Source: Gammaproteobacteria bacterium (GTDB lineage: Bacteria > Pseudomonadota > Gammaproteobacteria > Pseudomonadales > Azotimanducaceae). From it: a stretch of DNA of 64,000 nucleotides. The notes beneath the pieces are model-generated. The model saw only the letters and a list, made by a program, of their open reading frames with translations, searched no databases and was not told the origin of the DNA. The translations under genes were made by a program, and so were the position numbers. How positions within the stretch are numbered: position 1 is the first letter of the stretch; the number at the start of each line of letters is the position of its first letter. Shown in pieces: positions 1 through 64,000 of the stretch. The stretch spans positions 17,990 through 81,989 of the forward strand of contig JAPPGK010000119.1 in NCBI GenBank assembly GCA_028821405.1, in the 5' to 3' direction.

Positions 1-2
1 TC

Positions 3-1271
3 CTGACCGCCGAGCCGCGCATCCTTCCGGAGCATCATTGGCGGGGCAGAAACCCATCCCAGACGACCCTTGTCGAGCCCGTCGGCAGCGGACCCTATCG
101 GATCAAGCGCTGGGCTCGAGACCACATCACCTACCATCGCGTCGAGGACTACTGGGGACGGAACTTGCCGGTGACGCGGGGCCTCTACAACTTCGACGAA
201 CTCCACTACGACGTCTACCGGGATGCAACCGTCCTGCGGGAGTCGTTGCGCAAGGGGCTAGTCGACTACTACGTCGAGAACGATGTTCGACATTGGGCGG
301 GGAGCTACGACACGCCCGCAGCCCGTGAGGGTTTCCTGCGGCGTGGCGAGGTCACCCGCCGCGTGGCGGCGGGAATGAAGACCGCCATCGGCCTCAACAG
401 CAAACGTCCGCCGTTCGACGACGTCCGAGTGCGCGAGGCGCTCACCGTCGCGTTCGACTTCGATTGGCTGAACCGCGCTCTACACGCCGGTGCCTACCAA
501 CCCGCGTTCAGCTACTTCCCGAACAGCGCCTTCGGCGCGACGGGGCTGCCGACGCCGGGCGAGGTCGCCCTGCTCGCGCCGTTGCGCGATGCGATCGATC
601 CGCGGGTTTTCTCCGAGCCTTTCGACCTCCCCGCGTCAGGCGGCCGGGGCTATGGTCGCCAAGCGCTATCGAAGGCCCAGGCCCTGCTCGCGGAAGCCGG
701 CTGGCAAGTCCTCGGCGACCGCCTGGTCGACGCGGCGGGCGAGCCATTCGAGATCGAGTTCATCGCCCGCAACATCGACCAGCAGCGAATCCTGATCCCC
801 TACACCCAAGCGCTCAAAAGGCTTGGCATCGAGGCGAGCATCCGCCTCGTGGAGGTCGCCCAGTTCATCCGCCTCATCCGATCACGCGAGTTCGACGCCA
901 TCGTGCGCCAACTCGTGCTTCCGCTGCCGCCGATGGCCCTCCTGCCCTTCCAGTTCTCATCCGCAGCCGCGAGCCAACCGATGACGTCCAATCTGACCGG
1001 GGTGGACGACCCCGCCATCGACGCCCTGATCGACCACGCCCTCAACGCCACCAACATGGACGCTATGGTTGCCGCCTGCCGGGCCCTCGACAGGGTGTTG
1101 CTTCGTGGCTACTACCACATACCGCTGGAGGCGTTCGGGGATACTCGCATCGTGTACTGGGACCGGTTCGGCCAACCGGACACCGACGCGCTGGCCATCT
1201 ACGAGTCGCCCGCGCCGGACTCCTGGTGGTACGACCCCAACAAGGCCGAACCCACACCCGGGGCCAGGTAA
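3..1271 (+). CDS. ABC transporter substrate-binding protein, family 5 (YejA/oligopeptide-type), 5' end outside window
   Basis: Frame 3 is open from the window edge: ...VEPVGSGPYRIKRWARDHITYHRVEDYWGRNLPVTRGLYNFDE..., typical SBP_bac_5 motifs; ORF track start 165 is internal. Confidence 0.85.
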   Translation: MTAEPRILPEHHWRGRNPSQTTLVEPVGSGPYRIKRWARDHITYHRVEDYWGRNLPVTRGLYNFDELHYDVYRDATVLRESLRKGLVDYYVENDVRHWAGSYDTPAAREGFLRRGEVTRRVAAGMKTAIGLNSKRPPFDDVRVREALTVAFDFDWLNRALHAGAYQPAFSYFPNSAFGATGLPTPGEVALLAPLRDAIDPRVFSEPFDLPASGGRGYGRQALSKAQALLAEAGWQVLGDRLVDAAGEPFEIEFIARNIDQQRILIPYTQALKRLGIEASIRLVEVAQFIRLIRSREFDAIVRQLVLPLPPMALLPFQFSSAAASQPMTSNLTGVDDPAIDALIDHALNATNMDAMVAACRALDRVLLRGYYHIPLEAFGDTRIVYWDRFGQPDTDALAIYESPAPDSWWYDPNKAEPTPGAR

Positions 1272-1401
1272 CCCACTTCCACCTAGGACGCGGCGGCATA
1301 TGCAGCCGGACACTTCGAACCCACGACCAGCACGAGCGTCCATTTCGGCATCGCGTCCTCCTTCAGTCCACCGAGTCTTTTCTTTTCGCAGCCGAGCCGC
1401 T

Positions 1402-3497
1402 TCACCGCGCCGCTGCCCCGCGCAGCCGTTCCGGCGTCATCGGAAGGTCGCGAATCCGTATCCCCGAAGCGACGAAAACGGCGTTGGCTAGCGCACCGGA
1501 GGTCGGGCCGACGGTGGCTTCCCCCGCGCCGAGCGGATCGAGTTCTGGGCGATCGAGCAACACGGTCTCGATCTCGGGAACCTCGCTGAACCGCAGGATC
1601 GGGTAGCTCGACCAGTCGCGGCTGGTGACTGCACCATCGGCGTCGAACGATACCGCTTCCTTCAGGCACCACGACAGGGCCTGAACGGCACCACCCTCCA
1701 GTTGGTTGGTGAGCCCGTCCGGGTCGATGACGCGCGTCCGGCGTCGGCGGCGATCCAGAGTCTCGGGATGCGAATCCGGGCCGTCTCCTCATCGACTGAC
1801 ACTTCCGCGACGACGGCCGCGCAGCACTGGCGGTTCTTGTACCGTGCGAGCCCAAGGCCGCGATTGCCCGCCAAGCCGCCGCACAGATCGAGGACCGCTT
1901 CCAAGACCGCCGTGGCCCGCGGATCGTGTTGGAGGTGGCGCCGTCGGAAATCCGCCGGGTCCTTGCCTGCCGCATGCGCCAGTTCGTCCATGAACGACTC
2001 GATGGCGAACACGTTGCCGTGCGCCCCCAGACCGCGCAACGCAGACGTTCGCACCGGTGCATTTGCGACGAAGTGCTTGGTCACCTCCTGGTTCGGAAAC
2101 GAATAGATCGGCAAGGCGTTGCGGTGGATGCCGACCTCGGCACCCAGCGCCGGTCTTGCCGGCGTCGGCTCGAACGGTTCGGCCAAGAAGCGCGCCGCGA
2201 GCAGGTCTACCCCGGGTGCGCGGGGCGATGGACGGGCAACGTGGGTGAATCCGTAGACGTCGTGCGTCCACTCGGCTATGCCGCCGCCCGCTTCCAGGCT
2301 CGCGCCCATCTCAATGTGCATCGCCGGGCCCAAGGGCTCGAAGCCGTGCTCGTCTTCCCGCGACCACTTCAGCAAGACACGCTGACCCGGCAGGGCCCGA
2401 GCGATCAGTGCCGCGTCCAGAGCGGCGTCGTCGGCACCGTTGTGGCCATAGCAGCCTGCGCCCGCCACGTGGCGAATCTCGATCGCGTCCGGGTCGATGC
2501 CGAGCACTCGCGCGATGACATGGCGCAACGGTTCGATTCCCTGGCTCGAACATTCGATCTCCAATGCGCCGTCTCGCCAAGCCGCGACGGCGGCCGATGG
2601 TGCGATTGACGCGTGCATCAGGAAGGGACGCGAATACGCCGCCCGATGTGTGGTGGCCATTCGCCTGCGCGGTGTCGGACTCGGCACACCGTTTCGCAGC
2701 GGAAACGCCGCCGCCGGCTCGCGACGGGATTCGTCGAGGTCGACCCCCCGCGGTGCCGGTCCAATCCGGCGCCACCGCGCATGGCCGGCGACGCGTCGTG
2801 CCAGGCGCTCGGCCTCGAATTCGACCGGGTGCGCCACGGCCACGAAGCTGCCGTCGACGACCAACCGTCCCGGCGCGGCCACGTCGAGGTCGAGTTCGGT
2901 CAGCCGGTGGCGAAGCGAAGGCGGTCGCACCACGCGGGCGTGCAATTCCGCTTCGGCGTCGTGAACGAATGCGGGGCCCGTTGCCTTGGCAAGGATGTCG
3001 ATGCGACGCTGTCCATCGTGTCCCACCAACCGATACGCCTTCGGCGCTTTTTCGGGCGTTCGGTGCCGGATCTCGAAGTCGAACGGTTGATCGGCGAGGT
3101 CCCAGTAGGTCAAACGCTCGTTGACGCCCTCCCCGCCGAGCTCGCCGTCCGCCACCGTCACCTCGTCTGCCGCCAACCCCAGTCGGGCCGCGGCCCGTTG
3201 GAGCAGCAGGCGGCGGGCCCAAGCACTCGCTTGGCGCAGTGCCGCGCCGCTGGTCTCGATGGACATGGACCCGGCCGTCACGCCTTCGTTCGGCGTGTGT
3301 CCGGTGTGCGCGGACACCACCTGCACCCGTCGTCGCGCAACGTCGAGTTCCTCGGCGACGATGGTCCCGAGCGCCGAGAGAATGCCCTGTCCGATCTCGA
3401 CCTTGCCGGTAAAGGCGATCACGTCGCCGTCGCCGGTTAGGCGAATCCATCGATCCAGGGACGGCGTCGCGGCGAGGGCGTGGGGCAGCGGCGTCAT
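1402..3497 (-). pseudogene. Molybdopterin-binding aldehyde/xanthine dehydrogenase-type large subunit (IorB-like), frameshifted near 1731
   Basis: ORF 1662..3497 (GKVEIGQGILSALGTIVAEEL..., ALRGLGAHGNVFAIESFMDELA) continues after a frameshift as VIDPDGLTNQLEGGAVQALSWCLKEAVSFD...LGAGEATVGPTSGALANAVFVASGIRIRDLPMTPERLRGAAAR*. Confidence 0.8.
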
Positions 3498-4021
3498 TCG
3501 CCCCCCAGGTCAACTAGGGCGCGGAGCACACGCGGGTGACTGCCGCAGCGGCACAACTGCGAGTCGAGCGCAGCGGCGATCTCGGCCCGTGCCGGCTTCG
3601 GATTGGATCGAAAAAGGGCTTCTGCAGCCACGACGATGCCCGGCAGGCAGTGCCCGCACTGCGTTGCATTGGCGTCGACCAAGGCTCGACGGACCGGAGT
3701 ATCCAAGCCTGCGGCGGTCTCCACATGCCGACCTTCCACCGCGCCGGCTGGGAGCGTACAGGCATACGCCGGTTCGCCGTCGACGAGCACGCGGCAGGCA
3801 CCGCATAGCTCGCCTCCGCACCCGAGTTTGGGTGTCATGTCGCCGACGGTTGGACTTCGCAACACGTAGAGGAGCGGCGTGTCGCGGTCGCCGCTGTCGA
3901 ACTGCGCGGCATCGCCGTTGAGCCGGAAAGGGATCACCCCAACACTCTGCCGGACTCGGCGCGGCGGCGGCAAGTCCAGCAAGGCCTGGGACGGGGCTGG
4001 GCAAAACGGGCTGCCCGTCAA
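3494..4021 (-). CDS. (2Fe-2S)-binding subunit of molybdenum hydroxylase (IorA/CoxS-like); true start may be GTG at 3937
   Basis: CGGELCGACRVLVDG and CGHCLPGIV...SQLCRCGSHPRVL motifs; stop overlaps start of the large subunit. Confidence 0.88.
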   Translation of the reverse strand: MTGSPFCPAPSQALLDLPPPRRVRQSVGVIPFRLNGDAAQFDSGDRDTPLLYVLRSPTVGDMTPKLGCGGELCGACRVLVDGEPAYACTLPAGAVEGRHVETAAGLDTPVRRALVDANATQCGHCLPGIVVAAEALFRSNPKPARAEIAAALDSQLCRCGSHPRVLRALVDLGGE

Positions 4022-4096
4022 GGCGGCGGGTTTGGTTGCGCGAGGAACCGTAGCGAGTTGCTACACTCGATGTGCAACGGGGAATGGGGGATTCGG

Positions 4097-5476
4097 ATGA
4101 ATGCCAGAACGATGTGGCGGGTGCTCTGCATCTGCGCCGGGGTCGCGGCAAACGCCGGAACGTTGTCGGGGCCGGTTACCGGCGGCGAACGCGGCAGTCC
4201 GTTTGCCGCGGTGGATGTCGCAGACCACGGGTATCTGACCGAGGAGTACTTTCTGGAGGGCCAGGCAACCGCCTACGAACTGGCCGACGGAACGCACACC
4301 CCGGACGGTCAGTGGAAAACGCGGCCGGCCGATGACAAGGCGGACTTCAAGACGCGCCTCTTGGTGGTCCGGCCCAAGGATCCCGCCGTGTTCAACGGTA
4401 CGGCAATCGTGTTCTGGCTGAACGTGACAGCGGGTTTCGAACTCGGCTCCGCCTCAGCCGAAGCGCTGCGCGGCTATGCGTGGGTGGGCGTATCGGCGCA
4501 GAAGATCGGCATCGACGGCTTCCCGCAGAATCCCCAGGGGCTGAAAGCCTGGGACGGCGAGCGCTACGGTGCCCTCGTTCACCCGGGCGATGCGTATTCC
4601 TACGACATCTTCACCCAGGCCGCCGTGGCAGTCGGTCCGGATCGCCCTCGCGACGGCTTGGACCCCATGGGCGGCCTGGCGGTCGAGCGGCTGATCGCGG
4701 TGGGCGCTTCGCAGTCCGCCGGACGTCTGCGCAGCTATATCAATGGCGTTCACCAATGGACCGGCGTGTTCCACGGCTACATACCGTTCATCGACTTCGG
4801 CCGCCCCGTGGCGTTCGGCTCGGATCTCGCCGGTCAGCGCCGGGGCAGCCCCGCCTCGATCCGAGCGGATCTCGACGTCCCCGTCATCGTCGTGAACTCC
4901 GAAACCGAGGTGACCAGCTACTACGGCGTGCGGGAAGCCGACTCCGAGCGGTTCCGGCTCTGGGAGGTCGCGGGCACCTCGCACGTATCCGTGCCAAGGC
5001 CCGCGGCAGCCACCGAGGGCGGCTCGAACTGGATGTCCTATTCGCCGGTATACAACGCCGCGATCCGGCACCTGCACCACTGGATAGAGGACGGTGTCGA
5101 ACCACCGGCAATGCCGCGCGTCGAGGTCACGCCCGGCGTACCCCGCCCCGAAGTCGTACGCGATGAACACGGCAACGCCGTGGGGGGCATTCGCTTGCCG
5201 GATATCGCCGTGCCGACCGCCGCGCACAGCGGCTTCGGAACGCGGCGCGAAGGATCGAGGTTCGGCTTCCTCTATGGCACCGCCAAGGACTTCGACGCCG
5301 AGCAACTTGCCGAGTTGTACCCGGATAGCGAGCGCTACCTCGAGGCGTGGAACGCCGCGCTCGACCGTGCGATCGAACAAGGCATGGTTCTACCCGAGGA
5401 CGCGGGCCCAATGCGCGAACAAGCGGCAGCTTGGGCCAAGCGGCTGGACGGCGACGAGGCGGACGAGACGCCATAG
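4097..5476 (+). CDS. Secreted alpha/beta-hydrolase domain protein
   Basis: Signal-peptide-like N-terminus after ATG 4097; nucleophile-elbow-like GASQSAGRL; resembles Abhydrolase_10 family proteins. Confidence 0.65.
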   Translation: MNARTMWRVLCICAGVAANAGTLSGPVTGGERGSPFAAVDVADHGYLTEEYFLEGQATAYELADGTHTPDGQWKTRPADDKADFKTRLLVVRPKDPAVFNGTAIVFWLNVTAGFELGSASAEALRGYAWVGVSAQKIGIDGFPQNPQGLKAWDGERYGALVHPGDAYSYDIFTQAAVAVGPDRPRDGLDPMGGLAVERLIAVGASQSAGRLRSYINGVHQWTGVFHGYIPFIDFGRPVAFGSDLAGQRRGSPASIRADLDVPVIVVNSETEVTSYYGVREADSERFRLWEVAGTSHVSVPRPAAATEGGSNWMSYSPVYNAAIRHLHHWIEDGVEPPAMPRVEVTPGVPRPEVVRDEHGNAVGGIRLPDIAVPTAAHSGFGTRREGSRFGFLYGTAKDFDAEQLAELYPDSERYLEAWNAALDRAIEQGMVLPEDAGPMREQAAAWAKRLDGDEADETP

Positions 5477-5644
5477 CGTCGGAGGCGCGGCAACGACTGT
5501 AGGGGACGGGCCCGCCCCGCCCCGGCGCCTTCGGGCGCATCATAGTCGAACGGGCACGTTGTGACCCCGCGCCCGCGGGCGCGTTAGGGTCGCCCCTACG
5601 CCGCCCGTGTGTCAGTATATTTCGTTGGCACGCCGGGAGACGCC

Positions 5645-6601
5645 ATGCACCACATCGAGCTGCGCCATCTTCGAACCGTCGCGGCGCTGCGGGGCGCGAG
5701 CACGCTCGTGGAAGCCGCGGAACGCGTCTACCTGACGCAATCGGCGCTGTCGCATCAGCTCAAGGATCTCGAGGAGCGATTGGGCTGCACGCTGTTCATC
5801 CGCAAGACCCGCCCGATGCGGTTCACATCGGCGGGCAAGCGCTTGCTGCAACTCGCGGACGAGGTTCTGCCCCTCGTGCAAACGGCTTCGCTGGACCTTG
5901 CCCGGCTTGCCGGCGGGCATTCGGGACGCCTGCACATGTCCATCGAATGCCACAGTTGCTTCGAGTGGTTGCTTCCCGCCATCAACGCCTACCGGGAGGA
6001 CTGGCCGGAGGTGGAACTGGACATCTCGGGGGGGTTCCACTTCCAGCCCCTGCCCGCCCTGCTGCGGGGCGACCTTGATCTCGTGGTCACCGCCGACCCC
6101 ATCGAGGAGCCGGGGCTCGCCTACCTGCCGCTGTTCGGCTACGAAGCCCAGATGGCGCTGGCCGCGGACCACCGGCTGACCGAAAAGGAGTGGATCGACC
6201 CCGGCGATGTGGCCGATGAAACACTGATCACGTACCCCATCGACCGTTCGCGGCAGGACATTTTCACCCGGTTCCTGGACCCTGCTGGCATCGAACCCGC
6301 GCGGGTTCGGACGGCGGAACTCACGCCCATGATGGTGCAGCTGGTCGCGAGCGGCCGCGGCGTTTGCTGCCTGCCGAACTGGGCGCTGCACGAATACATC
6401 GAACGCGACTACGTCGTTGCCCGTTCGCTGGGCGAAGAAGGCATCTGGCCCAATCTCTATGCCGCCGTGCGCACGGAGCAACGCGACGCACCGTACATCG
6501 CGGCCTTCGTCGCGCTAGCCAAAGACACCTGCTACCAGAACCTCGTCGGCATCGGTCCCACCGACTCCGAACTCGAAGAGGCCGACACCGAGAACGGCTG
6601 A
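5645..6601 (+). CDS. metR: LysR-family transcriptional regulator, MetR-like
   Basis: HTH LTQSALSHQLKDLEERLGCTLFIRKTRPMRFTSAGKRLL and effector domain IECHSCFEWLLPAINAYREDWPEVELD, close to MetR by memory. Confidence 0.8.
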   Translation: MHHIELRHLRTVAALRGASTLVEAAERVYLTQSALSHQLKDLEERLGCTLFIRKTRPMRFTSAGKRLLQLADEVLPLVQTASLDLARLAGGHSGRLHMSIECHSCFEWLLPAINAYREDWPEVELDISGGFHFQPLPALLRGDLDLVVTADPIEEPGLAYLPLFGYEAQMALAADHRLTEKEWIDPGDVADETLITYPIDRSRQDIFTRFLDPAGIEPARVRTAELTPMMVQLVASGRGVCCLPNWALHEYIERDYVVARSLGEEGIWPNLYAAVRTEQRDAPYIAAFVALAKDTCYQNLVGIGPTDSELEEADTENG

Positions 6602-6622
6602 CCCGGGGTTCGTCGCCGGACT

Positions 6623-7216
6623 CTAGGGCACAAGCACGTCCTCGCGCCAGGATTGCCCGTCGAAGGCATAGTGTCGTCGATCATGCACGCCGTCCTCGGT
6701 ATCGAGATCAAGGCGCTCGACGCTCTCAGCCAACAACCTGAAGCCGACCGCCGACTCGGGTGCCGAGGCCGGTTCGGGGCCGTGGAGAAGATCCACCAGC
6801 GCCTCGCGACTGTCGATGACGCTGCTCTGCGCGTGGTCCTCGTAAAGCCAGTCCATGCGTTTGGGGATCGGCGGCCGCAACTGCCAACTGGCCCGCACCA
6901 AACCCTGCGGAAGCTGCTCCAGCGAACAGCGCAGACGGTATTGGACGGCAAGGCTCGGCAGGTAGACCACGATGGCGACAGTGGACGATTGGCGAAACTC
7001 CCGGAACTTGGGGCTCGTACTGTTCACGAAGAGCCCGAAGCTCGGCGGTCCCGAAAGCGCGGGCTCAAGATCGCGCAGAACCATCGTTCGGGCTTCGGGT
7101 TCGCCGGCGTCGACCGTGGCGACCACGCACAGGTTCGCCATGGGATCGGCGCGCTCGGCCGCACGAGCGCGGTCTTCGCGGAGTAGCGCGACCGGATCGG
7201 GGGCGTCGGCGTTCAA
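6623..7216 (-). CDS. Pyridoxamine 5'-phosphate oxidase-like FMN-binding protein
   Basis: MANLCVVATVDAGEPEARTMVLRDLE...FGLFVNSTSPKFREF; TTG start at 7216 overlapping the upstream stop (TTGA). Confidence 0.7.
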   Translation of the reverse strand: MNADAPDPVALLREDRARAAERADPMANLCVVATVDAGEPEARTMVLRDLEPALSGPPSFGLFVNSTSPKFREFRQSSTVAIVVYLPSLAVQYRLRCSLEQLPQGLVRASWQLRPPIPKRMDWLYEDHAQSSVIDSREALVDLLHGPEPASAPESAVGFRLLAESVERLDLDTEDGVHDRRHYAFDGQSWREDVLVP

Positions 7217-8106
7217 AAACTCGGTGCGACCCCCCGCTCGCTCTGTTCCACGATGGCAATCCACCGCCCCTCGCTGATGAAGCCCGATCCCCACTCCGAC
7301 CAACGCCCGAAACCGTTGCGCTTCAGATCGTCGAGCGTGCCGTCGGCCATGGCCTTGCGCACGATGTCGGCGCTTTCGCGGATCACCTCCAGAGCCAGGC
7401 GCAGTTCATCCACGCCGCCCAGCGGGCCATGACCGGGAATGACCTGCGTGTCCGCGGGGACCATGTCGAGAACGGCCTCGATGTTGGCGACGAACCCCGC
7501 CACCGAACCGCCGCTGGCCACGTCCACGAACGGAAACCGACCACTGAAGAAGTGGTCGCCCATATGGATGACACCCGCGTTCTTGAACCACACCACCGAG
7601 TCGCCGTCGGTGTGTCCGGTCGGCAGATGGATCACGTCGATGTCGTCGCCGTTGAAGTGAATGCGAACCCGGTCCTGGTACGTCACTACCGGCAGGGCAA
7701 CCGCCGGCGCTTGGCCAGACGCCAACCGGGTGCGAACGTTCTCGTGGGCCACGATGAGGCCGGTTCGGCCGAAATGCGCATTGCCGCCCGTGTGGTCGCC
7801 GTGGAAGTGCGTGTTCAGGATGAAGCGAGGCGCCGCGCCGCCGAGCACCACGATCGCGGCCTCGATACGACCGGCAAGCGGCGCGAACTGATCGTCGACG
7901 ATGAGCACGCCGTCATCGCCGACACTCACGCCGATGTTGCCCCCGGCGCCCTCGAGCATGTGGACCGCGCCCGCGACATGGGTTGCCTTGATCTCGACGC
8001 CACCGAAGGGATCCGCCGGGCCGGCCAGGGCGACGCGACAGGCGAAGACGGCGACGAGAACGGACAGGGCGATCGTCGGTGCCAACCTCGGACCACCGCG
8101 TCTCAT
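7213..8106 (-). CDS. MBL-fold metallo-hydrolase (secreted)
   Basis: NTHFHGDHTGGN metal-binding motif, VIPGHGPLGG; N-terminal signal peptide. Confidence 0.85.
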   Translation of the reverse strand: MRRGGPRLAPTIALSVLVAVFACRVALAGPADPFGGVEIKATHVAGAVHMLEGAGGNIGVSVGDDGVLIVDDQFAPLAGRIEAAIVVLGGAAPRFILNTHFHGDHTGGNAHFGRTGLIVAHENVRTRLASGQAPAVALPVVTYQDRVRIHFNGDDIDVIHLPTGHTDGDSVVWFKNAGVIHMGDHFFSGRFPFVDVASGGSVAGFVANIEAVLDMVPADTQVIPGHGPLGGVDELRLALEVIRESADIVRKAMADGTLDDLKRNGFGRWSEWGSGFISEGRWIAIVEQSERGVAPSF

Positions 8107-8279
8107 TCGTCGACGTCCTCGTCCGATTTCGCGTCGTCGCCCTCCCCACGACGGCGCAGTTCCGCGATGTCGCGCTGGATCTCGCTCAATCGATAGAGCA
8201 CGTCAGGCAGTTGATCGACGATGCGCCAGGCGAAATAGGCCGTGGCGCCGGCGGCTAGAAATACGAGGAACTCCATCAT
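8103..8279 (-). CDS. Small membrane protein with acidic C-terminus, hypothetical
   Basis: Read by eye: MMEFLVFLAAGATAYFAWRIVDQLPDVLYRLSEIQRDIAELRRRGEGDDAKSDEDVDE*; ATGA overlap with MBL gene; below the ORF-track length cutoff. Confidence 0.55.
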   Translation of the reverse strand: MMEFLVFLAAGATAYFAWRIVDQLPDVLYRLSEIQRDIAELRRRGEGDDAKSDEDVDE

Positions 8280-8363
8280 GGTCGGGCCTCCGGAACAAGA
8301 AAAACGCCTGCGGGCAGGTTAACCGTGATTCGGTTGCCGCCACAACACGACGTTTTTTTGCCG

Positions 8364-8510
8364 CTAGGGAAGGTCTGAACAAGACCTTCCCTAGCGCGGC
8401 ACAGGGATGTGCCGCCAAATTCGATGGCGTAAGCCATTGAATTTGCGAGCGAAACTGTTATTTTCGCTACTGTTCAAGTCCAAGGACGGACTTGAACAGA
8501 GGTTTCTTAG
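8364..8510. repeat. 147-bp multi-hairpin palindromic repeat, copy 1 (MITE-like, TA-flanked)
   Basis: Near-identical to 42179..42325; contains CTAGGGAAGGTC-TGAACAA-GACCTTCCCTAG and CTGTTCAAGTCC/GGACTTGAACAG hairpins plus three more. Confidence 0.9.
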
Positions 8511-8962
8511 CGGAGCTCCTTCGGCGTGACGTAGTCGAGGAGTTGCCAACGTCCCGCGACGTTCTCGAATGCCGCGACGCCCAGGGTCGGCACGCTATCG
8601 GTCACGATCCGACCCGCAAGGTGGTTTACCAGCGATGTCACGGTCGGGTTGTGGCCGATGAACGCCACGTGATCATCCCGGTGTCCGGCGAGGGTGTCTT
8701 CGACGACACCCAGGAACTCTCCCGGAGACGCCACGTAGAGGGCCGCATTCGGCAACACGGGAACGTCGTCGGTAAGCAGCTGCGCGGTTTGCACGGCGCG
8801 GGCCGCCGCGCTCGGCACGAACAGGGTGGGGCCCGCGTCGAGCCAGTCCCGGATCAGGGTCGCATCCTCGCTCGCGCGTTTTGCCAAGGGGCGGTTCTGG
8901 TCCAACACGCCGAACGGGCGCGCGGACTTGCCGTGACGAATTACCCAGAAGCGTTGGTTCAT
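8507..8962 (-). CDS. sixA: Histidine phosphatase family protein, SixA-like
   Basis: N-terminal VIRHGKSA (RHG), later FIGHNPTVTSLVNHLAG; about 150 aa. Confidence 0.75.
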   Translation of the reverse strand: MNQRFWVIRHGKSARPFGVLDQNRPLAKRASEDATLIRDWLDAGPTLFVPSAAARAVQTAQLLTDDVPVLPNAALYVASPGEFLGVVEDTLAGHRDDHVAFIGHNPTVTSLVNHLAGRIVTDSVPTLGVAAFENVAGRWQLLDYVTPKELR

Positions 8963-8963
8963 G

Positions 8964-9113
8964 CTATGCGCACATCACCAGATCGCGAAGAACTCTTCGA
9001 ACGGTCAGGATGCCGGGGAAGCCACGGTTCTCGATCTCGCGCGCCAGATCCAGGGTCGCGCGCCTGCGCCCGGGCACGGCGGCGAGACTCAAGGCGGGAA
9101 GCGGATCGGGCAT
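8964..9113 (-). pseudogene. N-terminal remnant resembling an LLM-class flavin-dependent oxidoreductase
   Basis: MPDPLPALSLAAVPGRRRATLDLAREIENRGFPGI then unrelated LTVRRVLRDLVMCA*; only about 50 codons before sixA. Confidence 0.45.
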
Positions 9114-9162
9114 CGGATGCTCGCGGTTCGGCAGCCGGGCGATTGTAGCAATCCGGAAGCGG

Positions 9163-10254
9163 TCAACTGTTACAGCGCGAACCGGGCACGATTTCCCGAA
9201 TCGCCGCCAGCAGCAAGTCGTTCTCCGAGGCCGTGCCGACGGTGATGCGCAAACTGTTCGACAGCCGGGGTGTGTCGAAGTGGCGAACCACGATGCCGCG
9301 GTCGCGAAGCCCCATGAACAACGCCTTTGCGGACACCCAGGACGGCGCCTCGGCAAGTACGAAGTTCGATTGGGACTCCGGCACGGCAAACCCCAGTTCT
9401 GCGAGCCCGACCGTCATTCGTCGGCGCTCTCCTCGGACAGCACGCCAACCCCGCGCGGCGTAGGCGCGGTCGGCGAAAGCCGCCTCCGCAGCAACCTGGG
9501 CGAGCGTGTCGACGTTGTAGCTGTCCCGGGTCTTGGTGAGCACGGGGTCCACGAGTCCGGCGCTGCCGAGAAGGAACCCGACACGTACTCCAGCGAGCGA
9601 ATGACCCTTCGACAGCGTGCGCAGCAGCAGCAGATTGTCGTGGTCGGCCAGGAGAGAGGTCAGGTCGTGGCGAAGTTCGGGATCCACGAAATCCACGTAC
9701 GCTTCGTCCACCAGCAGCACGCCATCCAGTTCCCGGGCCACACCGGCGACCGTGCCCGCGTCCACGAGAACACCCGATGGCGCATGGGGATTCACTAGGC
9801 AGGTCAGCTTGGCGCCGGCGGCATTCATCCTCCCGGCGAAGCCGTCGGGCAACGACCAGTCGGCGGTCAGCTCGGCCGAAGCCACCTCGCAGCCCTGCAC
9901 GGCGGCGAGCACCGGGCATAGCGAATAGCCCGGCTCGGTGGTCCCGAAGGTCGCACCGGGATCCACAAAGGTCGTGATCGCGAGTCTTAGCGCCTCGTCC
10001 CCGCCGTTGGTGACGACCACTTGGTGCACCGACAGGCCGAATCGGGTCGCCACCTGGCGGCGGAAGCCATCGGCGGTCGCGGGCGGATAGCGGCGCAGCG
10101 CCCCGGCGTCGAACGAGCGAATCGCATCCGCCACCCGAGGAGAGGGCGGATAGGGATTCTCGTTGGTGTTGAGCTTGACGATGCCGGGATCCTGCGGTTG
10201 CTCGCCGTAGACGTAGCCCGTCATGCGCCGGACGCTGTCCCGCTCGTAGCTCAC
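9163..10254 (-). CDS. hisC: Histidinol-phosphate aminotransferase
   Basis: LNTNENPYPPSPRV, VVTNGGDEALRLA, VDEAYVDF, RTLSKGHSLAGVRVG; GTG start at 10254 (GTGA overlap). Confidence 0.85.
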   Translation of the reverse strand: MSYERDSVRRMTGYVYGEQPQDPGIVKLNTNENPYPPSPRVADAIRSFDAGALRRYPPATADGFRRQVATRFGLSVHQVVVTNGGDEALRLAITTFVDPGATFGTTEPGYSLCPVLAAVQGCEVASAELTADWSLPDGFAGRMNAAGAKLTCLVNPHAPSGVLVDAGTVAGVARELDGVLLVDEAYVDFVDPELRHDLTSLLADHDNLLLLRTLSKGHSLAGVRVGFLLGSAGLVDPVLTKTRDSYNVDTLAQVAAEAAFADRAYAARGWRAVRGERRRMTVGLAELGFAVPESQSNFVLAEAPSWVSAKALFMGLRDRGIVVRHFDTPRLSNSLRITVGTASENDLLLAAIREIVPGSRCNS

Positions 10255-11321
10255 GGATCCGAGCCGGTCTGTCCGTCGTCGTCCGGCTCCTCGTCGTCGT
10301 CCACGGCTGCCGGGCGTGCGTCGGCGGGATCGAGCAGGTGGGCGATCCAATTGGTTGAGGGGTTCGCTTCCATGGCGATCTTCACGGTCATCGTCAGCGG
10401 CACCGACAGCAGCATGCCCACCGGTCCCAGCATCCAGCCCCAGAACACCAGGGACAGGAACACCACCAGCGTCGACAAGCCGAGCTCCCGGCCCATGAAC
10501 TTCGGCTCCACGACGCTGCCCATGACCACGTTCACCACCAGGAAGACGCCCGCCGTCGCCAGCGCGCTGATCGGCCCCAACTGCATGATCGCGAGCAGCA
10601 CCGGCGGAATCGCGGCAATGACGCTGCCGATGTTGGGCACGTAGTTCATCAGGAAGGCCAGGAGCCCCCATAGGATCGGGAAGTCGACGCCCAAGAGCCA
10701 AAGCGCCAAGCCCACGAATACGCCCGTGGCGATGCTGACCGTGGTCTTGATCGCGAAGTAGCGGTTGAGTTTCTCCGCGAAGCGCTTGAAGTGCGGCAGG
10801 TCCCGCTCCGGGTGGGTGAGCACGGTCCCGAGCTTGCGGGGGAAACTCCAGGCTTCGGTCAGGATGAACACCACCGCGAGCAGTATGAAGAAACTGTTCG
10901 TGAGCACGCTGCCGAGACTGCCCAATGCCTCCCCGGCAAAACCCAGCGCCCGGCCGGGATCCAGCAGCTCCGGCGAAAGCTCGATGCCGAGGCCACCGAG
11001 GAACGCGAGCGTGGGGTCGACCAGGGCAACGGCCCGCTCCTGGTAGAACGGCATGCGCCCGCGGAACGCCTCCGCCGACTCGGCGACGATGGCACCGAAG
11101 CCAATCAACACCGCGATCAAGGCGAGCACCACCACGGTGATGGCGAGACCCACGGGCAGGCGGTGCCGTTGCAGCCAGAACACGGGCGTGGCGGCGATCG
11201 TGGCGATGAACGCCGCCAACAGGAACGGCACCATGACCTGCTCCGCCGCCTTGATGCCGGCGGCGACGACGACGAGCGCTGCCAACGCGAGCAGCGGACT
11301 CGAGGGAACGCGTTCGCTCAC
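10251..11321 (-). CDS. AI-2E family transporter (PerM-like)
   Basis: Multiple TM segments, NYVPNIGSVIAAIPPVLLAIM and FWGWMLGPVGMLLSVPLT motifs; GTG start 11321. Confidence 0.88.
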   Translation of the reverse strand: MSERVPSSPLLALAALVVVAAGIKAAEQVMVPFLLAAFIATIAATPVFWLQRHRLPVGLAITVVVLALIAVLIGFGAIVAESAEAFRGRMPFYQERAVALVDPTLAFLGGLGIELSPELLDPGRALGFAGEALGSLGSVLTNSFFILLAVVFILTEAWSFPRKLGTVLTHPERDLPHFKRFAEKLNRYFAIKTTVSIATGVFVGLALWLLGVDFPILWGLLAFLMNYVPNIGSVIAAIPPVLLAIMQLGPISALATAGVFLVVNVVMGSVVEPKFMGRELGLSTLVVFLSLVFWGWMLGPVGMLLSVPLTMTVKIAMEANPSTNWIAHLLDPADARPAAVDDDEEPDDDGQTGSDP

Positions 11322-11343
11322 TGGAAACGCCCTCGGTTGGCCA

Positions 11344-12534
11344 TCACACCTCCGGCAACGTGCACTTGATGCCTTGGCCAAGCAACTCCTCGATGGGCGG
11401 CAGATCGAAGGCGTCGTCTTCGGAGACGAAGCTGATCGCGATGCCGCTGGCGCCCGCTCGGCCGGTCCGCCCGATGCGATGCACGTAGTCCTCGGCATCC
11501 TCCGGAAGATCGTAGTTGATGACGTGGCTGATGCCTTCCACGTGAATGCCCCGACCAGCCACGTCGGTGGCGATGACGAGGTTGGTCTCGCCGTCCTTGA
11601 AGCGCCGCATGGTGGCGAGGCGTTTGCGCTGCGGGATGTCGCCGGCAAGACTTTCGCACCTGACGCCCTGGCGCTGCAGGTAGCTCGTCAGCGTCCGCGC
11701 CGCATCGCGGCGGTTCACGAAGACCAGCGTGTGATCCGGTTTGTTCTTGCGCACGAAGTCGAGGAGCGTCCGGCGTTTGGCATCCCTCGCTACGGTCCAG
11801 AAACGCTGGTCGACGGTGTCGACGGCCAGCGATTCGGGCCGGATCGCCACATGCTCGGGATCGAGGGTCCACTGCGCGGCGAGATTCATAACGTCGTCGT
11901 TGAACGTGGCGCTGAAGAACAGGGTCTGCCGACCCCGCTTGCGCGGCGTCTGGTAGACGATCCGACGAACGTCGGGGATGAACCCCATGTCGAGCATCCG
12001 GTCCGCCTCGTCGATGACCAGCACCTCGACCCGGCTCAAGTCCGCCAGGCGCTGGCCGCAGAAGTCCAACAGGCGTCCGGGCGTTGCGACCAGAATGTCG
12101 ATGGGACCCTCGCGCAGGAGGTTTTTCTGCTTCTGGTAGTCGATGCCGCCAACCAGGCAGACGATCCGGGTATCCATGTACTTGGCAAGGTCGCGGGCAT
12201 CCGATTCGATCTGCAGCGCGAGTTCCCGCGTGGGCGCCAGCACCAACGCCCTCGCCCCGCCCGGCACCAGGGGTCGTTCGGCGGGAAACTCGGTCTGGCG
12301 GGTGAGAATCGTGATCAGGAAAGCCGCGGTCTTGCCGGTCCCGGTCTGGGCCTGGCCCGTCACGTCGTAGTCGGACAGGCTGTACGGAAGCACTTCTCCC
12401 TGGATCGGCGTGCAGCGTTCGAAGCCGAGATCGCCGATCGCCGCCATGACGGGCTCGGGCAGTCCCAGCTCCGAAAACTCGACGGCCTCGCCGTCGTCCA
12501 AGGCGAGTTCCCGTTCCGCTGGGTCTGACTTCAC
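11344..12534 (-). CDS. rhlB: DEAD-box ATP-dependent RNA helicase, RhlB-like
   Basis: AQTGTGKTAAF, PTRELALQI, VIDEADRMLDMGF, FSATF, HRIGRTGRAG; GTG start 12534. Confidence 0.88.
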   Translation of the reverse strand: MKSDPAERELALDDGEAVEFSELGLPEPVMAAIGDLGFERCTPIQGEVLPYSLSDYDVTGQAQTGTGKTAAFLITILTRQTEFPAERPLVPGGARALVLAPTRELALQIESDARDLAKYMDTRIVCLVGGIDYQKQKNLLREGPIDILVATPGRLLDFCGQRLADLSRVEVLVIDEADRMLDMGFIPDVRRIVYQTPRKRGRQTLFFSATFNDDVMNLAAQWTLDPEHVAIRPESLAVDTVDQRFWTVARDAKRRTLLDFVRKNKPDHTLVFVNRRDAARTLTSYLQRQGVRCESLAGDIPQRKRLATMRRFKDGETNLVIATDVAGRGIHVEGISHVINYDLPEDAEDYVHRIGRTGRAGASGIAISFVSEDDAFDLPPIEELLGQGIKCTLPEV

Positions 12535-13778
12535 GCCGGGTTCGACTGTCTGGCCGCGGCAACCTTGACGCATAGAGAGAGCACGTCGATTCCCGATTCG
12601 ACCTCTTGAAGCGTCGCCAGCGTCGGCGCAATGCGGATGTTGCGGTCCGCCGGGTCATGCCCGTGGGGAAAGGTCGCGCCTGCTGGCGTTAGCGCAACCC
12701 CCAACTCGCCGGCCAAGGCGACCACGGCCTTTGCCAGCCCGGGCCGGGTGTCGAGGGAGACGAAGTAGCCGCCCTTCGGGTCCGTCCACGTCGCGAGTCC
12801 CGTGCCGCCCAAGCCCCGTTTGAGACCTCGCTGCACGGCCTCGAACTTGGGCCGCACGATCTCCGCGTGGGCGCGCATGTGCGTCTCCAAGCGGTCCCGG
12901 GTGAGAAAACGCGCGTGGCGAAGCTGGTTCACCTTGTCCGGACCGACCATCAGAATCGACAGCCGCTTCTCGACGGCGTCCAGGAAGTTCGCCGAGCCAC
13001 CCACGAAGCTGATGCCGCCGCCGGCGAACGTGATCTTGGATGTCGACGCGAACATCGCGATGGAGTCTTCGGTGCCGGCGGCCTTGGCCAGGGGCAGGAT
13101 CGGCGTCAACCGAGGCGGCGGGAACGTGAAGTCGTGAACGGTGTAGGCGTTGTCCCAAAGCACGAGGAACGGCTGCTGATCATTCCGGGCATGCCGGCGC
13201 GGGAGCTCCGCGAGACGCCGCACGGTTTCCTCGGAGTAGATGCAGCCCGTCGGGTTCGAGTACTTGGGCACGCACCAGATGCACCGCACATCGGCGTCGT
13301 TGGTGACCAGATCTTCAACCACGTCCATGTCCGGGCCGGCATCCGTCATCGGCACCGTCACGAGTTGCATACCCAAGGCATCGGCAAGTGCGAAGTGGCG
13401 GTCGTAGCCGGGCACCGGACACAGGCACTTGACTTGGCCGGCGGCTCGCCAGGGGGTTCCGGTGAGACCCGTGTTCATCGCCGCGTCGAGCACGAAGAAC
13501 ATCAGCGTGAGACTCGCGTTGCCGCCGGCGATCACCTCGTCCGGCGCCACGTCGAGCAGCCGTGCGCCCAAGGCGCGGGCTTCCGGAAGACCCCGCAGCA
13601 TCCCGTAGTTGCGCACGTCCGTGCCGTCCTCGGCGACGTAGTCCCCGCCCAGGCAGCCGTCGAGTTCGTCGGCGAGATCGAGTTGCTCAGCCGCCGGCTT
13701 GCCGCGCGTCAAATCGAGGTGCAGGTTCGCACCCTTGAGGGAATCGAAACGTCCCTCCAAGTCGTCCCGCTCGGTCAC
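12531..13778 (-). CDS. PLP-dependent aminotransferase class I (Asp_aminotransf/MocR-like subgroup)
   Basis: LDLTRGKPAAEQLDL, CIWCVPKYSNPTGCIYS, LWDNAYTVHDF, FASTSKITFAGGG. Confidence 0.82.
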   Translation of the reverse strand: MTERDDLEGRFDSLKGANLHLDLTRGKPAAEQLDLADELDGCLGGDYVAEDGTDVRNYGMLRGLPEARALGARLLDVAPDEVIAGGNASLTLMFFVLDAAMNTGLTGTPWRAAGQVKCLCPVPGYDRHFALADALGMQLVTVPMTDAGPDMDVVEDLVTNDADVRCIWCVPKYSNPTGCIYSEETVRRLAELPRRHARNDQQPFLVLWDNAYTVHDFTFPPPRLTPILPLAKAAGTEDSIAMFASTSKITFAGGGISFVGGSANFLDAVEKRLSILMVGPDKVNQLRHARFLTRDRLETHMRAHAEIVRPKFEAVQRGLKRGLGGTGLATWTDPKGGYFVSLDTRPGLAKAVVALAGELGVALTPAGATFPHGHDPADRNIRIAPTLATLQEVESGIDVLSLCVKVAAARQSNPA

Positions 13779-14728
13779 GGGTTCGCCCCGCCGGCGCAAA
13801 GTCCGGCCGTTTCGGGAAGGCCGAGCATCAGGTTCAGGTTCTGCACGGCGGCTCCGGCCGCGCCCTTGCCCAGATTGTCGTAGCGGCTTGCGATGAGCAC
13901 GTGGTCATCGTTGCCGAACACCATCAGGTCGAGGTGGTTCGTTCCGTTGCGTGCGGTTGGCGACAGGAAGCCGTCGTCCGAGAAATCGTCCGGGTTGTAG
14001 GGGTGGACATGGACGAACGGTTCGCCGGCATAGCGCTCGGCGAGAGTGCGATGCACGTCGACGGGTGCCGCGCCGCGCTGCAGTTCGGTTGCGAAGAGGC
14101 CCACCTGCACCAGCATGCCGCTTCGGTAGTGCCCGACCGCCGGAGTGAACAGCGGCGCATGGCTGATGTTCGCGTAGCGGCGCATCTCCGGCACGTGCTT
14201 GTGGTTCAGATCCAAGCCGTACGCACGGTGGCGCCAAGCGGCGGCGTCACAGTCCCGGTAGTTGGCGATCATCGACTTGCCGCCGCCCGAAAAGCCGGAC
14301 ACGGCGTTCACGCGCAGCGGCAGATCGGGGCTGACGAGCCCGCCATCGATCAACGGCCTTACGCTCAGCACAAAGCCCGTCGGGTAGCAGCCCGGGTTCG
14401 CGACCCGGTCGGCCGAGCGGATGGCTCGGCGTTGTCCCGCCTCGAGTTCCGGCAGTCCGTAGACCCAGCCGGCGTTGGTTCGGTGCGCGGTACTGGCGTC
14501 GAGAAAGCGCGCTTCGGGTGCGAGTTCGACGGCCTCCCGGGCCGCAGCGTCGGGCAGGCAGAGCACCGCGACGTCGGCTTCGGTGAGCAACTCGCGGCGA
14601 CGGGAAGAATCCTTGCGAAGATCCTCCTCGATGGCGAGCAACTCGATCCGGGCATGGCTTTGCAGCCGGGACGCGAGTTCCAGTCCCGTCGTGCCGGCCT
14701 GGCCGTCGATGAAGACACGGAGGGACAT
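13775..14728 (-). CDS. argC: N-acetyl-gamma-glutamyl-phosphate reductase (type 2)
   Basis: MSLRVFIDGQAGTTGLELASRL, VANPGCYPTGF, SGFSGGGKSMIA. Confidence 0.88.
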   Translation of the reverse strand: MSLRVFIDGQAGTTGLELASRLQSHARIELLAIEEDLRKDSSRRRELLTEADVAVLCLPDAAAREAVELAPEARFLDASTAHRTNAGWVYGLPELEAGQRRAIRSADRVANPGCYPTGFVLSVRPLIDGGLVSPDLPLRVNAVSGFSGGGKSMIANYRDCDAAAWRHRAYGLDLNHKHVPEMRRYANISHAPLFTPAVGHYRSGMLVQVGLFATELQRGAAPVDVHRTLAERYAGEPFVHVHPYNPDDFSDDGFLSPTARNGTNHLDLMVFGNDDHVLIASRYDNLGKGAAGAAVQNLNLMLGLPETAGLCAGGANP

Positions 14729-14968
14729 GGAGGGGTGCATCGGCAGAAACACGGCGATTATAGCGCCCATGGGCGATCCGAACGCGCCGGTTGCGATGCG
14801 CCTTCGCCGGAGCCGGCTCGCGGACGTCGCGGCCCCGTCACGCCGGAAATCTCGCCGACGCCATTGCGGAAACCGGTCGGCGACTGTTGGCAAGCCCCCA
14901 GCCACGTCGGGATTACCTGCGGGACGAGGCGTTCGTGATTATATTTGACACCATTGCCGCTGTTCATC

Positions 14969-16150
14969 ATGATAATCAGCAACTATGACGTTGATTGTCA
15001 CAACTTGACCGGCCCGATTCCCCGCTACCTGAACGTCCGCGAGATTCTCGACCGGCGATCCTGTCTGTTGTTCGGTCCTCGGCAGACGGGCAAGTCGACG
15101 CTGATCCGCCAGCAGCTTGCCGGGCTGCCGGTGTACAACCTGCTGGATCAGAGCCTGTTCCTGCGTCTGTCGCGCAATCCGACGCTGATCCGCGAGGCCT
15201 TGACGCCCGAGTCCTCCGCTATCGTCATCGACGAGATCCAACGGATGCCGGAACTGTTGAACGAGGTGCATCTCATGATCGAGGAGCACGGCATCCGCTT
15301 CTTCCTCACCGGCTCCAGCGCCCGGTCGTTGCGGCGGCGGGGCGTCAATCTACTCGGCGGCAGAGTTCGTTCCCGACGGCTGCATCCGTTCGTGCGCACC
15401 GAACTCGGCAACCGGTTCGAACTTCGCCGGGCATTGGAATACGGCCTCTTGCCGCCAATCTACTTCTCCGATGCGCCCGCCGAAGACCTGGCCGCCTACG
15501 CCGGGGACTACTTGAAGGAGGAGGTGGCGGCCGAGGCGCTCGTCCGCAATGTCGGGGCGTTCAGCCGTTTCCTCGAGGTCGCCGCGCTTGCACACGGCGA
15601 AATGATCAACTTCACCAACATGGCTAGCGACTCGCAGGTTCCGGTATCCACAGTGCGCGAGTACTACGGGATCCTCAAGGACACGTTGATCGCGCACGAG
15701 GTGCCCGCGTTCGCGGAAACGTCCAAGCGCAAGGCGATTTCGACGGCGAAGTACTACCTGTTCGACATCGGTCTCGCGCGCCATCTGCAGGGCAGAACGG
15801 GGCTGGCGCCGGGAACGTTCGAATACGGCAGCGCCTTCGAGAGCGTCGTCTTCCAGGAGATCAAGGCCTTCTGCGACTACCACCGGCTCGACACGCCCCG
15901 CTACTGGCGATCCAAATCGAACATCGAAGTGGATTTCGTGTTCGCCAACCTCGCCGTCGAAGTCAAGGCCAAACGCGTTGTCGGCACACGCGACATGCGC
16001 GGTCTGGTCGCGTTGCGAGAAGAGGGTCTGTTCGAGGGCTACATCGTCGTGTGCATGGAGTCCACACCGAGAACGGTCGATGGCATCCGCATCCTGCCCT
16101 GGGCGAACTTCCTCGACGAGTTGTGGCGCGGCAAGTTGACGACCCACTGA
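14969..16150 (+). CDS. ATP-binding protein, AAA+ with DUF4143-type C-terminus
   Basis: LLFGPRQTGKSTLIRQQL Walker A, AIVIDEIQRMPELL Walker B, FFLTGSSAR; C-terminal nuclease-like VDFVFANLAVEVKAK. Confidence 0.85.
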   Translation: MIISNYDVDCHNLTGPIPRYLNVREILDRRSCLLFGPRQTGKSTLIRQQLAGLPVYNLLDQSLFLRLSRNPTLIREALTPESSAIVIDEIQRMPELLNEVHLMIEEHGIRFFLTGSSARSLRRRGVNLLGGRVRSRRLHPFVRTELGNRFELRRALEYGLLPPIYFSDAPAEDLAAYAGDYLKEEVAAEALVRNVGAFSRFLEVAALAHGEMINFTNMASDSQVPVSTVREYYGILKDTLIAHEVPAFAETSKRKAISTAKYYLFDIGLARHLQGRTGLAPGTFEYGSAFESVVFQEIKAFCDYHRLDTPRYWRSKSNIEVDFVFANLAVEVKAKRVVGTRDMRGLVALREEGLFEGYIVVCMESTPRTVDGIRILPWANFLDELWRGKLTTH

Positions 16151-16176
16151 CCGAACGCGTACCGCTCACGGGGTCG

Positions 16177-16827
16177 TCAGGCGAAGCGGGCGTCCAGCCA
16201 CCGCGCGATGTCGGCGATCTCCTGCGGGCAAACCTCGTGGCCCATCCCGTACTCGTGCCACTCCACGCCGTAGCCCAACCCGGTTAGCGCTTCCCGGGAC
16301 GTGATGGCGCGGGTGATGGGGATCATCGGGTCCATCTGCCCGTGGGCCATGAATATCGGCGTGTCGATGCTCGCGAAACTGATCAGATCGGCGAGGTTCT
16401 CGGGGTCGTGTACGTAGGTGGACAACGCCATCACGCCGGCGAAACGTGTCTCGGAACGCAGCGCGAGATGCAGCGCAATCACACCGCCCTGCGAGAAACC
16501 GGCAAGCGCAATTCGCGAGCGCGGCACACCCCGGGCCTCCTCGTGTCGGACCAGGTCCTCCACGGCATCCGCGGATTTCCGGATGTCCGCAGTCCCGGCG
16601 AGGGGCTGGCGCGGGTCGATGTCGTACCAGGCGCGCATCTCCATGCCGCCGTTGATGGTCACCGGACGCACGGGCGCGTTGGGAAACACGAACCGCACCG
16701 AGACGCCCAGTTCGAGCATCGGTACGATGGGCTCGAAGTCGTGGCCGTCGGCACCCAGCCCGTGCAGCCAGATAACCGTGCCGGCGCTACCGCCGTGGGG
16801 CTGTAGCTCGATCGTCTCTAGAGGCAT
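16177..16827 (-). CDS. Carboxylesterase/phospholipase, alpha/beta hydrolase
   Basis: VIWLHGLGADGHDF, LAGFSQGGVIALHLALR, HGQMDPMIPI. Confidence 0.88.
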   Translation of the reverse strand: MPLETIELQPHGGSAGTVIWLHGLGADGHDFEPIVPMLELGVSVRFVFPNAPVRPVTINGGMEMRAWYDIDPRQPLAGTADIRKSADAVEDLVRHEEARGVPRSRIALAGFSQGGVIALHLALRSETRFAGVMALSTYVHDPENLADLISFASIDTPIFMAHGQMDPMIPITRAITSREALTGLGYGVEWHEYGMGHEVCPQEIADIARWLDARFA

Positions 16828-17492
16828 CAGCGTTTGACGGCGAGGGTGAGACCGTCGCCGATCGGCAGCATGGCAGCATCGACGCGCTCATCGGCGTTGA
16901 CCTTCAGGTTCAACGCCCGGATGGCACGCGTGTCCTCGTCTTGTGCACGTTCGTCGGCAACGCGGCCACCCCACAGCACGTTGTCGATGCCGATCACGCC
17001 GCCGCGCCGCAGCAACGTCAGACAACGCTCGTAGTAGGCGTCGTAGTTGGCCTTGTCGGCGTCGATGAAGGCGAAGTCGAAGGAGTCCGGCTCCCCCGCC
17101 GCGATCAGTTCGTCCAAGGTGTCGACCGCCGGCTTCAAGCGCAGGTCGATCTTCTCGGCGACCCCCGCCCGTTCCCAGAACGTCCGCCCGATCGCGGTCC
17201 ATTCCTCCGACACGTCGCAGGCAACGAGATGACCGTCGTCCGGCAGGGCTTCGGCCACGACCAGGGCGCTGTAGCCGGTGAACGTACCGACCTCCAGCGT
17301 TCGCCGGGCGCCGAGCAGCCTCACCAGCAACTGCATGAACGCGCCCTGCTCGGGGGACACCTGCATCCGGTGCGCGCGCGTCGCGGCAAGCGTATGGGCA
17401 CGAAGATCGCGGGCCACCGCCGACTCCCGCGTGCCGTTCGCGAGCAGGTAGTCGTAGAGAGTCTCCGTGAGTTCGATGGTGTGGCTGGACAC
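16827..17492 (-). CDS. Class I SAM-dependent O-methyltransferase (Methyltransf_3)
   Basis: TLEVGTFTGYSALVVAEALP, DFAFIDADKANYDAYYERCL, GGVIGIDNVLWGGRV. Confidence 0.9.
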   Translation of the reverse strand: MSSHTIELTETLYDYLLANGTRESAVARDLRAHTLAATRAHRMQVSPEQGAFMQLLVRLLGARRTLEVGTFTGYSALVVAEALPDDGHLVACDVSEEWTAIGRTFWERAGVAEKIDLRLKPAVDTLDELIAAGEPDSFDFAFIDADKANYDAYYERCLTLLRRGGVIGIDNVLWGGRVADERAQDEDTRAIRALNLKVNADERVDAAMLPIGDGLTLAVKR

Positions 17493-17783
17493 CCGCTGCT
17501 TCTCCTAGTCCTTGTCGATGCCGACATTATGCGACCGAACGCCAATAGGCGTACGGGGACGCGGATGGGGCAATGATCGACCGACCCCGCCGAAGGCCAT
17601 CGGCGCATAGCGGTGCAAGAACCTGCCAGCGGCCTCTCTATTGGCGCCACTGTCCGCGCAGCACGAGCGTCAGACGCGGCATTCACCTGTCGCCGGAAAA
17701 AAGGTCAGCGAGCACGAACCTTGTCCCAACTCAACAACCCCGAATCTTGCCCAAGTTTGCCAATCACCCTAACGTCGCACACG

Positions 17784-18023
17784 ATGACAACGATGAACAT
17801 ATCGCTTCCCGACGCCCTCCGATCATTCGTGAACGATCAGGTCAGCGCTCGCGGCTACAGAACCTCAAGCGAGTACGTCCGCGACCTCATCCGCAACGAT
17901 CGTGACCGCCAGCGCCTGCGTGGTCTGCTTCTCGAAGGAGCCGCATCGCCGCAGGCTGGCATCGCCGATGCGGACTACTTCAATACTCTCCGGCGTAGGG
18001 TCCGCGACGCCGGTCCCCGGTAA
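17784..18023 (+). CDS. parD: Type II toxin-antitoxin antitoxin, ParD family
   Basis: MTTMNISLPDALRSFVNDQVSARGYRTSSEYVRDLIRNDRDR, a classic ParD pattern. Confidence 0.85.
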   Translation: MTTMNISLPDALRSFVNDQVSARGYRTSSEYVRDLIRNDRDRQRLRGLLLEGAASPQAGIADADYFNTLRRRVRDAGPR

Positions 18024-18025
18024 AC

Positions 18026-18335
18026 GTCAAACCGGTCGTCTTGCGCGACCGGGCCCGCCGCGACATCGCGGACGCCGTCGATACTACCTCGCCGAAGCGG
18101 GATCGGAGGTTGCTCTCGCCTTCGTCGACGCGGTCGAGGATGCCTGAAAACCGTCGGCGATCACCCCGCAGTCGGTTCGCCGCGCTACGCGCACGAGCTC
18201 GGTGTCCCCGGTCTGCGGTCTCGTTCCACGGGCAGATTCCCGTATCTCATCTTCTACGTCGATCACGAGGAGGAAGTCGATGTTTGGCGCGTCCTTCATG
18301 CGGCGCGCGACATTCCCGCTCGGATGCGTGAGTGA
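18026..18335 (+). pseudogene. parE: ParE-family toxin, disrupted (two 1-nt deletions, no standard start codon)
   Basis: Three-frame reading gives VKPVVLRDRARRDIADAVD / YLAEAGSEVALAFVDAVEDA / KTVGDHPAVGSPRYAHELGVPGLRSRSTGRFPYLIFYVDHEEEVDVWRVLHAARDIPARMRE*. Confidence 0.8.
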
Positions 18336-18401
18336 AGCGACGGCAGAGGATTTAAGGCGATGACCTGGCCCCACAGGCTCGGGTGGCGCGGGTGCGTTTT
18401 C

Positions 18402-18430
18402 TTGCCCGTCGCCCCTGCGGTCTGTATTGT
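18402..18430 (+). promoter_or_regulatory. Putative sigma70-type promoter upstream of nuoA
   Basis: TTGCCC - 17 bp - TATTGT; the cggtctgTATTGT core recurs upstream of nuoG. Confidence 0.5.
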
Positions 18431-18537
18431 GTCGCCGTTTCGCGAATCCCGCCGCGAGGGCATGCTTGCTTAAGCGACCGTGGGCAGGATCGCTCCGAGG
18501 ATCGACTCAATAGCCAGGGACTCGAGGAGGGACCGAC

Positions 18538-18969
18538 ATCCTACCGCTCTTCCTGTTCGTCTTGGCCGTCACCGCGGTGCTCGGCCTCGTGCTGGTGTTC
18601 GCCTGGTACGTCGGCTCGAAGGCCCGCCATGGCGGTGCGCGCACGCTGCCCTTCGAATCCGGCATCGTGCCCGTGGGGGACGCCGAGGACATGCGGCTGT
18701 CCATCGAGTTCTACCTGATCGCGGTGTTCTTCGTGATCTTCGACCTGGAGACCATCTTCGTCATCGCCTGGGCGGTGGCGTTCCACGACCTCGGCTGGCG
18801 CGGCTACACCGGCGCCAGCATCTTCATCGTGCTGCTCCTCGCGGCGCTCTTCTACGAATGGCGCACCGGCGCCCTGGACTGGGGCCTCAAACGCCGCGTG
18901 CCCGGACCCGGTCGGTACGCCCGGAACGAAGGCGAATCGGCTAGCGGCTATTCGGTCGAGACCGCCTAG
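18538..18969 (+). CDS. nuoA: NADH-quinone oxidoreductase subunit A (apparent ATC start; next standard start is TTG 18562)
   Basis: [46 protein letters not shown]-like GAGGAGG at 18524-18530. Confidence 0.88.
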
Positions 18970-18979
18970 GAGAACGACC

Positions 18980-19663
18980 GTGGAATGGCGGCTCATCAAG
19001 ACCGAACCCGGCGCGCCGATGGCGGCGGTGGACGACGCCTACAACGAGGAGGCGGGCAAGAGCTTCCTGACCGCGAAACTCGAGGACCTGGTCGCCTGGG
19101 GCCGCGCCAACTCGATCTGGCCTTTCAACTTCGGCCTTTCCTGCTGCTACGTGGAAATGGCGACGTCGCTCACCTCCCGGCACGACCTCTCCCGGTTCGG
19201 CGCCGAGGTGATTCGCGCCACCCCGCGCCAGGCGGACCTGATCGTGATCTCCGGCACCGTGTTCCGGAAGATGGCCCCGGTTCTCCAGCACCTCTACGAG
19301 CAACTTCTCGAACCCCGTTGGGTGATCTCCATGGGCGCCTGCGCCAACTCCGGGGGCATGTTCGATGTCTACAGCGTGGTCCAGGGCGCGGACAAGTTCC
19401 TGCCGGTGGACGTCTACGTACCCGGCTGTCCGCCCCGGCCGGAAGCGTTCATGCAAGGCTTGACGCTGCTCCAGGAAGCGGTCAAGAACACGCCGCGCCC
19501 GTTGTCCTGGGTGATCGGCGACGACGGGGCCGTGTCCAAGTACAACGTCAGCCAGCGCGACCTCCGGACCACCGAGCGGATGCGTGCCACCGACCTCGCC
19601 CAACCCACCACGGTCGGCGACGCGCCGCTCTCCGACTCCCTGCTGGGCAAGAAGCGCTCTTAG
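18980..19663 (+). CDS. nuoB: NADH-quinone oxidoreductase subunit B
   Basis: [56 protein letters not shown]. Confidence 0.95.
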
Positions 19664-19670
19664 GATCCCG

Positions 19671-21449
19671 ATGGCCGCAGTCGTCCAGGACAGCCGCCAG
19701 GCAGGCGGCCGCAACGACACGCACATCGCGGAGGATCTCGCGACCCACTTCGGGCCGGATTGCGTCACCCAGGCGTGCGTCGACGGCATCCGCACCGTCT
19801 GGGTGCCGAAGAAGCACGTCCGCCAGGTCATGCGCTATCTCAAGAACGATGCGCCCGCCCGCTTCGAGCTGATGTTCGACCTGTCCGCCATCGACGAACG
19901 AGCCCGGCGGAACCGCAACGGTCAGCCCGCGTCCGATTTCACGGTCTTCTACCACCTCATGTCGCTGTCATCGGACGACGACGTTCGCATCAAGGTGGCG
20001 CTGGCCGACGGCGAGAGCATCGACTCCATCGAGTCCGTCTATCCGGTCGCCAACTGGTACGAACGCGAAGCCTTCGACATGTTCGGCATCGAATTCGACG
20101 GCCATCCCAACCTGCGCCGCATCCTGACGCCGGCCTTGTGGGAGGGACATCCGCTGCGCAAGGAGCATCCCGCCCGGGCCACAGAGATGGACCCGTTCAA
20201 GATGACGCCGGAGTTCCAGAAGGCCCAGCAGGACGCGCTGCGCTTCGTGCCCGAGGACTGGGGCATGCGCTTGTCCGCCAAGCACACGGACTTCATGTTC
20301 CTCAACCTGGGACCCAACCACCCGAGCGTGCACGGCGTGTTCCGCATCGCGTTGCAACTGGACGGCGAGGTGATCGTCCAGGCGGTGCCCGACATCGGCT
20401 ACCACCACCGCGCCCAGGAGAAGATGGCGGAGCGCCAGTCCTGGCACACCTATATCCCCTACACGGACCGGGTCGACTACCTCGGCGGGGTGGTGAACAA
20501 CCTGCCCTACGTCATGAACGTGGAGAAGATGGCGGGGATCGAGGTGCCGGAACGCGCCCAGGTGATCCGGGTCATGCTCTCCGAGTTGTTCCGCATCTCG
20601 AGCCATCTGGTCTTCTACGGGACCTTCGCCCAGGACGTCGGCCAGATGTCGCCGGTGCTTTACATGTTCGCCGACCGAGAGCGGCTGTTCTCCATCATCG
20701 AGGCCATCACCGGCGGGCGCATGCATCCGAGTTGGTTCCGCATCGGCGGCGTCACCCAGGACCTGCCGGACGGCTGGGACAAGATGGTGCTCGACTTCTG
20801 CGACTACATGCCGGCGCGCCTCGACCACTACCAGAAGATGTCGATGCAGAACAAGATCCTGCAGCGGCGCACCAAGGGCATCGGCGCCTACACCACCGAG
20901 GAAGGTCTCGACTGGGGCATCACCGGCCCGTCGCTGCGCGCCACCGGCCACGATTGGGACCTGCGCAAGAACCGACCGTACAGCCTGTACGATCAGTTCG
21001 AGTTCGACATTCCCACCGCCGAGGCGGGGGACTGCTACGCCCGTGCCGAGGTGCGCGTCGAGGAGATCCGCCAGAGCCTGCGCATCATCCGCCAATGCGC
21101 GGAGAACATGCCGTCGGGGCCCGTCAAGTCCGACCACCGGTTGACGACCCCGCCCCGCAAGGAGCGCACGATGCAGGACATCGAAACGCTCATCCACCAC
21201 TTCCTGAACGTCAGCTGGGGACCGGTGATCAGACCGTCGGAGTCCTGCACGACCGTGGAAGCGACCAAGGGCTGGAACTCGTACTACTCGATCTCCGACG
21301 GCGGCACCATGGCCTACCGGACCCGGGTGCGTACGCCGTCGTTCCCGGCCCTGCAGCAGATTCCGCTGATCAGCCGGGGATTCATGATCGCCGACCTGAT
21401 CGCCATCATCGCGAGCATCGACTTCGTGATGGCGGACGTGGACCGGTAG
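19671..21449 (+). CDS. nuoCD: NADH-quinone oxidoreductase subunit C/D fusion
   Basis: NuoC motif [24 protein letters not shown], followed in frame by Nuo[24 protein letters not shown]... and the DFVMADVDR end. Confidence 0.95.
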
Positions 21450-21460
21450 AGGAGCTATTC

Positions 21461-21949
21461 GTGGCCGAACCCGCCCGGATCCAAGTCCTGTCCGACGACG
21501 AAGTCCGCGAGATCGAGGAGGAATGCGCCCACCTCCCGGATCGCAAGTCCGCCGCCATCGACGCCATGATGATCGTGCAGCGTTACCGGGGCTGGGTGTC
21601 CGATGAAAGCCTCCACGCCATCGCGCGCCTGCTCGGCATGTCGGTGGAGAACCTCGACAGCATCGCCACCTTCTACAACCTGATCTACCGGCAGCCGGTG
21701 GGACGCCACGTGGTGATGGTCTGCGACAGCGTGTCCTGTTACGTGATGGGCGCAGATGGCTTGCGGAAAGCGGTGGAGGAGCACTTGGGTGTCGGCCTCG
21801 GCGAGACGACCGAGGACGGGCGATTCACGCTGTTGCCCATCGTCTGCCTCGGTGCATGCGACCGGGCACCTACGATGATGATCGACGAGGAGCTGATCGG
21901 GGATGTGACGGCAGACCGCTTCGACGAGATCTTCGGGCGGTTTGACTAG
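21461..21949 (+). CDS. nuoE: NADH-quinone oxidoreductase subunit E
   Basis: GMSVENLDSIATFYNLIYRQPVGRHVVMVCDSVSCYVMGAD, CLGACDRAPTMMID; GTG start at 21461. Confidence 0.92.
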   Translation: MAEPARIQVLSDDEVREIEEECAHLPDRKSAAIDAMMIVQRYRGWVSDESLHAIARLLGMSVENLDSIATFYNLIYRQPVGRHVVMVCDSVSCYVMGADGLRKAVEEHLGVGLGETTEDGRFTLLPIVCLGACDRAPTMMIDEELIGDVTADRFDEIFGRFD

Positions 21950-21961
21950 TGGACCAATGCA

Positions 21962-23242
21962 ATGCATGACGTAAGGCCGCTCACCGGAATCGTCGACACC
22001 ATCGGCGGCCTCGTGGATCTCGAAGCCTACGAGTCCCACGACGGCTACGCGGCCGCCCGCCAGGCGCTGGCGACGGATCCCAACGACATCATCGACCTCG
22101 TGTCGGAGGCCAATCTGCGGGGCCGAGGCGGCGCGGGCTTCGGGACCGGCATGAAGTGGGGGTTCACGCGCGGCCCCGCGAAGACGCCCGGCGGCAAGTA
22201 CCTGGTCTGCAACGCCGACGAGATGGAACCCGGTACGTTCAAGGACCGCTACCTGCTGGAGTACAACCCGCATCTACTCATCGAAGGCATCATCATCGCC
22301 GCGCACGCGATCCACGCCGAGACTGCGTACGTCTTCCTACGCGGCGAATACCATGATCCCTACCGGGAACTGCAGCGCGCCATCGACGATGCCTACGCCA
22401 AGCGCTATCTCGGCAAACGCATCTTCGGCACCGACATCAACCTGGAACTGCGTATCCACCGCTCTGCCGGACGCTACATCTGCGGCGAGGAAACGGCACT
22501 CCTGAACGCGCTCGAAGGCAAACGCGCCCAACCGAGGCAGAAGCCGCCGTTCCCGCCCGCAAGCGGCGCCTGGGGCCGGCCGACCATCGTCAACAACGTC
22601 GAGACCCTCTGCAACGTGCCGGCCATCGTCAAGAACGGTGCGGAGTGGTACCAGGATCTCGGCATCGGCGACGACTCCGGGACGAAGATCTACGGCGTAT
22701 CGGGCCGCGTGAACAACCCGGGACTGTGGGAACTGCCCATCGGCACCACCATTCGCGAGATCATCGAGGAGCACGCCGGCGGCATGCGCGACGGCTACAA
22801 GCTACGGGGCTTGCTGCCGGGGGGCGCTTCCACGGATTTCCTCGTCGAGGAACACCTCGACCTCGCCATGGACTACGGCACCATCCAGGCCGCCGGCAGC
22901 CGCATGGGCACCGGCACCATGGTCCTGATGGACGACTCGATCTGCCCGGTGGACATGTGCCGGAACCTCGAGCACTTCTTCGCCCAGGAATCCTGCGGCT
23001 TCTGCACGCCGTGCCGGGAAGGCCTGCCCTGGGTGGAGGAACTGCTGATCGACATAGAGGAAGGACGCGGCAAGGAAGGCGACCTCGAACTCCTGGATCG
23101 CAACGCCATGTTCATCGGCGGGACGACGAACACCTTCTGTCTGCATGCGCCGGGCGCCATGGAGCCGCTGGCGAGCGCGCTCAAGTACTTCCGGGACGAC
23201 TTCGAAGCGCACATTCGGACCGGTCGCTGTCCGTATCGGTGA
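21962..23242 (+). CDS. nuoF: NADH-quinone oxidoreductase subunit F
   Basis: GRGGAGFGTGMKWGF, CNADEMEPGTFKDR, ESCGFCTPCREGLPW. Confidence 0.95.
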   Translation: MHDVRPLTGIVDTIGGLVDLEAYESHDGYAAARQALATDPNDIIDLVSEANLRGRGGAGFGTGMKWGFTRGPAKTPGGKYLVCNADEMEPGTFKDRYLLEYNPHLLIEGIIIAAHAIHAETAYVFLRGEYHDPYRELQRAIDDAYAKRYLGKRIFGTDINLELRIHRSAGRYICGEETALLNALEGKRAQPRQKPPFPPASGAWGRPTIVNNVETLCNVPAIVKNGAEWYQDLGIGDDSGTKIYGVSGRVNNPGLWELPIGTTIREIIEEHAGGMRDGYKLRGLLPGGASTDFLVEEHLDLAMDYGTIQAAGSRMGTGTMVLMDDSICPVDMCRNLEHFFAQESCGFCTPCREGLPWVEELLIDIEEGRGKEGDLELLDRNAMFIGGTTNTFCLHAPGAMEPLASALKYFRDDFEAHIRTGRCPYR

Positions 23243-23258
23243 CCGTCGAGGCGAAGGG

Positions 23259-24509
23259 CTAGGAGACTTCCGCCTCCTCGTCGTTCGAGGCGTCGGCGAC
23301 AACGTCACCGGGTGTGCTCCCGGCTTCATCCGCCGCGTCGGCCGGCCGAGTGTGAATCTCACGCCAAGGAACCAGGCGACTGCCATCCGAATGGCGCCGG
23401 TATTCGTCACCGCCGTAGACCACGACCATTTCTGAAGGCGTCCCCACGTCATCGAGATGACCACGAACGCGTCTTGCGCCGTTAAATAGACTCGATGACG
23501 GCGTCTTCGCCGACTTGGCCTCGATCAAGGTCACGCCCGTCGGATCGTCGACGACGAGATCGAGTTCTCCGCCGCCGCGTTCCCGGTAGTAGGACAAGCC
23601 GCGCGTCTCGCCGCGATGCGTACGATGCTTCAGCACTTCCGAGACCACCCACGTCTCGAACAGGGCGCCACGCAACGGGTGCGAGACAAGCTGTTCCGGA
23701 TCGCGGATGCCCAGGAGCCAACAGGCCAGCCCCGAGTCGTAGAAATACAGCTTCGGCATCTTGATGAGCCGTTTGCGGACCCTGCCGCTGAATACCGGCA
23801 GATGGAAGGCGACGAAACTCGCTTCCAGGATGCTGAACCACGACTTGGCGCTCGGTTGCGTGATTCCGCAGTCGTCGGCCAGCGACGAATAGTTAAGCAG
23901 TTGCCCGGTACGTCCAGCGCAGAGTGCGAGGAAACGCTGGAAGGCACTGAGATCGCCCACATTGCTGATCGCACGCACGTCGCGCTCGATATAGGTACCG
24001 ACGTAGGACCGCAGCCAATCCGACGCCTCGAGTTCTTGATCGAATATCCGAGGATAGCCGCCGCTCAAGAGCGCTTCTTCCAGTGTCGCCGGCGGGTTGG
24101 GGAAGCGATTGACCTCATTCCACGAGAGCGGCAGTAGTTGATGCAGCGCGGTCCGACCGGCCAATGATTGGCTTACCGAGGCGATGAGCGCCAAGTTCTG
24201 CGACCCGCTCAGAATCCAACGCCCGGGTGCCGGGTCGTCGTCAATCGCTCCTTGGAGGTAGGAGAGCAGGTCGGGAACCCGCTGTACCTCGTCGATAACC
24301 GCGCCATCCGGGAACTGGGCAAGGAACGCCCTCGGATCCTCGATGGCGAACGCCCTGTCGTCGGGAGCTTCCAGAGACCGATACGGATGATCGGGAAACA
24401 TCGCCCGGCACAGGGTCGTCTTCCCGCTTTGCCTGGGACCCGTGACGGTGATCGATGGCGAGGACGTCGCCGCCCTCCTGAGCTGCAATGCCAGATCCCT
24501 GGTAATCAT
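23259..24509 (-). CDS. ATP-binding protein, AAA+ with DUF4143-type C-terminus
   Basis: TVTGPRQSGKTTLCRAMF, AVIDEVQRVPDLLSYLQ, ILSGSQN, GGELDLVVDDPTGVTLIEAKSAKT. Confidence 0.88.
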   Translation of the reverse strand: MITRDLALQLRRAATSSPSITVTGPRQSGKTTLCRAMFPDHPYRSLEAPDDRAFAIEDPRAFLAQFPDGAVIDEVQRVPDLLSYLQGAIDDDPAPGRWILSGSQNLALIASVSQSLAGRTALHQLLPLSWNEVNRFPNPPATLEEALLSGGYPRIFDQELEASDWLRSYVGTYIERDVRAISNVGDLSAFQRFLALCAGRTGQLLNYSSLADDCGITQPSAKSWFSILEASFVAFHLPVFSGRVRKRLIKMPKLYFYDSGLACWLLGIRDPEQLVSHPLRGALFETWVVSEVLKHRTHRGETRGLSYYRERGGGELDLVVDDPTGVTLIEAKSAKTPSSSLFNGARRVRGHLDDVGTPSEMVVVYGGDEYRRHSDGSRLVPWREIHTRPADAADEAGSTPGDVVADASNDEEAEVS

Positions 24510-24531
24510 GCTGTGAGATTACCACGCCGCA

Positions 24532-24566
24532 GTGACAGATTCAAAATTTAACTTTGAATCTGTCAC
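24532..24566. promoter_or_regulatory. 14-bp-arm inverted repeat upstream of the ATPase gene, candidate operator
   Basis: GTGACAGATTCAAA-ATTTAAC-TTTGAATCTGTCAC, perfect arms, AT-rich island 23 bp before the start codon. Confidence 0.55.
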
Positions 24567-24671
24567 ATGCCGCTAAGGGCTCGTCCAATCCACGCCCCCG
24601 CAAAGAACAGCTAATGGGTCGACACGGTGCCTGGACTTCAAAAAAGTGGGCACCGATGCTGTTTCGCGACC

Positions 24672-25400
24672 CTACGGCACCAGCTCCAACGGCAACCAAA
24701 CCCCATCGCGCAGCACCTCCGCAGGCCGGTACTCCGACTTGTAGCGCATGCTACGCACCTCGTCGATCCAATAGCCGAGGTAGAGGTGGGGCAGGCTGCG
24801 GCGCCGGCATTCGGCGATTTGGTGAAGGATGGCCATCACGCCGAGGCTCCGGTCGGCAAGTTCCGGGTCGAAGAAGGTGTAGACCGCCGCGAGGCCGTGG
24901 TCCAGAACGTCGGTGATGGCTGACGCGACGAGCGTGCCGTTCTTGCGCCAGTCCAGGGCCAAGGTCTCGACGCCGAAGGACTGCGTCAGCCGCAGGAACT
25001 GCTTGGCGCTCGGCGGATACATGCTACCCCCGGGATGGCGGTCCACGATGTAGCGCCGGTAGAGATCGAAGTGCTCCTGCGCTTCGTCGCGGGCATCGAC
25101 GATGGCCAGGTCGAGGTCGGCGTTGCGCGCGAGAACCCGTCGGAAACGGCGGTTGGGCCGGAACGCGGCAACCACGACGCGCAGCGGGACGCAGGCGTTG
25201 CAACCGTCGCAGTCCGGCAGGAAGAAGTTGCTGCCCGAACGCCTGAATCCCTCCCGGGCCAAGTGCGAATACACCGTCGGCTTGATGTCCTCGTCCGACT
25301 CCACCACGATGGCGTGCGCGATTCGATCCGGAAAGTAGACGCACGGGTCGGGACCGACCACGAAGGCGTCCACGGGTTTCTCGGATTCGTCGTAGTTCAT
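24672..25400 (-). CDS. bpt: Arginyl/leucyl-tRNA--protein transferase (ATE/Bpt family)
   Basis: YFPDRIAHAIV, YSHLAREGFRRSGSNFFLPDCDGCNACVPLRV, LGVMAILHQIAECRRRSLPHLYLGYWI. Confidence 0.9.
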   Translation of the reverse strand: MNYDESEKPVDAFVVGPDPCVYFPDRIAHAIVVESDEDIKPTVYSHLAREGFRRSGSNFFLPDCDGCNACVPLRVVVAAFRPNRRFRRVLARNADLDLAIVDARDEAQEHFDLYRRYIVDRHPGGSMYPPSAKQFLRLTQSFGVETLALDWRKNGTLVASAITDVLDHGLAAVYTFFDPELADRSLGVMAILHQIAECRRRSLPHLYLGYWIDEVRSMRYKSEYRPAEVLRDGVWLPLELVP

Positions 25401-25511
25401 GGCGTAGCATCCGGCGACATCGACGCTGCTGTCGGTGTTAGTGTCCCACCATAAGCGGCGTGGTGTCGCTCCCAACCTCCACGTCGATGGCCGAAACCCC
25501 AAGGAGAACCC

Positions 25512-26906
25512 ATGGACCGATTGAACTCCGTCATCGACTCGATCAACGCCTTCGCGTGGGGGCCGCCGATGCTCGGCATGCTCGGGGTGACGGGCGTCCT
25601 GCTGACCCTTGGCCTGGTGTTCATGCCCTGGCGCAAGATCGGCTACGGCTTCCGGCTCCTGTTCGACCGGTCCGATCCGGCGGGCTCAGGAGAGGTCAAA
25701 CCCTTCAACGCGTTGATGACGGCCCTCTCGGCCACGGTCGGCACCGGAAACATCGCAGGCGTCGCCACCGCCATCGCATTGGGCGGTCCGGGCGCGATCT
25801 TCTACATGTGGTTGATTGCGCTCTTCGGCATGGCCACGAAATACGCCGAGGCGGTGTGCGCGGTGGAGTACCGGGAGGTGGACAAGAACGGCAAACACGT
25901 CGGCGGGCCCATGTACTACCTGCGCAATGGGGTCGGACAGTTCGCCCCCGAACTCGGCAAGTGGCTGGGCCTTGCGTTCGCCGTGTTCGGCGCGGTGGCG
26001 GCGTTCGGGATCGGCAACGCCGTGCAGGTCAACTCCATGGCGGCAGCCCTGGGCAACAGCTTCTCGGTTCCCACCTGGGCAACCGGCATCGTCGTGGCGG
26101 CGCTGGTGGGCGTTGTCATCATCGGCGGCATTCGGCGGATCGGGGAGGTCGCGGGCAAGCTGGTGCCGGCGATGGTCGTGCTCTATGTCGGCGCGGCGCT
26201 GGTCATCATTCTCATCAACATCGTCGACGTGCCGGCGGCATTCGGATTGATCTTCACCCATGCCTTCACGCCCGCCGCAGCGACCGGCGGCTTCGCAGGC
26301 GCGGCGGTCGCCGCCGCAATCCGCTTCGGGGTCGCGCGGGGCGTGTTCTCCAACGAGTCGGGTCTCGGCTCGGCCGCCATCGCCCACGCGGCCGCCCAGA
26401 CCACCAGTCCGGTGCGGCAGGGAATCATCGCGATGCTCGGCACGTTCATCGATACCCTGGTCGTGTGCACGATGACGGCACTGGTGATCCTGACGTCCGG
26501 CGCCTGGACGATGACCGGCGCGGATGGCGGCGGTTTGACCGGCGCCGTGCTCACATCCACCGGCTTTGAGAGCACCATCATCGGCGGCCACTACATCGTC
26601 ACCATCGCGCTGGCCATCTTCGCGTTCACGACGATTCTCGGCTGGTCGTACTACGGCGAACGATGCTGGCAATACCTGTTCCACGAGAAGAGCCTGTGGA
26701 TCTACCGCGGCCTGTGGGTCGCCGCTGCGTTGGCATTCGCCAACGTCAAGGTCGACCTGGTGTGGAACCTTTCGGATACGCTGAACGGCCTGATGGCTAT
26801 TCCGAACCTCGTCGGGCTGCTGCTCCTCGCGCCCATGGTGTTCAAGGTGACGCGGGAGTACTTCGACTCCAAAGGATCCGGCTATATCCGCGACAAGCGG
26901 TCCTAA
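25512..26906 (+). CDS. Sodium:alanine symporter family protein (AGCS)
   Basis: ALSATVGTGNIAGVATAIALGGPGAIFYMW, FSNESGLGSAAIAHAAAQT, GWSYYGERCW. Confidence 0.92.
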   Translation: MDRLNSVIDSINAFAWGPPMLGMLGVTGVLLTLGLVFMPWRKIGYGFRLLFDRSDPAGSGEVKPFNALMTALSATVGTGNIAGVATAIALGGPGAIFYMWLIALFGMATKYAEAVCAVEYREVDKNGKHVGGPMYYLRNGVGQFAPELGKWLGLAFAVFGAVAAFGIGNAVQVNSMAAALGNSFSVPTWATGIVVAALVGVVIIGGIRRIGEVAGKLVPAMVVLYVGAALVIILINIVDVPAAFGLIFTHAFTPAAATGGFAGAAVAAAIRFGVARGVFSNESGLGSAAIAHAAAQTTSPVRQGIIAMLGTFIDTLVVCTMTALVILTSGAWTMTGADGGGLTGAVLTSTGFESTIIGGHYIVTIALAIFAFTTILGWSYYGERCWQYLFHEKSLWIYRGLWVAAALAFANVKVDLVWNLSDTLNGLMAIPNLVGLLLLAPMVFKVTREYFDSKGSGYIRDKRS

Positions 26907-27074
26907 CGTGTACAAGCCCTAGTGCTTGATTCCTAAGCTGGTCGATCACGTCAACCTGGTCACCGGCCGCCTCGTCCGTCCCGCCCCGGCACCGCTTGCA
27001 GGCCCGCCGGCCTGACCCACGGCTATACTTGCCGGACGGCAACCCGAGTGACCACCACGAGGACGGGTGATCGA

Positions 27075-28349
27075 ATGGACTGGCGCGAGAAGCTGGCACG
27101 TTGGGCGAACGTCGGCGAACGGGGCGCGCCGGTGGCGTTCGCGGGCCGGGAGCGCGAGATCGACCTCGCGATCAGGCAGCTCGAGGCCTGGCAACCCGGA
27201 ACGATGCCAGGTCGGACGGTTGTCGCCCAGGGCGCACCGGGCGCGGGCAAGACTGCACTCTTAGGCGAGATCGCGCGTCGTCTGCCCGAACGGCTGCCCA
27301 ATGCCGAAGCCATATACATGCCGACCCCCTGGATCGACGACAACGTGCCGAACGTGCTTGAAGAACTCGCCGTGAAGATGGCGGGCGTTCCGGCGGACGC
27401 TCTACGCACGACCAAAGGCTCGGAGACGGCGGCCGGGGTCAAGGCCGTGGCCACGGCACGGCGCGCCGAATCCCGCTCGGTGTCGCCGCCGACACTGCAA
27501 ACCTGGCGCGCGTTCAGCCGGGAGTTTGAGCGGGTTGCCCCCCAGATGAACCCGACGCTGCTTCTGATCGACGAGATTCAGCGCATCGGCGAGGGGGAGG
27601 CGACTAGGGATCTGCTCTATAACCTGCACGACCAGACGACGTTCCCCGTGGTGCTAGTTTGCGGCGGCCTGTCCACCTCCGCCGCCCGACTCGGCGAGGC
27701 CGGCTTGTCGCGGCTCGACGAAGGCAGCATCCTGCGCATCGATGCGCTAACGGCTGGTGAGGCGCAGCGAAGCCTGGAAGAGTCGCTCGGCATCATGGCC
27801 GACGACGTGGTGGGTGGCATCGCCGGCCACCCGGATCGTTGGGCGCGTGCGCTTGCGCCGCCGACACAGGGTTGGCCGCAGCACGTTACCTGCCACTTCC
27901 GGGCGGCGGCCGAGGCGCTGTTAGCCTCAGATCGTCTGGCATTCGACGACGCCAACCTGCGCGACGCACTCGCCCGCGCGGAAGACAACATGCGGCACTA
28001 CTACGACCGCCGACTGGAGGCGTCGCGGACCCAGACGATGGTCGTCTACGCCGTACACGAGGCGATCAACGCCCGGACTACGCGACGGACGGATGCCATG
28101 GCCGTGGTGGACGCCGTGCGTCCGTTGCTCGGTCGCCACGACGCGGAGGACCACGACGCGACCTTCCGACGTGCGGGCGAATGCATCAACCAGATGCTCT
28201 ACGCCGGAGTGGTCGCCTATGCGACCAACGTAACGACATCGCCCTTGAGCATTCCCATCCCGTCCATGGCGGCGCATATCGCCGGGCTGCTGACGACGGA
28301 TCAGCGTGAAGCCGTTCGCCGCGCAATCGGCCCGGCCATCGCGCACTGA
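27075..28349 (+). CDS. AAA+ ATPase, uncharacterised
   Basis: FAGREREIDLAIRQLE, AQGAPGAGKTALLGEI Walker A, PTLLLIDEIQRIG Walker B. Confidence 0.7.
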   Translation: MDWREKLARWANVGERGAPVAFAGREREIDLAIRQLEAWQPGTMPGRTVVAQGAPGAGKTALLGEIARRLPERLPNAEAIYMPTPWIDDNVPNVLEELAVKMAGVPADALRTTKGSETAAGVKAVATARRAESRSVSPPTLQTWRAFSREFERVAPQMNPTLLLIDEIQRIGEGEATRDLLYNLHDQTTFPVVLVCGGLSTSAARLGEAGLSRLDEGSILRIDALTAGEAQRSLEESLGIMADDVVGGIAGHPDRWARALAPPTQGWPQHVTCHFRAAAEALLASDRLAFDDANLRDALARAEDNMRHYYDRRLEASRTQTMVVYAVHEAINARTTRRTDAMAVVDAVRPLLGRHDAEDHDATFRRAGECINQMLYAGVVAYATNVTTSPLSIPIPSMAAHIAGLLTTDQREAVRRAIGPAIAH

Positions 28350-28362
28350 TCGCCGTCCATCG

Positions 28363-29331
28363 ATGTTCGACCTCGCCGGTTTGGAAGACGCGCAACGCGT
28401 GGTCGCGCGCGCCATGCCGCCGACGCCCCAATACCGTTGGCCGGGCCTCTGCCGCCGCACCGGGTGCGAGGTCTGGGTGAAGCACGAGAACCATACGCCC
28501 ACCGGCGCGTTCAAGGTACGCGGCGGTCTGGTGCTCCTCGACGAACTCGCGCAAGCGGGCAAGCTGCCGCGAAGGATGGTCACCGCAACGCGGGGCAACC
28601 ACGGCCAGAGCGTGCCCTTCGCCGCCGTGCCACGGGGGGTGAAAGTCAGCGTGTTCGCGCCCAAGGGCAACAGCGTCGAGAAGAACGCCGCGATGGTTGG
28701 TTGGGGCGCTGAACTCATCGAGTTCGGCAGCGACTACGACGAGGCGCGTTTGGAGGCGGTTCGCTACGCGGAGTCCAAGGGAGCGGTGTACGTGCCACCG
28801 TTTCACCCAGCGCTGGTGCGCGGTGTCGCGACGTACGCGCTCGAGTTCTTCACGGCGGTGGCGAATCTCGACGTCGTGTACGTCCCCATCGGCATGGGGT
28901 CCGGCATCTGCGGGCTGATCGGGACCCGCGATCTCTTCGGATTGAAGACCGATATCGTCGGCGTGGTGGCGACGCAGGCACCCGCGATGGCGCGAAGTTT
29001 CGCGGCGGGACGGGTCGTCGAGACCAACGCGGCCGATACCTTCGCCGACGGTATGGCTTGCCGCATGCCCATGGACGAGGCACTCGACATCGTCCGGCGC
29101 GGCGCGGCGCGCGTCATCGAAGTCGACGAAGCGTCCATCGCCGAGGCCATGCGAGTCCTGTATCGCGAAACCCACAACGTCGCGGAGGGTGCGGGGGCGG
29201 CGGCTCTCGCGGGATTGATGCATGAACGGGGCGCCGTTCGGGGCAAGCGCACCGGCGTCGTCCTGTCCGGCGGCAACGTCGACACGAAGGTGTTTCGGGA
29301 GGTGTTGGACGGTCGGATTCCAAGACCCTGA
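28363..29331 (+). CDS. PLP-dependent threonine/serine dehydratase
   Basis: KHENHTPTGAFKVRGG PLP lysine motif, TRGNHGQSVPFAA, VLSGGNVD. Confidence 0.88.
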   Translation: MFDLAGLEDAQRVVARAMPPTPQYRWPGLCRRTGCEVWVKHENHTPTGAFKVRGGLVLLDELAQAGKLPRRMVTATRGNHGQSVPFAAVPRGVKVSVFAPKGNSVEKNAAMVGWGAELIEFGSDYDEARLEAVRYAESKGAVYVPPFHPALVRGVATYALEFFTAVANLDVVYVPIGMGSGICGLIGTRDLFGLKTDIVGVVATQAPAMARSFAAGRVVETNAADTFADGMACRMPMDEALDIVRRGAARVIEVDEASIAEAMRVLYRETHNVAEGAGAAALAGLMHERGAVRGKRTGVVLSGGNVDTKVFREVLDGRIPRP

Positions 29332-29345
29332 AACCGTCCCGATGC

Positions 29346-29374
29346 TTGCTCAACACGCCCTCGGTCTGTATTGT
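29346..29374 (+). promoter_or_regulatory. Putative sigma70-type promoter upstream of the nuoG-N block
   Basis: TTGCTC - 17 bp - TATTGT; shares cggtctgTATTGTG core with the nuoA promoter. Confidence 0.5.
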
Positions 29375-29610
29375 GGCGCGGTTTTCGCGCTCCGCCTCCT
29401 TGATGCCATTTCGCCGTGGAGGACGGGCAAGGTGCAAGGCAGCGGTTAGCCGGAATCTTGAGGAGGGGCTGGTGCCTGAATCGGAGTGGTGCGCGCCGCC
29501 CCGGACATCCCGTTTCTGCATGCTCGACCATCGTGCCTTCGTGCACGCGAGCGCAACCCGGACCGCCCGCGCGGTGACATTCGCGACGGCCGCGTTGGGG
29601 CAATAGCGCC

Positions 29611-32361
29611 GTGGCCCGCGTCAACATAGACGGCAAGGACTACGACCTTCCCGACGGTCAGAACCTCCTCCACGCCTGCCTGTCCGAGCAACTCGATCTC
29701 CCCTATTTCTGCTGGCACCCGGCGATGGGTTCGGTGGGTTCCTGCCGTTTATGCGCCGTGCTTCAGTACCGGGACGAGGCGGACACCCGGGGCCGTCTGC
29801 AGATGGCCTGCATGATGACCGTCGAGGACGGCTTGCGGATCGGCATCGGCACGTCGGACGGCGAGGCGTCGCGCCCCGCCGCCTTCGCGGCGGACTTCCG
29901 CCGCCAGGTCATCGAATGGCTGATGGAGAACCATCCCCACGACTGCCCGGTGTGCGAGGAGGGCGGCGAATGCCACCTCCAGGACATGACCGTGATGACC
30001 GGCCACTCCATGCGCCGCTACGGCGGCATGAAGCGCACCTGGGAGAACCAGTACCTCGGGCCCTTTGTCGGCCACGAGATGAACCGCTGCATCACCTGCT
30101 ACCGCTGCGTGCGCTACTACCGGGACTACGCCGGCGGTACGGATCTCGATGCCTTCGGGTCCAAATCGCACATGTTCTTCGGTCGCGCCGAGGACGGCGT
30201 GCTGATGAGCGAATTCGCGGGCAACCTGGTGGAGGTCTGCCCCACCGGGGTGTTCACCGACAAGCCGTTCTCGAAGGTCTACACGCGAAAATGGGACCTT
30301 CAATCCGCGCCCTCGATATGCCCGCACTGCTCGGTGGGCTGCAACACCTTCCCGGCGGAGCGCTACGGCGTTCTGAAGCGCGTCCACAACCGCTACCACG
30401 GCGAGGTCAACGGCTACTTCCTGTGCGACCGCGGCCGCTACGGTTCGCACTTCGTCAACCACGACAAGCGTATTCGACACCCCGGCGTACGGGCAGAAGA
30501 CGGCGTGTTCGAGGCCCCGGGGCGCGATGCGGCGGTGACGGCGGTTGCCGAGCGGCTTCAGGACGCGGACGTCATCGGCATCGGCTCGCCGCGGGCGTCC
30601 ATGGGCGCGAACTTCGCACTCAAGCAACTCGTCGGCGCCGATCGCTTCTGCACCGGAATGGGGGACGACGAAGCGGCGACCATGGCCGCGATGCTCGACG
30701 CCTATCGCGGCGGCGGCTTCAAGATTCCGTCGCTCACCGACATCGAGAACGCCGACGCGGTGTTGATTCTCGGCGAGGACATATCGAACACGGCGGCGCG
30801 CATGGCCCTCGCCGTCCGCCAGGCGGCCCACGGGGTCGCCTTCGAAATGGCGAAGGCAGCGGACATCCCGGGCTGGCAGGATGCCGGCGTGCGGGGCCAC
30901 GCCCAGCATGCGAAAAGCCCGCTTTTCATCGCGTCCGTGGCGTCGACCCGTATCGACGACCTGGCCGCGGCAACCCGGCACGGCGACGCCATCGATCTCG
31001 CCCGCGCGGGATTCGGCATCGCCCACGCCATCGACGCGGATTTTCCGCCCGGCTCGCTCGATGCCTTCGTTACCGCTGCGGCCGAGGCGCTTTCCGCGGC
31101 TGATCGCCCGCTCGTCATCGCCGGCAGCGAAGCGCGGGAACCCGCCTTGGTGCAAGCGGCGACCAACATCGCCTTGGCGCTCGGCACCACGGGCAAGGAT
31201 GCGATGCTGGCGCTGACCGCCTCCGAATCGAACAGCTACGGCGCGGCGCTGCTCAGCGGCTCGCTGTCGTTGTCGGATGCCATTCGACGGATTGCCGACG
31301 GCGCGGTGGCGGTGATCGTGGAGAACGATCTGCATCGGCGCGTTCCCGCCGCCGGCCTCGATCTTGGTCGCGCCATCGTCCTCGACTACCTCGAAACGCC
31401 GACGGCCGATTCCGCCGCGGTGGTGCTGCCGGCTGCGACCTACGCCGAACAGACCGGCACCTTCGTCAACTACGAAACCCGTGCCCAGCGGTTCTACCAA
31501 GTGTTCGAGCCAACGGACGAGGTCGCGCCGTCGTGGCGCTGGATCTCGGCGATCGCGAGCGCCCTGGGCCGCAACGGCCTCGACTGGGACGACATGGACG
31601 CGCTCACGAAGGCCTGCGCCGCTGCCGGAGACGAGCTTGCGGGCCTCGCCGAGGTGGCTCCCGGCGCGGGGTTCCGCGTCGCCGCCGACAGCAAGATTCC
31701 GCGCCAGCCCCAGCGCTACAGCGGCCGGACGGCGATGCGCGCAAACGTCTCCGTACACGAACCCAAGACCACGGTGGATCACGAGACCCCGTTCTCCTAT
31801 TCGATGGAAGGGCTGAACACCGGCGATCAGCCGGGGGCGGTGCTGCCCTACGTCTGGTCGCCGGGTTGGAACTCGAACCAGTCGGTGTTCAAGTTCCAGC
31901 AGGAAGTCGCCGGCGCACTGGCCGGGGGCGACCCGGGCGCCCGGTTGATTGGGACGAGCGGAGACACCCGTCACGACCGATACGAGGACGTGCCCGCGCC
32001 GTCCAACGTCGACGTTTCGAACGGCACCTTCGTCGCAGCGCGCGCGAGCTACGTGTTCGGCGGCGACGAACTGTCCGCAGCCTCCGCACCCATCCTGGAA
32101 CGAACGCCGCCGCCCTATGTGCTACTCAACCCCGAGGACGCCCGGCGCCTTGGCGTATCCGACGGCAACGGCGTTGCCATCGCCGAACTCGGTGCCAGCT
32201 ACGAGGTACGCGTGGATGACAGCGTTGCATCCGGCATCGCCGGCGTGGCTCGGGGCCTGCCCGGTACCGGCGTACTTCCGGGGACGAGCGTGAGCCTGGC
32301 CGCAGACCCTGATTTCGTGCGCCGGCCTGGCGGCGATCCCAATCTCATCGCCAAAGGCTAG
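29611..32361 (+). CDS. nuoG: NADH-quinone oxidoreductase subunit G
   Basis: FCWHPAMGSVGSCRLCAVLQY, HDCPVCEEGGECHLQDMTVMTGH, CITCYRCVRYYRDYAGG, CPHCSVGCNT. Confidence 0.95.
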   Translation: MARVNIDGKDYDLPDGQNLLHACLSEQLDLPYFCWHPAMGSVGSCRLCAVLQYRDEADTRGRLQMACMMTVEDGLRIGIGTSDGEASRPAAFAADFRRQVIEWLMENHPHDCPVCEEGGECHLQDMTVMTGHSMRRYGGMKRTWENQYLGPFVGHEMNRCITCYRCVRYYRDYAGGTDLDAFGSKSHMFFGRAEDGVLMSEFAGNLVEVCPTGVFTDKPFSKVYTRKWDLQSAPSICPHCSVGCNTFPAERYGVLKRVHNRYHGEVNGYFLCDRGRYGSHFVNHDKRIRHPGVRAEDGVFEAPGRDAAVTAVAERLQDADVIGIGSPRASMGANFALKQLVGADRFCTGMGDDEAATMAAMLDAYRGGGFKIPSLTDIENADAVLILGEDISNTAARMALAVRQAAHGVAFEMAKAADIPGWQDAGVRGHAQHAKSPLFIASVASTRIDDLAAATRHGDAIDLARAGFGIAHAIDADFPPGSLDAFVTAAAEALSAADRPLVIAGSEAREPALVQAATNIALALGTTGKDAMLALTASESNSYGAALLSGSLSLSDAIRRIADGAVAVIVENDLHRRVPAAGLDLGRAIVLDYLETPTADSAAVVLPAATYAEQTGTFVNYETRAQRFYQVFEPTDEVAPSWRWISAIASALGRNGLDWDDMDALTKACAAAGDELAGLAEVAPGAGFRVAADSKIPRQPQRYSGRTAMRANVSVHEPKTTVDHETPFSYSMEGLNTGDQPGAVLPYVWSPGWNSNQSVFKFQQEVAGALAGGDPGARLIGTSGDTRHDRYEDVPAPSNVDVSNGTFVAARASYVFGGDELSAASAPILERTPPPYVLLNPEDARRLGVSDGNGVAIAELGASYEVRVDDSVASGIAGVARGLPGTGVLPGTSVSLAADPDFVRRPGGDPNLIAKG

Positions 32362-32469
32362 CGCAGGACCCCAGTCGGATGAGTCCGGGATGCCAATACG
32401 TCATCAATGATTGACTCAAGCGACGACATTTCAACGCGGACACAGAGAAACAGCGCTTAAGGACGACCC

Positions 32470-33441
32470 ATCTTCGGTTTCGAGATCAACTGGGGCTACG
32501 TGCTGATCCTGCCGCTGGCGGTGGGCACGCTGCTCGCCGTCATGTTCCTGCAGTGGTGGGAACGGCGCCTGCTCGGCTGGTGGCAGGACCGCCAGGGTCC
32601 GAACCGCGTCGGCTGGTTCGGGGTGCTGCAGGGCGTCGCGGACGGCATCAAGTTCATCACCAAGGACGACTGGCTTCCCCCGTTCGGCGACCGGGTGCTG
32701 TTTGTCCTCGCGCCGTTGATCGTCGCCGGTTCGATGCTCCTGGTCCTCGCGGTGATCCCCTTCGCCCCGGAGGTCTACGTCGCGGACCTGAACATTGCGC
32801 TCCTGTGGTTCCTCGCAATGTCGTCGCTGGCCGTCTACGGGGTCTTGCTCGGGGGTTTCGCCAGCAACAACAAGTACGCATTGCTCGGCAGCCTGCGGGC
32901 GGCGGCGCAGATGGTCACCTACGAGGTGTTCATGGGACTCTCGATCATGGGCGTGGTGATCCACGCCGGGTCGTTCAGCCTGGTGGACATCGTCGAGGCG
33001 CAGCAAGACCTCTGGTTCATCGTCCCGCAGTTCCTGGGTTTCGTGATCTTCTTCATCGCCGGCCTCGCCGAGTCCCACCGCCTGCCCTTCGACCTGCCGG
33101 AGGCCGAGCACGAGTTGACCGCCGGCTTCCACACCGAGTACTCGGGGATGAAGTTCGTGCTGTTGATGTGCGGCGAATACGTGGCCGTCATCGTCACGTC
33201 CTGCCTCCTGGTGCTGCTCTTCTTCGGTGGCTGGCTGGTGCCGGATTTCCTCGACTTCCTGCCGCCCATCGTCTGGTTCGGCGCCAAGGTGCTGGTGTTC
33301 ATCCATATCTTCGTGCTGCTCCGCGCGGCGATCCCCCGGCCCCGCTACGATCAGTTGATGAGCTTCGGCTGGAAGATCCTCCTGCCGCTCACGCTGGTGA
33401 ACCTCTTGGTCACCGGTTTCTTCGTGCTCTGGGAGTTCTAG
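32470..33441 (+). CDS. nuoH: NADH-quinone oxidoreductase subunit H (apparent ATC start; next standard start GTG 32500)
   Basis: [72 protein letters not shown]. Confidence 0.92.
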
Positions 33442-33443
33442 CG

Positions 33444-33962
33444 ATGATCAGCCAACTCAGGACGCTCTGGACTGTCTTCAAACACACGTTCATGCGCAAC
33501 GAGACTGTGCAGTACCCGGAGGAGATGCCCTACCAGGCACCCCGCTACCGGGGCCGGATCGTGCTGACCCGGGATCCCGATGGCGAAGAACGCTGCGTCG
33601 CCTGCAACCTCTGCGCGGTGGCCTGCCCCGTCGACTGCATCGCCCTGCAGAAGACCGAACGCGAAGCGGACGGGCGCTGGTACCCGGAGTTCTTCCGCAT
33701 CAACTTCTCGCGCTGCATCATGTGCGGGATGTGCGAGGAGGCGTGCCCGACCTACGCCATCCAGCTGACCCCCGACTTCGAACTGTGCGAGTTCGACCGC
33801 GCGAGCCTGGTCTACGAGAAGGAGCATCTGCTCATCGACGGGGTCGGCAAGTACCCCGACTACAGTTTCTGGCAAGTGGCGGGCAAGACCATCCACGGCA
33901 AGGACAAGGGCGAGGCGCAGCGGGAAGCGAAGCCCACCGACGTTCGGAGCCTGTTGCCTTGA
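33444..33962 (+). CDS. nuoI: NADH-quinone oxidoreductase subunit I
   Basis: [17 protein letters not shown] and [17 protein letters not shown], two 4Fe-4S motifs. Confidence 0.94.
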
Positions 33963-34480
33963 CCCTGGATCTCGCCCTGTTCTGGATTCCGGCGTTGGTG
34001 GCGCTGGCATCCACCTTGCTCGTGATCACGCGCAAGAACGCCGCCCACGCGCTGATCTACCTGGTCGTCTCGCTGCTCTCCGTTGCCGTGATCTTCTTCG
34101 TCCTCGGCGCGCCGTTCGCGGCGGCGCTGGAGGTCGTCATTTACGCCGGCGCCATCGTCGTGCTGTTCCTGTTCGTGGTGATGATGCTGAACCTCGGCAA
34201 CACCTCCGTGATGCGCGAGAGCCGCTGGCTGCGGCCGGGCATGTGGGTCGCCCCGGCGATCCTCGTCTCGGTCCTCCTCATCACGATGGTCTACGTGATT
34301 GTCGGATTGCCCGATGCGAACGTCACCAAGGGCGAGATGGTGGGGCCGAAGGCCGTCGGCAACGAGCTGTTCCGGCCGTATCTCCTGGCCGTCGAGCTGG
34401 CCGGGTTTCTGCTGCTCGCCGCCCTGATCGGCGCCTATCACCTCGGCCGCCGCTACCTCGAACAGCGCCGGGAACCGTGA
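33959..34480 (+). CDS. nuoJ: NADH-quinone oxidoreductase subunit J
   Basis: [37 protein letters not shown] start overlapping nuoI stop. Confidence 0.9.
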
Positions 34481-34482
34481 CG

Positions 34483-34794
34483 ATGGCCATCGAAGTCCCG
34501 GTCGAACACGTCCTCCTGGTGGCCGCCGCGCTGTTCCTGCTCGGCCTCTTAGGCGTGCTCGTGCGCCGCAACATCATCTTCCTCTTGATGTCGCTGGAAG
34601 TGATGATGAACTCCGCCGGCCTTGCGTTCATCGCGGCGGGCGCCAAGTGGGGTGCGCCCGACGGGCAGATCATGTTCATGCTGATTCTCGCGCTCGCAGC
34701 GGCCGAAGTGGCCGTGGCGCTCGGCCTCGTCCTGCAAATCTCGCGTCGGTTCGACACCTTGGATGTCGACGCCGCCAGCGAACTGAACGGCTGA
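34483..34794 (+). CDS. nuoK: NADH-quinone oxidoreductase subunit K
   Basis: [45 protein letters not shown]. Confidence 0.92.
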
Positions 34795-34801
34795 GCTAAG
34801 C

Positions 34802-36643
34802 GTGCTCGAATACCTCTGGCTCGTACCGGCGCTGCCGCTCGCCGGCTTCTTCGCGCTCTTCGTCACCGAAGGCAAGCTGCCCGACAAGATCGTCGCCGTC
34901 ATCGGCGCGGGGTCCGTCGGCCTGGCGGCGCTGGTCGCCCTGGGTGCCGGCATCGAGTTCGTGCAGAGCGGCGAGGCGTCCTATTCCCAAACGCTCTGGA
35001 CCTGGATGGCCGTCGGCAACTTCGCGCCGTCGATCTCGCTCTACCTCGATCCCCTGTCCTTGGTCATGACCGGGGTCATCACCGGGGTCGGTTTCCTGAT
35101 TCACCTGTTCGCCACCGGATACATGTGGAAGGACCACCAGGAACCCGAGGGCTTGAGCCGCTTCTTCGCCTACATGAACCTGTTCGTGTTCGCGATGCTG
35201 ATGCTGGTGCTGGGCGACAACCTCCTCGTCCTGTTCCTGGGCTGGGAGGGCGTGGGGCTGTGCAGCTACCTGCTGATCGGGTTCTACCACCGGGATCCGG
35301 AGAACGGCTATGCGGCGCGGAAGGCGTTCGTCGTAACCCGGGTGGGCGACACGCTGATGGCCATCGGCTTGTTCCTGCTGTTCCGGGAGCTTGCAACGCT
35401 CGATATCCAGACCGCGCTCGGGGATGCTGCGCAGCTGGACTCCGGCATGGCCACGGCCATCGGCCTGCTGCTACTCGGCGGGGCCGTCGGCAAGTCGGCG
35501 CAGGTGCCGTTGCAGACCTGGCTTCCCGACGCCATGGCGGGCCCGACGCCGGTTTCCGCACTGATCCATGCGGCGACCATGGTGACGGCGGGGGTCTACC
35601 TCATCGCCCGCATGAAGGGGATCTACGACCTGGCACCCGCCGCCCAGTTCGCGGTCGCCATCGTCGGCCTGGTGACGCTCCTGATTTCGTCCTTCACGGC
35701 GCTGACCCAGACCGACATCAAGCGCATCCTCGCCTACTCCACCATGAGCCAGATCGGCTACATGTTCATGGCGCTCGGCGTCGGCGCCTGGTCCGCGGGG
35801 ATCTTCCACCTGATGACCCACGCCTTCTTCAAAGCCCTGCTCTTCCTGGCGTCCGGCTCGGTGATCCTGGCGCTGCACCACGAGCAGGACATCTTCAAGA
35901 TGGGCGGGCTGTGGCGGAAACTGCCGGTGCCGTTCGCCAGCATGCTGATCGGCTCGGGCGCACTCGTCGCACTGCCGTTCATCACGTCCGGCTTCTACAG
36001 CAAGGACGCGATCCTGCTGACGGCCCATGGTTACGAGCATCATGGCGGATTGTTCTGGTTCGGCGGTGTGCTGGCCGCGGTCATGACGGCGCTCTACACG
36101 ACGCGCATGATGGTGGTGGCGTTCTTCGGTGAGACTAAGACCGAACCCCACGATTCGTCGCGGATCAACATGTGGGGACCGCTGGTCGTGCTGTGCGTCC
36201 TGTCGATCGGCGGCGGCTGGCTGGGCATCGGCGTGCTCGACGGCCTCCTTGGCCCGATCAACGAGTTTTCGCATGCCCATCCGATGGCGTTGACGACCAT
36301 GATCCTCCCGCTCATCGGGATCTTCCTCGGCTGGCCGATATTCCGGGGTCAAATCGACCTCAGCCGGCTGGTAGGGTCGACCTTCGGCGATGCTCTGCGT
36401 CGCTTCTGGCAAAGCGGCTGGGCCTTCGACTGGGTCTACGACCGGTTGTTCGTCAAGCCCTTCGTTTGGGTGGCGCGTGTGAACAAGGGCGACGCGGTCG
36501 ACCTTGTTTTCCGAATCACCGCCGCCGTCACCCGCGGTTTGCACCACATCGGCGCACTGACCCAGACCGGTCGGCTGCGCTGGTACGCCGCCAACATGGC
36601 CATCGGCCTGATCGTGGTCGTCCTGATCGTGGCGAGTGCGTAA
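34802..36643 (+). CDS. nuoL: NADH-quinone oxidoreductase subunit L
   Basis: GWEGVGLCSYLLIGFYHRDP, PLQTWLPDAMAGPTPVSALIHAATMVTAGVYLI. Confidence 0.95.
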   Translation: MLEYLWLVPALPLAGFFALFVTEGKLPDKIVAVIGAGSVGLAALVALGAGIEFVQSGEASYSQTLWTWMAVGNFAPSISLYLDPLSLVMTGVITGVGFLIHLFATGYMWKDHQEPEGLSRFFAYMNLFVFAMLMLVLGDNLLVLFLGWEGVGLCSYLLIGFYHRDPENGYAARKAFVVTRVGDTLMAIGLFLLFRELATLDIQTALGDAAQLDSGMATAIGLLLLGGAVGKSAQVPLQTWLPDAMAGPTPVSALIHAATMVTAGVYLIARMKGIYDLAPAAQFAVAIVGLVTLLISSFTALTQTDIKRILAYSTMSQIGYMFMALGVGAWSAGIFHLMTHAFFKALLFLASGSVILALHHEQDIFKMGGLWRKLPVPFASMLIGSGALVALPFITSGFYSKDAILLTAHGYEHHGGLFWFGGVLAAVMTALYTTRMMVVAFFGETKTEPHDSSRINMWGPLVVLCVLSIGGGWLGIGVLDGLLGPINEFSHAHPMALTTMILPLIGIFLGWPIFRGQIDLSRLVGSTFGDALRRFWQSGWAFDWVYDRLFVKPFVWVARVNKGDAVDLVFRITAAVTRGLHHIGALTQTGRLRWYAANMAIGLIVVVLIVASA

Positions 36644-38104
36644 GTGGTCTTGTTAGTCGTCATCCTCGCCCTGCTCGCTGCCGGTGTCGTGGCATGGGCC
36701 TCCGAGCGGTTAAGCAAGGACGCGCCTCGCCTCGTCAGCGTCCTCGCGTTCGGTGCCGGTCTAGTCTGGTCCGCCGTACTCTGGCTGGACGGCGCGGATG
36801 CGGGCGGCCTCTACGCTGCAATGGATTGGCCGTGGATCACGCGATTCGGAATCCACCTTGCCTTGGAGATGGACGGCCTAAGCCTCCTGATGGTGGCCCT
36901 CACGATGTTCCTCGGCATCGTCGCCGTGGTCTCCTCCTGGGACGAGATCGAAGTCGGGCAAGGCTTCTTCCAGTTCAACATCCTGTGGGTGATGGCCGGC
37001 GTCGTCGGCGTGTTCACGGCGATGGACCTGTTGCTGTTCTTCTTCTTCTGGGAAGTCATGTTGATTCCCATGTACCTCCTGATCGCCATCTGGGGGCACG
37101 AGGAGAAGGCCTACGCCTCCATGAAGTTCTTCCTGTTCACCCAGATCAGCGGGCTCCTCATGCTGTTCGCGATCCTGGCGCTGGTCTACGTTCACCACGG
37201 CAACACCGGGGAGATCACGTTCAGCTACAGGGCGCTGCTCGATGCCGAGATCGACCCCCGAATCGCGATCTGGCTCATGCTCGGCTTCTTCGTCGCCTTC
37301 GCCACCAAGCTGCCCTCGGTGCCCGTGCATACCTGGCTGCCGGACGCGCACACCCAGGCACCGACGGCCGGCAGCGTCATCCTAGCCGGGATCCTGTTGA
37401 AGACCGGCGCGTACGGGATCATCCGCTTCGCCGTGCCGCTTTTCCCCGAGGCGTCCGCGGACTTCGCGCTGTGGGCGATGCTGCTCGGCACGGTGAGCAT
37501 CCTCTACGGCGGGGCGATGGCGTTCAGCCAATCGGACTTCAAACGGCTGGTGGCCTACAGTTCCATCGCCCACATGGGCTTCGTCCTGCTCGGGGTGTAC
37601 GCGTTCAACGAGCTCGGCATGCAGGGCGCCATCGTCACCATGGTCGCCCACGGCTTCTCCACGGCGGCGCTCTTCATGATGGCGGGCGCCATCCAGCAGC
37701 GCCTTCATACCCGGGAGATGGGGCAGATGGGCGGGCTGTGGAAACACGCGCCGCGCATGGGAACCATGACCCTGTTCTTCGTGATCGCCTCCGTCGGCAT
37801 GCCCGGACTCGGCAACTTCGTCGGCGAGTTCCTGGCCTTGCTGGGCGCTTTCCAGGAGAACTGGGTGATGGCCGTGGTCGCCACGGCCGGCATCGTGGTC
37901 GCCGCCGTCTACGGTCTCTACCTCATGCAGCGCTCGTTCCAGGGAACCCCGAACCCCGACGTCGAGTCCATGCGCGACTTCGGACTGCGGGAGATGAGCG
38001 TCATGGCGGCGATGATGGCGGGTCTCGTCTGGGTGGGCGTCTATCCCCAGCACGTGCTCGAGTTGTCGAACGCGACGATCCAGACCTTGGGTGTCCTGCC
38101 GTGA
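36644..38104 (+). CDS. nuoM: NADH-quinone oxidoreductase subunit M
   Basis: FFFFWEVMLIPMYLLIAIWG, VPVHTWLPDAHTQAPTAGSVILAGILLKTGAYG; GTG start. Confidence 0.95.
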   Translation: MVLLVVILALLAAGVVAWASERLSKDAPRLVSVLAFGAGLVWSAVLWLDGADAGGLYAAMDWPWITRFGIHLALEMDGLSLLMVALTMFLGIVAVVSSWDEIEVGQGFFQFNILWVMAGVVGVFTAMDLLLFFFFWEVMLIPMYLLIAIWGHEEKAYASMKFFLFTQISGLLMLFAILALVYVHHGNTGEITFSYRALLDAEIDPRIAIWLMLGFFVAFATKLPSVPVHTWLPDAHTQAPTAGSVILAGILLKTGAYGIIRFAVPLFPEASADFALWAMLLGTVSILYGGAMAFSQSDFKRLVAYSSIAHMGFVLLGVYAFNELGMQGAIVTMVAHGFSTAALFMMAGAIQQRLHTREMGQMGGLWKHAPRMGTMTLFFVIASVGMPGLGNFVGEFLALLGAFQENWVMAVVATAGIVVAAVYGLYLMQRSFQGTPNPDVESMRDFGLREMSVMAAMMAGLVWVGVYPQHVLELSNATIQTLGVLP

Positions 38105-39537
38105 GCGCGGCCGAGGTCTGGGCGCTTGCACCCTATCTCGCGTTAGCCGGCGGCATTGCGCTGTTGCTGCTCGCCGTCGCCGCATTGCGTTCGCATCAGC
38201 TCGCGTTCTCGGGTGCCATCGCCACGTTGGCGATCCCGCTGGCTTTCGTGCCGACGGCCCTGGGCGGCGGCACCCAGATCGTAGACACCGTCCTCGAGAT
38301 CGACGGCTACGCCCTGTTCTTCTTCGTCCTGTTCTCGCTCGCGGCGATCGCGACGGCTGTTCTCTCGGCGCGCTATCTCGGTAGCCGCGCCACCCACCGC
38401 CAAGAGTTCTACCTGCTGCTCACCACGGCGACGCTCGGGGCCGTCGTGACCGCCGGCGCATCGCACTTCGCGACCTTCCTGATGGGACTCGAAGTGTTGT
38501 CCATCTCGCTCTACGCGATGATCGCCTACCCCGAAAAAGGCCACCCGCCGCTCGAAGCGGCAGCCAAGTACCTCGTGCTGTCGGGTGCCGCCTCGAGCAC
38601 GATGCTGTTCGGCATGGCGCTCATCTACGCCGCCTCCGGATCGCTTAACTTCGAGGCCGCCGGGGACATCGCCACCGGCGAGCGCAACGTCTTGGTCCTC
38701 GGTCAGGCCATGCTGCTCGTGGGCGTCTTCTTCAAGCTCTCCCTGGTGCCCTTTCACATGTGGACGCCCGACGTCTACCAGGGCGCCCCGGCACCCGTGA
38801 CGGGATTCGTCGCGACGGTTTCCAAGGGCGCGGTGTTCGCGGTGCTGCTGCGCTACGCGATCGACGCCGACCTGCTCTCATCGCCCGCCGTGGGCATCGT
38901 GATCGCGGTCATCGCCGTGCTGTCGATGGTCGTCGGCAACATCCTCGCCTTGCTCCAAACCAACCTGAAACGGCTGCTGGCGTATTCGTCGATCGCCCAC
39001 CTCGGCTACCTGATGATCGCCCTGGTCGTTGCGGGCACCGCGGCCGGGCGGGCCTTGGGGGTGGAGTCCGGACTCTTCTACGTCGCCGGCTACTTCCTGA
39101 TGACGCTGGCCGCATTCGGCGTGATCACGGTGCTCTCAAACGAAACCGAGGACGCCGAGATAATCTCGGGCTACGACGGGCTCCTCTGGCGTCGCCCCGT
39201 CATCGCCGCGGTGCTGGCGGCCGTCGCGCTGGCGCTCGCCGGGATCCCGCTCACCGTCGGGTTCTTCGCCAAGTTCTACCTGGTCGCCGCCGGCGTCGGC
39301 AATGCCGCCTGGGGGCTCGTCTGGGCACTCATCGTGGGTAGCGCCATCGGCATCTACTACTACTTGCGCATCGTCTTCGCCATGACGAAACGCCCGGACG
39401 ACGACCGCCCCCACGAAGGTCGCCGGGTCCCATGGGAGGGCCTCGCCACGGTAGTCCTTCTGGGTCTTTTGATTGTTCTGCTCGGGCTATATCCTTCTCC
39501 GGTTATCGAATACATCCGGCAGCTCGGGGGACCGTAA
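38101..39537 (+). CDS. nuoN: NADH-quinone oxidoreductase subunit N
   Basis: FKLSLVPFHMWTPDVYQGAPAPVTGFVATVSKGAVFAVL; GTG start 38101. Confidence 0.94.
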   Translation: MSAAEVWALAPYLALAGGIALLLLAVAALRSHQLAFSGAIATLAIPLAFVPTALGGGTQIVDTVLEIDGYALFFFVLFSLAAIATAVLSARYLGSRATHRQEFYLLLTTATLGAVVTAGASHFATFLMGLEVLSISLYAMIAYPEKGHPPLEAAAKYLVLSGAASSTMLFGMALIYAASGSLNFEAAGDIATGERNVLVLGQAMLLVGVFFKLSLVPFHMWTPDVYQGAPAPVTGFVATVSKGAVFAVLLRYAIDADLLSSPAVGIVIAVIAVLSMVVGNILALLQTNLKRLLAYSSIAHLGYLMIALVVAGTAAGRALGVESGLFYVAGYFLMTLAAFGVITVLSNETEDAEIISGYDGLLWRRPVIAAVLAAVALALAGIPLTVGFFAKFYLVAAGVGNAAWGLVWALIVGSAIGIYYYLRIVFAMTKRPDDDRPHEGRRVPWEGLATVVLLGLLIVLLGLYPSPVIEYIRQLGGP

Positions 39538-39657
39538 ACGCGCTGTAGCAGCGTCGGCGCATCGTTCCCATGGTCGCTCTGGGACCCGTTGAGCTCGAGC
39601 GAACCTGATATTCTCGACGCCCCGCTACCGGGAAAGTCCTGCGACAAGGAGGAATCC

Positions 39658-41106
39658 ATGATCCGCTCAACTCGGCGCAACCCAACGCATCTGAGTCGGC
39701 TACTGCCAACGGCTGTTGTCGCCCTCGCCGCGACCGCCGCTTTCGCGGCCGAGCCCGACTGGCGACTCGTCGAGGCGTACCTCGACCTCGATACGGCCTG
39801 GCACGAATTGGACCGGGAGATCGCAACGGCCGACGTCGGGAGCGACGAGAAGGAGCGGCGGCGCAAGGAAGAGCGGGGCGAACATCCCGACATCGTCCTC
39901 GCGGTGCGCGCGGCCCGGGCGATCATCGAGGCGGACGGCAAGCGTGCCGTCGAGGCGGCGCAGTTCCTGATGGAGCATACCGCCGGCCTGTCGCCCACGG
40001 CGGATCGCGACATCGAGTTCGGCACCGCTGCGCTGGCGGAACTACTCGGGCCGGACTGGTCCCTTGTCGACGATTTCACGAACCCGAAAGAGGGGTTCCT
40101 GGCCCGCCTGTTCGCCGGGGATCCCTCGGGACCCAAAGCGCTCGCGGCCGCCAGGGCCATCGTCGACCTCGGCGGAACCCACGACCGGACACTCGACGCC
40201 GCCGAGTTTCTCGTCGAGCGTGGCGCCGGGATTCGTGGCGGCAGTCCGCCGAACGTCCTCGCGGGCATTCGCACGTTGGAATCGCTCGGGCCCGACTACG
40301 ACAACTGGCCCCGCATGCTCATGCACGTGGGCAGGACGCGCGGGAAATCGGAGGCAATCGACGAGTTTCTGGCCGGCAAGGCGGCCGAGGGCAACGACTC
40401 GTTGGTGCGCGCCACCGCCCGCTACTATGCGGCGTCCCGTCTGGCCCGGTCCATAAACTCCGCCCCGGATGACGAGCGCGGCGCCGTCCGCGAACGCGCC
40501 CTAGACCTGGCCAGCGGTTTGAGCGCTGGCGTGGAAGACGAGGAGTTCGTCGCCAAGGGACGCGATGCCGAGGGCAATCCCACGACCCAAACCCTGGCCG
40601 ATGTCGAACGGGACATCCTGGCCACGATCCGCTACGCCACCGTGGGCGGTTCGGTTTCCGACTTCGCGGGAACCCGGCTCGACGGCGTCGAACAGGGTAT
40701 CGTCGACTTCGACGGGCAGGTTGTTCTCGTGGACTTCTGGGCGACCTGGTGCGGCCCGTGCATCGCCGGGCTTCCCAAGCTGCGTGACCTCGCCACGGAG
40801 CTTCCGGCGGAGCGGTTCGAGATCCTCAGCATCAGCATCGACGCGGAGCTGCAGTCGGTCCTCGACTTCCAGGAGAATGAGTCGATGCCCTGGGCCCAAT
40901 GGCATATCGGGGTCGGCAGCGAACTGGCCAAGATCTGGCAGGTCAACGCCATTCCCGCGTACGTGCTGATCGACGGTCAAGGCAAGATTCTCGCCAAGGG
41001 CAACGCGCTGACCGACGACTTCCTCGCGGACCTGCGCGAAGCGGTGGCCCTCGCCGCGCAAGAGAATCCGACCGCCACAGCCGAAGATCCAGCGGTCGAA
41101 GCCTAG
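39658..41106 (+). CDS. Secreted TlpA/thioredoxin-fold protein with long N-terminal helical region
   Basis: Signal peptide; VVLVDFWATWCGPCIAGLPKLRDLATEL near C-terminus. Confidence 0.85.
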   Translation: MIRSTRRNPTHLSRLLPTAVVALAATAAFAAEPDWRLVEAYLDLDTAWHELDREIATADVGSDEKERRRKEERGEHPDIVLAVRAARAIIEADGKRAVEAAQFLMEHTAGLSPTADRDIEFGTAALAELLGPDWSLVDDFTNPKEGFLARLFAGDPSGPKALAAARAIVDLGGTHDRTLDAAEFLVERGAGIRGGSPPNVLAGIRTLESLGPDYDNWPRMLMHVGRTRGKSEAIDEFLAGKAAEGNDSLVRATARYYAASRLARSINSAPDDERGAVRERALDLASGLSAGVEDEEFVAKGRDAEGNPTTQTLADVERDILATIRYATVGGSVSDFAGTRLDGVEQGIVDFDGQVVLVDFWATWCGPCIAGLPKLRDLATELPAERFEILSISIDAELQSVLDFQENESMPWAQWHIGVGSELAKIWQVNAIPAYVLIDGQGKILAKGNALTDDFLADLREAVALAAQENPTATAEDPAVEA

Positions 41107-41197
41107 TGCCCTAGTCTAATAGCTTGCGGGGCCGGTCGCGTCCGACGGATGCGCGATCGGTCCACGCCAGCGCCAAGACCGTCGTGGAGATCGTTTC

Positions 41198-42193
41198 GTG
41201 AAGGCATGGCAGATGCCGCGGCTGGGCGACCCGTGGCGAGAACTCGACGCGGTCGAATTGCCCGCTCCGGACCCGCCTCCGGGCAGTGTACGCATTCGCG
41301 TCGACGCGACCGATCTGAACTTCGCCGACATCCTGCAGTGCCAGGGCGCCTACCAGGTCAAGTGGGCGCCGCCTTTCACGCCGGGGATGGTCGCTGCCGG
41401 GATCGTGGAAGCGGCTGCGGCAGGCACCGGGTTCGCGGCCGGCGAGCGCGTCGTGGGGCCTACGGTCGAGCCCGCTGGCGGATTCGCCGAGCGGTCACTG
41501 CTGTTGGCGGATCAGTCACACCGAATTCCCCCGTCCGTATCGTCGCGCTCCGCCATGGCGGTCCACATCACCTACGCGACGGCCTGGTTCGCATTCCATC
41601 GACGCGCGCATCTGGCACCCGGCGAGTCGGTCCTCGTACTGGCGGCGGCCGGCGGCGTCGGCACCGCGGCGGTTCAGATGGCACGCGCCCATGGTTGCTG
41701 GGTGATCGGTGCGGTGGGCGGCAGCGCGAAGGCTGAAATCGCGACCCAAGCCGGTGCCGACCTGGTTGTCGACTACGAAGCCGACGACCTCTATCGACGG
41801 GTCATGGATGCCACCGACGGCCGCGGTGTCGACGTTGTCTACGATCCAGTCGGCGGCAGGCACTTCGACACGGTGAGGCGACTACTCGCCTGGGAGGGGC
41901 GTCTACTCGTCATCGGCTTCGCGGGCGGCGAGATCCCCGCCGCGCCCGCCAATCACGTCTTGGTCAAGAACTACTCGGTTGTGGGCGTCCACATGGGCGG
42001 CTACCGGGAACGCGACCCGGCGCTCGTTGCACAGTGCTATGCCGACGTGCACGGTCAACTCGCAAACGGCCGGATCAAGCCGTTGATCAGCGAGGTCGTC
42101 GGCTTCGATGCGCTTCCCAGCGCGCTCGAACGATTGGCCGGGCGGAAAACCGTGGGACGGGTGCTGTTCGATCCGGGGCTAGGGAAGGTCTGA
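41198..42193 (+). CDS. NADPH:quinone oxidoreductase / zinc-type alcohol dehydrogenase family
   Basis: LNFADILQCQGAYQVKWAPPFTPGMVAAGIV, VLVLAAAGGVGTAAVQMARAHG. Confidence 0.9.
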   Translation: MKAWQMPRLGDPWRELDAVELPAPDPPPGSVRIRVDATDLNFADILQCQGAYQVKWAPPFTPGMVAAGIVEAAAAGTGFAAGERVVGPTVEPAGGFAERSLLLADQSHRIPPSVSSRSAMAVHITYATAWFAFHRRAHLAPGESVLVLAAAGGVGTAAVQMARAHGCWVIGAVGGSAKAEIATQAGADLVVDYEADDLYRRVMDATDGRGVDVVYDPVGGRHFDTVRRLLAWEGRLLVIGFAGGEIPAAPANHVLVKNYSVVGVHMGGYRERDPALVAQCYADVHGQLANGRIKPLISEVVGFDALPSALERLAGRKTVGRVLFDPGLGKV

Positions 42194-42325
42194 ACAAGAC
42201 CTTCCCTAGCGCGGCACAGGGATGTGCCGCCAAATTCGATGGCGTAAGCCATTGAATTTGCGAGCGAAACTATTTGTTTCGCTACTGTTCAAGTCCAGGG
42301 ACGGACTTGAACAGAGGTTTCCTAG
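42179..42325. repeat. 147-bp multi-hairpin palindromic repeat, copy 2 (MITE-like, TA-flanked)
   Basis: Same length as copy 1 with about 5 differences by eye; hairpins preserved. Confidence 0.9.
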
Positions 42326-42753
42326 TGCGTAACCATCAGGCCCGCGATGTTCGCCGGCGTCAGGTCCAGTGCTTCCGCGACCATGTTGAAGAACCGCACT
42401 TCCCGACCGGTGATGCGTTCATCGACGAGAATGACCTCGGCCAGCGCATTGGCGATCATGACCCGGTCGTGGATGTCGATCTTCTTCGCCACCTTCACCA
42501 GGTGCCGCTCCAGGGGCTCGGTGTCGAAGATTCCCGCGTGGGAGGCCATGCGCACGTCCTTGGCGCTGACGTCCTCGCCGGTGCTCTTCTTGATGATGTC
42601 CCGAACGGATTCGACCTCGAGATGCTTGATGTTGGTGTCCGCCGCCGTTGCCCGCGCCAACACCAGCAGTACGGTCTCGTTGACGATGTCCTTGAGTTCG
42701 TCGGCCGTGGGTTCCGCGCCGCCGAAGAACTTCAGAATGTGGTCAAGGTTCAT
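42322..42753 (-). CDS. TerB-like (tellurite-resistance-type) helical protein
   Basis: LVLARATAADTNIKHLEVESVRDIIKKSTG...VMIANALAEVILVDERITGREVRFFNMVAEALDLTP. Confidence 0.55.
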   Translation of the reverse strand: MNLDHILKFFGGAEPTADELKDIVNETVLLVLARATAADTNIKHLEVESVRDIIKKSTGEDVSAKDVRMASHAGIFDTEPLERHLVKVAKKIDIHDRVMIANALAEVILVDERITGREVRFFNMVAEALDLTPANIAGLMVTH

Positions 42754-42881
42754 CCGGGCTGGCTCCTCAAGTTGGTAACTGCGGCGAGCGACGAAGTATA
42801 ACAGTCCCGCCCATGCAACAACCCAGCGCGGTGCCGACGGCCCTTGCGGTCGCTCGGGCCTGCGACGGGAGACGGCCCTTG

Positions 42882-44033
42882 CTACGGTGTTTCGGGATTG
42901 ATCGCTTCGACCCAGCCGTCGGCGTCGCGTTTGGCGTGGGCGATCGCGCGCGGCGTGCGTCCCTTGTGGTCGGCTCGGTCGATGTTCGCACCGGCGCCGA
43001 CGATCAGGCGGACCACCGCGCGTATTCTGGCCTTGTCCTTGACCGTCGAACGAAGCGCGGTCGCCAACGGCGTCTCGCCCTGGCGATCCTCGGCGTCCAC
43101 GTCCGCCCCGTGGTCGAGAAGCAGCGCGACGATGTCCACGAAGCCCGCCTTGGCGGCGCAATGGAGCGCGGACTGTCCCTTGTAGTTGCGTACGTTCACG
43201 TCGGCACCGGCGTCGATCAGCGCGCGAACCCTCGCCGCGCTGCCGCCCCGGTCGCCGCGGGATTGGAACACGATGGGAGGCCAGCCGCCTTCGGCATGGT
43301 CCGGGCCGTGATCCACGCCATGGGCTCTCAGCAGGTCGACCATCGCCGGGTTGGCGATGCCGGAACGCGGGGGTTCGCAAGCCGACGGGTCGAGGCCAGC
43401 GGCGATGAGCGAGCGCAGGATTTCCACCCGGTCCCGCCAGATGCAGAAACGGACCAGGTAGTAGCCGTAGGGCCGCGGATCCGCGCCGCGGGCAAGCAAC
43501 AGCGTGACGACATCGCCGTGCCCCGGCGCCACGGCATAGTGCAGCGTGGCTGCGCGTACGTTGATGTCGTTCTGGGCTTTCTCGGCTCGGGCAAGCGCCG
43601 GGTCGTGATCCAGGTATTCGCGCACGGCCTCGATATCGCCCAGGTACGCCGCCGTGTGGATGTCCAAGGCGGCACCCCGGGCCCGCAGCAGGTCTGCGAC
43701 CGCGTGGTGTCTCCTATACCGGGCCGCGCAATAGGGGGAGATGTCGACGAGCAGCGGCGTGAAGTGACAGCCGCACGCGTCGAGGTCCGCACCCCGGTCG
43801 GCCAGGTATTCGACCATCGCAAGCCGCCCCCGGTAGGCCGCCCCCCACCCTTGGGGGCGCCGGGGGGCGCCCCCCCCCCCCACCCAGGGGGGCTTCGGGG
43901 CTTGCCGGCCCCGCTGGGTGTCTATGCCGCCGCCCCCGGCCGGGGCCACGGCGATCTTCAGGAAATCACTTGCGTTGCCGGTCAGCAGCGACACACAACC
44001 TCCCCCCACAAGAAGCGCGACCGAGTCTAACAA
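42882..44033 (-). CDS. Ankyrin-repeat protein; N-terminal part interrupted by a low-complexity G/C tract
   Basis: Repeats such as GQSALHCAAKAGFVDIVALLLDHGADVDAEDRQGETPLATAL. Confidence 0.78.
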   Translation of the reverse strand: MLDSVALLVGGGCVSLLTGNASDFLKIAVAPAGGGGIDTQRGRQAPKPPWVGGGGAPRRPQGWGAAYRGRLAMVEYLADRGADLDACGCHFTPLLVDISPYCAARYRRHHAVADLLRARGAALDIHTAAYLGDIEAVREYLDHDPALARAEKAQNDINVRAATLHYAVAPGHGDVVTLLLARGADPRPYGYYLVRFCIWRDRVEILRSLIAAGLDPSACEPPRSGIANPAMVDLLRAHGVDHGPDHAEGGWPPIVFQSRGDRGGSAARVRALIDAGADVNVRNYKGQSALHCAAKAGFVDIVALLLDHGADVDAEDRQGETPLATALRSTVKDKARIRAVVRLIVGAGANIDRADHKGRTPRAIAHAKRDADGWVEAINPETP

Positions 44034-44075
44034 CGCGGGCCGCTACAATGGCGGCCGACGAAAGGACATGCTCGC

Positions 44076-46676
44076 ATGAACAAACCACTGGCAGTCCGAC
44101 TCACCGAGGCGAGGGCGCTCGAGGTGTCGCTGGTCGGGGGCAAGGCTCAATCGCTTGCTCGTCTGCACGCCGCGAGCTTCCCGGTGCCACAAGCCGATCT
44201 GCTCACCGTGCATTTCTTCGAGGCGTGGATCGCGGCGGTGGTGTCCGTTCCCCCGTGGCGGGACCTGCAATCGATTCTCGCCGACGCCGACGTTCCCGAC
44301 CGCGCCCGGATCGAAGCCTGTTGCGCGGTACTCAAAGCCCGCGTGCTGGGCCTCGAGCTCGACATCACGCAGCGCACCGCCCTCGACGAGATTGCGGATC
44401 GTGCCGAAGGCGGCGTTCTCGCCGTGCGCTCCTCCTCTCCCGAGGAGGACCTCGCGGGAGCTTCCTTCGCAGGCCTCTACGAGTCCGTCCTGAACGTGCC
44501 GGTCCAGCGCTTGGGTGGCGCGGTTCGGGATTGCTTCGCCTCCTGCTTCGATCCGCGCCTCCTCGTCTACAAGGCCGGGCGGAGACTGGACCTGCAACCG
44601 CGTTTCGCCGCCATCGTACAGCGCCAAGTTGCAAGCGAGGTGTCCGGTGTCGCGTTCTCGCTGAACCCGCACAACAACGACTTCGACGAGGCCGTGGTCA
44701 ACGCCACCCAAGGGCTGGGCGACAAGCTCCTTGCCGGGCAGGTCGACCCGGATCAGTGGGTTGTCGACAAGGTGACCGGCACGACGGTGACGGCCCGCGT
44801 AGGCGCCAAGCACGACGAGGGGGCCACATTCTGCTTGGACGAGGACCAACTCCGGACGGTCACCACCGCTCTGTCCGGCATCGAGTCGCTGTTCGGCCAC
44901 CCGGTCGACGTCGAGTGGGCCGTTGCGGCCGGTCGACTCCACCTGCTGCAGGCGCGACCGATCACGACCTACATTCCATTGCCCAGGGAGATCCAAACAG
45001 CCCCGGGGAAACAACGTCTGCTCTATATGGATCCGAGCCTTGGCGAAGGCATCACGATGAGCAGTGCGGTCTCGCCACTCTCCGTCGACCTCTTCGCCAG
45101 GCTTTTCGAGTGGCTCGGCGACTACGTGTTCGGGCCGTCCTTCTTCGGACCCGACTTGAAGAAAGGCATCGTCGGCGCGGCGGGGGTGCGGCTCTACGGC
45201 AACCTGTCCCACCTGATGCACTTCCGGGACCTGCGCAAGGTCGCCCCGGAAAAACGCTTCGTCGACACGACACTGGCGGAACTGTTCGCGACGGCGGACC
45301 TCGAACCCTACCGCGTGAAGCCCCCGCCGAACCTCGCACCCCGGCGGCTGATCCCCGCCTTGTGCCGGGCGTCCGTTCGGTTAGGCCCTTTCGTACGGGC
45401 ACTCTTGCGCGCGGTTTTCAGGCGCAAGGCCTTCCTCGCCGGCTATCGGGCCGACCTGGCGGCTTTCGATGCCGAGGTGGCCTCGATCAAGCCCGAGGCG
45501 CCCATTCTCGAAATGGCGCAGCGGCTCTATGCGGCGGTGGGGCGCGTAAGCCTCACGGCCTCGGCGCCCGCGATGCTGATGTTCATCTACGGCGGCACCG
45601 AAGCCCTCTTGGGAATGATAGACCCCGCCTCGTCCCGTCACCGACGCCTGGTGATGGACATGCGCGGCGGCGGCGACGAACTGGTGCTGGAAATGGGCCT
45701 TGCGATGTACCGACTCGCGAAATCGCTGCCCGCTTCGGCATTCGCCGACCTCGCCGCGCTTGCCGGGCGAATCGAGGCTCGCCGGATGCCGGCGGAGTTC
45801 CTCGCGCAGTGGGACGACTTCCTCAACCGATTCGGATGCCGCGGCCCGTTGGAGATGGACCTCGCGAACCCGAAGTACGGCGACGACCCGGGGCTGCTGT
45901 TGCGCCAACTTGCGAACCTCGCCGTGGGCGAGACCGACCCGACCGCGACCCGCGCCGAGCGAAAACGCGCCCGCGAAGCCGCCTACGCCGAACTGTCGGC
46001 CGAGCTTGCCCCGAGAAAACGCCGCAAACTCACCCGCATCCACCGGACCATAGGCGATTTCGAGAATGTCCGCGAGTTGCCCAAGCATCACTTCGCGACC
46101 GTGAACATGGTGCTTCGACGGCGGTTTCTCACAAGTGCCCGGCGCTGGGTTGCGCAAAGACGGCTGGACCGCGTGGAGGACGTCTTCGAGATGACGCTCG
46201 CCGACTTCGACCGGGCCGAAGGGGAGGAGTCTCTCGACCTTCGCGCCGTGGTCGCCGAACGTGGCGCTTTCTACCGGGACGTCAGGGCCCGGGTACGGCA
46301 TTTCCCCCATCTGATCGATTCCCGGGGACGAATCCTTCGCCCGGTTCGCGAATACCGACCGGGCGAGCTCAGCGGTGTCCCGGTGTCGCCCGGCACCGTC
46401 CGAGGGCCCGCGAAAGTGCTGGACTCCCCCTTCGACAAGACGCTGCTCCCCGGCGAAGTGCTGGTCGCGCACACCACCGATCCCGGGTGGACGCCACTGT
46501 TCATCAACGCCGCCGCGGTGCTGTTGGAAGTCGGCGGGGAGTTGCAGCACGGTGCCGTGCTCGCCAGGGAGTACGGCAAGCCGTGCGTCGCCGGGATCGT
46601 TGGCCTGATGGAAGGGTTGCGCGACGGGCAGATCGTCGAGGTCGACGGCGACCGCGGGGCCGTCCGGGTAATCTGA
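44076..46676 (+). CDS. PEP/pyruvate-binding, PEP-utilising enzyme (PEP synthase / rifampicin phosphotransferase-like)
   Basis: VSLVGGKAQSLARL, VRSSSPEEDLAGASFAGLYES, C-terminal GTVRGPAKVL...LVAHTTDPGWTPLFINAAAVLLEVGGELQHGAVLAREYGKPCV. Confidence 0.88.
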   Translation: MNKPLAVRLTEARALEVSLVGGKAQSLARLHAASFPVPQADLLTVHFFEAWIAAVVSVPPWRDLQSILADADVPDRARIEACCAVLKARVLGLELDITQRTALDEIADRAEGGVLAVRSSSPEEDLAGASFAGLYESVLNVPVQRLGGAVRDCFASCFDPRLLVYKAGRRLDLQPRFAAIVQRQVASEVSGVAFSLNPHNNDFDEAVVNATQGLGDKLLAGQVDPDQWVVDKVTGTTVTARVGAKHDEGATFCLDEDQLRTVTTALSGIESLFGHPVDVEWAVAAGRLHLLQARPITTYIPLPREIQTAPGKQRLLYMDPSLGEGITMSSAVSPLSVDLFARLFEWLGDYVFGPSFFGPDLKKGIVGAAGVRLYGNLSHLMHFRDLRKVAPEKRFVDTTLAELFATADLEPYRVKPPPNLAPRRLIPALCRASVRLGPFVRALLRAVFRRKAFLAGYRADLAAFDAEVASIKPEAPILEMAQRLYAAVGRVSLTASAPAMLMFIYGGTEALLGMIDPASSRHRRLVMDMRGGGDELVLEMGLAMYRLAKSLPASAFADLAALAGRIEARRMPAEFLAQWDDFLNRFGCRGPLEMDLANPKYGDDPGLLLRQLANLAVGETDPTATRAERKRAREAAYAELSAELAPRKRRKLTRIHRTIGDFENVRELPKHHFATVNMVLRRRFLTSARRWVAQRRLDRVEDVFEMTLADFDRAEGEESLDLRAVVAERGAFYRDVRARVRHFPHLIDSRGRILRPVREYRPGELSGVPVSPGTVRGPAKVLDSPFDKTLLPGEVLVAHTTDPGWTPLFINAAAVLLEVGGELQHGAVLAREYGKPCVAGIVGLMEGLRDGQIVEVDGDRGAVRVI

Positions 46677-46739
46677 AGTCGGAGCGTCAGGGGCGGGACG
46701 GGACAAGCCCTCCGTTCCATTCCATGCAGCAAAATGTAG

Positions 46740-48806
46740 TGTTTGTTGCCCGGCTATGGGGCGCGACGGTCCCGCCGTGTCGGGCGGCGACTCGCCGGGA
46801 GCGACCAACGCGCGCACCCGGTAACGGTTGGGCGCCAACTCCCGCGCCGCCTCAATCTGCCGGGTCGCCGTTGCCCGGTATTCCGGGTTGGTCGCGCCGA
46901 CCTCGATGTACATCTTCGCCAACCAAAGAGGCACTTCCCAGTTCTCGGGCTCCTGACGCTCGGCCCGCGGCGCTTCGGCATCGACCAGGGCCAAGAGCAA
47001 TGCCGCCTCCGGCCGGTGCCGGGTTCTCAGGAGACGCCACCGGTCTGTGGCGTACTGGAACAGGAACAACCTGAACTGGTTCGCCATCGGCTCGAAGGCG
47101 TCGATCGCCGACGCAAAGAACCTGCGGGTGTGGTTCGGTGCAACCCGGAGCGTTGGCTCCGAACTCCGGATGGCCAGCGCGCCGTAGCTGGCCGACGAAA
47201 AGGCGGCATGGTTGGCCCACAGTCCGAGACCCGCCAAGCCCGCCGCCACTACCACCGCCCCTACGGCAAGGAACCGTGGATTCATCCCTCCCCGAAGCCG
47301 CTCAAGGCGTGCAGCAAGGATCGCCACTACCTTGTCGACCCGGGAGGCAGGCCGCCGCGCGGGTTCGGCATCGCACGATGCGGCGGCGACGAACGCCAGC
47401 AGCAGCGTCATTTGCAGCGTGCCGGTGACCACTTCGGGAGACACCAGGCTCTGGGCGAAGTAGCCAACCAGTGCGCCGCCGGCAAATACCAACGGGATGC
47501 GCTCCCGCCGTCCCATCCCTCGCGCCGTGCGCAAACCCACCACGAGCAGCGCAACCCAGATGGCGAGGTGGCTCGCAATCCCCATGAAACCCCTAGTCGC
47601 GATTTCCTCCGCCAAGCGCCCGTGCGCATTGTCGTGGGCGCGCATGTCGGCACCGACGCCCTCGGCGTAGCGTCCCAACACCACGATGTAGTTTTCGGGA
47701 CCAAAGCCGAGCAGTGGTCTCTCCAGGAAACCCGCCGACGCCGCGTCCCAAGCCGCTAGCCGCGTCTCGACGGTTCGTTTCGAAAACGCCAGCGTGCGGT
47801 CGATGAGAGGGTTCGAGGATCTGGCTCGTTCGCTTCCGGGCTCCCGCTCGAAGGTCGCGACCGCCAAGGCGAACGCGACCACCCCGGTCGCCAGCAGGCA
47901 AGCCACCGCGCCGATTGCCAATCGCACGCGCCCCCGCTCCAGGCATGCGAAGAGGACAGCCACCGAGGCGAAACCGGCCATCAGCCCGAGGAACGGGCCG
48001 CGGGCTGCCGTCAGGGTCACCACCCATGCGCCGAGTAGTGCCGAGAGCCCCCAGAACAGTCTCGCCAGCCACAGCGTTCCGAGGCCCCCACGCGCCGCCG
48101 ATGCCGCCGACCCCGTGCCCTCGGCGGCATCCCCGTCGGAACGCGATGCGGTCTTGGCAATCAGCGACTCCACGAAGAAGCCAGCCGCCACGATGGTGTT
48201 GACCAGCACGTAGACGCCCAGGTGAATGGGATTGCCCAGGGTGGCCGTGACCCGCCCGTAACCGTCCGACGACGACTGCCAGATCCACGGTGCCACATCG
48301 AAATGCTGACCCGCGGCCCATACCGCGATCACCATTCCCACGGCGAGGTTGACGTTGAGGAGCACCCGCCATTGCGTGGCCCCCACCACGGACACCAGGA
48401 CGACGGCGAACACGAACCAATGGGCCTGATCCAGTACGCCCCCCATTCGCTCGTAGGTCGAGAACAGACTCCGCATCACGCTCGCCCCCTGCAATGCCGA
48501 TACGGTCGCGACCGCGAGCGCCAGGGCAAGAAGCCCGAGCAGGAGCGAACGTGGCGGCCGGTACCTCGGGTTGGACACGGCGAGCACGACCCAGGCGACG
48601 AATACGACCTCGACGATGCAGCGGAACAGCAGCGCCTTGCCGACGAGAAAGGGAAAGATCGTCGGCGGGAAAAAGACCAACTGATCGTTGACGACAAGCG
48701 GAAAAAACGCGGTCTCCCCACTGACGACAAGCGGGGTGAGCAGGATCAGTCCGATCCCGACCCAGATCACGCCAAGGGCGGCACGTTCGATTGGGCGAAG
48801 CGGCAT
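46740..48806 (-). CDS. O-antigen ligase (Wzy/WaaL-like) membrane protein; no in-frame stop before 45381
   Basis: Many TM segments; RLAAWDAASAGFLERPLLGFGPENYIVVLGRY...DNAHGRLAEEIATRGFMGI ligase-type motif; C-terminal boundary approximate. Confidence 0.75.
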
Positions 48807-48911
48807 GGAAAGGACGGACTCGGCGACACCCACACGCTAACACCTTTGGGTACCGACGGACTATGATGTTTGGTTCGTAAGAGTGGGCGTAGCCGAGAGT
48901 TCGGGGAGGCG

Positions 48912-49640
48912 ATGGCCGCGGTCGCGCAACAGCAAGGTCCGGAACCCGTCATCCGGGTCAGCGATCTGCACAAGAACTACCGTATGGGATCCGACACCAT
49001 CCATGCGCTGAACGGTGTCGACTGCGCGATTCGCGAGAACGAATACGTGGCCGTCATGGGGCCGTCCGGTTCCGGGAAATCCACCCTGATGAACATCATC
49101 GGGTGCCTTGACCGCCCCTCGAGCGGCGAGTATTGGCTGTCCGGCGAGAATGTCTCCAAGCTGGGCGACAAGTCGCTCGCCCGCGTACGCAACCGGCGGA
49201 TCGGCTTCGTGTTCCAGACCTTCAATCTGCTGCCCCGGGCCACCGCCCTGCAGAACGTCGAGATTCCGCTGATGTACGGCGGTGTGGGGCGTCGCCAACG
49301 CCGCGCCCGGGCCCGCGCAACCCTGGAACGCGTCGGCCTCAAGGACCGCATGAAGCACAAGCCGAGCGAGTTGTCCGGCGGCCAGCGTCAACGCGTTGCG
49401 GTTGCACGGGCTCTCGTGAACGAGCCGGAAATCCTACTCGCCGACGAGCCCACCGGAAATCTCGACAGCCGCACCGGCGAGGACATCATGGACCTGTTCG
49501 ACACCCTGTACGATACGGGTCAGACCATCATTCTCGTGACCCACGAGACGCATATTGCTGCTCGCGCGCACCGCCACGTCCATCTGCACGACGGTGTCGT
49601 GACCCAAGACCACAGCCGGAGTAGGACCGATGTCCAGTAG
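48912..49640 (+). CDS. ABC transporter ATP-binding protein, MacB/LolD type
   Basis: [60 protein letters not shown]. Confidence 0.93.
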
Positions 49641-51177
49641 CGATGCCAACGCCGCCCTCCGCCGGGGCACTCGTAGATTACTGACCGTCGTGGTCACGCT
49701 CGCGATGGCCGGTTGCGACCAGATCGAGGAGATGATTGCAGGAAGCGACGATCAAGCCGTGGAGGAGGACGCCTTCTTCGAAGCCGCCGGGGTCGTCCGG
49801 GGCAACATCCGGGTGGCGGTCGAAGCCGCCGGGGGCATCGAGCCGGTGACCACCGTGGAAGTCAAATCGAAGGCGTCGGGCGAGATTCTCGAACTGCACG
49901 TCGACACCGGCGATACCGTCGAGGCGGGCACACTGCTGGCGCGGATCGACCAGCGCATGCTCAAGAACAATCTGGATCAGGCCAAGGCGAGCCTCGAGGT
50001 TTCCCGCGCCGAATTGACCAACGCCGAGTCGCAGCTTGAACGGATTCAGAAACTCTACGAACGGGAGTCCCTATCGAAGGCCGACTACGAACAATCCATG
50101 CTGCAGCATGCGGCGGCCAGGTCGCAGGTCGTGCGTGGCGAGATCCAGGTCGAGAACGCCGAAATCGCGCTTGAGGATGCCATCGTCAAAGCGCCGATCT
50201 CGGGTACCGTCATCGAGCGTCTCGTCGAACAGGGCCAGGTCATCTCCTCGCCGATGGGCGATGTCGGCGGCGGCACGCTATTGCTGCAGATGGCCGACCT
50301 CGCCAGGGTCCGGGTGCGGATGCTGGTAGACGAGATCGACATCGGCAAGGTGGTGCCCGGGACCATTGCGCAGGTCAACGTCGCCGCCTACCCCACCCGC
50401 TCCTTCGAAGGCGCGGTCCTCAAGGTCGAACCCCAAGCCAGTCCGCAACAGAATGTCACCATGTTCCCGGTGCTGATCGACCTGGACAACGCCGAAGGGC
50501 TCCTAAAGCCCGGCATGAACGCCGAAGTCGAACTGGTGGTCGCCGATCGCACCGACGTGCTGACCATTCCGAACGCGGCATTGCGGACGGAGGCCGACGT
50601 CTACGTCGCCGGTGGCGTCGTGGGCTTAAGCGAAGATCAGGTCCAAGAGATGCTCGCCGCGTCAACCCTGCCGCCGCGGCCCGGTCGCACGGAGGGAGGA
50701 GCATCCCCCGGCGCAGGCGGCATGTCGGCCGAGGACCAGCAGATGTTCCGCTCCATCATGACCAAGCGCCGCAACGGCGAGGAACTCACCGAGGAGGAAC
50801 AGGCGTTTTCCCGCAAGATGATGCAGCAGTTTCGTCGGGGTGGTGGCGGACCCGGTCGGGGTGGTCCGCGTGCCGGTGGCGGCGGCCGGGGTGGTCCGCC
50901 GGGCGGCGGATTCGGCGCTGAGCGGCCCCGAAGCTCGTCCATCGAGTCCCAGTTCGGCGGCGACTTCATCGTGTACGCGTTGCGTGACGAGCAGCCGGTT
51001 GCCGTTCGTGTACGTGCGGGGGTCACGGACCTCGACCGTACCGAGATCGTCGCGGGACTGACGGAGGAGGACGAGGTGCTGATTCTGCCCAGCGCATCGT
51101 TGATCCAGGCCCAGGAGTACTTCCAGCAGCGAATGCGCCGCTGGAACCAAAACCCGCTGATGAGCGGATCCAGCTAG
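49630..51177 (+). CDS. Efflux periplasmic adaptor, MacA-like, with Gly/Arg-rich linker
   Basis: [49 protein letters not shown]. Confidence 0.9.
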
Positions 51178-51208
51178 GCCCGCCTGGGCACCGAGGATGC
51201 GCTAGCAC

Positions 51209-52420
51209 GTGACCGTTTTCGAGACCATACGGGTCGCGCTGGAGTCGATCGTCCACAACCTGCTGCGGTCGACCCTTACCATGCTCGGCATCATCATCGG
51301 CGTGGCGGCGGTGATCGCGATCGTCGCATTGATCACCGGCGCCCAGCGCGCCGTCGACGAGCAGATCTCGCAACTCGGAGGCGCACGGGTGCTGTCCGTA
51401 CAGCCGGGCCAGTCGTATTGGCGCGGCGTCGCCTCGGCAAACCGGGTTTCGATGACGATCGACGACTACGAAGCCCTGGTGCAGGACGCCCACTACCTGG
51501 AGGAACTCGTGCCGGAGATCTCGAGCTACGGGCAGATCAAGTTCGGCAATCAGAACCTGAACCACCGCATCAACGGCACGACGCCAAACTACCCGGAGGT
51601 CCACCGCATCGAGGTGGAACACGGCAGGATGTTCAGCGAGGGGGACGTGCTGGCCCACCGCCGCATGGCCGTGCTCGGCCAGGAGATCCCCGTCAACCTC
51701 GACATGGAACCCGAGACCATGCTCGGCCGCACCGTACTGATAAACCGCGTGCCGTTTCAGGTCGTCGGCGTCTTCGAGCGGGTGGGCGCCCCGTGGCAAA
51801 ACCCCGACGACGACATCTTCATTCCCATCACGACGGCGGAACAGCGTGTCATCGGCAACGACCGTCTGGATCGGATGTCCGCCAAGGTTGCCGACGGCGT
51901 GCCCCTGGAGACGGGAATGGTCGACGTCGAACGCGTCCTGCGCCGCGAACACAAGATCCGCCCGGGCGGCCAGAACGACTTCATGATCATGAACCGCCAG
52001 CAGTTCGTCGAGGCGCAGCAACAGTCGATGGCGATCTTCGCCTACCTTCTCGGCGGCGTGGCCAGCGTCAGCCTGCTGGTCGGCGGTATCGGCGTCATGA
52101 ACATCATGTTGGTGTCGGTGACCGAACGCATCCGCGAAATCGGCGTCCGCAAGGCGCTCGGCGCGACCCGGTTCAACATCCTGACCCAGTTCCTCACCGA
52201 AGCGCTCACCATCGGCGCCCTCGGCGGCATGCTCGGCATCGCCCTCGGTGCCGGCATCGCGACCGCCATGGCCAATCTCGCCGGCTTCAACACCTACGTG
52301 TCCATCGAAGCCGTCATCCTCGCCGTCGGCGTGAGCGTCGGCGTCGGCCTCATCTTCGGCGTCTGGCCTGCCCGGCGGGCAGCGCAGTTGGACCCCGTGG
52401 AGGCGCTGCGCCACGATTGA
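51209..52420 (+). CDS. ABC transporter permease, MacB/FtsX type
   Basis: LRSTLTMLGIIIGVAAVIAIVAL, GGIGVMNIMLVSVTERIREIGVRKALGAT, VWPARRAAQLDPVEALRHD. Confidence 0.93.
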   Translation: MTVFETIRVALESIVHNLLRSTLTMLGIIIGVAAVIAIVALITGAQRAVDEQISQLGGARVLSVQPGQSYWRGVASANRVSMTIDDYEALVQDAHYLEELVPEISSYGQIKFGNQNLNHRINGTTPNYPEVHRIEVEHGRMFSEGDVLAHRRMAVLGQEIPVNLDMEPETMLGRTVLINRVPFQVVGVFERVGAPWQNPDDDIFIPITTAEQRVIGNDRLDRMSAKVADGVPLETGMVDVERVLRREHKIRPGGQNDFMIMNRQQFVEAQQQSMAIFAYLLGGVASVSLLVGGIGVMNIMLVSVTERIREIGVRKALGATRFNILTQFLTEALTIGALGGMLGIALGAGIATAMANLAGFNTYVSIEAVILAVGVSVGVGLIFGVWPARRAAQLDPVEALRHD

Positions 52421-52449
52421 CCCGAAACGGTACCTGCCTCGCCGTCTGC

Positions 52450-55400
52450 CTATTCACCTGTCTCGGCGCGATGCGGGTGCATCGAGAACCACGCGTCGAT
52501 GTGCGCTGCACTGCGTTGCCGGATTTCGGCAAGTAACCGGGCCAAGTCCTCGACCGCTACCGCACCGCAGGCTTGCGCCAGCGTCGACTGCTCCTCCGGC
52601 GACAGACGCGTGGGATCCTGATCGACGCCCACCATGCGCATGAAGCCGTCGAAGTTCTGCCACAGCCTTGTCGCGCCTGCCAGGTCCGCTGCGAGTGTCG
52701 CATCGATCAGACCCTGCTCCGCCCCAGCCTCCAAAGTCGACACCAGACCGTCGGCAACGTTGGCGGTACCCGGTGCTGCCCGGGCGACCACGAGAAGCAG
52801 GTGCTCGACGAAGAGCTCGATGTCGGCAAGCCCGCCCGGTTCACCAAGTACGTCCCACTGGCCTTCGCCTCGCGTCGGGCGCTGCGCCGAGAGCGCCTCG
52901 CTAAGCGCGTCGAGTTGCCGGTCCCGGCCGAGAGCTGCCTGACGGACCGCTTCGAAGCCTTCTCCGAGACCGCCGTCGGCAAATATCACGCGGGCATGCA
53001 CCAGCATGCGCAGGTCGGCGGCGGACGGCCCGTCCGCGTAGTACTCCTCGAAAGCACGAAGCGAATACGCCGAGACGGGATGACCTTCCCCGTGCCACGG
53101 CGGATGCGCCCTGTAGAGCATCGCCGCAGGCGACAATTCGCCGATGACGCGCAGGAAGCGCTGCAGCAATGACGTGTGCCAGGCCTGCGCGTCGACCGGG
53201 GACGCGGTTCGCGCAGCAGGGCAGTCGTACAGAAACAACAGCTTAAGCGATCCACCAATGGCGAACTCCTGGCGTCCGTGTGCGTCCAGGGCCACCAAGG
53301 CCAGGGAGGCGTCCGACATCGGACCATGTTCGGCGGCGACATCCCGCCGCACGGCGGCCAGCGTCTGGACCAGACACGTATCGACAATGTCCGAGAGCGG
53401 TCGCGCGGCCTCCCGGGGTTCCACCGCGCCCCGCAGCATGTGTGCACCCAGCTGAAACGCGCGCTGCTGGGCCCAGTTGCGTATCTCACGGACGAGATCG
53501 TCGGTCGAGGGTGCCTTCTCGGCAATCGCCGACAACTGCTCACCCATCGCCTGGCGGTCGAATTCTCGCTGGTAGTAGAGCCGAACCAGCCCGGTACGGG
53601 CGATGCGGGCGGTTTCGGGATCCAGTCCCTCCTCGTCCTCGATCACGAGGTCGGTGAACTCGCGGCTCTCCAGGCTGTCCTGAAGGAAGGGGTAGCGCGC
53701 CATCCATTGCGCAATGCGCGGCGCCCTGCCGACGAGGTCGGCGAGACTCGTGGCCGTGCGCCGGGTGCGGGTGCCGACGCCGTGCAGGATTAGCCATAGG
53801 GCCGGTACGAAAACGAGCGCCGCCACCGAGGACACCACGATGCCGAAGGCCAGCGAAACCACCATGGGTACCATCGGCGCGGCACTGGGACTTTGCGTCA
53901 ACATCAACGGCGTGACGCCGACGAAAGACGTCACGGTGGTAATCAGAATCGGCCGGCACCTGGACGCGGCGGCATTCTCCAAGGCCGCTTCCACGGCATC
54001 CCCATCGGCGCGGAAGCGCTGCACGCCGTGCAGCAGCACCAAGGAGGCATTGATCGCCACCCCCGCCGCTGCCAAGAGCCCGAACGCGGACGGCATCGAA
54101 AAGCCGAGCACGATGCCCGGGATCATGGCCAGAAGGTGCCCCAAGACCGCGCCCACGAAGCAGAACGGCAGCACGGCCATCACGATGAGCGGCTGATGAT
54201 ACGAGCGTAGCGGGATCGCGAGGAGCGCGTAGATGGCACCAAGCGCCGCCAGGAATAGCGGGCCCGCGCTCGCCACGGTTTCCCTGACGGCCCGGTTGCT
54301 TTCGATCTCGTAGCCAAGTCCGGGATTCGCGCCGACCGTGGCGTTTAGGAACGGGGCCATCGCATCCAGCACCGCGTTGCCGGACGTCTGGTTCAGGTCG
54401 ACCTTGGCGGAGACGTTGACCGAACGCACGCTGTCGACACGCTCGATCAACTGCGTTCCCCGTCCCCATTTCCCTTCAGCCACGGTGCGGAACGGCACGT
54501 ACGTGCCCGTGGGCGTGCGGACGTGGAGCGACTGCAGGGACTCAAGCGATCGCCGCGCGTGGGCCGGGTAGCGAACCATGACGCGCAGGTCGTCCTCCCC
54601 GCGCTGGACGCGTTGCGCTTCCTCGCCGTAGAAGGCTTGCCTGACCTGCCGCCCCACGTCGGAGAGGGTCAGTCCAAGCGCCGCGCCGGCGTCGGTGAGC
54701 GACACCGAAAGTTCCTCCTTTCCTTCCCTGAACGAGTTGGCGACCTCTAGGACGCCCGGGTAGCCGGCCAGCTCGGCCTCCACCGCGGCGGAAACCGCGC
54801 GCAGATCGTCCATGCTGTCCCCGAACAGCCGGATGTCGATGTCGGGGGCGAGCTGCCGGAAGTCGGTCACGAAGACAAGCTGCGCGGCATCCTCGATGGG
54901 CCCTGTCGCACTGCGCCACGCGTCTGCCACCTCGACGGTCGAGATCTCGCGCCTCTCCGATGGCGACAACTGCAGATAGATCTCGCCGAGGTGGCTTCCG
55001 GTGGGGACCTGGTCGCCGCCGCCGCTCCCGCCAGGGAGGTGCGAGCCGTGAGATTCGGCTATGTGCGTGATCACGGGTGCTCCGTATTGCCGCGCGAGTT
55101 CGGTCTGCAACGCCCGGGCCGACGCCACCAATCGTCCGAGCGCGCGGTCGGTGTCGTGCTGCGGCACCCCGAACGGCATGGTCAGCTTGGCCACGATCCG
55201 GTCGCCCTGATCCGAGATCAGGAAGGAGAACGGCAAGTGGCCGCCGACCACCACCGCGACGGCGAGCCCGAACGCAACGACCCCGGACGTGACGGTCAGT
55301 GCGCGCCTTCGAAGCGCACGCCGGACCACGCGGCGGAAAGCGCCTTGGATGAACGTCTCGAGCCCGCGTTCGAAGCGCACCTGAACGCGGGCGAATGCCG

Positions 55401-57020
55401 CCCCCAGCCGACGCAGCGCGCCGCTGACGTTTGCAGCCACCACCAGGCATAGGACTCCGATCACGAGGCCAATGGCATCGCGCCCATCCGCTGCCAGCAC
55501 GACTGCGGCCAGCACGGCGACGGCCAGCACGGCGATGCCGAACTCGCCAAGCGGCATCGAGTCCGGCCGATGGCCCAGATGCAGCGGCAGGATCACGTGG
55601 CATTCGATCAGCGAAAACGCCAGGCAGCAGATCACCGGCGCCGCGACGGCCGCCATGAACTGACCGGCGACGCCGGTGAGGAAGAGCATCGGGACGAACG
55701 CGGCCACAGTCGTCAGGACCCCAAACGTGACGGGTACGAACACGCGCCGGCCCCTTCGAGGGCACCGGCAAGCTGCCCCGCGCCTTCGCGCTGCGCCACG
55801 TAGGCGGACTCGCCGACGACCACCGCGTCGTCGACCAAGAGCCCGAGAACCAATATGAAGCCGATGAGCGAAATCGCGTCGATCGAGACGCCTAGACAGA
55901 ACAGCAGGAACACGGCGCCGAGCAGGGCGATCGGGATGCCCACCGCAACCCATAGCGCCAAGTGCGGCCGCAGGAACAGCGCGAGTACCACGAGCACCAG
56001 CACGAGCCCCTGCAGCCCGCTATCGATCAACGTTGCCAGGCGGTCCACAAGCAACGACGATTGGTCGTTCCAGACGGTGAGGGTGACGTCTTCCGGGTAT
56101 TTCCCCCGGGACTCGGCCACATAGCGACTGACCTCGGCCGATATCTCCCGGAGATCCTGGCTGCCCACCTGGGAGACGCGAACGAGCGCCGCCGGACGTC
56201 CGTCGAACCGGAACTCCTGCCCGGTATCGGCGAAGCCGTCCACGACGCGCGCGACATCCTCCAAAAGCACGCGCGTGCCGTCGTCGCGGGTGGTCACCTC
56301 GATTCTGCCGAATTCCTCCCCGCGCTCCGCTTGCCCTTGCGTGCGCAGCAGCAGTTCGCCCCGATCCGTCTTGATCGCCCCGCCCGGCAGGTCGAGGGAA
56401 TTGCCGCGAATGGCGCCCGCGACTTGATCGAAGGTGAGTCGATTCCGCTGCAGCGACGCATCGGAGACCTCGACGGAGATCTCGTAGGGGCGCACGTTGG
56501 CGACAGATGCCCGGGTGATCGCCGGCAGGGCCAGCAAGTCGTTGCGCACCCGGCGCGCCAGCTCCTTCAAGTCCCGCTCGTCGGTCGGACCCGTGACCGC
56601 CACCTCGACCACCACGTCGCTTGACGACAGCAGCCTCACGACGGGCGTTTCCGTCTCCTTCGGCAACGTATCGATGGCGTTGACCTGGTTCTGGACGTCG
56701 GCAAGCACGGCTGCCCGGTCTGCATCGAATAGCAAGGCGACCATCACCCGGCATCGTCCCTCCTCCGCGGTGGATCGAATGCGGTCGACGCCGTCGAGGC
56801 CGTCGAGCTTCTCGTCGATGCGTGCACAGACCGCTGTTTCGACTTCCTCGGGCGCAGCACCGAGGTACGGAACCACGATGCTGATGACCGGCACGTCGAG
56901 ATCGGGCCAGATCTGCACGGGTATGCGCGCGAACGACGCGATGCCCGCAAGCAGCAGGAATGCAACCAGGAGATTGGTCGCCACCGGATTGGTGGCGAAC
57001 CAGGAGACCACGCGTTTCAC
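52450..57020 (-). CDS. RND efflux permease fused to C-terminal half of a GlnE-like adenylyltransferase; one frameshift near 55750
   Basis: N-part ORF 57020..55713 (MKRVVSWFATNPVATNLLVAF... VDDAVVVGESAYVAQREGAGQLAGALEGA) continues in ORF 55953..52450 (RVFVPVTFGVLTTVAAFVPMLFLTGVAGQF...); from about 53730 onward GlnE-like. Confidence 0.8.
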
Positions 57021-58207
57021 GGCGAGGGTTCCGGTGCGCCCCCGTTGCCCGCCGTCCGGACGCGTAGTCCGTCGACCGCGCCCGGCAGCCGCGTCAGGGA
57101 GACCCGTTCGCCGCGCTGCAAACCCAGGACGTAGGCTTCCTCGCCGAGCAGGCGCAACACTTCCACCTCGCGCACGGCGAGCCGATCATCTGCCTCGACG
57201 ACATGGACATGCCCTTGTGACTGGAGCGCGGCCCGTGGAAGCACCGCAAGGTTGCTGAACTCGCGTCCCTCGATCTCGGCGTCGACGAAAAGGCCCACCG
57301 TGAGCGGCGGCTTGCCCTTCGGCTGGTCGTAGGGCCGCTGCACTTCGGCGATCAACTTGACCATCCGCGTCCCGGGGTCGATTTCGCCTTCCGTGCGCAC
57401 GATTCGCCCGCGCCACTCATGCTCGCGACCCGCGAACCGGGCGCGCAGCACCACACTAAGCCGGGCCGCAGGGTCCAACGCGCCGCCGAGGGACACCGGC
57501 AGAAACGCCAGATCCTCGTCGTGCACCGGCAGGCGCACTTCGGCGACATCAACCGAATAGAGATTGGCAAGGGTCTCCCCCCGGTTCACGAACTGGCCCG
57601 GATCCACCAGTTCGCTGCGGACACGACCGTCATACGGCGCGACGACACGCGTTCGCGCCAGATCCCGTTCCGCACGTTTCTCTTGGGCGGTTGCGTCGCG
57701 AAAGCTCGCTTCGGCCAACAGGTGGCGGTTTTCCGCTTCGTCGCGGTTCGATTCGCTGCCTGCCTCCGTCGCGGCCAGCCGTTCGTGGCGGGCAAGCGCC
57801 CGACGTGCCTGGGCCAGCTCGCTTGTAGCCGAGGACAGCCGTGCGCGTGCCTGCTCCAGCGCCAGTTCGTAGTCGACGCGGTCTATGGTGACCAAGACGT
57901 CGTCGCGCCGGAAGAAACCGCCGGACACCATGGAATCGGCTACGGACACGATGCGACCGGAAACCTCGGCGACCAGGCGGCTCTCGGTCTTCGGCAACAC
58001 CACGCCATGCGCTGCCACCGTTAGCAGGACCGGCCCCGGCCGCACCTCCACGAAACGCACCAGCGGTGGCTGGATCCCAGAGTCTTCCGGCTCGGTGACC
58101 GGCCCCGTCGCCACGATCACGACCATCAGCGCGAGACCCACGACGGCGATCGAGAACGAGCCGAGGTAGCGCTTGATGGTCGTCCAGCTAGGCAGAGCCC
58201 GACTCAT
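57017..58207 (-). CDS. RND efflux periplasmic adaptor (HlyD/MFP)
   Basis: VVLPKTESRLVAEVSGRIVSVADSMVSGGFFRRDDVLVTID, VVAPYDGRVRSELVDPGQFVNRGETL; overlaps permease start. Confidence 0.88.
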   Translation of the reverse strand: MSRALPSWTTIKRYLGSFSIAVVGLALMVVIVATGPVTEPEDSGIQPPLVRFVEVRPGPVLLTVAAHGVVLPKTESRLVAEVSGRIVSVADSMVSGGFFRRDDVLVTIDRVDYELALEQARARLSSATSELAQARRALARHERLAATEAGSESNRDEAENRHLLAEASFRDATAQEKRAERDLARTRVVAPYDGRVRSELVDPGQFVNRGETLANLYSVDVAEVRLPVHDEDLAFLPVSLGGALDPAARLSVVLRARFAGREHEWRGRIVRTEGEIDPGTRMVKLIAEVQRPYDQPKGKPPLTVGLFVDAEIEGREFSNLAVLPRAALQSQGHVHVVEADDRLAVREVEVLRLLGEEAYVLGLQRGERVSLTRLPGAVDGLRVRTAGNGGAPEPSP

Positions 58208-58277
58208 TCACCGTCGTCCTCAAACCTTCGCCGGCAACGGACGGCGCGACGCTATTCGGCCCTCCCCGGCGACCGGA

Positions 58278-61200
58278 TCAGGTCGCCGCATCGGCTTGTC
58301 GCGGCCACACCACCCGGGCGCGTTCGCGGACGCCTTCCCCGAGCAGCAGGATGGCGGGGACCACGAAGAGTATCCCCAAGCTGCCCGCCGCAAGCCCGCC
58401 GATGATGCTGACCACCATCGGCACATAGTTGTTTATCGTCGCCTCGGACTTCAGGTACAGCACGGGCAACAGGCCGCCGACGGTCGTCACCGTGGTCAGG
58501 AAGATCGGTCGGAAACGTTCGCGCACGGCACCCGCGATCGCCGCGATGGCCGGCAGGTCCGAACCGGCGCGCAGGCTGTTGCAACGATCCATGAGGAGCA
58601 GCGTGTCATTGATGACGACCCCGAGCACGGCGACCACCCCGAATACCGACGTCAGGTTCATGTCGTAGCCCAGCAACAGGTGCGCCAGCACGGCACCGGC
58701 CGCTGCCAGCGGCATCGCCGTCAGCACCACCAGCGGCTGCACGTAGCTGCGAAACTGCACCGCGATGATGGTGTAGATCACCAGGAGGGCGACCGGCAGC
58801 GTGTAGGCCAGCGGCGCCAGCGATTGCTCGTCGTCATCCACCCCCGCACGAGCCCACGCAAGGCCAAGACCCGGATAGCGCGCCTGCAGTTCCGGCAGCA
58901 GGGTGTCTTCGACCTGGGCCCGCAGCTCGCGCGAGGTCGTCACCGCACGATCCACGAAGCTGCCCACCACCGCGGCGGGAACGCCGTCGATCCGCATCAA
59001 CGTTTCGAGCTCCCGTGTCTCCACCACCCTCGCCGCCACCCCCAGCGGGATGTCGCCCCCCACGGGCAACTCGATGCGCTCATCCGCCAGCTCGGCGAAG
59101 CTTCGCCGCCGGTCCTCCGGATAGCGGACCATGACCTTGACTTCATCCCGGCCGCGCTGGATGCGCTGCACCTCGGTGCCGAAGAAGCGCGCCCGGAGCT
59201 GCGAGGCCAAATCGGCCCCCGTCAGTCCGGCCGCCTTTCCGGCGGGGGTCAGGTGCAGATCGAAGTGGCGCCGACCCGGCGTCAGCGAATCGTACACGTC
59301 CAGTACACCAGGGGCCGTCTGGACAACTGCGGCCAGATCCGACGCGGCGCGCGCGAGCACGTCGCTATCCGCGTGGACCAGAGCCACCGAAAGGTCGTAG
59401 CCATCGCCCCCGTATCGGTCGGCGGTAGCGAACGTCAGCCGGTCGGCGCCGACGATCTCGCCGGCATTGCCCCGCCAGGTGCGGGCGACCTCTTCGGCGC
59501 TGACCGTGCGTTGCGACTCGTCCCGCAACTGAAGCGTTACGGCGGCCAGATGGGTCGCCTGTCCCCCGTCCCCGAGGAAGATGCCGCGGGGAGGATGGTG
59601 TCCCACGACGGTGGCCACCGACGCAATCGGCGACCCATCGAGCTGCTCGTTGCTCCGTCTGGCGGCTTCCTCCAACTGCCGGGCACCGACGCGCGCAACT
59701 TCCAGCGGCGTTCCCACCGGATAGGTGATGGCCGCCTCGACTCTACCGGTTCCAAGCGCCGCCACGTCGCCGGCTCGAACGACGCCGCCCAAAACCAGGG
59801 CACCACTGACGACCACCAGTGCGGCCGCCACCAGCACCGCCGCGACCGGGTGGCGGGTCGCCATGGCCACAGCCGGTACCGCGACGCGGTCGCGGAGAGC
59901 CTCGATGGCCTCCCTGACCCGCGCCTGCACTGCGGCCAGGGGCCAGCGGCTCCAGTCGCCACCGTGGGCCAAGTGCGACGGTAGGATCAAGAACGCCTCC
60001 AACAGCGATACGCCCAGCACCAGGACGGCGACAATCGGGAACACGCTCAGAAACTGGCCCAACACGCCGTAGGTGAACAGTAGGGGTGCGAACGCCAGCA
60101 AGGTCGTCGCGACGCCCACCGCCACCGGCCAGAACACACGCTGCGCCCCGGCAATCGCTGCCTCCGCCCCCATGAGGCCGCGTTCGCGTTCGGTCGCGAC
60201 GCTCTCCCCCACCACGACCGCGTCGTCGACGACAATCCCGATCATCGTGATCATCGCGAAGATCGTGGCCAGGTTGAAGGTGAGATCGAACGCCGGGAAC
60301 AACACCACCGCACCCAGGAAAGACACCGGCAGACCGACCGCCACCCACGTCGCCAACCGAAAATCGAAAACCAGCGCAAGGACCAGGAACACCAGCACCA
60401 GGCCCAGCGCACCGGTCCCGGTGACCAGGTCCATGCGGGCCGACGCCCGCCGGGAACTGTCTTGCCAAACCGACACGTGGGCACCCGGCGGCGGCGCGTA
60501 GTCGGCGAGCATCGCGCGCACATCGCGCGCAATCTGCACCTCCGACTCCCCTTTATGCACCGCCAGCGCGGTCACGAAAACGGCCGGCACGCCGTCGAGC
60601 TCGGTAGCACCCACGGCGTCTCCAAACCCTTCGCTGACTTCCGCCACGTCACCTACGGTCACCAGCGCGCCGCCAGGGGACGACAGCAGTACCACGTCCT
60701 CGAACTCCTCGGCGCGAACGCGCCGGTCGTCGACGCGGACGACGAGGCCGCCGGCACTGGTCAGCAGGCGCCCCGAAGTGAGGTCCACCGACGAGCCGCG
60801 CACCTTGCGCGCCACCTCGCCGATGGTCAGGCCATGCTCGCGCAATGCCTCCTCGTCGACTTCGATGGCGATCTCCCGCTCGGGCGACCAGTCAAGCGAC
60901 ACGCTTGATACCGACCCTAGCGCAAGCATGTCCTCCCGCAGCCGCTCGACGGCCACGCGCAGCGCGTGTGCCGATAGCTCTGCGGAGGACAACGCCACCG
61001 TGATCGCCGGGACGTGCTTGAAGGGGACGCCGATCTCGGGACGCTCGGCGTCTGGCGGCGGAAACCTCTCGATGCGATCGATCGCCGTACGCGCCTCCTC
61101 CAGCACTTCCTCGGTGTCCGCGAATGCATCCACCGACAGCGTCACGGTGCCGACATCGGACGACGCTTCGGAGACCACCCTGCGAACCCCGGTCAACCCG

Positions 61201-61463
61201 ATCACCCGCTCCTCGATTCGGCGGGTGATGCTCTCCTCGACCTCCGTAGGACTCGACCCGGGGTACGGCACCGTGACGGCGACTCTCCTGGAGTCCACGT
61301 CCGGGATGATTTCGACATCGATCCCCGACGCGACGAGAAGCCCGCCGCCCAGCGCAAGCAGCACGAGTAGGCTGCCCGCCACCCGGCGGTGCACGAAGGC
61401 GGCAATAACCGCGCCCACGCCCGTGGCACCCCCGCCTGAACCGGGGTTCGCCGCCGTGGTCAT
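58278..61463 (-). CDS. RND efflux permease (HAE1/AcrB-like)
   Basis: VEIIPDVDSRRVAVTVPYPGSSPTEVEESITRRIEE, MITMIGIVVDDAVVVGESV, FRPIFLTTVTTVGGLLPVL. Confidence 0.93.
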   Translation of the reverse strand: MTTAANPGSGGGATGVGAVIAAFVHRRVAGSLLVLLALGGGLLVASGIDVEIIPDVDSRRVAVTVPYPGSSPTEVEESITRRIEERVIGLTGVRRVVSEASSDVGTVTLSVDAFADTEEVLEEARTAIDRIERFPPPDAERPEIGVPFKHVPAITVALSSAELSAHALRVAVERLREDMLALGSVSSVSLDWSPEREIAIEVDEEALREHGLTIGEVARKVRGSSVDLTSGRLLTSAGGLVVRVDDRRVRAEEFEDVVLLSSPGGALVTVGDVAEVSEGFGDAVGATELDGVPAVFVTALAVHKGESEVQIARDVRAMLADYAPPPGAHVSVWQDSSRRASARMDLVTGTGALGLVLVFLVLALVFDFRLATWVAVGLPVSFLGAVVLFPAFDLTFNLATIFAMITMIGIVVDDAVVVGESVATERERGLMGAEAAIAGAQRVFWPVAVGVATTLLAFAPLLFTYGVLGQFLSVFPIVAVLVLGVSLLEAFLILPSHLAHGGDWSRWPLAAVQARVREAIEALRDRVAVPAVAMATRHPVAAVLVAAALVVVSGALVLGGVVRAGDVAALGTGRVEAAITYPVGTPLEVARVGARQLEEAARRSNEQLDGSPIASVATVVGHHPPRGIFLGDGGQATHLAAVTLQLRDESQRTVSAEEVARTWRGNAGEIVGADRLTFATADRYGGDGYDLSVALVHADSDVLARAASDLAAVVQTAPGVLDVYDSLTPGRRHFDLHLTPAGKAAGLTGADLASQLRARFFGTEVQRIQRGRDEVKVMVRYPEDRRRSFAELADERIELPVGGDIPLGVAARVVETRELETLMRIDGVPAAVVGSFVDRAVTTSRELRAQVEDTLLPELQARYPGLGLAWARAGVDDDEQSLAPLAYTLPVALLVIYTIIAVQFRSYVQPLVVLTAMPLAAAGAVLAHLLLGYDMNLTSVFGVVAVLGVVINDTLLLMDRCNSLRAGSDLPAIAAIAGAVRERFRPIFLTTVTTVGGLLPVLYLKSEATINNYVPMVVSIIGGLAAGSLGILFVVPAILLLGEGVRERARVVWPRQADAAT

Positions 61464-62593
61464 CGCTCCCCTCCCTCGGCAACGGCGCTCACCGCCAGTC
61501 CGGCCCGTTCGCCCGGAACCGCGCCGAGAACAACTCCGTCGCGGGCGTCGAAGGCCGCCACGATCCAGCCGGTGTCAGTTCGCCCCAGCGTACGCGGCGT
61601 CTCCCGCAACAGTTTGCCGTCGTCCACCAGCCATACGCTGTCGTCGGCACGATGCGCCTCGGGCGGCAGCAGGTAGGCGTCGTCGAACGCTGGGCCGTCC
61701 AAGGTGACCCGGACGAACGTGCCGGGCGGCGGCGCGTTCGCGTCGGCGAAGTCCAGCAGCAGCATGGACAGGCGCGTGCGCGGCGCCAGCACCGACGAGA
61801 CCTGCGAGACCACCGCCTCGAAGCGTTGCCCCCGGGCGAGTACTGAGGCTGGCCGGCCGCGGGGATCGCCGAGATACGCCAGATCAGCCACCGGGATAGG
61901 CGCGCGCGTCTCAAGCCGACCGGTCCGGAACACCGTACCGACACTCGTTGCGCGTGAGACGACCTCGCCCACCGACACGGGTGCCGCGATCACGGTACCG
62001 TCGAAGGGCAGCGAGAACCGGGTTTCGGACAACTGCAGCTCGGCCAGCTTGACGTCCGCAACGGCCGCCTTCACGCGACCCTCGAAGCGTTCGATCTGGC
62101 CCAAGCGTGCAACCGCCGCGGGAACCTCTTGGCCCGGGTGCCGCTCGCGATACTGTGCCGCGTCCAACGCTCCCTGGTCCTGGTGGCGGCGCAGTCTTCC
62201 TCGAGCCGCGGCGAGCATGCCCTGCGCTCTCTCGAGCCTCAGCTCTGCATCCTCCGGATCCACGACCAGCAGCGTCTCACCGGCACCAAACGTCCCGCCT
62301 GCACGCAGAGCGGGGGACACCTAGACCACCCGACCCGACGCCAGGGGGCGCAACGCGACCGGTGTCCGCGCATGCACCTCGCCGGTGAGCGCCACCGTCA
62401 GCGAATGCGAACCCGCCTCGGGGCTCAGCACCCGCACCGACGGGGCTTCGGCGCTGCGGATCGAATCCTCGCCTATGGGTGCGACACTCGGGGACCGGGC
62501 GAAGTAGATGCCCGCAGCGAGTGCGACCACAAGCAACCCAACCTGCGCCCAGCCGACCCAGCCGCGCGACTCGCGCTCTTGAGCATCCGCCAT
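61460..62593 (-). pseudogene. RND efflux periplasmic adaptor interrupted by an in-frame TAG at 62321-62323
   Basis: MADAQERESRGWVGWAQVGLLVVALA...RPLASGRVV[TAG]VSPALRAGGTFGAGETLLVVDPEDAELRLERAQ... same frame on both sides. Confidence 0.82.
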
Positions 62594-62827
62594 AACTCTG
62601 TCCCCCTACCTTGCCTAAGTCCTGACTACCCCCAGATTGCCCTTTCCAAGCGGGCCGCGCACACCAGCGGTTGCGCCATACAAGCACGACCAACTACCGC
62701 CTTTTTCAGAGCCTACGCAAGTCCGGGGGGATTGCAACGACAACAAGCCTTGTCGTTGGCAACTCTCGCTGCCACCGAGAGCCCCCAACCCCGAGAAGAG
62801 AGGCATTGGCGACGAACCGCCGGCCTC

Positions 62828-63409
62828 TCAAGAGTCTGTCGGTTGCTTGGTGTCTCCGCCGGCGGTCGCCAAGCCGCAGTCGGCCGCAAGCAGGCCCGAC
62901 GCGGCGGCATCGTCAACCTCGCCGACATGGCGAAAGCAGACCTGTCCTTTGCCGTCGAAACGTAGCACGTAGGCGACGTCGGCACCGTCGCTTTCGTCGA
63001 TCCGGAGCAGATTGCGCCAGGCCTCGCCGTCTTCGGTGACGAGGTATATGGTGTCCTGCCTTTCCTCGGACACCTCGCCGCGCATCACCCGGGTGAGGGC
63101 GGCGCGAACAAGCCGCGCCATCTCGTCGATGACCAGCACCGACGCGACCGAGGGCCCGCCATCCATTCCGTCGATGCGCAGCCGCCAAGCGCGCACCTGT
63201 TGTCCCGCGGATCGACCGAATCCGACCACGAGAACGGCAGCCTTTTCGGGATCCGGCACCGTCACCTCGACCCCGCTCAACGTGGTGGCGCGCAGGGACG
63301 CGGTTGGCGCGTCTTCCTGTGCAACCGAGAAACCGGCGGCCAGCAAGGCGATCATCGCCAATAGCCTCACCTTCGAACGGATGAGTGCGAGACATCTGGA
63401 CAGCATCAT
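62828..63409 (-). CDS. Hypothetical secreted protein
   Basis: MMLSRCLALIRSKVRLLAMIALLAAGFSVAQ signal peptide; coding-like composition; family not identified. Confidence 0.55.
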   Translation of the reverse strand: MMLSRCLALIRSKVRLLAMIALLAAGFSVAQEDAPTASLRATTLSGVEVTVPDPEKAAVLVVGFGRSAGQQVRAWRLRIDGMDGGPSVASVLVIDEMARLVRAALTRVMRGEVSEERQDTIYLVTEDGEAWRNLLRIDESDGADVAYVLRFDGKGQVCFRHVGEVDDAAASGLLAADCGLATAGGDTKQPTDS

Positions 63410-63690
63410 TGCCGCCGAGGTCCTAGCGATACAGGCAACTCCTGGATAGTAGTTCGACATTGGGGCACCGGGTGGCTAGTGGAGTGATTCAAGGATTCTA
63501 GCGAAGTTCACGTCGCCGCCGGAGAGAGTCAACCGTCGACCCACGCGATGGCTTGCGGCGGCACGGGCCTCGCCGACGGCGATATCGGCGACCAAGGATG
63601 TCGAAAGACCAGGATGCCACGTTGACTCGGCGGAGCTTTCTCGAGACGTTCGTTCTTCGGCAAACAAGGTGGGCGGCGCCGGTTGGGATC

Positions 63691-64000
63691 CCCGCGCTTC
63701 CGGTTCCCCGCGCTTCCGGACACACGCCCCGCGCTTCCGGACACACGCGATTCCGTCCCACCCGACGCGCTTACGGACACACGCGATTCCGTCCCACAGG
63801 GAGCCGGGCCGATGTCCCACGGGCCGCGACCGCTTTTTCCTACGGTCGCCATGGCGATTCGGCGATACCGCCGGGCGCCGGGATACGCACGCGCTTCCGG
63901 ACACACGCGATTCCGTCCCACAGGGGGCCGGGCCGATGTCCCACAGGCCGCGACCGTTTTTTCCTACGGTGCCCGTGGCGATTCGGCGATACCGCCGCGC
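63691..64000. repeat. Tandem repeat, 124-bp major period plus shorter nested units, runs off window
   Basis: gcgctt[a/c]cggacacacgcgattccgtcccacaggg[a/g]gccgggccgatgtcccac at 63767 and 63891; partial units at 63694, 63710, 63731. Confidence 0.85.

Follow-up and report, generated by a model that had tools for sequence, protein, structure and literature searches.

Results

Organization of the fusion gene

The window, that is, the whole 64,000-nucleotide stretch of DNA analysed here, carries on its reverse strand a gene in which an RND permease is fused to a pseudo-GlnE (AT-C-like) domain (52450..57020), as delimited by Pfam matches to ACR_tran and GlnE and by tblastn of the ortholog L037. The open reading frame 55953..52450 on this strand is free of stops, and both Pfam matches share its frame: ACR_tran covers residues 190-724, with a whole-protein E of 9e-64, and residues 801-1001 match GlnE (PF03710; E 7e-16, above the cut-off). 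The tblastn alignment with the intact L037, at 87-92% identity, located a frame change at 55719-55749 in the window copy and placed the true gene start at about 57020 rather than at the ORF start, 55953. The first ~73 residues of this ORF are therefore an out-of-frame translation. The sequence-only reading had reported the ORF as a single RND-GlnE protein; the common frame of the two modules stood, but the N-terminal ~73 residues and the start did not.

The gene can be divided into three parts, all on the reverse strand. The 5' part of the RND gene, from TM1 to about TM4-5, lies in the other frame (55713..57020; ORF of 435 aa, ACR_tran profile positions 3-421), and the in-frame rest of the RND module extends to TM12 and a short linker (53743..55749). 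The cytoplasmic pseudo-adenylyltransferase domain, a homologue of the C half of GlnE, begins near position 53742 and consists of 420-430 aa with no predicted transmembrane segment (52450..53742). Its first 60 aa (53563..53742) form its most conserved segment and the proposed docking surface, followed by the degenerate nucleotidyltransferase motif ALDAHGRQEFAIGGSLKLLFLYD, in which the catalytic SDxD is lost (53227..53301), and by the retained GlnE signature GGLADIELFVEHLLL (52792..52836). The ACR_tran module and the Asp-Asp pair in TM4 are complete in the paralog L034 and in the orthologs and frame-broken in the window copy, which, with its frame change, may be non-functional.

The fusion gene is adjoined by a gene of the same operon and strand for a membrane-fusion protein (HlyD_3, 57017..58207), and such a gene is found beside many fused RND loci. 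A second RND permease of the operon (58278..61463, reverse strand) is unfused and has no GlnE domain. On the other side, a MacA/MacB-like ABC efflux operon (48870-52420, forward strand) is convergent with the fused RND gene. Further along, a Wzy_C O-antigen-ligase-like protein is encoded in a 1150-aa frame on the reverse strand (45381-48833); its tail resembles an antisense translation, leaving the gene end uncertain.

The fused domain is a degenerate GlnE C half

Profile searches with the fused domain matched the C-terminal half of GlnE in NCBIfam, at positions 617-972 of PRK14108 (E 1e-28, far under the curated cut-off of that family) and at positions 554-903 of PRK11072 (E 3e-20). Among PDB profiles, the E. 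coli AT-C structure 3k7d was matched with E 5e-26 and the AT-N structure 1v4a with E 1e-14. The AF2 model of the domain, built from 28 aligned sequences, reached a pLDDT of 84 and a pTM of 0.86, and its top Foldseek matches were again 1v4a and 3k7d (E ~1e-12, TM 0.69), so that the predicted fold of the fused domain is that of GlnE. The assignment of the C-terminal region to GlnE, first proposed from the letters of the sequence, is thus borne out by the Pfam, NCBIfam and PDB profiles and by the fold match. The fusion contains a single C-half-like unit; the two-half nucleotidyltransferase (NTase) arrangement and the central regulatory domain of GlnE are absent.

Not one of 58 domains of the fused or GlnE2-C kinds (GlnE2 is described below) keeps the three catalytic Asp residues (SDxD, DxRLRP), compared with all 64 canonical or GlnE2-N halves, which confirms the earlier observation that SDLDL and DARLRP have been lost. 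Positions 1 and 3 are never acidic in the RND-type domains. In the desaturase-type domains described below, an acidic residue is present at position 2 in 15/21 and at position 1 in 5/21, and never at position 3. The GRRE and GGL-D-E parts of the GlnE motif stay conserved in the fused domains. Judged by its active-site residues, the fused GlnE half is catalytically dead.

RND-GlnE fusions as a gene family

The host genome contains exactly two PF03710 matches, both of them RND fusions; the separate full-length glnE whose presence had been put as a question is absent. The second fusion is intact, in a frame of 1630 aa (G000:C61). Among 207 genomes of the family, RND-GlnE fusions occur in the genera g1 (that of the window), g7 and g44, with up to about three per genome. 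The RND modules of 25 fusions form one clade with a support of 100, and their nearest unfused sisters (L152 and L153, 50-52% identity) have no GlnE domain. One RND fusion event followed by duplication is the simplest reading of this tree. Between close copies, omega was 0.18-0.27 for the fused domain and 0.07-0.19 for the RND module; on these ratios, purifying selection acts on the fused domain (omega about 0.2), which evolves faster than the RND module (about 0.1). The roughly 30 fusions examined come from separate assemblies of three related genera, and together with the intact copy in the same genome they establish the fusion as a genuine architecture. The alternative raised at the outset, a deletion-born chimera or an assembly error confined to one genome, has the frame change at 55719-55749 in its favour and is of negligible probability in view of ~30 loci from separate assemblies that form one clade and are under selection.

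In the RND subfamily of L034, L054, L152 and L153, an additional two hydrophobic segments lie between TM6 and TM7, in fused and unfused members alike. An extra TM pair specific to the fusions was thus rejected, since the unfused L152 and L153 carry it as well. Of two candidate free-standing pseudo-GlnE genes (L184 and L185, 458 and 377 aa), L184 proved to be an interrupted fusion, with a single stop between the RND frame and the domain; L185 stays a candidate. No phage origin was found in a viral scan with A1, and for plasmid spread only ordinary GlnE of <30% identity appeared among the matches listed. The named records matching the fusion are gammaproteobacterial MAGs. Their bin prefixes, COS, IRC and RHO among them, resemble Coscinoderma, Ircinia and Rhopaloeides, host sponges that occur together in PMC8163846, and the carriers are apparently sponge-associated.

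The same domain on an AlkB-like oxygenase

Frames of ~800 aa in g1, g7, g8 and g44 combine an FA_desaturase match (Pfam) with the same degenerate GlnE half. The membrane module of this desaturase-type fusion is AlkB-like (8f6t, E 1e-48; 8sbb, E 7e-40). Its gene belongs to a conserved operon that encodes NHLM-type ABC exporters, a ~440-aa NHLP-leader protein, the AlkB-pseudoGlnE fusion, a TOMM/YcaO protein of ~780 aa and one more protein of 375 aa, and that is kept in about 20 loci (L122:3-13254 plus L055-L067, L105-L110 and L126-L133). The adjacent leader, YcaO and exporter genes were matched by TIGR03793 (E 1e-11, slightly below the cut-off), TIGR03604 (E 5e-82) and TIGR03797 (E 5e-198), respectively. 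The NHLP leader is fused to a ~360-aa body with a weak SQHop_cyclase_C match, the YcaO protein is SagCD-like, and the 375-aa protein has no family match. In one locus (L107:4215-8936, reverse strand, G063), a single frame of 1574 aa without a stop spans both the AlkB-pseudoGlnE and the YcaO protein. The genome of the window itself gave no match to the AlkB-pseudoGlnE type. A fusion-specific N-terminal profile run on order and class samples detected another two carriers, both desaturase-type and from other families, which suggests horizontal spread of AlkB-pseudoGlnE.

Origin of the fused domain

Genomes of g44 and one g7 genome encode a second full-length GlnE of the alpha-type (PRK14108), here called GlnE2, in which the N half is intact and the C half is degenerate. 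The GlnE2 loci (L099-L104, L124 and L125) lie in a genus that also has canonical gamma-type GlnE. In a tree of 122 half-domains, the RND-type (support 100) and desaturase-type (98) domains each formed a group; the two were joined (97), with GlnE2-C as their sister group (100), among the C halves, and a careful tree of a half-domain subset concurred (99/95). On this topology, the source of all fused domains was presumably the C half of the alpha-type paralog GlnE2, which was dead by that time, and each fusion type has a single origin, with one fusion to the RND lineage and one to the AlkB-like oxygenase.

Glutamine synthetase background

Among 58 genomes of relatives, which are related to each other and do not represent independent data points, GlnE and GSI-beta are both present in 33 and both absent in 22; three have GSI-beta only, and none has GlnE only. 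In the genus of the window (G000-G015), there is no canonical GlnE, and no GSI-beta above the cut-off except for a split match in G010, a 74%-complete MAG that is one of the three GSI-only genomes. The genome of the window itself has no match to TIGR00653 (GSI-beta) above the cut-off and encodes GSII (L138), GSIII (L137) and a GS-like protein, together with PII and GlnD. With both GlnE and GSI-beta missing from the genus, it is very unlikely that the fused domain modifies GSI-beta in this genome.

A conserved segment at the start of the domain

The first 60 aa of the fused domain share the motif APRLxxWxxRYPxxxxSL..EFTDL...ARxGLxRLYY. RND- and desaturase-fused domains are 46% identical over this segment and 24% identical over the NTase core. 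EF[TA]DL is present in 31/31 domains of set A2; EFTDL was rejected as a universal motif, the g44 RND copy L184 having EFQAV instead. In all listed RND fusions, 34-40 aa separate the last transmembrane helix from EFTDL. AF2 confidence is lowest at domain residues 21-40 (59-62), which is expected if an absent partner orders the segment and may merely reflect a shallow alignment. A model of the RND C half together with the domain was poor (pTM 0.45), left the same segment under 50 and gave no usable docking information. From the high conservation, the nearly constant spacing to the membrane and the low AF2 confidence, we infer that this segment is a docking surface.

Discussion

We favour, with a probability of about 50%, the reading that the fused domain is a membrane-tethered pseudo-enzyme that serves as a docking or regulatory module and does not adenylylate glutamine synthetase. 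The dead adenylylation half, which goes back to a GlnE paralog of the alpha type, joined an RND permease lineage once, at the cytoplasmic C-terminus, and an AlkB-like membrane oxygenase once, and selection has retained both fusions. In the proposed scheme, the conserved N-terminal helical segment, which in the RND fusions follows TM12 at a nearly fixed 34-40 residues, would bind a putative cytosolic partner, which may be a protein, a peptide or a substrate carrier, and this binding would either recruit the partner to the membrane protein or gate the membrane protein. Against this reading stand the faster evolution of the domain relative to the RND module, the altered motif of some g44 RND copies, the shallow alignment as a simple reason for the low AF2 confidence, and the frame change in the window copy. 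A wider form of this proposal is possible but doubtful: the pseudo-AT-C could be a general adaptor through which efflux pumps and the RiPP-modifying AlkB oxygenase bind a common cytosolic partner or signal, and which arose in a lineage in which some members have given up GlnE control of glutamine synthetase.

Other functions can be weighed against the same observations. Pseudo-enzymes frequently turn into sensors, and the dead NTase pocket might, without catalysing a reaction, bind a nucleotide or a related metabolite and thereby gate the pump or oxygenase. The retained predicted NTase fold and the conserved GRRE and GGL-D-E parts are in keeping with such a ligand sensor; however, it is the N-terminal segment and not the NTase core that is best conserved between the two fusion types, and the metal-binding Asp residues for a nucleotide-Mg complex are gone, making this function unlikely. 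It is rather improbable that the domain merely helps its host membrane protein to fold or oligomerise. The fixed spacing between TM12 and the domain would suit an assembly or stability role, as would the location of the C-terminus in the cytoplasm, which is known from AcrB and AlkB and is common to hosts of different membrane folds; yet the nearest unfused RND sisters manage without the domain, and 420 aa on trimeric RND and AlkB-type hosts are unlikely to serve the same oligomer.

Coupling of efflux to nitrogen status, through binding of PII or another nitrogen signal by the GlnE half, had been suggested from the sequence. PII and GlnD genes are indeed present in the genome, and the ancestor of the domain comes from a PII-regulated enzyme. 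PII control of GlnE has reportedly been assigned to the central regulatory domain, which the fusion lacks; the genus is devoid of GlnE and essentially of GSI-beta, and the same domain is attached to an oxygenase of a RiPP operon, so that this suggestion fared poorly and nitrogen coupling seems decidedly improbable. Residual nucleotidyl transfer onto a protein by non-canonical residues would agree with the purifying selection and with the acidic second position in 15/21 desaturase-type copies, but no copy keeps all three Asp residues, and the acidic residues missing throughout from positions 1 and 3 of the RND type and position 3 of the desaturase type (position 1 in only 5/21) make such activity highly implausible.

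Returning to the favoured docking or regulatory module, its components can be compared with known systems. The fused domain is homologous to AT-C of E. coli GlnE (3k7d) over a half-unit, has the same predicted fold and keeps the GGxxDIE signature. It differs from GlnE in consisting of one half without the central domain or the catalytic Asp residues, in its attachment to membrane proteins and in the absence of GSI-beta from its genomes. Like HAE/AcrB-type RND permeases (ACR_tran), the RND fusions possess the full RND module, the TM4 Asp-Asp pair and, at many loci, an upstream membrane-fusion protein gene; they differ by the 420-aa cytoplasmic C-terminal domain and by the two hydrophobic segments between TM6 and TM7 that are common to fusions and unfused sisters. 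AlkB-AlkG is a fusion of an alkane monooxygenase with a C-terminal rubredoxin (PDB 8f6t). The desaturase-type fusion likewise places a soluble domain on the cytoplasmic C-terminus of an AlkB-type membrane module, but a pseudo-GlnE half replaces the rubredoxin and the gene lies within an NHLP/YcaO operon. Sponge NHLP/YcaO clusters are already known (PMC9426513, PMC10858898), and the main text of both papers makes no mention of an adenylyltransferase. The operon shares the NHLP-type leader and the YcaO cyclodehydratase with the srp-type proteusin azol(in)e clusters of these papers (PMC9426513, PMC10858898), and unlike them adds the AlkB-pseudoGlnE and a leader fused to a large body; set against the srp type, it also carries NHLM-type exporters beside the leader and YcaO.

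In the literature searched, which covered few subscription journals, no description of an RND-GlnE, AlkB-GlnE or desaturase-GlnE fusion was found. The component families are all known; the novelty appears to lie in how they are combined and in a single dead domain having been put to use on two membrane proteins that are unrelated. The fusions cleanly illustrate how the dead half of a metabolic regulator has found new use as a fixed module of unrelated membrane proteins, a broken enzyme having seemingly evolved into a reusable membrane-attached part. The presumptive source, GlnE2, survives in sister genera, and the original target, GSI-beta, has been lost from the genus of the window. The RND-pump and AlkB-oxygenase fusions open the function of a pseudo-enzyme to direct testing, and, on the favoured reading, a regulatory domain of this size on the cytoplasmic side of an RND pump would be unusual.
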